Positions 1 through 44,526 of a stretch of DNA of 44,526 nt are shown one piece after another. The translations under genes and the position numbers were made by a program. This DNA is from Saprospiraceae bacterium. GTDB taxonomy: Bacteria; Bacteroidota; Bacteroidia; Chitinophagales; Saprospiraceae. The stretch lies in assembly GCA_022841745.1 (NCBI GenBank), contig JALHQW010000060.1, positions 1 to 44,526 on the forward strand, given 5' to 3'. The notes beneath the pieces were generated by a model, which worked only from the letters and a program-made list of their open reading frames with translations, did not search any database and had not been told where the DNA came from. How positions within the stretch are numbered: position 1 is the first letter of the stretch; each line of letters starts with the position of its first letter.

Positions 1-25
1 CATAAGAAATTGTAAATTTCTTATG
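1..25 (-). terminator. AT-rich hairpin, probable terminator of the TolB-like gene
   Basis: Perfect inverted repeat: CATAAGAAATT, loop GTA, AATTTCTTATG. It lies 25 bp past the stop codon of the minus-strand gene at 51-1163, where a terminator is expected. The window edge cuts off any following T-tract, so only the stem is seen. Confidence 0.5.
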
Positions 26-50
26 GCTCATCCACCGCCCTATCAGATTT

Positions 51-1163
51 TCAGTCCACCCACTCCGCCATAAAAACATTGGTATCCCTTGTACCGCCAT
101 TGTTTCGGTTGCTGGCGAAGGCGATGTATTTCCCATTGGGCGAAAACATCGGGAAGGAATCAAAGGCAGTATCAAACGTCACTTGCTCCAAGCCGGTGCC
201 GTCAATATTGATGGAAAAAATATTGAACTGCCTGCCCGATTGGCTATGGTGGTTGCTGCAAAATAGGATTTTCTTCCCAGAGGGGTGCATATAAGGTGCC
301 CAGTTTGCCTTGCCCACCTTGGTGATTTGACGGAGGTCAGAACCGTCCACGTTGCAAGTAAATATTTCGAGGGCGGTCGGCTGCACGAGGCCCTTAACGA
401 GCAGGTCTTTGTAGGTTTTTTGTTCCTCCTCGGTTTTTGGCCGGCTGGCCCGGAAGACGAGCTTTTTGCTGTCTGGAGAAAAGAAGGCACCACCGTCGTA
501 GCCAAGGCCCGTGGTCACTTGGCGTTGGCCGCTGCCGTCAATATTCATCGTCCAAAGCTCCAAATCGCCGCTACGGGTGCTGGTGAACACGATTTTCTTG
601 CCATCCGGCGAAACCGTTGCTTCGGCATCATAGCCCGGTGCGTTGGTTAATTGCTTGAGAATTTTGCCGTTCAGGTCAGCCACATAAATATCATACTCCT
701 GGTGGATTGACCAGACGTATTTCCCATCTACGCTGCGGGGGGCATGGGGGCAACCATGACCACTGGTCTCACCGTGGGTGCTGGCGAAGAGCACGCTCTT
801 GTTGTCCGGCATAAAATAGGAGCAGGTTGTTTTGCCAATGCCCGAACTGATTTGCTGTGGCTTCTGGCCGCCGTTGGTGCCCGTTTCGATGGGCATCGTG
901 AAAATCTGGTCGCAGGTAGCACCCCATTTTTCGTTGGTGGCCTGAAAGGAAAGCGACTTGCTGTCAAAGCTCCAATAGGCCTCCGCATTGTCGCCGCCGA
1001 AGGTCATTTGGCGCACGTTGCGGAAATGCTTTTCCTGGGGCAAGCGAAGGGTATCAGTTGCAGGGTTGTAGGTGGTGGCCTTATCAGTGCCAGCCTTCTT
1101 GCTGCTGTTACAGGAGAAGGCGAAAAGCGCCAAATAAAGGGCAAAAAAGATGAGTTTTTTCAT
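51..1163 (-). CDS. TolB-like WD40/PD40 beta-propeller lipoprotein
   Basis: This 370-residue protein starts with a lipoprotein signal peptide (MKKLIFF..., ending LFAFSC with Cys18 as the likely lipidated residue), so it should sit on a membrane facing the periplasm or surface. The body holds several PD40/WD40-like blades of the form SPDGKKIVFTSTRSGDLELW, with repeats around residues 180-215, 225-240, 285-305 and 335-355, as in the propeller of TolB and prolyl oligopeptidases. No peptidase domain follows. There is therefore no visible catalytic site, and it is probably a binding or scaffold propeller. The ATG at 1163 sits 14 bp downstream of a good -7 box, and an AT-rich hairpin follows the stop. 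It is transcribed alone and convergent to whatever lies left of the window. Family assignment is secure; the biological role is unknown. Confidence 0.88.
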   Translation of the reverse strand: MKKLIFFALYLALFAFSCNSSKKAGTDKATTYNPATDTLRLPQEKHFRNVRQMTFGGDNAEAYWSFDSKSLSFQATNEKWGATCDQIFTMPIETGTNGGQKPQQISSGIGKTTCSYFMPDNKSVLFASTHGETSGHGCPHAPRSVDGKYVWSIHQEYDIYVADLNGKILKQLTNAPGYDAEATVSPDGKKIVFTSTRSGDLELWTMNIDGSGQRQVTTGLGYDGGAFFSPDSKKLVFRASRPKTEEEQKTYKDLLVKGLVQPTALEIFTCNVDGSDLRQITKVGKANWAPYMHPSGKKILFCSNHHSQSGRQFNIFSINIDGTGLEQVTFDTAFDSFPMFSPNGKYIAFASNRNNGGTRDTNVFMAEWVD

Positions 1164-1177
1164 GCGGTATTTTTGGG

Positions 1178-1185
1178 CAAAGATA
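1178..1185 (-). promoter_or_regulatory. Bacteroidota -7 box of the TolB-like gene
   Basis: Minus-strand TATCTTTG matches the Bacteroidota -7 consensus TAnnTTTG exactly. It lies about 15 bp upstream of the ATG at 1163, implying a very short leader. No convincing -33 TTTG is seen at the usual distance. Confidence 0.45.
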
Positions 1186-2112
1186 ACCCACCCAAGAAGT
1201 AGTGGGCTGTGGGCTTGGTAATGGTTTTGTCATATTTGGCCAATGTCTGGCAATGAACAACAGCGCTGCTCAAACTAAAAGCCATAGTCAACCCCAATTT
1301 TGCTGCTATTTTTAAGAATTCGGACAGAAACCAAGCGCGTGAACCAATCTCTCAAGGTCTTGAGGCTTCGTCCTAGAATCGTTGTCAAACAAATGGAGAA
1401 CCTTATTTTTCCTTCCAAAGGCCTGGAGTAAAAAATGGAGAGCGTCGTTTCCTTCTCCAAGGGAATATGCATATATCGATTGGAGTGCTTGGAGCGACAA
1501 AGGGTGTACAACATTTGGCAAAGTTAATTATTTTAGAAATTATACCTCCTTACAACGAATTTTTGAACCCTGAAATATTAAAGTTTATGGCATTCTTAAA
1601 ATTTACGAAAACAATCCCGATATTTGTAAATCCTGTAGGAAATAACAATTTTACTGGCAGCCAGTGCACTGGTTGCCACGGCGACGACACGAGATATAAG
1701 ACACTACTGAAATGTAAGTATAGAACGATTACCGATGCGATGCGATAAAAAATGACTTTTAGCTGACCTACTTTTAGACATTATTAAAATTCCTCTACAA
1801 AGGAATCCGATTCACAAATTACAGATGACTAACTACCTGAAGGAGGGCAAAAGCTAAGCATTTTGCCCTTAACTTACTCGACCTTACAGCTATTTTAGTA
1901 GTGTTTTCAAACTTGTGATAAGTGATTTTTGATATTTAGAGTGAGAAGCTAAGCAACAGTATCTCCTGGTTGTTTTGTCAGCTCAACAAATTTGGAAAAC
2001 CGCAAATCATACATTTTACAACACTGCCTATTTTTTCTTTTCAAACATCAAAAACTTTCAACAATGACGCACATATCCTTCCTTCCTTTTAGAATTCCAA
2101 TGTACATGGATT
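1186..2112. other. Intergenic region, no convincing gene
   Basis: About 930 bp, markedly AT-rich. Short overlapping ORFs occur on both strands (for example 1312-1521 minus and 1467-1748 plus), but none has a recognisable family, signal peptide or supporting promoter. A perfect 12-bp palindrome CCAGTGCACTGG lies near 1662 and a small hairpin (ATTCCT/AGGAAT) near 1790. It may be decayed coding sequence. Confidence 0.4.
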
Positions 2113-2427
2113 GTGAGTAGAGCTGAAAAGACAAATCTACTTCAACTTTTCATAATTCTATTCTTGACAAGTTCTTACACTTATTTGGTTGGACAAAGTA
2201 ATCCATCATCAAATTTAAACCTGCCAATACTTCAGCAAGAACCCAGTTGTTGGTTGAGTTCAGGTCAACCATGTGACAATAAAATTGATTACGCACCCGA
2301 TCCACTGCATTTAGAGCATACTCCGATAAAATACATCAAACTCATCATTCATGTCATGCAGTTAGAAGATCCAAATGACCCCGATTACCCAGGGAATTTT
2401 CAAAACATTCCAGAGCATATTGATTGA
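2113..2427 (+). pseudogene. 5' fragment of a secreted protein gene, broken by frame change
   Basis: A GTG-started reading frame of 104 residues with a plausible signal peptide (LQLFIILFLTSSYTYLVGQ) followed by a segment (IKYIKLIIHVMQ..., PDYPGNFQNIPEHID) resembling the conserved N-terminal region of large secreted Bacteroidota proteins. The frame stops abruptly at TGA 2425-2427, just where such proteins normally continue, and the overlapping +1 frame then carries on as a long beta-helix protein lacking a signal peptide. The 2113-2400 DNA is AT-rich while 2430-3060 is GC-rich. The simplest reading is the head of one gene joined out of frame to the body of another. A sequencing or assembly error at the junction is possible. 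Confidence 0.5.
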
Positions 2428-4300
2428 GTTGGCCGAGAAGCCGCTCACTGTTAGTGCGCCTACCCTCGTGCTGGCAGACGACACGGTGTTCGACCGCTGC
2501 GGCACCAGCACCTTTACCAACCTCTACAACCTCCAGTTTTCCAGCAACAGCCGCTTCACCAATTGCGATTTCCTGAACAACTCGGCCACGCCTTTCCTGT
2601 TCACGGAGAATATCAAGCTGACCAATATCAGGGGCATCACCTTCGACAATTGCACCTTCGCCACGACACCTGGCCTGTCCAACGTATCTGGGCCTATCGC
2701 CATCAATGCCCATAACACCCGCTTTGGCGTGCACAATGGCAGCGATTTCACCAACTACCGCCGGGCCATCGTCGCAAGTGCCGACAACGGGGTGGACCGC
2801 AGCTTCAGGGTGACCAACAGCAACTTCAACAACAACTTTATGTCCATCGAGAACTGGAACGTGGATGGTTGCAGCATACGGGACAACATCATCGAGGGCA
2901 TCGGTTCCAGCATCTGGCCGCCCAACCGCCCCTCAGTGGGCATCACCCTGCGCACCTGCACCCGCTACGAGGTGACGGGCAGCAGCCTGACCGGAACCAG
3001 CAATACCGGGAACAATATCGGGATTTGGGCATACGACACGGGGTCGGATGGAAACATCCTTAGGAGGAACAACTTCACGAACATGAGAACGTCCGACTAT
3101 GCGACGTTGAACAATAAAGGGCAAGATGTTGACGAAGGGCTACAATATTGGTGCAATACCAATACGAACTGCTGGAACGATTTTTTTGTGATTGCTGGTG
3201 GGATTTGCCAAGAGCAGGGGCTTGGTAATGCAACCAATAACAAATTTTCACAAATCAATACCACCAATGGCGATTATTTAAATTCAGGTGGGAGTCCCAT
3301 TAACTATTATCATCTCAATGCTCCTCTTGAAATCCCGCTTTACTATTCCAATATTTCGCCTATTGCGAAACAAGACACAGTATTATGTTCTGGTAGCACA
3401 GGTGAAGAGGACGAAGAAGGCGACGGCGGGTTGTCAAGCCAAGGTGAACAGGTTTTTATCACAAAATTCAATAATGCAAAGGCGGAGTACGATATTAAAC
3501 GAACCCAATACGATGCACTGCAAAGCGGCAGTCCAGCGGCTTTGGCGCTCATCCCTGATTTGGCCAAGCAGCGCAGCATCATGCACCGCTCCGCTGACCG
3601 CCTACTTCGAAGTGAGTTCAATGACCCTGAAAACTTGGACTGGACGAAAATCAGGACATGGCTGCACAACAAGGACAGCAAGGAGTCGGAGTATGCCATT
3701 GTGGAATCGTGGATGCTGGAAGGCAACACTGCCACGGCTGAACAAGTTTTTGATGCCATTCCTTCCACTTACAGCTTGACAGGCGATGCGTTGGCTCAGC
3801 ACAACGACTACGAAGACTGGCTCGACTTGCGCATCAGCTTCAAGTCACAGCAAAAGGGCATTTACGAGCTTGGTGCTGCCGATGTCCTGTTGGTTCAAAA
3901 CATTGCCGACAATAGTACTGGTCGGGCTGCCGCCCAAACCCAGGGCTTGCTTAACCACCAGTATGGCTACAACTATTGGATTAGCCCAGAAGGATTAGGC
4001 TCATTACCAATGATTGGGCTTCCATCGAACGGTTCCGAGCATTTCGAAGAAGGCCTTGTGGCTTTCCCGAACCCTGCAAAGGATGAGGTGAATTTCAAAT
4101 ACAAGCTGCTTGAAGGGGTGGAGGAAACTCAACTCAACATACACGATGTTGATGGCCGTCTGGTCGCTAGCATTGTGCTCAAAGGAAATACAGGAACTGT
4201 TAGTTGGGAAACCAAAGGGCTTGCTAGTGGCATTTATTACTGTAATGCCAGAAATATTGTAGGCCAGCCTACGCCAAAGAAGCTGGTTCTCATTAAATAA
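2375..4300 (+). CDS. Right-handed beta-helix protein with T9SS sorting domain, 5' end lost or shifted
   Basis: A long frame of up to 641 residues. Residues about 20-300 are a Asn/Thr-rich right-handed beta-helix region with repeated short strands (TFTNLYNLQF, RFTNCDFLNN, GITFDNCTF). A short acidic linker (GEEDEEGDGG, about 345-355) leads to a helical segment (about 360-530). The last about 80 residues (VAFPNPAKDEVNF ... KLVLIK) are a type A T9SS C-terminal sorting domain, so it should be exported to the surface. It has no signal peptide in its own frame; the only one nearby is in the overlapping fragment at 2113-2427, in another frame. The ATG at 2375 is only the first available codon, and homology to the family probably begins near 2430. 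Unless a frameshift rescues it, the product would not be exported. A terminator follows at 4309-4345. Confidence 0.7.
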   Translation: MTPITQGIFKTFQSILIELAEKPLTVSAPTLVLADDTVFDRCGTSTFTNLYNLQFSSNSRFTNCDFLNNSATPFLFTENIKLTNIRGITFDNCTFATTPGLSNVSGPIAINAHNTRFGVHNGSDFTNYRRAIVASADNGVDRSFRVTNSNFNNNFMSIENWNVDGCSIRDNIIEGIGSSIWPPNRPSVGITLRTCTRYEVTGSSLTGTSNTGNNIGIWAYDTGSDGNILRRNNFTNMRTSDYATLNNKGQDVDEGLQYWCNTNTNCWNDFFVIAGGICQEQGLGNATNNKFSQINTTNGDYLNSGGSPINYYHLNAPLEIPLYYSNISPIAKQDTVLCSGSTGEEDEEGDGGLSSQGEQVFITKFNNAKAEYDIKRTQYDALQSGSPAALALIPDLAKQRSIMHRSADRLLRSEFNDPENLDWTKIRTWLHNKDSKESEYAIVESWMLEGNTATAEQVFDAIPSTYSLTGDALAQHNDYEDWLDLRISFKSQQKGIYELGAADVLLVQNIADNSTGRAAAQTQGLLNHQYGYNYWISPEGLGSLPMIGLPSNGSEHFEEGLVAFPNPAKDEVNFKYKLLEGVEETQLNIHDVDGRLVASIVLKGNTGTVSWETKGLASGIYYCNARNIVGQPTPKKLVLIK

Positions 4301-4308
4301 AACAATCA

Positions 4309-4345
4309 GAGGGAAAGCAAAACGTGCCGCTTTCCCTCCTTTTTT
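4309..4345 (+). terminator. Intrinsic terminator or attenuator just before the next start codon
   Basis: Stem GAGGGAAAGC / GCTTTCCCTC (10 bp, perfect), loop of 10 nt, then a T-tract. It starts 9 bp after the stop of the beta-helix gene, and the T-tract ends 3 bp before the ATG of the next gene at 4349, so the downstream gene depends on read-through or starts inside the terminator. Confidence 0.8.
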
Positions 4346-4348
4346 GCG

Positions 4349-5890
4349 ATGAAGAAGCTATCAACCATATTTTGCTTTATACCGATTTTGCTTTCAGCAC
4401 AAGTGACCTTCAATGTACAATCCAATTTTGGGTTTCCTTACCTGAAGTTGACCAATGTGCTGCCGACGGATACCTGTTATTACGTCACGGGCGTGGTTAC
4501 TGATACCGCTACTGGCCAAACCGTGTTGGGAAGTGTCCTCATGAAATTTGATTTGTTGGGTGACACGATATCTACAAAGAAACTTGTCGTGCCTTCAAAA
4601 AACTATTTTGTTTGGGGGCTGGGGTTGTTGCCTAGTTCGGACGGGTCGTTGATTTGCGCAGGAGAGGCAACGGACAGTATCGACAAGGTTTTTATTTTAA
4701 AGTACACCACTGACGGAGACACCCAACTCATCAAGGAGTTTACAAGCCCAAATCATCCAGCCTCAACATTTGTTACTGCCAAAAGCCTTAACCTATTTGG
4801 CGATAAAATTGTATTGGCTGGAACCTATCTTCCTGTCTCGGGCGAGGTTCAATTAGATATTTATTTGAATTGGGTTGACCAGTTTGGCAATCTGATTCAA
4901 CAGAATACCTATGGTTCATCAATTTCAGACCAAATTGCTTCAACATTGTTCGACGCTTCAAATGGTTCTATAATAATGGGGGGGAGCCAAACCAACAGCA
5001 ACCTAACTTTTCAAAATTTTATAAGCCGTACTTATGTCTTTGGTGTGGACAGTCTTGGCAACAAATTATGGGAATACCTCTCACCACAGGGGCAGTTGAG
5101 GGACAGGGTTTATTCAATGGTGAAAACACCCGATGATGGGGTAGTAATAGCAAGCAGCAAAGGGATTGAATATGAAGTAAACTCAAGTGTAGGCCAATTG
5201 CGTTGGCATTCCTATATTTTCAAGTTAAATGAAAACCATCAACAAGTCTGGGGAAGGGAACTGAGAGGGGTAAGGCATACAGGTGGCACGGGAGTGGCAA
5301 AGGTGGTAACTGCAACGGACAGAGCTGGCTTTGTAGCCTGTGGCAACTTGTTAGAAGACAAGTCGTTTGGTGAGCCAAAATATGGCAGTTGGGTGTTCAA
5401 AGTTTCCAACCAAGGCGACAGCTTATGGGCAAGATACTTTACTTTTGTTGAGGGGGTAGATAGGTATTACGAGCCAGTGGACATGAAAGCCACACCCGAT
5501 GGCGGTTACGTCATTGTCGGTCAATCAAATGAGGGTTTGGAGAACCTTGGCTGGCTGATGAAACTCGACTCTTTCGGCTGCCTCATCCCCGGCTGCAATG
5601 CCAACGATGGGCCTAATGCCACTACCGAGAAAAAAGTGGAGATGACCCTGGCCATTTATCCTAATCCTACTTCGGATTTCCTGAATTTTGAGCTTCGCTC
5701 TCCTATACTGCCGCAAAGGGCCAGTTTCCGCATCGTGGATGCAAAGGGCAAGGTGGTGAAAGAACTACAAAGCGATTCGCCACGGGATACTTTTATCGTT
5801 CCTGTGCGGGAATGGGCAAATGGCATCTATTTTATCCAATACCTCAGTGAAGACCAAATCCTCATTACCGAAAAGTTCATCAAAAACTGA
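4349..5890 (+). CDS. Secreted propeller-type protein with T9SS type A sorting domain
   Basis: 513 residues. Signal peptide MKKLSTIFCFIPILLSAQ, then a series of blades of the type DGSLICAGEA, DGGVVIASSKG and DGGYVIVGQSNEG spread over about residues 40-430. These are typical of delta-60/kelch-like beta-propellers in secreted Bacteroidota proteins. A Cys-containing turn (FGCLIPGCN, about 410-417) leads into the T9SS C-terminal sorting domain (LAIYPNPTSDFLNF ... ITEKFIKN). The protein is predicted to be exported and surface-attached; no enzymatic motif is visible. The ATG sits 3 bp after the T-tract of a terminator, leaving no room for its own promoter or a ribosome site. The next gene begins 5 bp after its stop, so 4349-6804 is a two-gene operon. 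Confidence 0.85.
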   Translation: MKKLSTIFCFIPILLSAQVTFNVQSNFGFPYLKLTNVLPTDTCYYVTGVVTDTATGQTVLGSVLMKFDLLGDTISTKKLVVPSKNYFVWGLGLLPSSDGSLICAGEATDSIDKVFILKYTTDGDTQLIKEFTSPNHPASTFVTAKSLNLFGDKIVLAGTYLPVSGEVQLDIYLNWVDQFGNLIQQNTYGSSISDQIASTLFDASNGSIIMGGSQTNSNLTFQNFISRTYVFGVDSLGNKLWEYLSPQGQLRDRVYSMVKTPDDGVVIASSKGIEYEVNSSVGQLRWHSYIFKLNENHQQVWGRELRGVRHTGGTGVAKVVTATDRAGFVACGNLLEDKSFGEPKYGSWVFKVSNQGDSLWARYFTFVEGVDRYYEPVDMKATPDGGYVIVGQSNEGLENLGWLMKLDSFGCLIPGCNANDGPNATTEKKVEMTLAIYPNPTSDFLNFELRSPILPQRASFRIVDAKGKVVKELQSDSPRDTFIVPVREWANGIYFIQYLSEDQILITEKFIKN

Positions 5891-5895
5891 CCAAT

Positions 5896-6804
5896 ATGAA
5901 AAAACTGATAACGGCAATTGCTTGCTTTGCTTCCATAGAGTTCGCCGTTGGCCAGACCGAATGGGCACCCGTGGGCATGAAATGGTGGGTTTTAATTGAA
6001 AACAGCTTCCAAGTACAAGATTTCATCAACAGTTACGAATGCACGGGGATACTTGACACCCTTGGCCACGCTTGCAAGGTTGTACATGAAAGCAGTTTTG
6101 ACGGGTTTGAAAGAGATTTTCTTTTTTATCAAAACGGGGACGAAGTTTTCATGTATGATAATGTCAACGAACAGTTCATGCTCATATTCGATTATGCCAA
6201 ACAGGCGGGCGAACAATATGACATCATAGCGGGCCCAGAAACCTATAATTTCTTGGTTGATTCTGTAACGACCACAACGCTGTCGGGGGACGATATTCGA
6301 GTACAACATGGTAGAATTCCATTCCCTCAAGACCCTAACGAGCCGTTCTTGGTAGCTGGCAACAAGGTCTATGAAGGCATTGGTACCGAGATTGGCCTTT
6401 GGCCGAAATTCCCTTCACTGCTGACTCCAGAAATCTGGCACTATCTGGCATGTGCCTTAAAGCCTGACGGGAAGCTGTACACCCTGAACTCCATTATAGA
6501 TGTTGATTGTCAGTCACTGGCCACGGCAACCCATCAAGTTATTCCTAAATGTTTTTCTGTTTACGTGTATCCCAATCCTGTAGCAAGCAATACAAACATT
6601 ACAATCTCAAGCATACCACAAGGTTATAATCAAACTTGGGAATTATATGATCAACTCGGCCAAATGATTCGAACGAAGGTCATATTGACTGGGCAGAACC
6701 AGGTGCAAGTGAGCGTAGAAGGCTTAGCGGCAGGGCTATATTTTTGGCAGTTGGAAAGCGAGGAGAGGCTTTTGGAAAGTGGTAAATTAATCATCGCAAA
6801 ATGA
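5896..6804 (+). CDS. Small secreted protein with T9SS sorting domain
   Basis: 302 residues. N-terminal signal peptide (MKKLITAIACFASIEFAVGQ), then a globular domain of about 190 residues rich in aromatic residues and acidic turns (VGMKWWVLIE, ILDTLGHACKVVHE, GIGTEIGLWPKF) that I do not assign to a named family. It ends with a type A T9SS sorting domain (VYVYPNPVASNTNI ... GKLIIAK). The middle domain resembles small secreted proteins common in Saprospiria that follow a T9SS cargo gene, but this is impression rather than proof. It lies 5 bp downstream of the 4349-5890 gene and is probably co-transcribed. Convergent with the 7307-10891 gene across a repeat-rich intergenic region. Confidence 0.8.
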   Translation: MKKLITAIACFASIEFAVGQTEWAPVGMKWWVLIENSFQVQDFINSYECTGILDTLGHACKVVHESSFDGFERDFLFYQNGDEVFMYDNVNEQFMLIFDYAKQAGEQYDIIAGPETYNFLVDSVTTTTLSGDDIRVQHGRIPFPQDPNEPFLVAGNKVYEGIGTEIGLWPKFPSLLTPEIWHYLACALKPDGKLYTLNSIIDVDCQSLATATHQVIPKCFSVYVYPNPVASNTNITISSIPQGYNQTWELYDQLGQMIRTKVILTGQNQVQVSVEGLAAGLYFWQLESEERLLESGKLIIAK

Positions 6805-6982
6805 AGCGACATAGAGGCATCGGTTGTCAGTAAGTCTGTTCCAATAGCTATCGGTATGAAAAAGGCAACTTTCCAGAATGGCGGGTTTTGATGGGTGGGG
6901 CATATTTTGCATTAGATGGTTTTGTACAAATGGACTGTTGGATAAATCATTCTTTGTTTTTGCATAGGGCACAACAATTATT

Positions 6983-7248
6983 GGGCTGAATGCAACCGTA
7001 ATAAGACTGGTTATTACTGTTTTTATACTAAATACGATTGTTTTTACATCGGACATGACTGTTTTGGATTAAATATTATTGTTATCGAATTAGATATTGC
7101 CGTTATTGAATCAAATACCGTCGTTTTTACGCTAAATACCACCAAATTCAAATAAAATACTTTTGTATTGGCCTTGGACATCATGGCTTCCGGTTTGAAT
7201 ATCATTGCAATAAACTTGAATACTATGGTATTCGTGTTCAATGTCGGA
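6983..7248. repeat. Degenerate 21-bp-period tandem array, about 12-13 units
   Basis: Writing the sequence in 21-nt lines from 6983 lines up recurring blocks: a CT or TT, then RAATA (AAATAC, GAATGC, GAATAT, AGATAT, AAATAC, GAATAC), a variable stretch and a G followed by a T-rich end (TGTTTTT, CGTTATT, CGTTTTT). One unit is 20 nt, all others 21. Units are strongly diverged from each other, yet the period holds for about 265 bp. One or two weaker units may extend left to 6941. In one minus frame the repeat reads as a heptad (TTVFDSI, TAISNSI, TIIFNPK). The right end abuts a perfect hairpin. Confidence 0.7.
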
Positions 7249-7283
7249 AACCGATACGATTGCTCGAAGCAATCGTATCGGTT
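7249..7283. terminator. Perfect 16-bp hairpin between convergent genes
   Basis: AACCGATACGATTGCT, loop CGA, then the exact reverse complement. It lies 24 bp past the stop of the minus-strand gene 7307-10891 and could end transcription from both sides, although there is no clean T-tract on either strand. Strong stem, moderate support as a terminator. Confidence 0.6.
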
Positions 7284-7306
7284 CTCCTCTAAAAGCCATC
7301 TTCACC

Positions 7307-10300
7307 TTACTTCACCAAAACCACTTCCCCTTTCAAAGTCTTCCTCTCCCCATTCAAAAACTCCACCTCCGCCATGGCCACGAAGACGGCAGGGTCGAGC
7401 GACCGGCCCTTGTGGCGGCCATCCCAGCCGAGGTGAATATCGTCGTTGGGGGCGAAGTCATGTGCTTCGAACACTATTTCGCCCCAGCGGTCGAAGATTT
7501 GGAGGTGGGTGATGTGCTTCACATCAGCTCCGGCAAATACCGTGAAGCGGTCATTCTTGCCGTCGCCGTTGGGCGAGAAGGCAGTGGGCAGGTAGGTATT
7601 GGCTTCGCCCTCTACGAAGACCCTCACCTCGTCGGTGGCTTCACAGCCGTTTTCATCGGAAACGACAACTTGGTAGCTACAAGTGGCCATCGGCGCAACG
7701 GTAAGCGTGGTGACGCCCTGCCAATTTTCCCCGTTCGGGCCAGTCCAAACGATGGATGTTGAGCCTGCACTGGCCTGCATCGTCAGCTCAACGGGGACAC
7801 CGGGGCTGGAGAAACGGTCGTCACCGAGGTCAACATTCATTTTATATGGCTCGGTAAGTTGGACGATGGAATCCCCTTGGCAGCCATTCAAATCCTCGAT
7901 ATGAAGATGGTATTCCCCAGCTGGCAGGCCCTGGAAGGAAGTCCCTTCCCCAAGGCCAGCAATCGAATACAGGTATTGGACTGGACCAGCAATGCCCGCC
8001 ATGATTTCAATGGCACCATCCGTATCACCGAAGCAGGTGGGCGATTTGGCCTCCAGTTCAGCGGTCAATACAGGGTCAGGGATTTGCAACACAACGGCCT
8101 CTCCCACTTCCGAACAGTTGCTTTGTGTCACTACGGTTACGGTGTAAACGCCCGGCAAGCCAACGGTGATGGTCGGGCTGACCTCTTGCGAGCCATCTGG
8201 TTTTGTCCAAGTGAAAACTGCGGTCGGGTCATTTGAAATGGCTGAGATTGTGGCAGTGGGTAGGGCGCAATTGATGACGCCGTCCTCCACCTCCAGGCTT
8301 GGCGGCGTTCCGTTGTCCTCCACAATGGTTGTTCCGTCGGCGGTGCAGCCATTGGGGCCTTGGGCGGTAACGGCGTAAGTGCCGGGCACGTTGGTGGTGA
8401 TGGTGGCCCCCGTCATTTGGTCGCCCGTAGGGAAGGTCCAGGTATAGCTGACACCGGGCATTTGCGAAGCAGCCTCCAAAGTTGCGAACGCCTGCTGGCA
8501 GTTGATTTCGCCAGCGGTAAGCGTGAAGTCTGGTGCCGTGTAGTCTTCCTCCACGGCGGTGGCAGCTTGGGCGGTGCAGCCCGTCAGGTTGTCGGTGACA
8601 AAAAGGGCGTAGGTACCGGGCTGGGTCACGTTGGCGTTTTGCGTTGAGGCAGTAAAATTGCCGGTGCCGCTCCATTTATAACCGTAATCGCCGCTGCCGT
8701 GCAGGGTCAAGCTGTTGAGCATCAATGGATTGGCCAAGCAGTTGATTTCGCCATGTGGCAGGATTTCGGCCTCGGGTTTTTCATAGAAGACCACCTGTTG
8801 GCCGGGTGCAAACTGGAAGCAAACAGAACTCATATCCACCGTACCACCAAGGTCGGGGCCGACGGCGGGCGAGATGCGGTAGGTCTGACCGTAGGTCATG
8901 CTGCCCTGCACGAAGCCGAAGGTGCCGGTTGTGTTCATGCCAACGATTTGCCCGAGCGAGGCCCCGTTGTCGGCATGGAGGATAAATACCAGCAGGTCGC
9001 CGGGGCCTACCACTGCATCGTTGTTGTATTGCACGGAAACCATGTTGTCGTCGCAGGCATAAAGTGTGGCGTATTGAGTACTGCCGGGGTTGTTGATGCA
9101 ATTGCAGGTATAGATTCCATTGATGTCCACCTGTTGCGGAGCACAAGTGGCGGCGTCCGTCACCGTGAAGGCATAAGGCTGCCCAGTGGGTATCAGGCCG
9201 GACTGGTAAAAACTGCCGCTAATGAGGTTGCCATTGACCATGTATGGCGGGGTGCCCGATTCGATGGGGAAGCCCACTTGGTAGTTCAGGTTCGTTGCAT
9301 CGCAAAAACGGCTGACCGTGCCCACCGCAAGGGCTTGTTCTGTGATTTGCGTCAACTCGAACTCATAGGTTTCGTTGCAATTGGTGGCCGGGTTGAACAA
9401 CAATCCACTGTAATTGTCGGGGGCGCAATAGCTATTGCCAAGCAAATTGTAGCATTCCCCGGGGCAAAGGGCGATGGTGCCAAGGTTGTTGGTTCCTCCA
9501 ATACAAGGTTGGCAAGTGTGGGCCCCGCTCATTGTTTCAAAGAAATTTTGACACATCCCGAAAACCTCGATACTGAATGAATAGGACTCGCCAGTTGGAA
9601 TTGGCCCGGATGTAAATATATTCCCAAAAAAGGGTTGATTGTCCACGGTAACAAAATTCCCGAACGCATCTACTATGAAACTTACTGTATAAGCAGAGCC
9701 ATCAGGTGAACAGGCATAGGTCGGAGGGCCGATGATTGGGTACGGTTCAGTGAACCAATTCAAAACTAAAGCATGGGTATTCAAACAACCACAACTGCCT
9801 TGTTCAGAATAAGTGTAGGTACCTGGGTTGGAGTATACCTGGCCATGAAACACCACGGATTCGCCGGGGCAAACAGTCCTGATTTCTTGGGAATTATCGG
9901 GGAAACAGACTTTTACCCTTCTTGGTTTGATTTGACAAGGGGTGTCGTCGGGCAGGATGGTCATACATTCCTGCACACAAGGGTTCCAGCAAATGACCGT
10001 GTCGTACTCCACGGGCACCAATTCGACTTCAACCGAGAAAATCAAGGAATCCTCACCGTTTGGCGCAGATGAAGGAAAGTTGATTACAACGGTAGTACCA
10101 ATGCTGTCATCGTTCACGAAACTTGCACCCAGTCCATAAGGCGTCACCGTCCAGACCGTATCGAACCTGAGCATGGTGATGCAGGTGTCAAAATGCGGGG
10201 TACAGTGCTGTTGGTAGGCAGGCGGGCAGCTGTTGGGGTCGTTGGGCACTGGGGTAAGCACGCCGCACACTGGCGGTATGAAGCCGAACTCCATGGCAGC

Positions 10301-10891
10301 CCCCCCACATACCTCCGTAGGGAGGTCTGGGTCAAATGAAACAGGCACCACCTCCCCTTCCGTGTTCTCTTCCTGGTAAACGCTGCCATGGCTGACACCT
10401 ATGGCCGAAAGCAGCTCCCAATGGCAGATGTCGCCAGCGATGCCGTCCACCATGAGGTAGTAGGTTCCGCCGATGGAGAGGTTGCCAACAGTAAGCGTTG
10501 AAGTATTTCCGTTGGCAATTTCAAAGCAGGCACCTGGCGCATTAAATACCTGACAATCATTGGTTTGCAGGATGAAAAACTCCAGGCCCGTGGCCGCTTG
10601 GCAATTGTTCACTGCAAATGTCAGTTCCACGGTAGGCTCACAGACCGTGAACTTTAGCCACTGGTTGTTCTCGATGGTGCAAGGAATGACGGAGGCAAGA
10701 TTGCCAGGCACGTCGGGTGTGTAGCCGTCATTTGCGGAGCAAAACCCGTTCAAATAACTGCCGCAGAACGAAGGGGCGGTGGTGCATGAATCTGCTGGCG
10801 CAACGGGCAGGTTGAAATTGGGGCAGTTCTGGGCAATGGCCATTTGGCCCATCCAAAAGATGAGCATTAGAGTAACCAGTCTTTTTTTCAT
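7307..10891 (-). CDS. Giant secreted protein with SprB-type repeat and gliding-motility C-terminal domain (CHU_C)
   Basis: 1194 residues with signal peptide (MKKRLVTLMLIFWMGQMAIAQ). The N-terminal part is Cys-rich (NCPNF, DSCTTAPSFCGSY, CQPCIGG). The middle contains repeated Ig/PKD-like modules (residues about 740-960: SLTLHGSGDYGYKWSG, TCQ-like turns, TIVEDNGTPPSLEVEDG), then a SprB-type repeat (about 970-1030: PTCFGDTDGAIEI, ending in IVQLTEP). The last about 100 residues (YLPTAFSPNGDGKNDRF, HLQIFDRWGEIVFE, GWDGRHKG) are the gliding-motility-associated C-terminal domain, a type B T9SS signal. It should be a long surface adhesin-like filament. It is the second gene of an operon, starting 15 bp after the stop of the 10907-13792 gene, and is followed by a hairpin at 7249-7283. 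Family and export route are secure; the ligand is unknown. Confidence 0.9.
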   Translation of the reverse strand: MKKRLVTLMLIFWMGQMAIAQNCPNFNLPVAPADSCTTAPSFCGSYLNGFCSANDGYTPDVPGNLASVIPCTIENNQWLKFTVCEPTVELTFAVNNCQAATGLEFFILQTNDCQVFNAPGACFEIANGNTSTLTVGNLSIGGTYYLMVDGIAGDICHWELLSAIGVSHGSVYQEENTEGEVVPVSFDPDLPTEVCGGAAMEFGFIPPVCGVLTPVPNDPNSCPPAYQQHCTPHFDTCITMLRFDTVWTVTPYGLGASFVNDDSIGTTVVINFPSSAPNGEDSLIFSVEVELVPVEYDTVICWNPCVQECMTILPDDTPCQIKPRRVKVCFPDNSQEIRTVCPGESVVFHGQVYSNPGTYTYSEQGSCGCLNTHALVLNWFTEPYPIIGPPTYACSPDGSAYTVSFIVDAFGNFVTVDNQPFFGNIFTSGPIPTGESYSFSIEVFGMCQNFFETMSGAHTCQPCIGGTNNLGTIALCPGECYNLLGNSYCAPDNYSGLLFNPATNCNETYEFELTQITEQALAVGTVSRFCDATNLNYQVGFPIESGTPPYMVNGNLISGSFYQSGLIPTGQPYAFTVTDAATCAPQQVDINGIYTCNCINNPGSTQYATLYACDDNMVSVQYNNDAVVGPGDLLVFILHADNGASLGQIVGMNTTGTFGFVQGSMTYGQTYRISPAVGPDLGGTVDMSSVCFQFAPGQQVVFYEKPEAEILPHGEINCLANPLMLNSLTLHGSGDYGYKWSGTGNFTASTQNANVTQPGTYALFVTDNLTGCTAQAATAVEEDYTAPDFTLTAGEINCQQAFATLEAASQMPGVSYTWTFPTGDQMTGATITTNVPGTYAVTAQGPNGCTADGTTIVEDNGTPPSLEVEDGVINCALPTATISAISNDPTAVFTWTKPDGSQEVSPTITVGLPGVYTVTVVTQSNCSEVGEAVVLQIPDPVLTAELEAKSPTCFGDTDGAIEIMAGIAGPVQYLYSIAGLGEGTSFQGLPAGEYHLHIEDLNGCQGDSIVQLTEPYKMNVDLGDDRFSSPGVPVELTMQASAGSTSIVWTGPNGENWQGVTTLTVAPMATCSYQVVVSDENGCEATDEVRVFVEGEANTYLPTAFSPNGDGKNDRFTVFAGADVKHITHLQIFDRWGEIVFEAHDFAPNDDIHLGWDGRHKGRSLDPAVFVAMAEVEFLNGERKTLKGEVVLVK

Positions 10892-10906
10892 AATACTTTA
10901 GGTGTG

Positions 10907-13792
10907 TTAGCGCAGCACAACCTTACCATTCGCCACCGTCCCGCCAGGTGAGGCGATTTGGAAGAAATAGACGCCCGAAGGCAAGCCGTCCCGCTGGAAT
11001 TGGAATCGTTTGTTTTCAAAATCCACCTGCCTCACCCTTCGGCCATTATGATCGAACAGGTTGAAAACCAAGTGGTTGTGCTGAATATTCTCCAACTCTA
11101 ACAGGGCTGTTTCACTAAAAGGATTGGGCGAGATGCGGACAAACGGAGCCGGCCCGGAACCGGTTCCCCCCTCTATGACAGGGCTTACGTCAAAGAAGTT
11201 TTCGCCAATCGTGTGGTAAGTTGTATTCGTAATTACGGGTTCGTTAAAGTCAAAATAGATGCCCGCCCTGTTCTCGATGACCGAGCCGAGGGCAAGGTTG
11301 GCACGCTGCTTCACCCGAAACTTCACATAACCGTGCGAGGCAGGTTCGTTCACGTTGCTGTCGGGCAGCATGATTTGGTCGAAGCGGAATTTCAGGATGC
11401 CTTGGCCATAAACCTCCATGCGGTAAGGGTGGCTCGAAGCACCGGGCTCCACGCTCGTGGGGTCGAGGAATTGGGAGAGCGTGTCACGGATGACCACCGT
11501 GAAGGCCGTATCGGTTCCCGTGTTCTGGAACCGGATAAGGTATTCGATATCAGTGCCTGGTAATATGAAATGTTCGTCGCCATGGCCGTTCGGGAAGCCT
11601 TGCTTGTCGTTGGGGTCGAAGGAGCCGATGTTCTCCCGGCAGTCAATATCCATGAACAGGTCGGCGTCGTTCAGTGGGTAATCCACCACGAAGCCTGTGT
11701 TGAAAGGCGTGCCACCGCAGCCCTCCACGCTCACGCTGGGGCGACTTCGGCCAGGGTGGCCGGGGCTTTGCTCAGCTTCCAAACGGTAAGTGGAACCATT
11801 CGAGGGCAGCGTTATCAAAGTATCTTCAAATAAATCGAGGAAAAACTCGCCATTCATCTGAAGAATCTGGTCCTCAATGATGATGAACCCAAGCGGGGAA
11901 CCCATATCATCAACCCCATAGTTTAGGATATTGAAATGTATAGAATCGCCATCGCAGTTGGCATTGACTTCTATGCTTGCGCCATCCCAGTTGGGGTCTG
12001 GAGCGATACAAGTGGAATCAGGGAAAATATGCGCTTCGCTGCAATGCGTCTGCCCAAGCACCGTGGAGTCGCAGTCCACCGTGACCCAGGCCTGGAAGCT
12101 GCCTTTGCCAAACGGCGGGATATTGCCCACGTCAAAAACATATAAATTCCCCGTTTGGGCAATCCAAGGGATGCTGGTACTGTCCACGGTCAGCCACGGG
12201 TCGAACTCGACCTGAACGGCTGCTGTATAGGCGTTTTGGGAACCCAGGTTGCGGTACTTAACGGTATAGGTGTTTTGGAAGCAGCGGCGAAGGTTTAAAG
12301 TGGAAAGGTCAACCTCCATTGCAGGGCATTGCACCGAGGAATGAATGGAAAAATCAACGGTAGCCGTATCAAATACACCCACTAAGGTCACGTCCACACT
12401 GTCCTGACAAGCCTCCCAAATTGGTGAGGGGTTCAGCAATCTAACCTCGTAGCTGCCAGCTTCCACGGGCACAAGGTAATTGCCCAGCGAATCGGTCGTG
12501 CCGTAGTAGGTTCTTGCCCCAGCAATCTCGACCAAATAATCCGGCACATAAACACCGAAATTATTGGGAACACAAGAATTGTTAAGGTTGGTGTGGAGAT
12601 TGCCCCGAATGTAGTTGGACAGCGAAATACCCGTTGAATCGGTTCGGATGAGGTAGCCGTCGCTACCACCGATCCCAAAGCTGTTGGTGAAGCCTGCAAT
12701 GACGAAGCCGTTGCCCGGTGCTGTACGTATGGCATGCCCACCATCGCCCATGACACCGCCGAACTGCGCTTGGCTTTGGTAATTTCCGTTAGAGGCTGCC
12801 CTGACCATCAGCAGTTGCCTTTCGCCATTGACGTTGGCCTGCACATCCCCAGTAAGCACAAACCCACCCGTTGGAAGCTCCTGAACTGCATTGGCGCTCT
12901 CTACGCCTGGCAATTCATAGGTTCGCCACCATAACTCGTCGCCATTGGGGTTGACCTTCGCCATATAGGCGTCTTGGCCAGTGCTTCCTCCCCCATCTCT
13001 TCGCCCGGCTATGGCATAATTTCCATCAGTTGTTGGTGTGATAGCATGGCAAAATTCGGCAGCAGGCGAGCCTAAGGTTTTCGTCCAAACCGGAGCACCC
13101 GTAGCGGTGGTCTTTACCAGTAAAACATCGTAGTTGCCAGCACCAAAACTAGTGGAATAGCCAGCCAAAACCAAATCGCCAGCAGGCGTTTCCACCAAAG
13201 AGCGGCCTTCCTCAAATCCGCCCCCAGGATAGGTGTTTGTCCATAATATATTGCCATTGACATCTGCCTTCAACAAAAACACCTCGCTATCCGGAGTACC
13301 TGGGGCAGAAGGCAAAAGCTGGCTTCCTACCAATGCATAATTGCCATCGCTGAGTCGTAGAACCTGCCAGCCCTGCACCGAGTCCTGCACGGTCCGGGTC
13401 AGCCACAACATATTGCCAAAGGCATCGGCACGGGCCAAAAATGCATAGTTGATACCATCGTTGAGTGAAGTGCCACCAATGACATAGCCACCATTACCAT
13501 CATGGACAATGCTCTTGGGGAATTCACCGTGGTCGTCATCGCCGAAGCTGTTCGACCATTGGGCTATGCCATCTGCATCCGTTTTTATGAGGTAAATCTG
13601 ACGATCAAAATTGTTGGGTACTTGGGTATAGCCGACCGTGACATAACCGCCATCGGGCGTGGTGAGTACATCGTTCAGGGCATCGGCACCTGAGAAGCCG
13701 AAAGTACGTTCCCAACCTTGCGCAGTGCCGACCTGCTGCATAAAAACGCAGCACAAAGCAACTGTTGATAGGTTGGTGAAAAATGAACGCAT
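10907..13792 (-). CDS. Large secreted propeller plus conserved repeat domain protein, T9SS type A
   Basis: 961 residues. Signal peptide (MRSFFTNLSTVALCCVFMQQVGTAQ). Residues about 30-395 hold six or more propeller-type repeats of the form TPDGGYVTVGY, GNGGYVIGGTS, TGGFVLTGD. Next comes a beta-sandwich region with a CNA-B-like turn (about 410-460) and conserved-repeat modules. These include a segment at about 725-860 starting SFDPNDKQG and running through IEYLIRFQNTGTDTAF to ENRAGIYFDFNEPVITN, a hallmark block found just before sorting domains in many Bacteroidota surface proteins. The C-terminal about 75 residues (VRISPNPFSETALL ... NGKVVLR) are a type A T9SS sorting domain. First gene of an operon with the CHU_C protein; a -7 box overlapping a palindrome lies at 13818-13837. 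No catalytic motif is visible. Confidence 0.88.
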   Translation of the reverse strand: MRSFFTNLSTVALCCVFMQQVGTAQGWERTFGFSGADALNDVLTTPDGGYVTVGYTQVPNNFDRQIYLIKTDADGIAQWSNSFGDDDHGEFPKSIVHDGNGGYVIGGTSLNDGINYAFLARADAFGNMLWLTRTVQDSVQGWQVLRLSDGNYALVGSQLLPSAPGTPDSEVFLLKADVNGNILWTNTYPGGGFEEGRSLVETPAGDLVLAGYSTSFGAGNYDVLLVKTTATGAPVWTKTLGSPAAEFCHAITPTTDGNYAIAGRRDGGGSTGQDAYMAKVNPNGDELWWRTYELPGVESANAVQELPTGGFVLTGDVQANVNGERQLLMVRAASNGNYQSQAQFGGVMGDGGHAIRTAPGNGFVIAGFTNSFGIGGSDGYLIRTDSTGISLSNYIRGNLHTNLNNSCVPNNFGVYVPDYLVEIAGARTYYGTTDSLGNYLVPVEAGSYEVRLLNPSPIWEACQDSVDVTLVGVFDTATVDFSIHSSVQCPAMEVDLSTLNLRRCFQNTYTVKYRNLGSQNAYTAAVQVEFDPWLTVDSTSIPWIAQTGNLYVFDVGNIPPFGKGSFQAWVTVDCDSTVLGQTHCSEAHIFPDSTCIAPDPNWDGASIEVNANCDGDSIHFNILNYGVDDMGSPLGFIIIEDQILQMNGEFFLDLFEDTLITLPSNGSTYRLEAEQSPGHPGRSRPSVSVEGCGGTPFNTGFVVDYPLNDADLFMDIDCRENIGSFDPNDKQGFPNGHGDEHFILPGTDIEYLIRFQNTGTDTAFTVVIRDTLSQFLDPTSVEPGASSHPYRMEVYGQGILKFRFDQIMLPDSNVNEPASHGYVKFRVKQRANLALGSVIENRAGIYFDFNEPVITNTTYHTIGENFFDVSPVIEGGTGSGPAPFVRISPNPFSETALLELENIQHNHLVFNLFDHNGRRVRQVDFENKRFQFQRDGLPSGVYFFQIASPGGTVANGKVVLR

Positions 13793-13817
13793 GGGCTACA
13801 TGGTGGCCAATCGCAGG

Positions 13818-13837
13818 TTGGACAGTGTCCAAACTTA
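13818..13837 (-). promoter_or_regulatory. -7 box overlapped by a 15-bp palindrome (possible operator)
   Basis: The palindrome TTGGACA-G-TGTCCAA (13818-13832) overlaps a consensus minus-strand -7 box TAAGTTTG (13830-13837). Transcription would start within the palindrome, about 30 bp before the ATG at 13792. The position fits an operator for the two-gene surface-protein operon. No regulator gene is nearby. Confidence 0.4.
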
Positions 13838-14106
13838 AAAAAGTGGTATCTCCAATCTACATTCCATCGAAGCAGATGGAGACACCCCTGGTAAAAGCCT
13901 GTTAGGTTGAAAAAATATTCTGGTGCTAAGTTCCGACCATAATTAATTACAGCCAAAAACAAATAATGCAGATTCTCGGATTTTTTGGTTTGCTAATTTT
14001 GAGCAAAAATCAACCGTAACATGCAAAGATTGCCAACCATTATTAGTTTTGTCTAAAAATTGTCATTTGTCATCTGACCTAATTTCTCGAAAAAAAATGA
14101 AGTGAA
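13838..14106. other. Divergent intergenic region
   Basis: Together with the preceding site this is the 314-bp gap between divergent genes (10907-13792 minus and 14107-15534 plus). It is AT-rich and contains a plus-strand -7 box at 14044. No other structure was recognised. Confidence 0.4.
14044..14051 (+). promoter_or_regulatory. -7 box upstream of the helical protein gene
   Basis: TAGTTTTG matches TAnnTTTG exactly and lies 55 bp upstream of the GTG start at 14107. No clear -33 element is seen at the usual spacing. Confidence 0.35.
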
Positions 14107-15534
14107 GTGCTGAAAAATAAAGTCGTTTTAGTGCTAAAATCGCTGTCTGCGGAGGAAATCAGACAGTTGGAAAAGTTCGTGAAGTCTCCCGTACACAATC
14201 GGCACGAGGACGTCGTACGGCTTTTTCAATACTTGCGCAAACACCTCAATGGGCCAGAACGAGCTTTAGACAAGGAGCGGGTCTTTGAAAGCCTATTCCC
14301 TAAAACGCCTTTCGACATGCAAAAAGTGCATTACATCAGCTCCTATTTGTTAAAGGTCGTAGAGGAATATTTAGCCTGGAAAGAGTGGCGCAGCAACGAG
14401 GTGAATTTTGGACTTAGCTTGATAAAATCCTATAACGCCCATCGTTTGGAGCAGGCACATAAGTCAAGCCTAAAATGGACGCAAGAACAACAAAAGACCG
14501 AGCCCCTTCGAGATGCACAACATTACCTTCATGCATATCAACTCCATGCCCAAGAATACTATGCGGCCAAGGCCATGGGCCGTTCCAGGGATTTTAATCT
14601 CCAGCAATTGATTGACACACAGGACATTGCATTTATCATTGAAAAACTCAAAAACGGTTGCGACGCACTTAGCCATCAGCCAGTGAACAATACCAAATTT
14701 GAAATGGGCTTATTAGCTGCTACATTGGATTTCTTGAAGGGTCATCATTATTTGGAAATTCCTTGTGTTGCCATGTTCTATCATTCTTATTTAGCCCTTT
14801 CCGATGTGGCAAATGAGGCTTCTTTTTTGGAATTAAAGCGTTTATTAGCGGTTTACCCAACTGAGATAAACACGAAAGACCTAAAGGGTTTTTATTTGGT
14901 AGCAGTCAATTATTGCATCAAACAACTCAACTCTGGCAACCAGTCCTATTTGCGGGAAGTATTCGAACTTTACCAATCCGGTATTGCTGTGGACATCTTC
15001 ATGGAAAATGGCGAGTTTTCCCCTTGGACTTACAGCAACTTCATCATTTCTGGCTTGAAGTTGAGGGAATACGACCGGGTGGAAACTTTTATCAAACAGT
15101 ACACTACCCTATTGCCGGAAAAGCTGCGTGATGGCCTATACCGGTACAACTATGCCTTCCTCCATTATGAAAAAAAGAACTATCAACAGGCGATGGTGCT
15201 GCTCTCTACGACGGATTACGGGAAAGACCTACTAACCGCCTGTGCCGCCAAGACCCTCTTGGCACGCATGTATTTTGAACAGGAGGAGATGGAAACTTTG
15301 CAAAACCTATTGCAAAGCTTTAAACTATACATCAGCCGCAAAGAGCTGTTGGGATACCACAGGGATTCTTATGGGAATTTCATCGCCTCGCTCTCCAAGT
15401 TGATGCAGGCAAGCCTTTCAAAAAAGGCTGACAATCAAGATTTGGTGAAGGAAATTGGCAACTTCAAGGTGGTGGCCGCCAAGGAATGGCTTCTGGAACA
15501 GACAAGGCCATTAAACGGAAAGACAATGGCATGA
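14107..15534 (+). CDS. All-helical cytoplasmic protein of unknown function
   Basis: 475 residues, no signal peptide and no membrane segment. The sequence is dominated by amphipathic helices with tandem helix-turn-helix spacing (LSAEEIRQLEKFVKSP, VHYISSYLLKVVEEYLAWKEW, AKTLLARMYFEQEEMETLQN), suggesting a TPR-like superhelix. The N-terminal motif (KSLSAEEIRQLEKFVKSPVHN) looks conserved, as in proteins I associate with Saprospiria, but I cannot name a family. The start is a GTG; the ATG at 14097 is out of frame and hits a stop at once. It is convergent with the metallophosphatase gene, with only 5 bp between the two stop codons and no room for a terminator. A scaffold role is an inference from fold type only. 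Confidence 0.75.
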   Translation: MLKNKVVLVLKSLSAEEIRQLEKFVKSPVHNRHEDVVRLFQYLRKHLNGPERALDKERVFESLFPKTPFDMQKVHYISSYLLKVVEEYLAWKEWRSNEVNFGLSLIKSYNAHRLEQAHKSSLKWTQEQQKTEPLRDAQHYLHAYQLHAQEYYAAKAMGRSRDFNLQQLIDTQDIAFIIEKLKNGCDALSHQPVNNTKFEMGLLAATLDFLKGHHYLEIPCVAMFYHSYLALSDVANEASFLELKRLLAVYPTEINTKDLKGFYLVAVNYCIKQLNSGNQSYLREVFELYQSGIAVDIFMENGEFSPWTYSNFIISGLKLREYDRVETFIKQYTTLLPEKLRDGLYRYNYAFLHYEKKNYQQAMVLLSTTDYGKDLLTACAAKTLLARMYFEQEEMETLQNLLQSFKLYISRKELLGYHRDSYGNFIASLSKLMQASLSKKADNQDLVKEIGNFKVVAAKEWLLEQTRPLNGKTMA

Positions 15535-15539
15535 ATGAA

Positions 15540-16250
15540 TTATCGCCCCGCCCAATACCCGCTCACATCGTCCAGGCATTTTTGGAAAACGAGTTCCCGA
15601 TTGGTCATGTCGAAGGCGCAGAGGTGGCCCATGCCCGGTTTATGATTTCCTGCAAAACAACCCGTATCTATGTCCAAGACTTGATGGTTGTCAATCTTTT
15701 CAAGCAACGTTTCGGCTTGTAGAACGGTCACGGGCGTATGCCCATGTACGATGATTCGCTCATCTAACCAGTCGTAGTTTACGTCCTTGTACCAGTCCCG
15801 AATCATCATCATACTGGCCTTGGCATCAAAGGGATTGGGCATGTCGAAGTTCAACCCGGCATGTACAAGGATGTAATCGCCCACTTCAGCGTAAAGCTCC
15901 AGCGATTTGAAAAACCGCCAGTATTCGGGGGCGATGTCTTCCCAAGTGAAGGTTTTGAAGCTGTCCAAGGTCTCCTCTCCACCCCACCCCGTCATCCATT
16001 CAAGGTAAAATGGGCGATTGTTCCTTGCCTTCAGTATGGCCTCGTCATGGTTCCCCATCAAGCACCTCACCCTATAACCATTTGACTGTAAGCCGATTAT
16101 CGTATCCAGCACCCCCTTGGAATCCGGCCCACGGTCAATGTAATCGCCAAGCAGGTACAGCTCGTCGGTGGTGGTGAGGCCGATTTGGTCGAGCAGGGCA
16201 TTGAAGCTGATGTTGCAACCGTGGATGTCGGAGATGGCGATTTGACGCAT
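15540..16250 (-). CDS. PP1/PPP-type metallophosphoesterase (serine/threonine phosphatase or ApaH-like)
   Basis: 236 residues from ATG 16250. The classic calcineurin-like signatures are in order: SDIHG (residues 7-11), LGDYIDRGPDS (34-44), MGNHDE (65-70), and late metal-binding His residues in LVHAGLNF and IVHGHTP. Together these bind two metal ions to hydrolyse phosphoesters. The length and the GDYIDRGPDS form fit the bacterial PPP family (PrpA/PrpB-like protein phosphatases and symmetric Ap4A hydrolases). The exact substrate cannot be read from sequence. An in-frame upstream ATG at 16286 would add 12 residues, but a perfect -7 box (16256-16263) lies inside that extension and the D-x-H motif normally sits right at the N-terminus, so 16250 is preferred. 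Divergent from argS. Confidence 0.88.
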   Translation of the reverse strand: MRQIAISDIHGCNISFNALLDQIGLTTTDELYLLGDYIDRGPDSKGVLDTIIGLQSNGYRVRCLMGNHDEAILKARNNRPFYLEWMTGWGGEETLDSFKTFTWEDIAPEYWRFFKSLELYAEVGDYILVHAGLNFDMPNPFDAKASMMMIRDWYKDVNYDWLDERIIVHGHTPVTVLQAETLLEKIDNHQVLDIDTGCFAGNHKPGMGHLCAFDMTNRELVFQKCLDDVSGYWAGR

Positions 16251-16255
16251 GGCGG

Positions 16256-16263
16256 CAAAGGTA
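16256..16263 (-). promoter_or_regulatory. -7 box immediately before the phosphatase start codon
   Basis: Minus-strand TACCTTTG matches TAnnTTTG and ends 5 bp before the ATG at 16250. If used, the transcript would begin at or next to the start codon, i.e. a leaderless mRNA. No clear -33 element is seen. Confidence 0.35.
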
Positions 16264-16318
16264 GTGACTTTCGATTTTTTTGGCATAAAACGCTAATTCT
16301 GCCAAAGCATAAATCCAC

Positions 16319-16326
16319 TACTTTTG
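16319..16326 (+). promoter_or_regulatory. -7 box of argS
   Basis: TACTTTTG matches TAnnTTTG and lies 106 bp upstream of the argS ATG. The leader it would produce contains the heptanucleotide array at 16395-16422. Confidence 0.35.
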
Positions 16327-16394
16327 CCCGCCTAAAAAGCAAATCCCCTCTCAAACCTAAATTGGGCATAGTACTGAAACGCAGCAAGCCCTAC

Positions 16395-16422
16395 TTTTTA
16401 CTTTATCCTTTTTACTTTTTAC
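16395..16422. repeat. Heptanucleotide array (TTTTTAC) in the argS leader
   Basis: Four tandem 7-nt units: TTTTTAC, TTTATCC, TTTTTAC, TTTTTAC, flanked by degenerate units (CCTAC before, TTAAGCA after). It ends 10 bp before the argS start codon, where a ribosome site would normally be. Confidence 0.65.
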
Positions 16423-16432
16423 TTAAGCAATA

Positions 16433-18289
16433 ATGACCATCACCGACCTCATCCAGTCCGCCACCATTGCCGCAATTCAGGAACTCTACGGCGAGACCAT
16501 CCCCGCCGAGCAGGCTGCACCGACCGTCACCCGCAAGGAGTTCGAGGGCGACTATACCATCGTGACTTTCCCGTTCACCCGTTTTGCGAAGAAAAAACCG
16601 GGCGAAATCGCCGAGGAACTGGGTGCGCATTTGGTGAAAAACGTGCCACAGCTCGACCGCTTCAACGTGGTGCAGGGCTTTTTGAACCTCGTGGTCAGCG
16701 ATGTTTTCTGGACGGATTTTTTGGCGCAAATAGCTGACAATCAAGACTTTGGGCAGCTGCCAAAGAACGGCAAAAAAGTGATGATTGAGTTCTGCTCGCC
16801 CAATACCAACAAGCCACTGCACCTTGGCCACGTCCGCAATATCCTGCTGGGCTGGTCTTGTTCCCAAATTTGCGAAGCGGCTGGATATGAAGTAAAAAAA
16901 GTGCAGGTCATCAACGACCGGGGCATCGCCATTTGCAAGAGCATGTTGGCCTGGCAGAAATTCGGCAATAGTGCTACGCCCGAAAGCACGGGCACAAAAA
17001 GCGACCATTTTGTGGGCGACTATTATGTGCTGTTTGAGCAAAAATTCCAGGAAGAATACAAAGCCTGGCAGGCAAGTGCAGATGGGCAGCAGATTTTGGG
17101 TGAAAAACGAAAGGCTGACCAATCGGACGAGCAGTTTTTCAAGGATTTCAAGAACACTTATTTCAACGAATACAGCCTCCTTGGCAAAGAGGCCCGTGAG
17201 ATGCTCCTGCTTTGGGAAGCGCACGACCCCAGTACCATCGCCCTTTGGAAGCGGATGAACCAGTGGGTGTATGACGGCTTCGAGGAGACCTTCCATAATC
17301 TCGGCGTCAGTTTCGACAAATACTATTACGAAAGCGAGACCTACCTGCTCGGCAAGGACATCGTGGAGCAGGGCCTTGCCGCTGGCGTTTTTTACAAAAA
17401 AGAAGATGGCAGTGTCTGGGCCGACCTCACCGATGCCAAGCTCGACCACAAAGTGGTGATGCGCAGCGATGGCACTTCGGTTTATATCACCCAAGACCTC
17501 GGGACGGCGCAGATGCGCTACCACGATTTCGGGGCGGACAAGGTCGTTTATGTCGTCGCCGACGAACAGAACTACCATTTTCAGGTGCTTTTTGAAATCC
17601 TGAAACGCCTCGGCGAGCCTTACGCCGCTGGCCTCCACCACCTCAACTACGGCATGGTGGACTTGCCCACGGGCAAAATGAAGAGCCGGGAAGGCACCGT
17701 CGTGGATGCCGACGACCTCATCTCTGAGGTCATCGCCGAGGCACGGGAAGCCTCAAAGGAGCGGGGCGAAATCGCTGAACTGACCAAGCCCGAACAGGAG
17801 GACATCCTGCGCAAAATCGGCCTCGCTGCGCTCAAGTTTCATATTATAAAGGTGACACCGCAGAAGCGAATGGTCTTTGACCCCAAGGAGAGCGTGGACT
17901 TGCAAGGGCAAACTGGGCCGCATATCCAGTATGCGTATGTCCGGATAAAATCGGTGCTGCGCAAAGCGGGTGAGCAGTTGGCAGTTGGCAGTTGGCAGTT
18001 GGCAGCAGGATACAGCAATTTGCAACCGCAGGAGCGGGAACTCATCGCCCAACTCTACCGATTCCCAGCAACTGTGGAGACAGCAGCCAATAATTACGAC
18101 CCTTCGGAAATCGCCAATTATTGCTATGATTTGGCAAAGGCATTCCACCGCTTTTTTACCGATTTGAGCATTTTGAAGGCGGAAACGGAAGAAGCCAAGG
18201 CATTCCGCTTGCAGCTTTGCGCAGCAGTAGCCAATGTGCTGAAAACGGGCATGGGGCTGCTGGGGATTGAAATGCCGGAAAGAATGTAG
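16433..18289 (+). CDS. argS: Arginine--tRNA ligase
   Basis: 618 residues, a normal length for ArgRS. This class I aminoacyl-tRNA synthetase charges tRNA-Arg with arginine using ATP in the cytoplasm. The N-terminal tRNA-recognition domain covers about residues 1-110. The HIGH motif appears as HLGH (130-133, in NKPLHLGHVRN) and the KMSKS-type loop as KMKSREGT (415-422). The DALR-type anticodon-binding domain fills the C-terminus, ending GIEMPERM. Residues 514-525 (EQLAVGSWQLAA) are encoded by a 7-bp tandem array inserted between catalytic and anticodon-binding domains, and a second 7-bp array lies just before the start codon. The last 84 bp recur, diverged, at 24261-24344. An intrinsic terminator follows at 18356. 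Assignment is certain. Confidence 0.97.
   Translation: MTITDLIQSATIAAIQELYGETIPAEQAAPTVTRKEFEGDYTIVTFPFTRFAKKKPGEIAEELGAHLVKNVPQLDRFNVVQGFLNLVVSDVFWTDFLAQIADNQDFGQLPKNGKKVMIEFCSPNTNKPLHLGHVRNILLGWSCSQICEAAGYEVKKVQVINDRGIAICKSMLAWQKFGNSATPESTGTKSDHFVGDYYVLFEQKFQEEYKAWQASADGQQILGEKRKADQSDEQFFKDFKNTYFNEYSLLGKEAREMLLLWEAHDPSTIALWKRMNQWVYDGFEETFHNLGVSFDKYYYESETYLLGKDIVEQGLAAGVFYKKEDGSVWADLTDAKLDHKVVMRSDGTSVYITQDLGTAQMRYHDFGADKVVYVVADEQNYHFQVLFEILKRLGEPYAAGLHHLNYGMVDLPTGKMKSREGTVVDADDLISEVIAEAREASKERGEIAELTKPEQEDILRKIGLAALKFHIIKVTPQKRMVFDPKESVDLQGQTGPHIQYAYVRIKSVLRKAGEQLAVGSWQLAAGYSNLQPQERELIAQLYRFPATVETAANNYDPSEIANYCYDLAKAFHRFFTDLSILKAETEEAKAFRLQLCAAVANVLKTGMGLLGIEMPERM
17974..18005 (+). repeat. 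In-frame heptanucleotide array (GCAGTTG x4.6) inside argS
   Basis: Four perfect tandem copies of GCAGTTG plus GCAG, inside the coding sequence. Three 7-bp units equal seven codons, so the frame is kept and the product gains a short LAVGSWQLA loop. It sits at the junction of the catalytic and anticodon-binding domains, where an extra loop can be tolerated. Confidence 0.85.
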
Positions 18290-18671
18290 CAGCGTTTTGA
18301 TTTCATTATTTTGCCATACTTTGATTTTCAATTTCAAGGCCTTTTGGCACCAATGAAAAAACCCACTTGCAATAGCAGGTGGGTTTTTTCTTTTCCAATG
18401 CTTCTGGTTCATGCGAATTAATGGATGCAGCAAGTTTTGCTCGTTTCTTCCATGACTTTGGTCAATAAATAAGGTGATTTCCATCATTGTTGGGCCTTTT
18501 GGAAAGCTTGACTTTTACCTTGGTTAATGATGTTAATAACAACTAATTTCAAGCGTAAAAACGGCTGTTTTCCGATTGGTCAAAATTTTAAGTTGAAGGT
18601 GCGAGAAGCCGATTTATTCGAGTTTCACAACTTATCAACTAACCATTTACCCAACTTTTTACATTGAAGGA
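18290..18671. other. argS-kor intergenic region
   Basis: 382 bp holding the argS terminator (18356-18389) and then an AT-rich leader before korA. No ORF is convincing. TACCTTGG near 18517 is a weak -7 candidate for the kor genes, and GAAGGA just before the ATG at 18672 is a possible ribosome site. Confidence 0.4.
18356..18389 (+). terminator. Intrinsic terminator after argS
   Basis: AAAAAACCCACTTGC, loop AATA, GCAGGTGGGTTTTTT: a 15-bp stem with one G-U wobble and a strong T-tract on the plus strand, 67 bp after the argS stop. Its stem is nearly the same as that of the terminator at 25918. Confidence 0.9.
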
Positions 18672-20558
18672 ATGGAATACCTTACCAATATCTTGACGGC
18701 TCCAGCGCCCAATAAAACGGGCAAAAAAATCATTTCACAACACATCGTGGAAATCGTGGCCGACTCTGGGGAGGGGGCACAGAAGGCAGGTCAAAGCTTT
18801 GCTGCTCTAAGCGCTAAAATGGGCAACGGTGTCTGGACAGTAGAAATCATTCCCTCCGACATCGAACCCCCGCCCCGTACCCTCCAAAGCACTTCTGGCA
18901 TCCGTATCCGAATAGGTTCCGGCGTCATCTCAAACGCTGGCGACGAAGCTGACCTCGTGGTAGCATTCAACGAGGTAGCACCCAACTCCCGCATTGAGCA
19001 GGCGGCTTTCAAGGAGGGCACGATTATCTTGCTTGAAAGCGCCTGGGCGAATCACGACGACCCCTCCATCAGGCAGAGCTATGAAAAAGCGCTGTCTGAT
19101 TTCAAAAAAAGAGGCTACGTAGTTTATGAAATCCCGATGGCCGAAGAGTGCCTCAAGTTCGTGGCGGACCCCAAGCGGGGGAAAAACATGTGGGTGCTCG
19201 GCATGTTGAGCTATATCTACAAGCGAGACCTCAGCATTGCAGAAGCACAAATCAGGCTTACTTTTAAAAAGAAATCGGAGGTAGTCGTGGACGCAAACCT
19301 CACCCTGCTACATGCTGGCCACGCCTGGGCCGCCGAAAACCTCGATTTTCAATTTGAAATCCCTTCTATGCCTGCTGACAAAGAACTGGTGGTGATGAAT
19401 GGCAATGAGGCTTTTGCCCTTGGCGTGATGGCTTCCGGCATAGAGGTCTGCTCAATGTACCCCATTACCCCAGCCACTTCAGTTTCCCACATGCTGGCAG
19501 AGTCATTTGAAAAAGTGGGAGGCTTGGTACACCAGGCAGAGGACGAAATCGCCGCCATTGGCTTTGCCATTGGTTCTTCGTATGCGGGGAAAACGGCGCT
19601 GACCGTCACTTCCGGCCCTGGCCTTGCCCTAAAGACAGAGTTTATAGGACTGGCCTCCATGGCGGAGGTGCCGCTCGTCATCATTGACGTGCAGCGGGGC
19701 GGCCCATCTACGGGCATGCCTACTAAAATAGAACAGGGCGACCTCCTTGCTGTGCTCTACGGCCAACCGGGCGACACGCCCAAAATTGCCTTGGCACCCT
19801 CCACCATTGAGGAGTGTTTCCAGTTTGTCATCATTGCCCGGCAAATAGCGGATGCCTTTCGAATCCCGGTTTTCTTGCTCTCCGACTCCAATTTGGCCAC
19901 TGGTGTGCAGCCATTCCCCAAGCCCAAACTCAATGCCGAGTGGATGTCTGCGCCCATAGACCAAAGCCCCTGGACGAAGGGTATCCCTCCCTACAATTGG
20001 GACGAAGAAACGGGCCTGAGCAAACGACCCATTCCCGGCCAACTGGGCGGTGAATATACCCTCACAGGCTTAACGCACAACGAAGAAGGGAAGGTCTCCT
20101 ACTTGCCGGAAGTAAACCAGCGAAGCACGGAGATGCGCAGCCACAAAATCGCCGCTTTCAGTCGCAGCTTGAAGCCGCCTAAACTTTTTGGTGACGAAAC
20201 AGGCGACCTACTGCTCGTCGGTTGGGGCAGCACCCGTGGCGCCATTGAAGAAGCGGTGGAGCGTGCCAACAAACTGGGTGGCAAGGTCTCTTCCCTGCAC
20301 CTACGTTTCCTTAGCCCAATGGAACCGGGTTTGAAGGAGATTTTCAGCCGTTTCAAAAAAGTGATGACCGTCGAAATCAATTACAGCGACGATGTTCATG
20401 CACCCCTCATCACCGAGGAAAACCGCCGCTATGCGCAGCTTGCATGGATACTGCGGGCAAGGACTTTGGTGGACATTGACTGCTACTCTGTCGTACACGG
20501 ACAGCCGTTGAAGCCGAGGTATATTTTAGAAAGGATAAAACAGGAAATCAATCTGTAA
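18672..20558 (+). CDS. korA: 2-oxoacid:ferredoxin oxidoreductase, fused gamma-alpha subunit (KorA type)
   Basis: 628 residues. Together with KorB it forms the enzyme that oxidatively decarboxylates a 2-oxoacid (2-oxoglutarate most likely) to the acyl-CoA while reducing ferredoxin, or runs in reverse. Residues about 25-215 are the gamma domain (SGEGAQKAGQSFA at 32-44). The alpha pyrimidine-binding domain follows, with the hallmark YPITPATS (about 263-270), EDEIAAIGFAIGSSYAGKTALT and QRGGPSTGMPTK (about 340-351); the C-terminal domain II includes GWGSTRGAIEEAV. The gamma-alpha fusion is the usual form in Bacteroidota and other KorAB enzymes. ATG with GAAGGA just upstream. korB starts 27 bp after its stop. 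The 2-oxoglutarate preference is an inference from subunit layout; pyruvate or other 2-oxoacids cannot be excluded. Confidence 0.92.
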   Translation: MEYLTNILTAPAPNKTGKKIISQHIVEIVADSGEGAQKAGQSFAALSAKMGNGVWTVEIIPSDIEPPPRTLQSTSGIRIRIGSGVISNAGDEADLVVAFNEVAPNSRIEQAAFKEGTIILLESAWANHDDPSIRQSYEKALSDFKKRGYVVYEIPMAEECLKFVADPKRGKNMWVLGMLSYIYKRDLSIAEAQIRLTFKKKSEVVVDANLTLLHAGHAWAAENLDFQFEIPSMPADKELVVMNGNEAFALGVMASGIEVCSMYPITPATSVSHMLAESFEKVGGLVHQAEDEIAAIGFAIGSSYAGKTALTVTSGPGLALKTEFIGLASMAEVPLVIIDVQRGGPSTGMPTKIEQGDLLAVLYGQPGDTPKIALAPSTIEECFQFVIIARQIADAFRIPVFLLSDSNLATGVQPFPKPKLNAEWMSAPIDQSPWTKGIPPYNWDEETGLSKRPIPGQLGGEYTLTGLTHNEEGKVSYLPEVNQRSTEMRSHKIAAFSRSLKPPKLFGDETGDLLLVGWGSTRGAIEEAVERANKLGGKVSSLHLRFLSPMEPGLKEIFSRFKKVMTVEINYSDDVHAPLITEENRRYAQLAWILRARTLVDIDCYSVVHGQPLKPRYILERIKQEINL

Positions 20559-20585
20559 TTCCCTAATTCAAGAATCATTGATACC

Positions 20586-21542
20586 ATGTTTGGAATAAAT
20601 ACTGATTTCTGCATCATTGACGGCCCTGAAACCCATCACCTTCAGAGCGACTACGAAAAAGGTATCGCCCGCTGGTGCCCCGGCTGCGGCGACCACTCCG
20701 TGCTGCAAGCCGTGCAGCGGCTGTGCGCAGAAAAACAATTGCCGCCAGAAAAAACGGTGTTCGTTTCCGGTATTGGCTGTTCCAGCCGCTTCCCGCACTA
20801 TATGAATACGTACGGGTTCCATGGACTGCACGGGCGGGCATTCCCAGTAGCCGAGGGTGTCAAGTTTCGCCGGCCCGACTTGCATGTGTTCGTGGTGACG
20901 GGAGACGGCGATTGTTGTTCCATCGGCGCTGGGCACTGGCTGCACGCCATCCGGTACAACATGAACTTGACCGTGCTGCTGTTCGACAACCAGATTTACG
21001 GCATGACCAAAAAGCAGACCTCCCCGACCTCGCCGATGGGCACCATCTCCAACACCCACCCAGAGGGATCAGTGCTGCCACCCGTCAACCCCATCCAGAC
21101 GACGCTCGGCGTCTCGAACGTCAGCTTCGTTGCGCAGACCGCAGACTGGGTGCCTAACCACCTTTACGCCACCATCAAGGCAGCATACGAGCATCAGGGG
21201 TTTTCTTTTGTAAGGATATCCATGCGCTGCCCAAAGTTCATGGCAGAGTATGCCAAGCAAAAAGTCTCTGAGCGGGGGAGCGTGCAACTCCTTTTACACG
21301 AAAACGGCATCCAACCCGATGAGGCGACCAAAGGCATGTTCACCCACCAGGTTCAGCACGACCCCACTGACATAAACACCGCCCGGGCCCTCGCCGAGGA
21401 CACCGAAAAAACTTGCCTCGGCCTGTTCTATCAAAATAAGAACGCACTCCGCTACGACCTTTATGGAGCGCACAACATGGGCTTCACGGTGGAGGAAAAA
21501 ATGGCGGCGATAGCGCGGAAACTGGAGGCGTTTGTTGTTTAG
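20586..21542 (+). CDS. korB: 2-oxoacid:ferredoxin oxidoreductase, beta subunit (KorB type)
   Basis: 318 residues, thiamine-diphosphate and iron-sulfur subunit of the KorAB enzyme. The TPP-binding motif GDGDCCSIGAGHWLHAIRYN starts at residue 106, with the Mg-binding Asn in FDNQIYGMT (about 134-141). Four cysteines fit the single [4Fe-4S] cluster of the family: C31 and C34 (CPGCGDHS), C65 (GIGCSSR) and C215 (MRCPKF). The N-terminus lacks a ferredoxin domain, so electrons must pass to a separate carrier; the following gene ends in a ferredoxin domain and is the obvious candidate. Normal length and intact motifs. It is 27 bp after korA and 82 bp before the next gene's ATG, clearly one transcription unit with korA. 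Confidence 0.94.
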   Translation: MFGINTDFCIIDGPETHHLQSDYEKGIARWCPGCGDHSVLQAVQRLCAEKQLPPEKTVFVSGIGCSSRFPHYMNTYGFHGLHGRAFPVAEGVKFRRPDLHVFVVTGDGDCCSIGAGHWLHAIRYNMNLTVLLFDNQIYGMTKKQTSPTSPMGTISNTHPEGSVLPPVNPIQTTLGVSNVSFVAQTADWVPNHLYATIKAAYEHQGFSFVRISMRCPKFMAEYAKQKVSERGSVQLLLHENGIQPDEATKGMFTHQVQHDPTDINTARALAEDTEKTCLGLFYQNKNALRYDLYGAHNMGFTVEEKMAAIARKLEAFVV

Positions 21543-21624
21543 TACAGTCAAGCTGAGGCTCTGCAAAACATGGTAATAAGCACTCTAAGCGCTGCAAAAT
21601 AATAGCAATTTGATTGATAACAAT

Positions 21625-24201
21625 ATGAAAAGCAAGCGGTCCGATACAATCATTTTCACCGAACCCTTCCTAGAAGAAGCAGCCCGGCCTATAGGCATTA
21701 GCTATGTTGAAAGCCCTGTTGCCGACCCTGTGCTGGCGCAAACTATTGCACAACCTACCAGCAGCCTGCCAGTGCTGAACACAACAAGCCCCTCCTCCAA
21801 TGAGGAGCTTCGGTCCTATTGGCGCAAGCTCCGGGCCTTCTTCTACAGCGCCAGGGGCGGCCATTTTCTGGGGGATGATGAAAGAGCGCACCACTACCCT
21901 GCCTTGCTGGCGCCGTACCGCCACCAGTCCCATTTAGAACGCAATTTTCCTTTTTGGATGGAGGAGACCGAGGGCGGGCAGTTCAAACCGCTGAACGAGC
22001 TGCTCACAGCCTGCATTGCCCGCTCCGCACAGGACGAAGCAGCTGCTAAATTATTGAAAGACAACCTATTGCGCCTCAGTGGCATTGTGGAGAAAAAGGT
22101 TGGGTTCGCCGAGGATGCCTATCAGGCATTTGCAGTTATTGACGAAGCGTTGATGGCTCTCGTGGAGCAATCACAGAATGACGGGCTTGAAGGCGAGGCG
22201 TTTATCAACGATGTGAACAACCTGCGCAAGCACATCCCCCGACAAGGACTGCTTCTGCCTTTTTCGCCCAATGTGCCGTTTTACCTCCTTGCTGCTGTGT
22301 TGAGGGAATACCGTACAGAACGCAGCAATTTGCTGCACGACAAAGTCCATAAACTCGCTGCCCAACTGAAGAACCTGCTGGCCGTGGAGCAGGAGAAAAG
22401 CCCCGAAGCCCATTCGCCCGAAAGGCTCAAAAGCACGCTCGGTTTCACCGAACTGCATTTCAACTTTGCTGAAATGGCGTCCGTGATGACGACGGGAGGC
22501 TCGACAGTAATGCCGGAAGAGCGGCTGCACCGAATCGAAAAAATAGTGTCGGTACTGGAAGATATTGGAACTGACTTTTTTCAAAAAAATGCCTTCATCA
22601 TTCTCGCTGCGGAACTGGCAGAAAGCACAAGGGTGGAATGGGAAAAAACCTATGATAAATGTACCGTGTTGGTAGCCCCGAAAGGCCAAAGTTGCCGCCT
22701 CGCCATGCAGGTTTTCGATGAAAAAATGGCAGAAATGGCCACGCTGTTTGCTGCTATCCGCACGGCAGAGCTGGAGATTGGCAACCAGTACTATCAGGAA
22801 ATTCACGGCGATTTCTTCGCTCATTTTGACTGGCATTCATTTACCGCCGAGGAGTTGGTCATTTGCCCACCAATCATACTTCATGCACATGACAACTCAC
22901 TGATAGAGAAAGAATTGAACGAGTTCTCACAACTATTGACCTCCATGCGCCCCGTAAAGATGTTGGTACTGAAACAGGGTGTTGAAGCAGCTGACGGGGC
23001 ATTCACCTTCCGGCATGAACTTAGTGCGATGGCCATTGCGCACCGCAACGCTTTTATTTTGCAATCGGCATCAGTGGCACCTGGGAAATTGGTAGAAGGC
23101 TTCCGGCAAGGGCTGGGCAGTCAGGTTCCATCCCTGTTTTACGTCATTACCCCGAAAGCCTCGGAATCAAACCAGCGCAGCCAAAGCATCTGGACGAGAG
23201 CAGCCATTTTGGGGCGTGAATTCCCAGCTTTCGTTTACAACAGCGAGCAAGGAGAACGGTGGGGCAACCGCTTTAACATCCTTGACAACCCGCAACCAGC
23301 CGCCGATTGGCCGCTGCACAGCTTGCATTTTAGGGATGAAAAAGGTGATGTTCAGTCACTCGATCTGCCATTTACTTTTGCCGATTTTGCAGCTTTGGAC
23401 AGACATTACGCCCAGTATTTCCTCCTTGTACCACCGCAGTTCTGGTCGGAGAACCTCGTCCCGCTCGGCGAATACCTCAACTTTTCGCCGGAGGAGCTAC
23501 ATGCAAAACTGCCCTACATCTGGGTAATTGACGAACAGAACAACCTTCAAAAAGCCGCTGTTGCCTGGCCGCTCGTGCTTACCTGCCGGGAGCGGTTGGA
23601 TTTCTGGCATTACCTTCAAGAAAACGCAGGCATCCACAGCTATCATGTTGAGCAGGCCACCGTGCGCCTCCGACGTGAGATGGAAACCGAATTTTTGAAC
23701 AAAACCGCACAACTCGAAACCGCTTACGCAAAGGCAAAGGAAGCAGAAGTCCGGGTAGCCATAGAACGCATCCTTACTTCCTTGCTTGACATGGACTCGG
23801 CGGAATTGACCGCCACCCTTGCACCTGGCCCTGTTTCAACGGTGATTGCTCCAATAGCAGAACCCCTAAGGGTAGCACCGGCCCCTCAAGCGGCAGCGGA
23901 GAAAGGCTCTCAGCCCGTTGCTCCCAAACAGGAACCTAAGGTGGCCACCTCCCTTGGCGGGCCGTGGATTGAGTCGGCACTCTGCACCTCCTGCAACGAC
24001 TGCGTCAACCTAAACAAGCGCATGTTCAACTACAACGAGAAGAAACAAGCTTTCATCGCCGACCCCAAGGCTGGCACGTTCAAGCAACTGGTGATGGCAG
24101 CCGAGAAATGCCCCGTGTGCATCATCCATCCGGGTTCGCCTTTGAACGCAAATGAACCGGGGCTGGAGGGGCTGATAAAGCGGGCGGAGAAGTTTAATTA
24201 A
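21625..24201 (+). CDS. Large kor-linked protein of unknown function with C-terminal [4Fe-4S] ferredoxin domain
   Basis: 858 residues from ATG 21625 (a TTG at 21610 would add five). No signal peptide or membrane span, so cytoplasmic. Residues about 1-420 are mostly helical and not recognised. Residues about 420-590 contain patches (AIAHRNAFILQSASV, GLGSQVPSLFYVITP, ILGREFPAFVYNSEQG) that recall the tail of the TPP domain of pyruvate:ferredoxin oxidoreductases, without a visible TPP motif. A coiled-coil-like helix (about 675-730) and a Pro/Ala-rich linker (about 735-775) lead to a ferredoxin-like domain with CTSCNDC (C787, C790, C793) and CPVC (C829, C832), enough for one [4Fe-4S] cluster. Same strand and close behind korB, so probably co-transcribed. 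The likely role is electron acceptor or docking subunit for KorAB; this is inference from context and the cluster motif. Confidence 0.75.
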   Translation: MKSKRSDTIIFTEPFLEEAARPIGISYVESPVADPVLAQTIAQPTSSLPVLNTTSPSSNEELRSYWRKLRAFFYSARGGHFLGDDERAHHYPALLAPYRHQSHLERNFPFWMEETEGGQFKPLNELLTACIARSAQDEAAAKLLKDNLLRLSGIVEKKVGFAEDAYQAFAVIDEALMALVEQSQNDGLEGEAFINDVNNLRKHIPRQGLLLPFSPNVPFYLLAAVLREYRTERSNLLHDKVHKLAAQLKNLLAVEQEKSPEAHSPERLKSTLGFTELHFNFAEMASVMTTGGSTVMPEERLHRIEKIVSVLEDIGTDFFQKNAFIILAAELAESTRVEWEKTYDKCTVLVAPKGQSCRLAMQVFDEKMAEMATLFAAIRTAELEIGNQYYQEIHGDFFAHFDWHSFTAEELVICPPIILHAHDNSLIEKELNEFSQLLTSMRPVKMLVLKQGVEAADGAFTFRHELSAMAIAHRNAFILQSASVAPGKLVEGFRQGLGSQVPSLFYVITPKASESNQRSQSIWTRAAILGREFPAFVYNSEQGERWGNRFNILDNPQPAADWPLHSLHFRDEKGDVQSLDLPFTFADFAALDRHYAQYFLLVPPQFWSENLVPLGEYLNFSPEELHAKLPYIWVIDEQNNLQKAAVAWPLVLTCRERLDFWHYLQENAGIHSYHVEQATVRLRREMETEFLNKTAQLETAYAKAKEAEVRVAIERILTSLLDMDSAELTATLAPGPVSTVIAPIAEPLRVAPAPQAAAEKGSQPVAPKQEPKVATSLGGPWIESALCTSCNDCVNLNKRMFNYNEKKQAFIADPKAGTFKQLVMAAEKCPVCIIHPGSPLNANEPGLEGLIKRAEKFN

Positions 24202-24260
24202 AATTGGGTGGCAACCAGCGACATTATTTCAACGGGCCTTGGTTTCCTAAAGGGCGGGCA

Positions 24261-24344
24261 CGCTTGCAGCTTTGCGCTGCCGTGGCCAATGTGCTGAAAA
24301 CGGGCATGGGGCTGCTGGGGATTGAAATGCCGGAAAAGATGTAG
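24261..24344 (+). pseudogene. Duplicated, diverged 3' end of argS
   Basis: 84 bp matching the last 84 bp of argS (18206-18289) at 79 positions, same strand. It still encodes RLQLCAAVANVLKTGMGLLG followed by IEMPEKM and a stop. Three of the five differences are silent third-position changes (GCA/GCT, GCA/GCC, GTA/GTG) and the other two change one Arg codon to Lys. The match begins sharply at the CGC codon and ends at the stop, with no similarity on either side. It has no start of its own and cannot be a working gene. The pattern suggests the end of an argS gene from a related lineage, as left at the edge of an integrated segment. Confidence 0.9.
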
Positions 24345-24427
24345 CCTAACTCGTTGCAGATTAGAAATATCTTAGAAATAAAACATTATGATTAAAATCA
24401 TTAGGACAAAATTCCGAATTGAACTAC

Positions 24428-24456
24428 TTTTGGCTTGTTTTTAGAATAATACTTTG
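24428..24456 (+). promoter_or_regulatory. Possible promoter of the cytochrome c peroxidase gene
   Basis: TTTTG (24428-24432), 17 bp, then TACTTTG (24450-24456), one base short of the TAnnTTTG consensus. It would give a leader of about 80 nt before the ATG at 24542. A 14-bp palindrome lies just upstream (24388-24401). Tentative. Confidence 0.3.
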
Positions 24457-24541
24457 CGCTCGCCTAAATCCGCTCTTTTTGTTTTCCCAATCCTTGTTAC
24501 GGACATTCAGAGTTTTTAGCATTAATAAAATTATAATCTCC

Positions 24542-25888
24542 ATGAAAAAAGCACTGATACTTACTTCAGTGGTAATCTCCACTTTTTGGTTTTCCTGCAA
24601 GAACGACCATGTTGTCACCAGCCTCGACAAAGACCTCGAGGCAGCACTGACAGAAAGCTCCCCAAGTGGCAACATAAGCCACTACATCATGCCGGAGAGC
24701 GACGACTACGATAACCTTCCAAATCAGGATGCAAAGAACCCCGTGACTGCCGCCAAGGCAGAACTTGGGAAACTGCTCTTCTTTGAAACGGGCATTGGCG
24801 TTCATCCCAAGTACGCAATTTCAAAAGAGACTTATTCTTGCAGCAGTTGCCACGTACCTTCCATGTCGTTCACGGCTGGCCGCTTTCAAGGCGTTGCTGA
24901 TGGAGCGGTTGGTTTTGGCGACCACGGTGAGACAAGGGTAAAAAACCCTCACTATGGTGGCTCGGAGGTGGACGCCCAAGGTGCTCGACCATTGCCTACC
25001 ATCAACCTCACCTACGTTACCAATGCACTTTGGGCAGGTGGCTTTGGCTCGTTCGGCACCAACGTCGGCACCGAAGATGTTTGGAACCAGGATACCCTTC
25101 TTGCCATCAACCACAAGGGCTTCGAAGGCTTGGAGGCCAACAACCAGCGTGCCTTGATTGTGCACCGCCAGTTTATGGACAAGGCAATTGCCGACTCACT
25201 TGGCTACACGGCCATGTTCGATGCTGCCTTTCCTGAAATCCCGGAAAGCGAGCGCTACACCATCAAGACCACGGCATTTGCCATTGCTGCCTATTTCCGC
25301 ACCATACTCACCAACGAAGCCCCTTTCCAAAATTGGCTAAAAGGTGATGCAAACGCCATGACCGACCAGCAGAAGCGGGGCGCCGTGTTGTTCTTCACCA
25401 AGGCCGGTTGCAACAATTGCCACAACAGCGCCTCCCTCAACGCCATGCGCTATGAAGCCATTGGCGTGAACAACCTTTTCCAAGGCCCTTATGACGTATT
25501 CCGTACGAACGTGAACGACCTCCGCAATTTTGGCAGGGGCGGGTTCACCAAGCGGGAGGAGGACTTGTTCAAATACAAAGTACCACAACTTTACAACCTG
25601 AAGCATGTCGGTTTCTACTTCCACGGCGCCAGCAAAACGTCCTTGCGTGAAGTGGTCGAGTACTTCAATGCGGGCATTCCAGAGAACACAACCGTTCCTG
25701 CCAGCCAAATTTCCAAAAACTTCCGCCCGCTTGGCTTGACGGAGGAGGAAGTGGATGACCTGACAGAGTTCCTCGAAAACGGCCTGTACGACCAGTACAT
25801 CGAGCGCTATGCACCAAAAGAGGTTATGTCGGGCAATTGCTTCCCGAACAACGATTCACAATCGAGGTTGGACATGGGTTGCAATTGA
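24542..25888 (+). CDS. Di-heme cytochrome c peroxidase family lipoprotein (CCP/MauG)
   Basis: 448 residues from ATG 24542; the frame is open 41 codons further upstream but only this start gives a proper signal peptide (MKKALILTSVVISTFWFSC, lipidation Cys19). Two CxxCH heme-binding motifs, CSSCH at 100-104 and CNNCH at 290-294, with about 190 residues between them, match the two-domain cytochrome c peroxidase/MauG fold. Neighbouring features include GKLLFFETGIG before heme 1, TPTINL-type PLPTINLTYVTNALWAGG, and YFHGASKTSLREVVEYFN near the C-terminus. Members reduce hydrogen peroxide with electrons from small redox carriers in the periplasm, or carry out heme-based oxidations. Convergent with the CHRD-protein gene across a shared terminator. 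Family secure; substrate not proven. Confidence 0.92.
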   Translation: MKKALILTSVVISTFWFSCKNDHVVTSLDKDLEAALTESSPSGNISHYIMPESDDYDNLPNQDAKNPVTAAKAELGKLLFFETGIGVHPKYAISKETYSCSSCHVPSMSFTAGRFQGVADGAVGFGDHGETRVKNPHYGGSEVDAQGARPLPTINLTYVTNALWAGGFGSFGTNVGTEDVWNQDTLLAINHKGFEGLEANNQRALIVHRQFMDKAIADSLGYTAMFDAAFPEIPESERYTIKTTAFAIAAYFRTILTNEAPFQNWLKGDANAMTDQQKRGAVLFFTKAGCNNCHNSASLNAMRYEAIGVNNLFQGPYDVFRTNVNDLRNFGRGGFTKREEDLFKYKVPQLYNLKHVGFYFHGASKTSLREVVEYFNAGIPENTTVPASQISKNFRPLGLTEEEVDDLTEFLENGLYDQYIERYAPKEVMSGNCFPNNDSQSRLDMGCN

Positions 25889-25917
25889 TTTAAGACTCAT
25901 TAGACAATGATAAAAAG

Positions 25918-25948
25918 AAAACCCACCTGCCTTCGCAAGTGGGTTTTT
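25918..25948. terminator. Bidirectional terminator between convergent genes
   Basis: AAAACCCACCTGC, loop CTTC, GCAAGTGGGTTTT: a 13-bp stem with one imperfect pair that is a G-U wobble on the minus strand, with T-rich ends on both strands. It separates the cytochrome c peroxidase gene (stop 25888) from the CHRD-protein gene (stop 25983). Confidence 0.85.
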
Positions 25949-25982
25949 CTTTTTTTCAATCCTTCTTAAAACTACTTCATTT

Positions 25983-28900
25983 CTATTTTACCACTACAAT
26001 CTTTTGCGCTGGCAAAGTCCCCTCCTCCGTTTTCACGGACAAATAATAGGCACCTGCTGGGTAGTTCATCTCAAAAGGCATAGACTGCAAGCCTTGTTGT
26101 AAGGCGATTGTGCGGGTTTCGAGAATTTGCCCATTGTGGCTGCTCAAAACGACTTGTGCATTTGCCGCTTGTGCTGCCTTGATATGAAGGGTAACAGGTT
26201 CGCCGTTTGTGATATTAGGCAGCAATGACAAACTGAAAATTTCGGATAGTGACTCATTGGTACCAGAAACCACTCCACGGGTGAATAGTGCATCGTTGGC
26301 TTCACCGGGTGTTGCATTAGAACCATCCGTGACCACGATTCGGTGGTAAAGCGTTACGTTGCCACCGACAGCCACGCCGTTCGCCTCCAAAACAGCATCC
26401 AATTCTCCATAAGTGACGGTAGTCAGTAGATTTTCACCAGCTCCCTGCATATAGACCACGTTAGTAAAGTCGGCAGTTGTGGACACCTGCCATACATATA
26501 CCACATTGTCCCCGTCAGGGTCGGTAGCAGGCAGCCAATTGATAGTCAGCAACTCGGTTGGGAGGCCCATTACATTGACTGCTGCACCTGGTAAAGGCGA
26601 GGTCAATTCGCTGACGGTTGGAAAGTAGTTTACTTCGGGCAAAATCTGGCCACGAATCTCCCCACTTGGTTCGGCAGTGGTATGTATGTTCACATAAAAT
26701 TCCCCATTGCGAAGCGAGGCTACTTGGTCTGCCGTGATGGTAAAGGTATTGTTCGCTGCACTATAATCACCGCCTTGCGAGCCAGCATCCAGTGTCGCCT
26801 CCAATTCCAATGCAATTCCACCACTGGTACCCGGCTCACCAATATGGATATGGGAGCCGCCAGCAATGGCCGGGTCGAACTGGCCGTCAAGGTCGTTGAA
26901 ACTGCCAGTAGCTGTCAGCACGTTGCCATTCAATTCGAATTTCATTCCGCCATTCCCATTTGAAATAACTGGGTTTTCTGCATTGACACCCATTAAAGAA
27001 GTATGGAAATAAGCGGCGGCAAGCGGCATCAACTGTCCCCGAACCTCGCCCGCCTGCACGCCGAGGGTGTGAATATTCGTATAAATTTGGCGCTTGCGCA
27101 ATGAGTCGAGGAACCCGTCGCTCATCTCAAACCCATTGAACTGGGCCTCGAAAACGCCGTTCATGAAGTCCACATCAAACGAGGCTTCCAATTCAGCCAA
27201 CACAGCTCCGTTGCTGCCAGCATAACCCGCATGGAAATGCGCCCCACCCAAGAAGTTCGGGTCGAAATCGGTGCCCAATGCAGAAAAAGAACCTAAAGCA
27301 ACAGCCTGGTTACCAGACACTTCCAGTATCATCATACCGCTGGCTGGTACGTTCTCGGCGGGTGTTTGGCTGGCACCACCCAGCGGAGAAACGAAGTAGG
27401 CGGCAGCCTCTGCCAAGAGGTTGCCCCGAATTTCACCACTGGAATTACCGAGCGTGTGGATGTTCACATACGTCTCACGGGCAGTGAGCATTTCCTTGAC
27501 TTCGTCTGTGATATCAAAACGGTTCAGGCTTGGCTCATAAACCCCGCCCCTAAGGTCAGTATCAAGGGTCGCTACCAATGGAATGAGTACCTCGCCTGAC
27601 AGGCCCGGCAAGCCAGCGTGGAGGTGCGTACCGTTCACGATGCTTACGTCAACGCCGGTGCCCAATTCATCGAAGGAGCCGCTCAGGGTCAGGCGATTGC
27701 CTGATACCTCCGCAGCTACCACACCGTGGCCACCGCTGCTCACGTCTGGCACCGATTGGCTGCCCGTCAAATAAGCAGTCAAGAACGCTTGGCTTTCCAA
27801 GAGCAATTGGCCACGTATTTCACCACCAGCGTTTGCCGTTGAATGGATGTTCACGTAAAAACCACGGTTGACAAGGGTCTGTACCTGGGCATCGGTAAGG
27901 GTAAACGTATTGGCAGCCGCCTGAAAAACGCCGCTGCGTTGGTCGGCTTCCAATTCGTAGGTAAGCGCAAAAGCCACGCCGCCGCTCTGCCCTGCCCTAC
28001 CGGTATGGATATGCGCCGCCGAGGCATTGCTTTCCAAACCTTGGAAGGCACCAGAAACCAGCAGCATATTGCCCCGCAATTCGGCTATCACTTGGCCTTC
28101 GGCCAATGAAGTGACAAACGGGTATTCGTTGGCCCCGCTAAGATGTGCCCGATAGACCCCATCTGCATTGCCTACCACCTGTCCACGCAGTTCGCCTGAG
28201 CTATATACCGCCGTATGAATATTTGCATACACCTGGTGCGCTCTTAGGGCTGCAAGTTGGTCAGCCGTCAGAACAAAGGTATTGTCTGCTGCCGCAAAAA
28301 CGCCACCGTACAGGTCGCTGTTGATGGTCGTTTCCAGTCCAAGTGCAATGCCGCCCGTTTGGCCAGCAAGGCCAAAATGGAGGTGTGCGCCTCCGGCAAT
28401 GGCCGCATTGAACTTTCCGTCCAAGTCGTCAAAAGCACCCGATACCATGAGGGTGTCGCCGTGGAGTTCCAGCGCCAAGGCGCCGTGGCTGTTGGAGAAA
28501 ACGGCAGGCACTTCGTTACTGCCAAACAAATTGGTCGTGAAATAATCATCCGCTTCTGGCAGGAGCTGCCCCCTTATTTCGCCGGAGGCGTAAACGGTCG
28601 TATGGATGTTCACATAGAGTTGACGGCTGTTCAGGAGGTCAATCTGAGCTTGTGTTAGGGTAAATGTGTTGAGTGCGGCTGTGAAGGTGCCACCCGTTGC
28701 ATCCGTGCCAGGCGTTGGCACGAGTTCCAATTCAATTCCGCCGTTTTGACCCGCATAGCCCACATGGATATGGGCACCTCCGGCAATGGCGAGGTTAATC
28801 AGGCCAGTCATGCCGCCGTAGTTGCCAGTGACCACGAGCTGGTCGCCCGTGAGCGTAGCCGTAATTTCACCACTGCCTGCGGATGCCACCGGGAAAGCCT

Positions 28901-30626
28901 GGTTATGTCCAGAAAGGTAGGCTACAAAGGTAGTAGAGGGTGGTGGCGGTGTGTCCAGTACCACAGCGATGTTCTTAACAGGAACGCCAAAGCCGATATT
29001 GCCGATAAGCGTGGCGGCTCCAGTCGTCAAATTTACTTCGTAAAAACCATCGTTCATGCCCGTGCCCGTGTTGGCGTTCAGGTAGGCCGTGTTGCTGCCA
29101 TCGGTGTACTCGTAGAAGATGTCGAGGTCAATGGTGGGTGCGCTGGCATTGACCATGATGCCCGATGAGCCGATGGTGTTCAAGGTGCCATTGTTGGGCG
29201 GTATTTGCGTAGCTAACACATTGAGCATCAAATCATAATCGTACAAAGTAGTGGTCGTCGTGCCATTGAAACTATTGATATAAGCACCCGCTCCGATGGC
29301 TGGAACAGCACCGGCATTGGCATCGCCAACCGCATAGTTTAGTGCAATATCAACAGCAGCCACTGCGCCAGTGATTGGGTTCAGGCGGAAATTTGCGCCA
29401 TCTCGGCCCATTACCCGGATTCGGTCAACGGTGGGGTTGAAGTCCATGCTGACAGCGCCCATGCCCGGTTGCAGCATGATGGAATCGGTGCCAACGGCGG
29501 TAGCTGCACCGTTCATCAAGTTGATGGTATAAAGGCGGGCCATGCCGGTCGTGTTGTTGTAGCCGAGGCCAAATAGTTCGCCGGTAGCTGGCCGGAAATC
29601 AAGGCCGACCAATGGTTGCGCAGCAAAAACACCCGATGTTGGCGTGATGGTGCGGATGATGCCCGGCAGGTCAGAGTCAAAGCTGATGAGGTTGTTGTTG
29701 CCAGTGATGGCATAGACAAGCTGGCCGGTCACCTGTGCCGGCACGCTGCGGTCAATGGCCACTGCGATATCGTCCACTGCAAGCGGAAGCGGGATTGGCG
29801 AGAGTGAAGTTGCCAAGCCCGTTGTCAGGTTCACCGTGTAGAAATTGGTAGTGCCCGGCACCCCAGTCGCTGCGCTGAGCAGGGCGATATTGGTCAAGGT
29901 GGTTGGGTTGTAATAAATGTCCATGTCAATGGAATTGGCGGGGGCAGTTATGCCCGATGTGCCAACGGTGTTCTGCGTGCCGTTGTTGGGTGGATTTTGG
30001 GTCGTTAGCACATGTAGTGCGCCATCGTAATTGTACAAAGTAGTTGCACCCGCAGCAATATAGCTGTTGGTGTAAGCTGCTGCCGCAATGAACGGCGTAG
30101 AAGCAGCATTCACATCGGCGGCAGCGTAGGCCAATGCCCCGTCTGTGGCGGCAATCGCCCCAGTGACGGGGTGCAGGCGGTAGTTGGCCGTGTTGCTGCC
30201 CATCACCCGGATGCGGTCAACGGTGGGGTTGAAATCGAAATTGACCTCGCCCATGTTCGGCTGCAGCGTCACCGCTGCCGCACCGATGGCCGTGGCAGCT
30301 CCTGTGACAGTGTTGAGGGTATAGAGCCTTGCTTCACCCGTGGTTTGGTTGTAGCCGATGGCGTAGAGTTGACCCGTGTTGGGCCGAACGTCAATGCCTT
30401 CAATGACTTGGCCGCTGGCTACCCCTGAAATGGGAGTCATGCTAAAAGTTGGGGTTGGCGAGGCCAGGTTGATTGACACCAATGCATTACCCGAAAGGGC
30501 ATACACCAGTTGTGCCTTCGACTCGGACAGGCAACCAATGGCCAGCAAACAGGCTATTATCAGTTTTTGGAACAAAAGGGGGCGTCGAGTTCGGCCCGGG
30601 GAATGTGAGGTAAAAAATAAACTCAT
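25983..30626 (-). CDS. Giant secreted protein: two DUF4394 domains, six CHRD domains, T9SS sorting domain
   Basis: 1547 residues from ATG 30626; the frame is open 18 codons further upstream, but the signal peptide (RPLLFQKLIIACLLAIGCLS) fits this start. Residues about 35-560 hold two copies of a DUF4394-type propeller domain (LVYALSGNALVSINL and LVYAITGNNNLISFD; each with FNPTVDRIRVMG). Residues about 567-1330 hold six tandem CHRD domains of about 127 residues, each with AGGAHIHxGxAG, YVNIHT and GEIRGQLLPEA motifs. A fibronectin-like module (LTINWLPATDPDGDNVVYVW) and a type A T9SS sorting domain end the protein. CHRD domains occur in chordin and in bacterial extracellular proteins of unknown function. 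The gene stands alone, sharing a terminator with the peroxidase. Architecture is clear; role unknown. Confidence 0.9.
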   Translation of the reverse strand: MSLFFTSHSPGRTRRPLLFQKLIIACLLAIGCLSESKAQLVYALSGNALVSINLASPTPTFSMTPISGVASGQVIEGIDVRPNTGQLYAIGYNQTTGEARLYTLNTVTGAATAIGAAAVTLQPNMGEVNFDFNPTVDRIRVMGSNTANYRLHPVTGAIAATDGALAYAAADVNAASTPFIAAAAYTNSYIAAGATTLYNYDGALHVLTTQNPPNNGTQNTVGTSGITAPANSIDMDIYYNPTTLTNIALLSAATGVPGTTNFYTVNLTTGLATSLSPIPLPLAVDDIAVAIDRSVPAQVTGQLVYAITGNNNLISFDSDLPGIIRTITPTSGVFAAQPLVGLDFRPATGELFGLGYNNTTGMARLYTINLMNGAATAVGTDSIMLQPGMGAVSMDFNPTVDRIRVMGRDGANFRLNPITGAVAAVDIALNYAVGDANAGAVPAIGAGAYINSFNGTTTTTLYDYDLMLNVLATQIPPNNGTLNTIGSSGIMVNASAPTIDLDIFYEYTDGSNTAYLNANTGTGMNDGFYEVNLTTGAATLIGNIGFGVPVKNIAVVLDTPPPPSTTFVAYLSGHNQAFPVASAGSGEITATLTGDQLVVTGNYGGMTGLINLAIAGGAHIHVGYAGQNGGIELELVPTPGTDATGGTFTAALNTFTLTQAQIDLLNSRQLYVNIHTTVYASGEIRGQLLPEADDYFTTNLFGSNEVPAVFSNSHGALALELHGDTLMVSGAFDDLDGKFNAAIAGGAHLHFGLAGQTGGIALGLETTINSDLYGGVFAAADNTFVLTADQLAALRAHQVYANIHTAVYSSGELRGQVVGNADGVYRAHLSGANEYPFVTSLAEGQVIAELRGNMLLVSGAFQGLESNASAAHIHTGRAGQSGGVAFALTYELEADQRSGVFQAAANTFTLTDAQVQTLVNRGFYVNIHSTANAGGEIRGQLLLESQAFLTAYLTGSQSVPDVSSGGHGVVAAEVSGNRLTLSGSFDELGTGVDVSIVNGTHLHAGLPGLSGEVLIPLVATLDTDLRGGVYEPSLNRFDITDEVKEMLTARETYVNIHTLGNSSGEIRGNLLAEAAAYFVSPLGGASQTPAENVPASGMMILEVSGNQAVALGSFSALGTDFDPNFLGGAHFHAGYAGSNGAVLAELEASFDVDFMNGVFEAQFNGFEMSDGFLDSLRKRQIYTNIHTLGVQAGEVRGQLMPLAAAYFHTSLMGVNAENPVISNGNGGMKFELNGNVLTATGSFNDLDGQFDPAIAGGSHIHIGEPGTSGGIALELEATLDAGSQGGDYSAANNTFTITADQVASLRNGEFYVNIHTTAEPSGEIRGQILPEVNYFPTVSELTSPLPGAAVNVMGLPTELLTINWLPATDPDGDNVVYVWQVSTTADFTNVVYMQGAGENLLTTVTYGELDAVLEANGVAVGGNVTLYHRIVVTDGSNATPGEANDALFTRGVVSGTNESLSEIFSLSLLPNITNGEPVTLHIKAAQAANAQVVLSSHNGQILETRTIALQQGLQSMPFEMNYPAGAYYLSVKTEEGTLPAQKIVVVK

Positions 30627-31058
30627 GTGGGAATCGGATTTAGTTTCAGTTATAAAATCGCCTGTGGGCCAATCTGCCAACCGTTGAAAAAAGGCAAAGC
30701 GCAGCCATGGGAGCGATGCTCCAATACTGTGATTTTCCCCCTCCTTGAACAGGTTGATTTTAAAAGGACCGCCTGCTTGAATCAGTTATTATAGTTACGC
30801 TGAATGGGACTTCATCTTGGTAGATGAAAACGGTAAATTAAATAAATATGGAATTTGGGGCGGGTGTTTTCGCCTTCTCAATTGTTTACAGGTAGATACG
30901 ACTACACCGATGGGTTCGGATTTCGGATGGGCAATTTTTTTTTTGTAAAATCCTTAGGTCTGGGCTAAAAATAAGATTGGGTGCCGAAAGGTAATCGGCA
31001 CCCAATCCTATTGAGCAATCATGAAAATTGGTCTTGGGGTCATGATTTTGTTGTGGTA
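30627..31058. other. Intergenic region between two T9SS cargo genes
   Basis: 432 bp between the start of the CHRD-protein gene and the stop of the 31059-32144 gene. Apart from the terminator at 30975-31007 no gene or repeat was recognised, and no clear -7 box for the CHRD gene was found. Confidence 0.4.
30975..31007 (-). terminator. Intrinsic terminator after the 31059-32144 gene
   Basis: GATTGGGTGCCGA / TCGGCACCCAATC, a perfect 13-bp stem with a 7-nt loop, followed on the minus strand by a T-rich stretch (CTTATTTTTAG). It lies 52 bp past the stop codon. Confidence 0.85.
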
Positions 31059-32144
31059 TTAATGCACACTCAATAAAGAACTCGTTTTCTTTCCTTCGGA
31101 AAATAGCGTCAAAGAATAAATCCCAATTGGCAAATTGTTTGGGAGCGGCGAGGTAAATACCCCGTTTTCAGGAATTGTATTATTCCAGACTGGCCTTCCG
31201 TACATGTCTGAAAGCACAAAAAATACTGATGTATTGCCCGTGGCGACTATCGTCAAATCTTGTCCTGATTTTACCGGGTTCGGATAAACTTGAAAGCGAT
31301 CGGTATTGCCTTCAAATTTCACGGCTTTGATTCCATGTCTTTGCTCGTTGCCGTCAAAGTCTATTTGACGCAACCGATAATAGTTCATGCCTTGCAGCGG
31401 ACGAGCGTCGAGGTACTCGTATTCAACAAATCCCTCGGATGTACCATGGCCGTTGACGAAATCTATGGCCATCCACTCCTTGCCATCGCCACTGCGTTCG
31501 ATTTCGAAGCCCCTGTTATTTATCTCAGTGGCAGTTGCCCACGTAAGCAAGGTTGCGCTGTTTTGTATTTCAGCTTCAAAATTTACCAGTTCAACAGGCA
31601 AAGCGGAGGAATTGGTATTGACCGTGAACCTCAAATCTTGCCCATTCATGGAAGAATTGTTTTCATACAATGTGCCGTCGGGATAAAAATCAAGCGTGGT
31701 GGTTTTGGCCAACTGGAAGAAACTGAAATTGCCGTTGGGAAAATCAAGCTGAAAAGTGTAAACATTCCCACCAACGTATGGGACAGGTGTATTAAGGAAA
31801 ATCTCAGTGGCCAACGAAAAATTGACCAGGCCAGTCAAAACAATTTCTGTTTGCTGATAGAGTAATGTTCCTCCAAAACCTTCTCCAGCATAGATCCTCA
31901 AGATGACGTCTGTGTGGTCAGTGGCGCTGTAAACCACAACGGAGGTAAAATCTCCGCTATTGCAACCATTCATTGTGAACGATTGACCAACGAATGCTGC
32001 ATTGACCCCTGTGGAGGTGAAGCCAGTCGTTGCGGGATTCATTACCAAGCAAACTTGCCCTTTGGATACCTGCATGGTCAATGACAGAAGCGCCACTAAA
32101 ATGATGGGAAGTAAATTTTTTGATTTGTTGTAAATATGCATCAT
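31059..32144 (-). CDS. Secreted protein with T9SS sorting domain
   Basis: 361 residues. Signal peptide (LLPIILVALLSLTMQVSKGQ), then a beta-sandwich region (about 30-190: GFTSTGVNAAFVGQSF, VYTFQLDFPNGNFSFFQLAK) of no certain family. After that comes a module common just before T9SS signals in Bacteroidota (about 195-275: LPVELVNFEAEIQNSATLLT, WATATEINNRGFEIERSGDG, YEYLDARPLQGMNYYRLRQ). The type A sorting domain (FQVYPNPVKSGQDLTI ... SLLSVH) ends the protein. Predicted extracellular or surface-anchored. No catalytic residues are recognised. It has its own terminator and lies 113 bp downstream of the M36 protease gene, whose terminator sits between them, so it is a separate transcript. Confidence 0.85.
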   Translation of the reverse strand: MMHIYNKSKNLLPIILVALLSLTMQVSKGQVCLVMNPATTGFTSTGVNAAFVGQSFTMNGCNSGDFTSVVVYSATDHTDVILRIYAGEGFGGTLLYQQTEIVLTGLVNFSLATEIFLNTPVPYVGGNVYTFQLDFPNGNFSFFQLAKTTTLDFYPDGTLYENNSSMNGQDLRFTVNTNSSALPVELVNFEAEIQNSATLLTWATATEINNRGFEIERSGDGKEWMAIDFVNGHGTSEGFVEYEYLDARPLQGMNYYRLRQIDFDGNEQRHGIKAVKFEGNTDRFQVYPNPVKSGQDLTIVATGNTSVFFVLSDMYGRPVWNNTIPENGVFTSPLPNNLPIGIYSLTLFSEGKKTSSLLSVH

Positions 32145-32211
32145 GGCGATTTAAAATTATTGCTTAGGCCTATCATCTGGTTAAATCAAGACCCAGCGGG
32201 TAAGAAAAAAA

Positions 32212-32244
32212 CCCGGCAGCAGTAGCGATCTACTGGCTGCCGGG
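32212..32244 (-). terminator. Intrinsic terminator after the M36 protease gene
   Basis: CCCGGCAGC-AGTAG / CTACT-G-GCTGCCGGG with loop CGAT and one bulged G, followed on the minus strand by GGGTTTTTTTC. It is 13 bp past the stop at 32258. A textbook rho-independent terminator. Confidence 0.93.
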
Positions 32245-32257
32245 CATTACACCTAAA

Positions 32258-35200
32258 TTATTCCTCAACTAAAACTTTAACCGTCTGAGCGGAGACGTCG
32301 TCCTGTAGGTTCAGCCAATATAACCCTGTTGCAAGATGGGATACATCAACAGTGATAACCGGGCTCAACTCGCCTGACCGTATGGTAAGGCCATGTACCA
32401 ACTGGCCTTGAGCGCTTATTATCCGCACATGTACGTCGCCGGAGGTAGTGCCATCGAGCTTCAGGTTTACCAAGTCCCTGGCTGGGTTCGGATAGGCAGT
32501 TACTTTCAGGTCGGTTTGTTGGTTGCTCCGCAATGCCTGTGGTTGTTCCAAGCCACGTTCGCCGGTAGGTGCTCCTATGTTTTGGCCAGGAGCCAACACC
32601 AGGGTGCTTACCGAAGAAGCACCTGCCAAATTTCCAGCGGCCACGAAGGCAGCAGTGTTGTTTACCTGTGTGATGTTTTTGCCAAGCACCACATCATCAA
32701 TATACCAACCCACACCGCCAGAGAGTACATCGGAGGAGAAACGGAACCGTATGATGACACCTTGATTTGCAAAAATTCCAAGGTTTACCACCGTCTGGAT
32801 CCAGCCATTGCTGGAACCTCCAAAGGCAAATCCATTGATAAGCGGGTTGTTGGCAGCAGGCACGAAATCATTGTAGCCATTTTGCGTCATCTGCGAACCG
32901 AGGTTGATCCAAGTCAGGCCTCCGTCGTTGCTGAGTTCCACTACCCCACCATCGAACCCTGCCTCCGTGTCGAACTTGTGCCAGAACCTCAGCTGGGCGT
33001 TGGTCGGCAAAGTGACCTCATTGGCAAAGTCGAGTGTTTGGTTGCTGGCATTGTTGGGGTCGGAGGCAAACCAGGCATAAGTACCGCTGTGACGCTGGGC
33101 ATTGGAGTAAGTAAATGCATTGGCACCCACAGATGGATTCCACTGGTTGATACCATCCTCCATGTCATCAAAGAAATTGAGCGTGGTAGAAGTGGCCGTG
33201 TTGACTGTCACGTTGAAGCTGCGGGTAGTGGTTTGACCAGGGTTCAGGCTAAAAATCGGGAAGCTTACTACGCCGTTCACCACGGAGCCATCATTGCTTG
33301 CAGAACCAGCTACATAAGTGCTGCCGGTTGGGAGTGGGTCTGTTACCACAATGCCCGTTGCAGTCACTGCACCTGTATTGCTAATGGTCAGCGTATAAGC
33401 CAATTGTTGGCCGTTGTTCACTTGCGCAGCGGCTGATTTTACGATTTTCACGTTGGCAAGGCAAGTTGTTGGCAGGTCGAAAGCCTCGATTTCATTGCCC
33501 CTTGCGTTGGTGCCACTCACGGCACTAAAGCCCATGCCCCGCTTTGCAAAAGCTTCCCAAATCAGGCATTGGTTGACGCCCCCTGTAAGTGCCTGGTCGG
33601 CAGCGAGGATGGCATCACGGCTTTGCAGAAAAGTTGGGCTGCAAGGCTGGAGTTTCAAGCCGTCTGTGACCAATTGCAGCGCAAGGATATTGCCTTTCGT
33701 TAAATCGCCGCTGTTGATATTGGTATCATACCCATAAGCTTCGATGAGGTTCCACGTCATTTCCCAAAGGGCCGTGGCGAAGATGAAGCCCACACCGTGC
33801 GGTACGCTGATCTCCGTATTGGAGATATCGGCGTAGGTATAGGGGTTCACGTTCATGTCAGTGGAATATTTCGCTGGACGAATGCCCAAGCCGGAAGTTG
33901 GCTGGTCGAAAACGTAGCTCCCAACACCCCTACCTTCAGCTGCTATGGTAGCAATAGTGGAGGGGTTCATGGTAAGCATCATGGCGAAATAGTCGCTCCA
34001 ACCTTCGCCAGCCTGCTCGTCGCCACTGAGGCAAGTAGTGCTGGGGCCACCCGTCAAGCGGGTGGAGATGCCGTGGCCGTATTCGTGTACAACGATGCCG
34101 TTGTCGAAGTCACCGTCCTTCATCGGGGGAGCAGGCACCAGTCGCTTAAGGGCGATGATCACATTGCCCAGGGCAATTTCATCCTTTAGTTCCAAACCAT
34201 CTTCATAGCTAATCATCACAGCTGGGATGGTGATGGCAGGTGCGCCACTTTGAGCATCGCCGCCCATGGCCAATATGCCTCCACCAGGTATGTTGTTCAC
34301 AATGATGACCCCTGCTGCGCCGCCAAGTTGTGCCCCCATTGCCTTCTCTACGAAAGCGCAACTGCCCCTATCAATCAGCACGATTTTACCAGCCACGTTG
34401 TTGTTCGGCGGCAAACCGACACCCTGGCCCGTTCCACAACCACAGGCATTGGTACAAGCTGGCACCATGTTCTGGTTGTTCTCAACGATAACCAATTGGC
34501 CCGTAAAGCCGGTTTGATTGATGTTTGCCCCGAAGGCAGCCTGGATGGCAGTGAAATGGACGTTGCCAGCAGGATAGGATGGGGAACTTTGTATATGTAC
34601 CAGCTCTGCCGGTGCATTGCTCGTCCAGAGATACATCTGCATCCTGCCGGGCACGCCATCGGGAAGCGTGAGGAAGTTGGCATTGTTGGTGCCACCACCA
34701 TCCTGCGCCTCTGCCAATACAGCATCCACGCCAGTGCCGCCTTTGTTGAGGTTGTTGGTTTGGAAATTACCGGCAGGCTCGGTAAAGCCGTAGCGGTACA
34801 TCACGTCATGGATATAATTGTTCCAATAGAACAGGTTGGTCACCGCTGCATTGGTGTAGGTGCCCGGTTGTTGGTTCAGGTTGACGGGGAAATCGAAGAA
34901 AAGGGGTTGGCTGGGGATGCCGCCATTGGGCGAAGTGCCAGCGCCTGCGCCGGCTTTGTCTTCGTAGGCATATACGTTATTGCCCTTGGTGATGGAATAG
35001 GGAACCGTACCATCATAGTGCCAGCCAAGGGGTGAGGAAATAGGGTCCCCGCTTGTGTTGACCAGTGTCCTTCCTCCGAAAGACGGGGCTTCTACTGGGG
35101 CGTTGTACACCCGATAAAAATTACCAGCTACCATCGGATTTTTTTCAAAAACCGAACTGATGTCGTCGCAATCTTGGGAAAAAATTTCCGCTGGCAATTC

Positions 35201-35935
35201 AAACGAACCGTGGTCACTACACTCGGCGCTGTGATGATGGTCAAACTCGCATTTGATGACCAAGTCCTGCGTGCCAAGTACCTTGCCATTGCGGGCATCC
35301 ACCTGAACCACAAAATAGTTTTGGGCATCAAGGGTATAGATTTCTACTTCCCAAACAAGCCGCAGCGAGCCATCAGCTGAAACGGCATAAACCAGTTTCA
35401 CTGGAATGTCATTCTGCGAAATGCCGCCCCTGCTCACGAGCGTTTTTTGGGCTGCATTGTTTTCGCTCTTTAGTACGGAAAATGCCGATTTCGCTTGTAA
35501 ATCAAGGCTTTTCGCTGCGTTTTTTACCGCTTCTATCGGTGAAAGGCTTGCATTGCCCTTGCTCAGGCGGGTGTCAAGTTTCTTCTGAAACGTGTTGCCA
35601 ACGAACAATACCTCACCGTTTTTTTGGAGGTGCAGGCCAAAGATGGCATCCTTGATTTCGGTGCCATTGTAACGTTGCTGAACGTACACGTGGCTCACGC
35701 CATTATGTGCGTCCGTGTAGCTGTCTTTCACATAAATGTCAGAGACGTCGGTATTGGTGAAACCCAATGCCGATTTGTTTTTCGTTAAATAGTCGGTGAC
35801 TTGTCGTAGGGAAGGGTCGGATTGTGCGGTAGTCTTAAAAGAGCACAAAACGCTCAGTACAAATACGGCAATAGCCAATATTTCTGCCGAAAAAGAATTG
35901 TGGTTGTTCTGCATGGCGGGAGGTAAACTTTTCAT
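32258..35935 (-). CDS. M36 (fungalysin) family secreted metalloprotease with PA and T9SS domains
   Basis: 1225 residues: a secreted zinc endopeptidase. Signal peptide about 1-38, then a fungalysin/thermolysin propeptide (FTP, about 45-215: VSHVYVQQRYNGTEI) that keeps the enzyme inactive. The catalytic domain has the zinc motif HEYGH (H617, E618, H621) and the third ligand in EGWSD (E644). A protease-associated (PA) domain (about 455-560: GKIVLIDRGSCAFVEKAM) is inserted before the active site. Downstream are a DUF11-type repeat (about 835-920: VKSAAAQVNNGQQLAYTLTI), a jelly-roll domain (about 925-1085: FRFSSDVLSGGVGWYIDDV) and a type A T9SS sorting domain. A promoter lies at 35976-36002 and a strong terminator after the stop. 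An internal ATG at 35914 is an alternative start, but the upstream one adds the positively charged MKSLPP head. Confidence 0.93.
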   Translation of the reverse strand: MKSLPPAMQNNHNSFSAEILAIAVFVLSVLCSFKTTAQSDPSLRQVTDYLTKNKSALGFTNTDVSDIYVKDSYTDAHNGVSHVYVQQRYNGTEIKDAIFGLHLQKNGEVLFVGNTFQKKLDTRLSKGNASLSPIEAVKNAAKSLDLQAKSAFSVLKSENNAAQKTLVSRGGISQNDIPVKLVYAVSADGSLRLVWEVEIYTLDAQNYFVVQVDARNGKVLGTQDLVIKCEFDHHHSAECSDHGSFELPAEIFSQDCDDISSVFEKNPMVAGNFYRVYNAPVEAPSFGGRTLVNTSGDPISSPLGWHYDGTVPYSITKGNNVYAYEDKAGAGAGTSPNGGIPSQPLFFDFPVNLNQQPGTYTNAAVTNLFYWNNYIHDVMYRYGFTEPAGNFQTNNLNKGGTGVDAVLAEAQDGGGTNNANFLTLPDGVPGRMQMYLWTSNAPAELVHIQSSPSYPAGNVHFTAIQAAFGANINQTGFTGQLVIVENNQNMVPACTNACGCGTGQGVGLPPNNNVAGKIVLIDRGSCAFVEKAMGAQLGGAAGVIIVNNIPGGGILAMGGDAQSGAPAITIPAVMISYEDGLELKDEIALGNVIIALKRLVPAPPMKDGDFDNGIVVHEYGHGISTRLTGGPSTTCLSGDEQAGEGWSDYFAMMLTMNPSTIATIAAEGRGVGSYVFDQPTSGLGIRPAKYSTDMNVNPYTYADISNTEISVPHGVGFIFATALWEMTWNLIEAYGYDTNINSGDLTKGNILALQLVTDGLKLQPCSPTFLQSRDAILAADQALTGGVNQCLIWEAFAKRGMGFSAVSGTNARGNEIEAFDLPTTCLANVKIVKSAAAQVNNGQQLAYTLTISNTGAVTATGIVVTDPLPTGSTYVAGSASNDGSVVNGVVSFPIFSLNPGQTTTRSFNVTVNTATSTTLNFFDDMEDGINQWNPSVGANAFTYSNAQRHSGTYAWFASDPNNASNQTLDFANEVTLPTNAQLRFWHKFDTEAGFDGGVVELSNDGGLTWINLGSQMTQNGYNDFVPAANNPLINGFAFGGSSNGWIQTVVNLGIFANQGVIIRFRFSSDVLSGGVGWYIDDVVLGKNITQVNNTAAFVAAGNLAGASSVSTLVLAPGQNIGAPTGERGLEQPQALRSNQQTDLKVTAYPNPARDLVNLKLDGTTSGDVHVRIISAQGQLVHGLTIRSGELSPVITVDVSHLATGLYWLNLQDDVSAQTVKVLVEE

Positions 35936-35975
35936 TTCATTGAATTAATTACGATGATTAAATTGATTGACATTG

Positions 35976-36002
35976 CAAAGATGCTGGCCCTAAAACCTGC
36001 AA
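35976..36002 (-). promoter_or_regulatory. Promoter of the M36 protease gene
   Basis: Minus-strand TTG (36002-36000), 16 bp, then CATCTTTG (35983-35976), matching TAnnTTTG except for C in place of the first T. It lies 41 bp upstream of the ATG at 35935. Confidence 0.4.
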
Positions 36003-36070
36003 TCGGGGAGGACTGATATGGCTTGTTTTATGAGGAAAATTTTAGGTAGAAATAGCTTTAAAATAAAAAA

Positions 36071-36096
36071 GCAGCAGCGGCAAATGCCACTGCTGC
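36071..36096 (-). terminator. Intrinsic terminator after the 36142-37914 gene
   Basis: GCAGCAGCGGC, loop AAAT, GCCACTGCTGC: an 11-bp stem with one wobble position, followed on the minus strand by TTTTTTATTTTA. It is 45 bp past the stop codon. Confidence 0.9.
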
Positions 36097-36141
36097 AAGG
36101 GTGATTTCTTGGATAAAATGCGCTTAAAAATGATGGTTTTC

Positions 36142-37914
36142 TTAACCCTTCATCTTAACAAATCGCTTTGGTGCCACACCTTCAATTAGCAAAAGGTACA
36201 TGCTCGGCTGTAGATGTGCTAAGTCAATGCGCAGGTTGGCGAAGTCAGATTCAATTTTTTGCAGACCAATAAGGTTGCCCGATACATCATAGATACTGAC
36301 ATACTCCGCTTGGATAGTCGCTGGTAATTTCAGGAACATCTCATCATGAGCAGGATTAGGATATGCCTCGAATTCGGCCAGTTGTTTAGCGGTGGTGGCC
36401 AAGGCCATATCACTGGTTACCTTGAAGGGGCTGAGTGAAGTAATATGCTCCCTTGTGATACTAAAATAGTCATTTGCCTCAACACTGGCCTGTGCAAAAG
36501 CGTGGCTGTCCCATGCACCATTCACATAGTGACTGATGTAGCAAGCGTTATGGTCGAAGCCATTTACCGTTGCATTGGCATTCCAGTAAAATTTAAAATC
36601 GAGGTCAAGTTGTGCATTTGCATTTGCCGAACTAATGAACCAGGTATGATCCACCAAGCTTTCCGACACCGTCAGGTCTGAGCCAGTCTCGCCTTGGGCA
36701 AAAACACCCGCCGCCACGCTAACCCCGATTTGTGCATTGGCTGCGCCTTGGTTTTGAGCTACAATCGAAGGAAAATACCCCTCAATAGTTCCGCATGGGA
36801 ACAAAACGCCACTGTTGCCAGCTTCCACAAATAGCGATAACTCGCCTTGGCCATTTGTAACCACAAAGCTGCTCTCACTGCCTCCTGCTATCGTAGCACC
36901 AGCGGAAAGCGTCAAATCATTCGCACCCAAAATTAGGTTGCCTTGCTGTAAATCCAACGTTCCATTGACTGTCAAGTCGGAGTTCAAGGTCACCGTGCCG
37001 CTGGTCTGGCTGATGGTGAAAGTGCCGAGCGTCGAGCCGTTTTGCGCAAAGGCAAGGGACACGTTGCCCGTGCCGTCCAGCACGAGGCCAGCATTTGCAT
37101 CTCCCGAAATAGCGGCTTGGGCAGTTTGTTGCGCCGTTCCAGTAAGGGTCAATTGATTGCCAGAAAGAACGAGGTGCCCTGTAAGGAGGCGAAGCGAATC
37201 CGTAACCGCCAGGTCATCGTTTAATGTAAGGCTCTGGTTGGAGTTCGAGAGTTGCACGGTAAGGTTGGCAATGGTTCCTAGTTCGGCTTCCGCACCCGTT
37301 GTGCTGGATGGGCCAGTGTACATCAGGTTGATGTCACCTGCCGTTTGCAGGGTCCCGCTCCCTGCCAGGAAAACGCCGCCAGCCATTTCAATGGTAGCAC
37401 CTGCGTCAAGCATGAGCGAACCATTATTGGCTATCGAAAAATTGCCAGCCGAGATAGAAAGCATGGTCTGCACTTGCAAATCAGCTTGAAGCGTCAGCGC
37501 CGTGCTGGCGGATTCCAGTGTGCCTACGGTAATTTCGCCTGTAGTGGCAATGGCACCATTTGCACCGACTGTTAAATGGTGGATAATTAAATCGCCTGTT
37601 CCAACCACCGTTCCGGCAGTGAGTACGAGTTCATGCCCCGCACTTTGGACGTTGCCGAGCAAGTTCATGGTGGCCAATGGGTTGTTGATAGTTACATCCA
37701 CGTCCATGGTCACGGTCACGTTTGCTGCAACGATAATCTGATGGGCGCCAGTGATGTTTGTGCCGGGAGCATTGCCTCCCCAAGTGAGGGCACTGCTCCA
37801 GTTTCCTGAAACGACAGCTGTGTAAGTAGTGGATTTTGCTGCAAATGGCAGCACCGCTAATACTAAAACCAATAAGGAAGCCTGCACCAGTTTTTGGATG
37901 GATTCACGCATCAT
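36142..37914 (-). CDS. Secreted repeat-rich protein with T9SS sorting domain
   Basis: 590 residues from the ATG at 37914; the frame reaches a TTG at 37944, but MMRESIQKLVQASLLVLVLA is a proper signal peptide from here. The mature part (about 30-400) is rich in Thr, Ser, Asn and Gly and built of short beta-strand repeats (GTVVGTGDLIIHHLTVG, GNQLTLTGTAQQTAQ, TVNGTLDLQQGNLILGAN), consistent with a beta-helix or filament stalk as in autotransporter-like adhesins. A jelly-like domain with few charged residues follows, then a type A T9SS sorting domain (FEAYPNPAHDEMFL ... KRFVKMKG). No enzymatic motif. It has a plausible promoter at 37968-37996 and its own terminator, so it is monocistronic. Likely a surface or matrix protein (inference). 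Confidence 0.82.
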   Translation of the reverse strand: MMRESIQKLVQASLLVLVLAVLPFAAKSTTYTAVVSGNWSSALTWGGNAPGTNITGAHQIIVAANVTVTMDVDVTINNPLATMNLLGNVQSAGHELVLTAGTVVGTGDLIIHHLTVGANGAIATTGEITVGTLESASTALTLQADLQVQTMLSISAGNFSIANNGSLMLDAGATIEMAGGVFLAGSGTLQTAGDINLMYTGPSSTTGAEAELGTIANLTVQLSNSNQSLTLNDDLAVTDSLRLLTGHLVLSGNQLTLTGTAQQTAQAAISGDANAGLVLDGTGNVSLAFAQNGSTLGTFTISQTSGTVTLNSDLTVNGTLDLQQGNLILGANDLTLSAGATIAGGSESSFVVTNGQGELSLFVEAGNSGVLFPCGTIEGYFPSIVAQNQGAANAQIGVSVAAGVFAQGETGSDLTVSESLVDHTWFISSANANAQLDLDFKFYWNANATVNGFDHNACYISHYVNGAWDSHAFAQASVEANDYFSITREHITSLSPFKVTSDMALATTAKQLAEFEAYPNPAHDEMFLKLPATIQAEYVSIYDVSGNLIGLQKIESDFANLRIDLAHLQPSMYLLLIEGVAPKRFVKMKG

Positions 37915-37967
37915 AGGATTAAAATTTTTAGTGGCGAATGTCAAACGAAAACAGCAGTTTCATCGTC

Positions 37968-37996
37968 CAAAAATGTCATAAATCATTGATCTTCAA
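37968..37996 (-). promoter_or_regulatory. Promoter of the 36142-37914 gene
   Basis: Minus-strand TTG (37996-37994), 18 bp, then CATTTTTG (37975-37968), matching TAnnTTTG except for the first base. It would give a leader of about 45 nt to the ATG at 37914. Confidence 0.35.
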
Positions 37997-38394
37997 AAAA
38001 TTATGCGACAAAAACTCCTTTCCGTTCTTCACCCTACCTATTTAAAAAATGCGGTAACGATAGGGGGTAAGTGTTTTACGTTACCATTTTCATACAACAA
38101 AATTGCCCGCTAAGTGCCTCCGAGACGGTGTCATCTGATTTCCACTTTCATTTGAGTAAAAAATGTCGGTATGAAAAACAGGCTGCGTTGAATGTGCCCA
38201 TCCTTGTTTTTTCCGCATAACCTTCACCATATCAGAACTGGGAAGCCAGGAGGGCAAGCACCTGCAACTTTGTGGTAGAAAGAAGAAGAATTAAATTAGT
38301 ATTCCATGATTTAATCCCCGAAACTGGTTTAGCCCTTAAAGCATTCGCCATATTCAATCCCCTGATAGAAGTCATTTAACCTCCATCAAAGTTT

Positions 38395-38580
38395 TATATG
38401 GCGATAACGGAGAACTGGATGCCCGGCCTTTGGTTGGGTATCCGGCCTCCAATTACACAAGACATTGCAGTATTTGAAATAGGAGTGGTGTTTTTCTTGT
38501 TTACATTCACTCCCTAAGTCAGTTTGTTATGAGGGTTTTAGGTGGAAACTAAGCTGGTCACCTAAAAACCCTTTTTTTTT
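38395..38580 (+). ncRNA. Candidate small RNA ending in an orphan terminator
   Basis: Plus-strand hairpin GGGTTTTAGGTG / CACCTAAAAACCC (one bulge) is followed directly by nine Ts (38572-38580), yet there is no plus-strand gene within 12 kb upstream. A second stem (38417-38443, GGATGCCCGGCC / GGTTGGGTATCC with wobbles) lies within 100 bp. This suggests a short structured transcript. The 5' end is a guess; no good promoter was found. Confidence 0.25.
38533..38580 (+). terminator. Orphan intrinsic terminator
   Basis: 12-bp stem with one bulge and a nine-T tract on the plus strand, 580 bp inside a gene-free region. On the minus strand there is no T-tract after the stem, so it points to plus-strand transcription. 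Confidence 0.65.
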
Positions 38581-38915
38581 GAATAAAATATTAAATCGTG
38601 GTTTGATAACCCCTCCCGTTAAAAACACCCGCTATCAACGTAGAATTTGTTCTCCCATAGTTCATACTGCCAAGTTTTGGCCATGGGCCTGGGGTAGCGT
38701 AGCCACCCCAGCGACCCCCTTTCCTTACTAAAGCGGCGACTCCTTACCTAATTCAGCGCAGTGCGCTATTTTCATTACTAAAAAAACCTCGTTGCTCCGC
38801 TCGTGCTATTACCGAAAAGCAATTTTGAGGCGGTTTGCCGCTAAAAGGTTCTTGAAGTTCTAAGGTTCTGCGGGGTTAGGGTTTGGGGCTTTTAGGATTT
38901 GGGGGCAAAACCTAA

Positions 38916-39090
38916 TTCTACTTTGTCACTTTAGAAAGTATTCCAAAAGAACGCTTCAAAGTTTAGGAACACGTCTCGGAACACGTCGCTTTTGTTCCCG
39001 CAGTGCGGGAACAAAAGCGACGTGTTCCGAGACTTTGACAGCCTTCTTTCAGGTCTTGAATTTGGAATTCGCTAAAGTGACAAAGTAGAA
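38916..39090. mobile_element. MITE-like element with 19-bp terminal inverted repeats
   Basis: Perfect 19-bp inverted repeats TTCTACTTTGTCACTTTAG (38916-38934) and its reverse complement (39072-39090) bound a 175-bp segment. The 4 bp just outside each end are both CTAA (38912-38915 and 39091-39094), as expected for a target-site duplication. The centre is a 61-bp perfect palindrome. There is no transposase, so if mobile it would be moved in trans. Confidence 0.65.
38973..39033. repeat. 61-bp perfect palindrome (30-bp arms, 1-nt centre)
   Basis: Left arm 38973-39002 and right arm 39004-39033 are exact reverse complements around a single G (…TTCCCGCA-G-TGCGGGAA…). It would form a very stable hairpin in RNA or a cruciform in DNA. 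The left arm begins after a direct repeat of GGAACACGTC. Confidence 0.95.
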
Positions 39091-39154
39091 CTAAGCACAA
39101 ATCATTTCGAAAGGTTGAAAATCTAACCAACCATTTCAAAAACAACATCAGGCC

Positions 39155-39418
39155 AAAACCTGAAAACCCCAAAACCCCAAAACCCCAAAACCCCAAAACC
39201 CGAAAACCCCAAAACCCCAAAACCCGAAAACCCCAAAACCCCAAAACCCCAAAACCCCAAAACCCGAAAACCCCAAAACCCCAAAACCCGAAAACCCCAA
39301 AACCCCAAAACCCCAAAACCCCAAAACCCCAAAACCCCAAAACCCCAAAACCCCAAAACCCCAAAACCCCAAAACCCCAAAACCCGAAAACCCCAAAACC
39401 CCAAAACCCCAAAACCCC
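39155..39418. repeat. 33-copy octanucleotide array AAAACCCC (G4T4 on the minus strand)
   Basis: Exactly 33 tandem 8-bp units. Most are AAAACCCC; unit 1 is AAAACCTG and units 6, 9, 14, 17 and 29 are AAAACCCG. The minus strand reads TTTTGGGG, the repeat of some ciliate telomeres, and could fold into G-quadruplexes. All three minus frames stay open through it, giving long GFWGFGVL-type ORFs that are not real genes. Confidence 0.98.
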
Positions 39419-39466
39419 AAAACTTCACAAACCATTACCCGTACTTGAGCGACCCAACAAAAACAA

Positions 39467-39493
39467 AAGCCCCTGGCGCAATGCCAGGGGCTT
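39467..39493 (-). terminator. Intrinsic terminator after the M4 protease gene
   Basis: AAGCCCCTGGC, loop GCAAT, GCCAGGGGCTT: a perfect 11-bp stem followed on the minus strand by TTTTGTTTTTG. It is 48 bp past the stop at 39541. Confidence 0.9.
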
Positions 39494-39540
39494 AGTATAG
39501 TGTTTAACAGGAGAGGCTTAAACGTGTTTTGCTTTTTAGA

Positions 39541-42500
39541 TTATTTTTCAACAACTAACTTTTCATAGAATTGTGCGCTGGGAGTCTGCACTTTTACGAG
39601 GTAAATCCCCGCACTGAAATTCGATAAATCTAACTTCAAATTTTCCCCGCTACCTGGTTCCCAAATTTTTGCAAATACCCGCTCACCTGCCATGCAATAA
39701 ATGCCTATCATAACAGACTGGGGGGCTTCGAAGTTTGGCAAAACCAACGTGGCCGAACCCTTTGCCGGATTGGGGAAAATGGTCATTTCCTCTGCATTTG
39801 CAGTAGAATGATACCCACCGCTCGGTGCCATTGCACCGAGCGGATTGGTCTTTCTCGCCAGCACCAAACCGCCAGGTGTACCCGTCATGGAAGCAGTAAA
39901 ACTGCCTCCTATGATGCTTGCGGGCGTCTTGTAAATGGCAGCGTGGGTAGTTGCAGACTCAGCAGAATTGCTGGCCGTGGCACCATCAATGGTGCTGGCA
40001 GTAGTATTGAACAATCGGAGGTTGCTGCGCAACGCGTTGGAAGCAGCTTCGTAGCCGTTCAGTTCGTCCTGTGAGTAGTAAAGCGTGATGTCCAGGTTTG
40101 CATTACTGGTGCCAAATTCAGGTACGAGCCGGATGGCCTTGTCCGTGCTCTTACCTCCGTTGAACCAACTCTTTGCACTGGTGCCCGCCCGCTCTACCGA
40201 CAGGGTGGTGCAGCCATAGTTGTGGCCCGTGTTGTTCTTGATTTTTGCCAAAAGCTGGCCATCGTTGGCGCTGTAGAAGTACACCGTGGCGTTGGGGCCG
40301 AGGAGTTCCTCCCCAGCATCGGCCAATTGCGTTTCAATGTGGCGGGTTGTGGCGTTCACCCGCACCTCATCAAAACTGAAGCTGTAGGCAGGATTGCCAA
40401 GCAGCGGGTCGTTCAGCCAGCGCCATCCGAGGTAGAACTGGCGGTTGTCGAACAGCTGGCTGAGATTGGCAGCGTAGGTATCTGATTTTGGTGTGAGGCC
40501 GAAATTGTCGCCTACAAAAATATCGCCCGTTTCAAAGAAGTTGATGCCGTCAAACGAGTACACCAGGGCTGCATAATCAAAAGGCGCACCACCACCAACG
40601 GCCAAATCTGTTTCACCGCCTGCCGTCCAGTCGAAGCTCACCGTTACATTGCTCAGGCCACGTGCATCAATCAAGCCTGTGTGGAGAATGAGGTCGGTTG
40701 GGTTGTTGTTCGCTTCATAAGTGGGCACCAAGCCCGTGGCACTGATATAAGCCCTGCCGAGGTAGCTTCCAAAGTTCCAAGCATTGAGGCTACCAATATT
40801 GGTCTTGATTCCCCAGCCAGACGGGATGGAAGTTGTCAAGAACCGTTCGTAGAGAAGGCTCTTGTCGCCAATGCCTACAATTGGGTTCACATCGTCATCG
40901 GTTATGGAAAGCGTATAAACATCGCTGCCGGGCACTGCACCAGCTCCAGTGGGAATGCTTAATACAATCGTTTCGGTGCCCTCGAAGGCTGCGTCGTCCA
41001 GTAGGTTGATGGTAATTGTTTTAACCAAAAAATGACTGGTGGGATGTGTGACGTTGCTGTTGGAGATGGTGTAATCAACTCCAAGCGAAGCGGTGCCACC
41101 GATATTGAGGTTGAAATTGAGCGGGGCATTTACGAACATGCGCACAGCCAAGCTCTTGCTGTCATTGCAAAGCCCCGGCCCTTGCGCAGCCTCGCTTATG
41201 TTTTCAGCGGCTACCAGAAAGCCGACAGGGATGACGCTTCCACCAGTCTCGCAGGTAAAAGCTGGCCCGACACCTACTGCAAACCAAGCATTGGTGACAG
41301 CTTCTTCTTCGGCAGAGCAAGGCCCGTAAGCTGCCCTTGTGTACGATATGGAAGCTGCACGAGCCTCGGCAAAGGTAGCGTTCGGCGTCAGCATCACCTC
41401 GGTGCCGAAGGCAATCAGCTCCGAAGTTTCGAAGCCTACGCCATCCACGCTGTACGTTTGGTTTTTATCATTGATGCCATCGTCAGGCGCAGTACCGCTG
41501 CCAGCGGTGAGCAAGTAGAACCACTTGTTGAGCACGCCACTGTTGGTGTGCACGCCGCACTGGTCATTGGCCAGGTTGGGTTCGCCGCACTCTGGGTTGA
41601 TCCAGTTGCTTCCACCATAGGTATCGGGGTCGCCCACGGCCTTTGGGTTGTCCATGAAACGAAGGGCATTGTTGGGGTCATTTGGCCCTGTGCGAAAATC
41701 AATCTGCTCACCGATTCCCCAAATATTGAAACCGAAACTTTGGCTTGGAAACTGTTCCATCACGTAGTTTTCCATACAAGCTGCCCAGATGTCGCTAAAG
41801 CCCTCGTTCATGGCCCCGCTTTCCCGCTGATAAACCAAGTCGGAAGTACTGGAACAAACAGCGTGGCCAATCTCGTGGCCGCACACGTCGAGCGAGGTTA
41901 GGGGCGCAAAACCATCTACCTGGGTAGCGCCGAGGTCTTTGTAGCTGCCATCGCCATAGGTCATGGCACTACCGTTCCAAAAAGCGTTGTCGTAGCCTTC
42001 ACCGTAGTGCACATAGCTGTTGATTTTGGCATTGTTGTCGTCGTAGCTATGCCGATCGTGGCGTTCGAGCCAGTAGTCGTACACCATTGAAGCCCCCCAA
42101 TGGGCGTCCCAGGCAATATCGTCATTGATGGCTTCTTCAACGGTAGGCGCAGGATCTCGGACGTGCTCTGCATGCGTCCATATATTATCGTCATCCACGA
42201 AATCAGCGGCAAGGCCATAAACAAAGGGAATGGAAATGGGCGCACCACCAATGCCGTTCATGTCGTAAGTCTGGATGCCGTTCCCACGGCTTTCGTCCAG
42301 GAGGATATAGTAGTCCTGGTCGCCGTAGTATTCTGGGCTGGGGTTTGCTCCCAAAACCAGTTTGGTGCCGATTTGCTGAATGCCAGCATAGCGGGTTTGA
42401 ACGGGGGTTGTTACGTGCTTGATAATAGCATCGCTGAGCATGATGCTCCCATCATGTGCGTTCACGTAAACCCAATTGCGGCTGACAGGCTCGTTGGCGT

Positions 42501-43173
42501 AGATATTGAATTTCCAGGCGAGGTCGAGGTCAGTCTCAGGAGTGCCAAAATCGTCAACGATAACCAATTCGCCCTTGGGGAGATACTCGCCATAAGCTTG
42601 GTTAATCTGCTTCAACATCCCTGGTGCCAACATGCCCCGCCATAGGTTCTGCACATATTCCCATACATATTCTTTTGCCCCAACAAACTGCTTGGCAAAT
42701 TCGAGTGCCTTTTCCTCTGAAATACTAGGAATCGTGTTTACACCTTTCAATTCGTAGAATTCCCCGCTCAGTGCAGCGACCTTTCCTTGTTTCGAAAGCA
42801 CGTTGTACTGTCCATGCGCCAGTTTTATTCCTTTGTAGAATTGTTGAAAACGGGTGACGCTCAAACCGTTCTTCAGTTTGGCGTTTTTCAGCGGTTCGAG
42901 CCTATCTTCTACTTTGAGTTGAAGAAAGTTTTTTAATAAGCGACGTGCATCCCGCATTTGGTAGCCTTCTTTTTTGAAAACATCGAAGCGGATGGTCTGT
43001 GGAGTACCCCTCAAAGGCGACATTTCCACAGATTTTACTTTTTTGTCTTGCTCAATGGCTTGTTTTTGTTGAAGCATTTGTTGTGCGTTCTTTTGACCAA
43101 TAGCAAGAGAGCTAAAAGCAAACAGCATTAAACAGGTCAAGGTGTGGGTTAGGTAGAAATTGATTTCTTTCAC
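39541..43173 (-). CDS. M4 (thermolysin) family secreted metalloprotease with Calx-beta and T9SS domains
   Basis: 1210 residues from a GTG at 43173 (a TTG at 43182 adds three); there is no usable ATG before the signal peptide (INFYLTHTLTCLMLFAFSSL). A propeptide of the FTP/PepSY type covers about 40-250 (LSVTRFQQFYKGIKLAHGQY). The catalytic domain has HEIGH (H433, E434, H437) and NEGFSD with the third zinc ligand E457, 20 residues after the last His, exactly the thermolysin spacing. Then come a Calx-beta-like domain (about 650-760: GTASLGVDYTIS, EGTETIVLSI), a jelly-roll domain (about 775-930) and a type A T9SS sorting domain (TIFPNPAKGSATL ... KLVVEK). Predicted secreted zinc endopeptidase activated by propeptide removal. 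Monocistronic with its own terminator. Confidence 0.93.
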   Translation of the reverse strand: MKEINFYLTHTLTCLMLFAFSSLAIGQKNAQQMLQQKQAIEQDKKVKSVEMSPLRGTPQTIRFDVFKKEGYQMRDARRLLKNFLQLKVEDRLEPLKNAKLKNGLSVTRFQQFYKGIKLAHGQYNVLSKQGKVAALSGEFYELKGVNTIPSISEEKALEFAKQFVGAKEYVWEYVQNLWRGMLAPGMLKQINQAYGEYLPKGELVIVDDFGTPETDLDLAWKFNIYANEPVSRNWVYVNAHDGSIMLSDAIIKHVTTPVQTRYAGIQQIGTKLVLGANPSPEYYGDQDYYILLDESRGNGIQTYDMNGIGGAPISIPFVYGLAADFVDDDNIWTHAEHVRDPAPTVEEAINDDIAWDAHWGASMVYDYWLERHDRHSYDDNNAKINSYVHYGEGYDNAFWNGSAMTYGDGSYKDLGATQVDGFAPLTSLDVCGHEIGHAVCSSTSDLVYQRESGAMNEGFSDIWAACMENYVMEQFPSQSFGFNIWGIGEQIDFRTGPNDPNNALRFMDNPKAVGDPDTYGGSNWINPECGEPNLANDQCGVHTNSGVLNKWFYLLTAGSGTAPDDGINDKNQTYSVDGVGFETSELIAFGTEVMLTPNATFAEARAASISYTRAAYGPCSAEEEAVTNAWFAVGVGPAFTCETGGSVIPVGFLVAAENISEAAQGPGLCNDSKSLAVRMFVNAPLNFNLNIGGTASLGVDYTISNSNVTHPTSHFLVKTITINLLDDAAFEGTETIVLSIPTGAGAVPGSDVYTLSITDDDVNPIVGIGDKSLLYERFLTTSIPSGWGIKTNIGSLNAWNFGSYLGRAYISATGLVPTYEANNNPTDLILHTGLIDARGLSNVTVSFDWTAGGETDLAVGGGAPFDYAALVYSFDGINFFETGDIFVGDNFGLTPKSDTYAANLSQLFDNRQFYLGWRWLNDPLLGNPAYSFSFDEVRVNATTRHIETQLADAGEELLGPNATVYFYSANDGQLLAKIKNNTGHNYGCTTLSVERAGTSAKSWFNGGKSTDKAIRLVPEFGTSNANLDITLYYSQDELNGYEAASNALRSNLRLFNTTASTIDGATASNSAESATTHAAIYKTPASIIGGSFTASMTGTPGGLVLARKTNPLGAMAPSGGYHSTANAEEMTIFPNPAKGSATLVLPNFEAPQSVMIGIYCMAGERVFAKIWEPGSGENLKLDLSNFSAGIYLVKVQTPSAQFYEKLVVEK

Positions 43174-43589
43174 GGCGGACAATTTTGAGTTAGTGAATAA
43201 AATTGGATGACAAGGACAAAGGTGCGGGCTAACTAAGCCTTTAGACTGGTGGTCTGATGTGCTGAATAATACCCGTGAAAAAACGGCTTCTACTGAACCG
43301 GAAAAAAGGTGGGACTTGGCGGTAATTTAATCGTAAAACATTGATTTACAATGCTATAACCATCACGCTAACCATAAACGAAGTAGGAAGATGCAAGAAA
43401 AGGCACCTTCATGTATGAGGATTTTTTTGTTCAAGGGGAGAATGCTAGAAAGTAGGAAAAAATGAGAGGGAATAAAATACACTTAAGCACACAATAACTA
43501 ATAACATGACGAACACTTTTCACTTTGTAGAAAGGGTGGTTGATAGCATGGAAAATTTCGGAACTGGGAATGGGCTTGAAAAAATTCAG
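43174..43589. other. Upstream region of the M4 gene
   Basis: About 415 bp. A minus-strand CACCTTTG (43217-43224) resembles the -7 box (first T replaced by C) 43 bp before the protease start. An ORF on the plus strand (43506-43886) overlaps the small minus-strand gene and its terminator and is not supported. Otherwise nothing recognised. Confidence 0.4.
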
Positions 43590-43648
43590 GAGGTGGAAGC
43601 GTGCTATCTTGCCCTTAGCATCCCTTGTCCTGGATTTGCTTCCACCTC
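43590..43648 (-). terminator. Long hairpin ending the small-gene operon
   Basis: GAGGTGGAAGC / GCTTCCACCTC (perfect 11 bp) enclosing a 37-nt loop with an inner stem TGCTA/TAGCA. On the minus strand the stem is followed by GAATTTTTTC. It begins 5 bp after the stop codon at 43654, which supports that short minus-strand gene being real. Confidence 0.7.
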
Positions 43649-43653
43649 TTTTC

Positions 43654-43899
43654 TTAGTTTTGGAATATTGCCTGAAGGCTTGTTTGCCATGCTACCGGCA
43701 TTTTGCCACGAACTTTTTCAAGTTTACGCTCTACCCTTACTGGTACACCAAGTAGTTCGGCCAGCCCCTTCTCGTCCGACAAGCCTGTTTGGCGCAAGTA
43801 GCGAAGGATGTCGCCAGCGGGCATCCCCATGTAAACCAAAAAGTCCAGTTCGTTTTTCATGGCTTTGCTCAGAGCAGGATTTGTGATTACAGCTTCCAT
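43654..43899 (-). CDS. Small cytoplasmic protein of unknown function
   Basis: 81 residues, ATG start, no signal peptide or membrane span. The sequence is well-balanced and helical (ALSKAMKNELDFLVYMGMPA, GLAELLGVPVRVERKLEKVR), with a possible helix-turn-helix feel around AGDILRYLRQTGLSDEKGLAELLG, but I do not recognise a family. It is the last of three same-strand small genes and is followed within 5 bp by a hairpin with a T-tract, which supports expression. The overlapping plus-strand ORF is taken as the shadow. Confidence 0.6.
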   Translation of the reverse strand: MEAVITNPALSKAMKNELDFLVYMGMPAGDILRYLRQTGLSDEKGLAELLGVPVRVERKLEKVRGKMPVAWQTSLQAIFQN

Positions 43900-43940
43900 A
43901 GTTTTTTCAATTTTATTTTAATGAGAATTTTTGCACATTA

Positions 43941-44171
43941 TTAGGTCTTGTCAGTTTGGCCTTTGTTCTGTGATTTGTGTTCAGAACTTTCTTTGGGGGG
44001 ATTTTTTGTTAAGTGTTCATCAAATGTGTATGGTTGTTCCTTGCAAGTCCAATCTGGTTGGAGGGTTGTAGCTTTGTGTATTTGCGATTCATCTACCTGC
44101 TGCATAATTTCATGAAGGTTATGGGGGAAGTTCAATAAGTTCATGACGGTTGTGTTTTGTGAATTCGCCAC
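43941..44171 (-). CDS. Small hydrophilic protein of unknown function
   Basis: 76 residues from a GTG at 44171; an ATG at 44144 (MNLLNFPHNLHEIMQQVDES) would give 67 and may be the true start. Hydrophilic, with a Lys/Ser/Gln-rich, probably disordered C-terminus (NPPKESSEHKSQNKGQTDKT) and a single Cys (DWTCKEQ). No family recognised. It begins 5 bp after the stop of the preceding small gene and lies 41 bp before the next, so the three are probably one operon. Confidence 0.45.
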   Translation of the reverse strand: MANSQNTTVMNLLNFPHNLHEIMQQVDESQIHKATTLQPDWTCKEQPYTFDEHLTKNPPKESSEHKSQNKGQTDKT

Positions 44172-44176
44172 GGCTG

Positions 44177-44323
44177 TTAATGAGGGTATCGAACAGTTGT
44201 GCGAAAAACGGGGGGTGCACAGTAGTATTTGTTTTGTTCTTCAAACCATTTTGGAGGGGAAATAGTCGTTGGGGCTAAGGCTTCGTTGCTGCTTTGCTGA
44301 TTTATCTTCGTAGGTGTTTTCAT
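44177..44323 (-). CDS. Short peptide of unknown function
   Basis: 48 residues from ATG 44323 (MKTPTKINQQSSNEALAP...), ending YYCAPPVFRTTVRYPH; an upstream in-frame ATG at 44362 would add 13 residues. Polar N-terminal half, aromatic- and Pro-rich C-terminal half with one Cys, no signal peptide. The layout (polar leader, compact tail) is like many small secreted or modified peptides but no modifying enzyme is present. A minus-strand CATCTTTG (44345-44352) could be its -7 box, which favours the 44323 start. Confidence 0.35.
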   Translation of the reverse strand: MKTPTKINQQSSNEALAPTTISPPKWFEEQNKYYCAPPVFRTTVRYPH

Positions 44324-44526
44324 GGTCGGGTTATTTGATGGTTCAAAGATGCAGGCATTCATTTGCTGTTATCGTGCCATCTGATAAACTGAAAACATTG
44401 GGAAAAAGTAACTATACAGCCGGGGTAAATTTGTAAAAGTGTCAAAAAAAGGCTGCAATTTCCAAAGAGTCCGTATTTTTTGCCTTTTAAAATGATTGTT
44501 TACACTTGACAGAATCAGATTACATA
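44324..44526. other. Right-end region
   Basis: 203 bp, AT-rich, with the candidate -7 box of the small-gene operon at 44345-44352. No gene was recognised before the window ends. Confidence 0.3.

Follow-up and report, generated by a model that had tools for sequence, protein, structure and literature searches.

A kor gene module inserted behind argS in a Saprospiraceae bacterium and its probable passage by homologous recombination

The window, i.e. the whole stretch of DNA that was analysed (44,526 nt), belongs to the genome of a Saprospiraceae bacterium, here called G000. It contains a complete argS gene and a mauG gene and, between them, three genes (korA, korB and a gene coding for an 863-aa protein) followed by a second copy of the argS 3' end (Table 1). 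The Pfam scan covered 22 proteins from the 94 listed ORFs, short ORFs being left out, and the mauG query started 3 codons earlier than the gene, at 24533.

Table 1. Features of the argS-mauG region, with positions in the window.
Feature	Position	Strand	Basis
argS, arginyl-tRNA synthetase, complete, 618 aa	16433..18289	+	Pfam tRNA-synt_1d and DALR_1
argS tail copy 1, inside the complete gene	18206..18289	+	Repeat search, own-genome search, alignment
Linker argS-korA	18290..18671	+	80% identity to G008 over 353 nt
Terminator-like hairpin in the linker	about 18358-18394	+	Read by eye
TGATTTCCATCA box in the linker, likely korA promoter region	18475-18486	+	Motif search
korA, alpha subunit of a 2-oxoacid:acceptor oxidoreductase (first gene of the insert)	18672..20558	+	TIGR03710, 519 bits (cut-off of 482.75 exceeded)
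korB, beta subunit (TPP-binding)	20586..21542	+	Pfam TPP_enzyme_C; TIGR02177, 227 bits (below the cut-off of 261.9)
863-aa protein with one 4Fe-4S ferredoxin domain at its C-terminus (last of the three genes of the insert)	21610..24201	+	Fer4_13
Right-junction spacer, in which an upstream portion of the displaced argS tail may have decayed	24202..24260	+	Local alignment
argS tail copy 2, displaced native argS 3' end	24261..24344	+	94% identity to copy 1; 7/84 differences to G011 argS
Native argS-mauG spacer	24345..24541	+	Identity to G011 spacer
TGATTAAAATCA box in the native argS-mauG spacer	24389-24400	+	Motif search
mauG, di-heme cytochrome c peroxidase / MauG-like gene	24542..25888	+	Pfam CCP_MauG

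The 863-aa protein gave a single Pfam match (Fer4_13) and no NCBIfam match. When a profile made with 8 relatives was used, its C-terminus matched a solved ferredoxin (E 4.9e-5), the two other matches having E values above 0.7. An ATG is present in this ORF at 21625. The G+C content of the inserted genes (53-56%) is close to that of argS (53.5%) and mauG (52%), and base composition is therefore uninformative as a sign of foreign origin. No tRNA genes were found in the window, so a tRNA-linked island was rejected. When the 59 nt between the stop codon of the third gene and the second argS tail were aligned locally with the argS of G011, the score was reached by 21 of 500 shuffles; with the other four targets it was reached by 60 to 412 of 500.

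The repeat search of the window gave a direct repeat of 85 nt with 94% identity (18206-18290 and 24261-24345), and the search of the G000 genome returned copies at these two places only, copy 2 with an E value of 1.7e-31. The whole window holds three families of direct repeats of at least 45 nt, the argS tail being one of them. Of the others, one is an 8-nt tandem array and one consists of repeats within a CHRD-domain gene (25983-30680). A chance repeat is ruled out by the E value of copy 2 and by the presence of only three such families. An earlier note on this DNA had reported that the last 84 nt of argS recur behind the third gene, with three silent differences and one change from Arg to Lys. 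Both statements were confirmed: there are 5 differences, three of them silent (GCA/GCT, GCA/GCC and GTA/GTG) and two adjacent ones that turn AGA into AAG. The same note had concluded from these differences that the copies diverged while both were coding; the silent differences do not, however, show that both were coding where they now stand. The open frame that contains copy 2 has 48 codons only, and the three silent variants of copy 2 are the codons used in the argS of G011, the nearest sister of G000 in the marker tree, from which copy 2 differs at 7 of 84 sites. For these reasons, it is more likely that the silent differences arose in the argS genes of two lineages, before the copies became adjacent.

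ArgS was searched for in 40 genomes, including that of the window, and a match was found in 37. A separate second argS tail is present in two of them, namely G000 and G008 (Saprospiraceae bacterium UBA6168), the double ArgS rows of G012, G014, G018, G028 and G037 being adjacent pieces of one gene. Among 20 loci from relatives, five have argS followed directly by mauG: G006 (Prado044), G004, G001 (Tobar13m-G26), G011 and G012, all belonging to the same genus as G000. The assemblies of G006 and G011 are incomplete (80% and 85%), and their empty sites lie inside single contigs. One locus, that of G008, has the kor genes and a second argS tail between argS and mauG. In the other 14, mauG was not seen within the stretch available, which was short in some cases. 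A survey of 80 named argS loci, with 131 to 10000 bases of downstream DNA per locus, gave kor genes beside argS in one case (UBA6168), which was again the one with a convincing second copy of its own argS tail. The second tail suspected in a further locus (L116; 26% peptide match, E 0.003) was taken as chance. Since occupied and empty sites both exist within one genus, the kor module is an insertion between argS and mauG, as the earlier note had proposed; the relatives with argS next to the peroxidase gene and no kor that it had suggested looking for were found in the five genomes listed above. An assembly artefact is unlikely, considering that the same order is present in UBA6168, an assembly of another species. 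The right junction, from the stop codon of the third gene to the argS tail, is not preserved alike in the two carriers: it measures 59 nt in the window and about 10 nt in G008.

Beyond tail 2, on its right, the DNA can be aligned with the spacer that separates argS from mauG at the empty sites. In particular, positions 24345-24532 of the window are 68% identical to the spacer of G011 and 43-50% identical to those of G008, G001, G004 and G006. The spacer to the right of tail 2 in G008 is nearest to that of G001 (62%), and the right spacers of the two carriers are 50% identical to each other. Because in each carrier this spacer is most similar to the spacer of its own relatives, comparison of the sequences identifies tail 2 as the resident, displaced argS end in each carrier. 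The spacer comparison and the tail codons support the layout described in the earlier note, with an intact gene on one side and its displaced native 3' tail on the other. The native spacer after copy 2 and the three G011 silent variants within it also bear out that note's rejection of a recent local duplication. The two tails of G000 differ at 5 of 84 sites, those of G008 at 18, and between the carriers 16 of 84 sites differ in the tail of argS itself; these figures fit an exchange of sequence between the tails in the G000 lineage. A higher divergence of the argS tail between the carriers (16/84) than of the rest of argS (215/1773) was not significant (p 0.088).

The species tree was built from rpoB, gyrA and IF-2 together for 8 genomes, with G006 represented by IF-2 only (31% of the columns). 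It separates ((G000,G011),G006) from (G008,(G001,G004)), with all 5 inner forks starred, and rejects a joint clade of G000 and G008 (p-AU 1.1e-7). In contrast, the argS tree places G000 and G008 together with a support of 97/96, which is lower (89/87) when G006 is left out, and rejects the grouping of G000 with G011 (p-AU 0.0009). The mauG tree, in which two forks are unresolved, rejects G000 with G008 (p 2.6e-6), does not reject G000 with G011 (p 0.33) and is compatible with the species tree. On the argS tree, the presence of the module can be explained by 1 change; the species tree calls for 2. Since argS pairs the carriers and both the species markers and mauG reject this pair, the block shared by the carriers stops at the displaced tail. 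This argument is based on one gene per side and on trees of seven or eight genomes, selected among those at hand. In the argS tree G011 groups with G001 and G004 (82/93), and on this ground argS seems to recombine in the genus in general.

The argS gene of the window is itself a mosaic. Up to column 257 of the alignment it is G011-like (23% G008-like at the sites that separate G008 from G011), in the middle it is G008-like (71-73% of these sites) and from column 1826 onward, that is in about the last 67 nt, it is G011-like again (9% G008-like). The breaks at columns 257 and 1826 were each reached by 0 of 2000 permutations, the latter being sought in a part of argS chosen after inspection of the data. 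The G008-like middle may partly reflect change in G011. In G008 argS, tests for a break between window-like sequence and sequence like that of G001 or of G004 were not significant (214 and 365 of 2000 permutations, respectively). The phosphoesterase gene that precedes argS shows 75% identity between G000 and G008, 59% between G000 and G011 and 71% between G000 and G001; the likeness of G000 and G008 in this gene and the G011-like first 257 columns of argS give conflicting indications of the left end of the shared block.

Breakpoints are present in the module as well. The alignment of the linker and korA of G008 contains one (0/2000 permutations), and the gene for the 863-aa protein of G008 has a break at column 852, with a window-like fraction of 0.24 to its left and 0.77 to its right (0/2000 permutations). 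Window and G008 are alike in the linker, in the start of korA and in the last two thirds of the gene for the 863-aa protein, and the last full 150 nt of the two modules are identical at 137 of 150 positions. In a sliding comparison the middle of the G008 module is G001-like. The korA genes of G008 and G001 share 93.6% identity, those of G008 and the window 83.9% (distances from joined tblastn pieces, loci with too little query coverage being left out). As the middle of the G008 module is G001-like and its ends are window-like, the alignments show that recombination has taken place between the module and further kor genes in the genus. With regard to the direction of transfer, the G001-like middle of the G008 module points to G008 as the recipient, and the fresh tail 2 of G000 points to the reverse.

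The three inserted genes head a larger kor-Rnf cluster in G007, G001, G014, G048, G009 and G002. Its order is korA, korB, the gene for the 863-aa protein, an rnfB-like ORF, a PFOR-like protein (about 1250-1310 aa) and rnfC; the families were named on G007, and rnfC was recognised by family in all six genomes. An rnfD gene was named in G007, with a like ORF in G014 and G048. A PIF1-like helicase ORF follows rnfC in G001, which also has two further ORFs between korB and the gene for the 863-aa protein. The available stretch ends after rnfC in G009 and G002, and the cluster of G002 is split over two contigs. Thus, the cluster of the relatives (L083-L089, with a 1283-aa PFOR-like gene) has the same first three genes in the same order as the argS locus, but continues from rnfB onward, whereas in the window and in G008 the module ends with the gene for the 863-aa protein and the remainder is missing from the argS locus. 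A single rnfC above the cut-off is present in G000 and likewise in G008, in both cases within a cluster of another type. In a multiple alignment the half of the linker next to korA corresponds to the DNA upstream of korA in G001 and G007, including the TGATnnnnATCA box, and for this reason the module probably brought its own promoter; no BLAST match of this half to the same upstream DNA was reported. For the argS-proximal half, which contains the hairpin, G008 was the only one of the compared loci to give a match with an E value below 0.1. In no genome examined was argS found joined to a complete kor-Rnf cluster.

The explanation that best accounts for these results, and to which we give a probability of about two in three, is RecA-type recombination through argS, possibly with an illegitimate join as its starting event, rather than an argS-specific integrase. 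It is favoured because the shared block spans most of argS, because the breakpoints are scattered, because none of the 22 window proteins scanned matched an integrase family, and because neither repeated use of the site nor the tail in the plasmid, phage and viral records searched was seen. We infer a first event in which DNA carrying argS joined to kor, from a donor that is hypothetical, would have entered the cell. Its left side would have recombined with the resident argS by homology, and its right side would at first have become attached to the resident argS by an illegitimate join, at a point some 120 nt or more upstream of the stop codon. The incoming argS end would have kept the gene whole, with the resident end left behind as tail 2. 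Tail 2 would then have given the module a homologous arm at either end, with argS to the left and the argS tail to the right, so that the module could be passed between subclades by double crossover while the tails exchanged sequence. Recombination between the tails would remove the module and restore the empty site. The part of this scheme that concerns the later double crossover is proposed because of the tree conflict and the breakpoints. A bolder extension, which we offer tentatively, is that the module is an integrase-free, homology-armed cassette able to enter and leave any argS in the genus, and to be refreshed there, through general recombination alone; it would have two argS-homologous arms because a displaced piece of a housekeeping gene was left at its far end.

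Exchange of alleles or cassettes by homologous recombination through conserved flanking genes is a general phenomenon. The argS locus resembles it in the mosaic breakpoints within a housekeeping gene and in the tree conflict confined to a block, but here one arm is a displaced piece of the same gene and a second conserved gene is not involved. As for the putative first event, homology-facilitated illegitimate recombination is described as rare and as usually giving inserts of about 1 kb (PMC3240628), which counts against it. The proposed likeness consists of homology at one end, an illegitimate junction at the other and the arrival of DNA beside a homologous gene. The cases described in PMC3240628 differ in being experimental, with inserts of about 1 kb and deletions, while the present insert measures about 6 kb, was recognised by comparison and has an unseen donor.

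The first event might instead have taken place within one genome, the kor genes being moved to argS at a staggered break whose fill-in duplicated the tail. We regard this as rather unlikely; it concerns the first event only, its odds overlap with those of the preferred explanation, and a later spread by recombination is compatible with it. The correspondence of the linker half next to korA with DNA that precedes korA in G001 and G007 agrees with such a move, as does the fact that the remainder of the kor-Rnf cluster was not seen in G000 and G008, whose sole rnfC over the cut-off belongs to the other type of cluster. However, the identity of the tails ends at the stop codon and the linker beyond it is unlike the native spacer, and the conflict of the argS tree would stay unexplained if no later transfer had occurred.

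The earlier note had interpreted the locus as a possible argS attachment site served by an integrase. According to this explanation, which we consider improbable, an element with a tyrosine recombinase used the argS 3' end as its att site and supplied a new end for the gene, and the integrase was later lost or acted in trans. The arrangement recalls such an event, having a complete gene on one side and, on the other, a displaced native 3' tail that ends at the stop codon. The account of prophage and island integration into icd (PMC10111431) offers a close parallel, in which the gene is likewise kept whole by an incoming 3' end and the native end is displaced. That account also describes att identity blocks that reach about 250 bp where the site lies well inside the gene, as in icd, and a replacement sequence carried in attP. 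Yet no Pfam match to integrase or transposase families was obtained (E up to 0.001) among the 22 window proteins scanned, the inserted three included. A convincing second tail occurs in 1 of 80 argS loci (UBA6168) and in 2 of 40 genomes, the one under study included, and searches of plasmid, phage and viral collections gave no match to the argS tail. Moreover, the long ORFs of the insert are the same three genes with which a chromosomal cluster begins in relatives. With respect to the icd case described in PMC10111431, the argS insert was seen without an integrase, phage or island genes, or recurrent use of the site, and the shared block extends far into argS, unlike what att-site insertion alone would give.

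The least probable explanation is that of an old vertical insertion, with the module lost by tail recombination in G011, in G006 and in the line of G001 and G004 and with a misleading argS tree: the tails are direct repeats that would allow clean loss, and the linker is common to both carriers at 80%, but several independent losses would be needed, the carriers are paired by argS with the support reported above (with and without G006) against a species tree that rejects their clade, the kor genes of G001 sit elsewhere in a kor-Rnf cluster, and G012, outside the subgroup, is empty.

Recombination through argS, which we prefer, has consequences for how loci of this kind are read. When a gene end is found duplicated next to the intact gene, this alone does not prove an integrase and an att site. 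A displaced gene tail may act as a second homology arm. The history of this locus suggests that part of an energy-metabolism cluster can change both its place and its species without a mobile element.

The exact TGATnnnnATCA box, an FNR-like motif, occurs just twice in the window, upstream of korA and upstream of mauG, the di-heme peroxidase gene (2 observed vs. 0.5 expected, with at least two in 7 of 100 shuffles). The box upstream of korA is also present in the relatives G007 and G001, and UBA6168, the other carrier of the insertion, has a version with one change. In G011, a relative with argS directly before mauG, a similar box lies upstream of mauG. The terminator-like hairpins that follow argS and mauG are alike (81% over 37 nt), and the one 3' of mauG is not the same in UBA6168, G006 (argS also directly before mauG) and G011 as in the window. 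A tandem array of CCAAAACC lies elsewhere in the window.

The 863-aa protein and the PFOR-like protein encoded in the kor-Rnf cluster have a weakly similar region in common (24-28% identity), and parts of the former are matched by a single protein of about 1650 aa from another Rnf cluster of the genus. The kor-rnf intergenic spacers of G007 and G001 (loci L083 and L084) are built of repeated AATTGGTGAATTAGTAAATT-like words. In UBA6168, korA is split into two reading frames at a T run, which represents either a genuine break or an assembly error.

Coordinates of the features (window positions unless a locus is named)
Feature	Position	Copies
GCAGTTG repeat (7 nt, in frame) in argS	17974-18005	4.6
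Hairpin after argS	18358-18394	
TGATnnnnATCA upstream of korA	18475-18486	
863-aa protein	21610-24201	
TGATnnnnATCA upstream of mauG	24389-24400	
Hairpin after mauG	25918-25954	
CCAAAACC array	39153-39423	~34
PFOR-like protein	L083:4180-8031	
Reading-frame split, UBA6168 korA	L033:13215-13260	

The window argS contains a short repeat, GCAGTTG. At the matching position, the argS of each of the three genomes compared carries something else: a palindromic CCTCC-type insert in UBA6168, a different short repeat in G006 and a palindrome of another kind in G001. Judging from these sequences, a single site in the essential gene argS seems to acquire differing small in-frame repeats.
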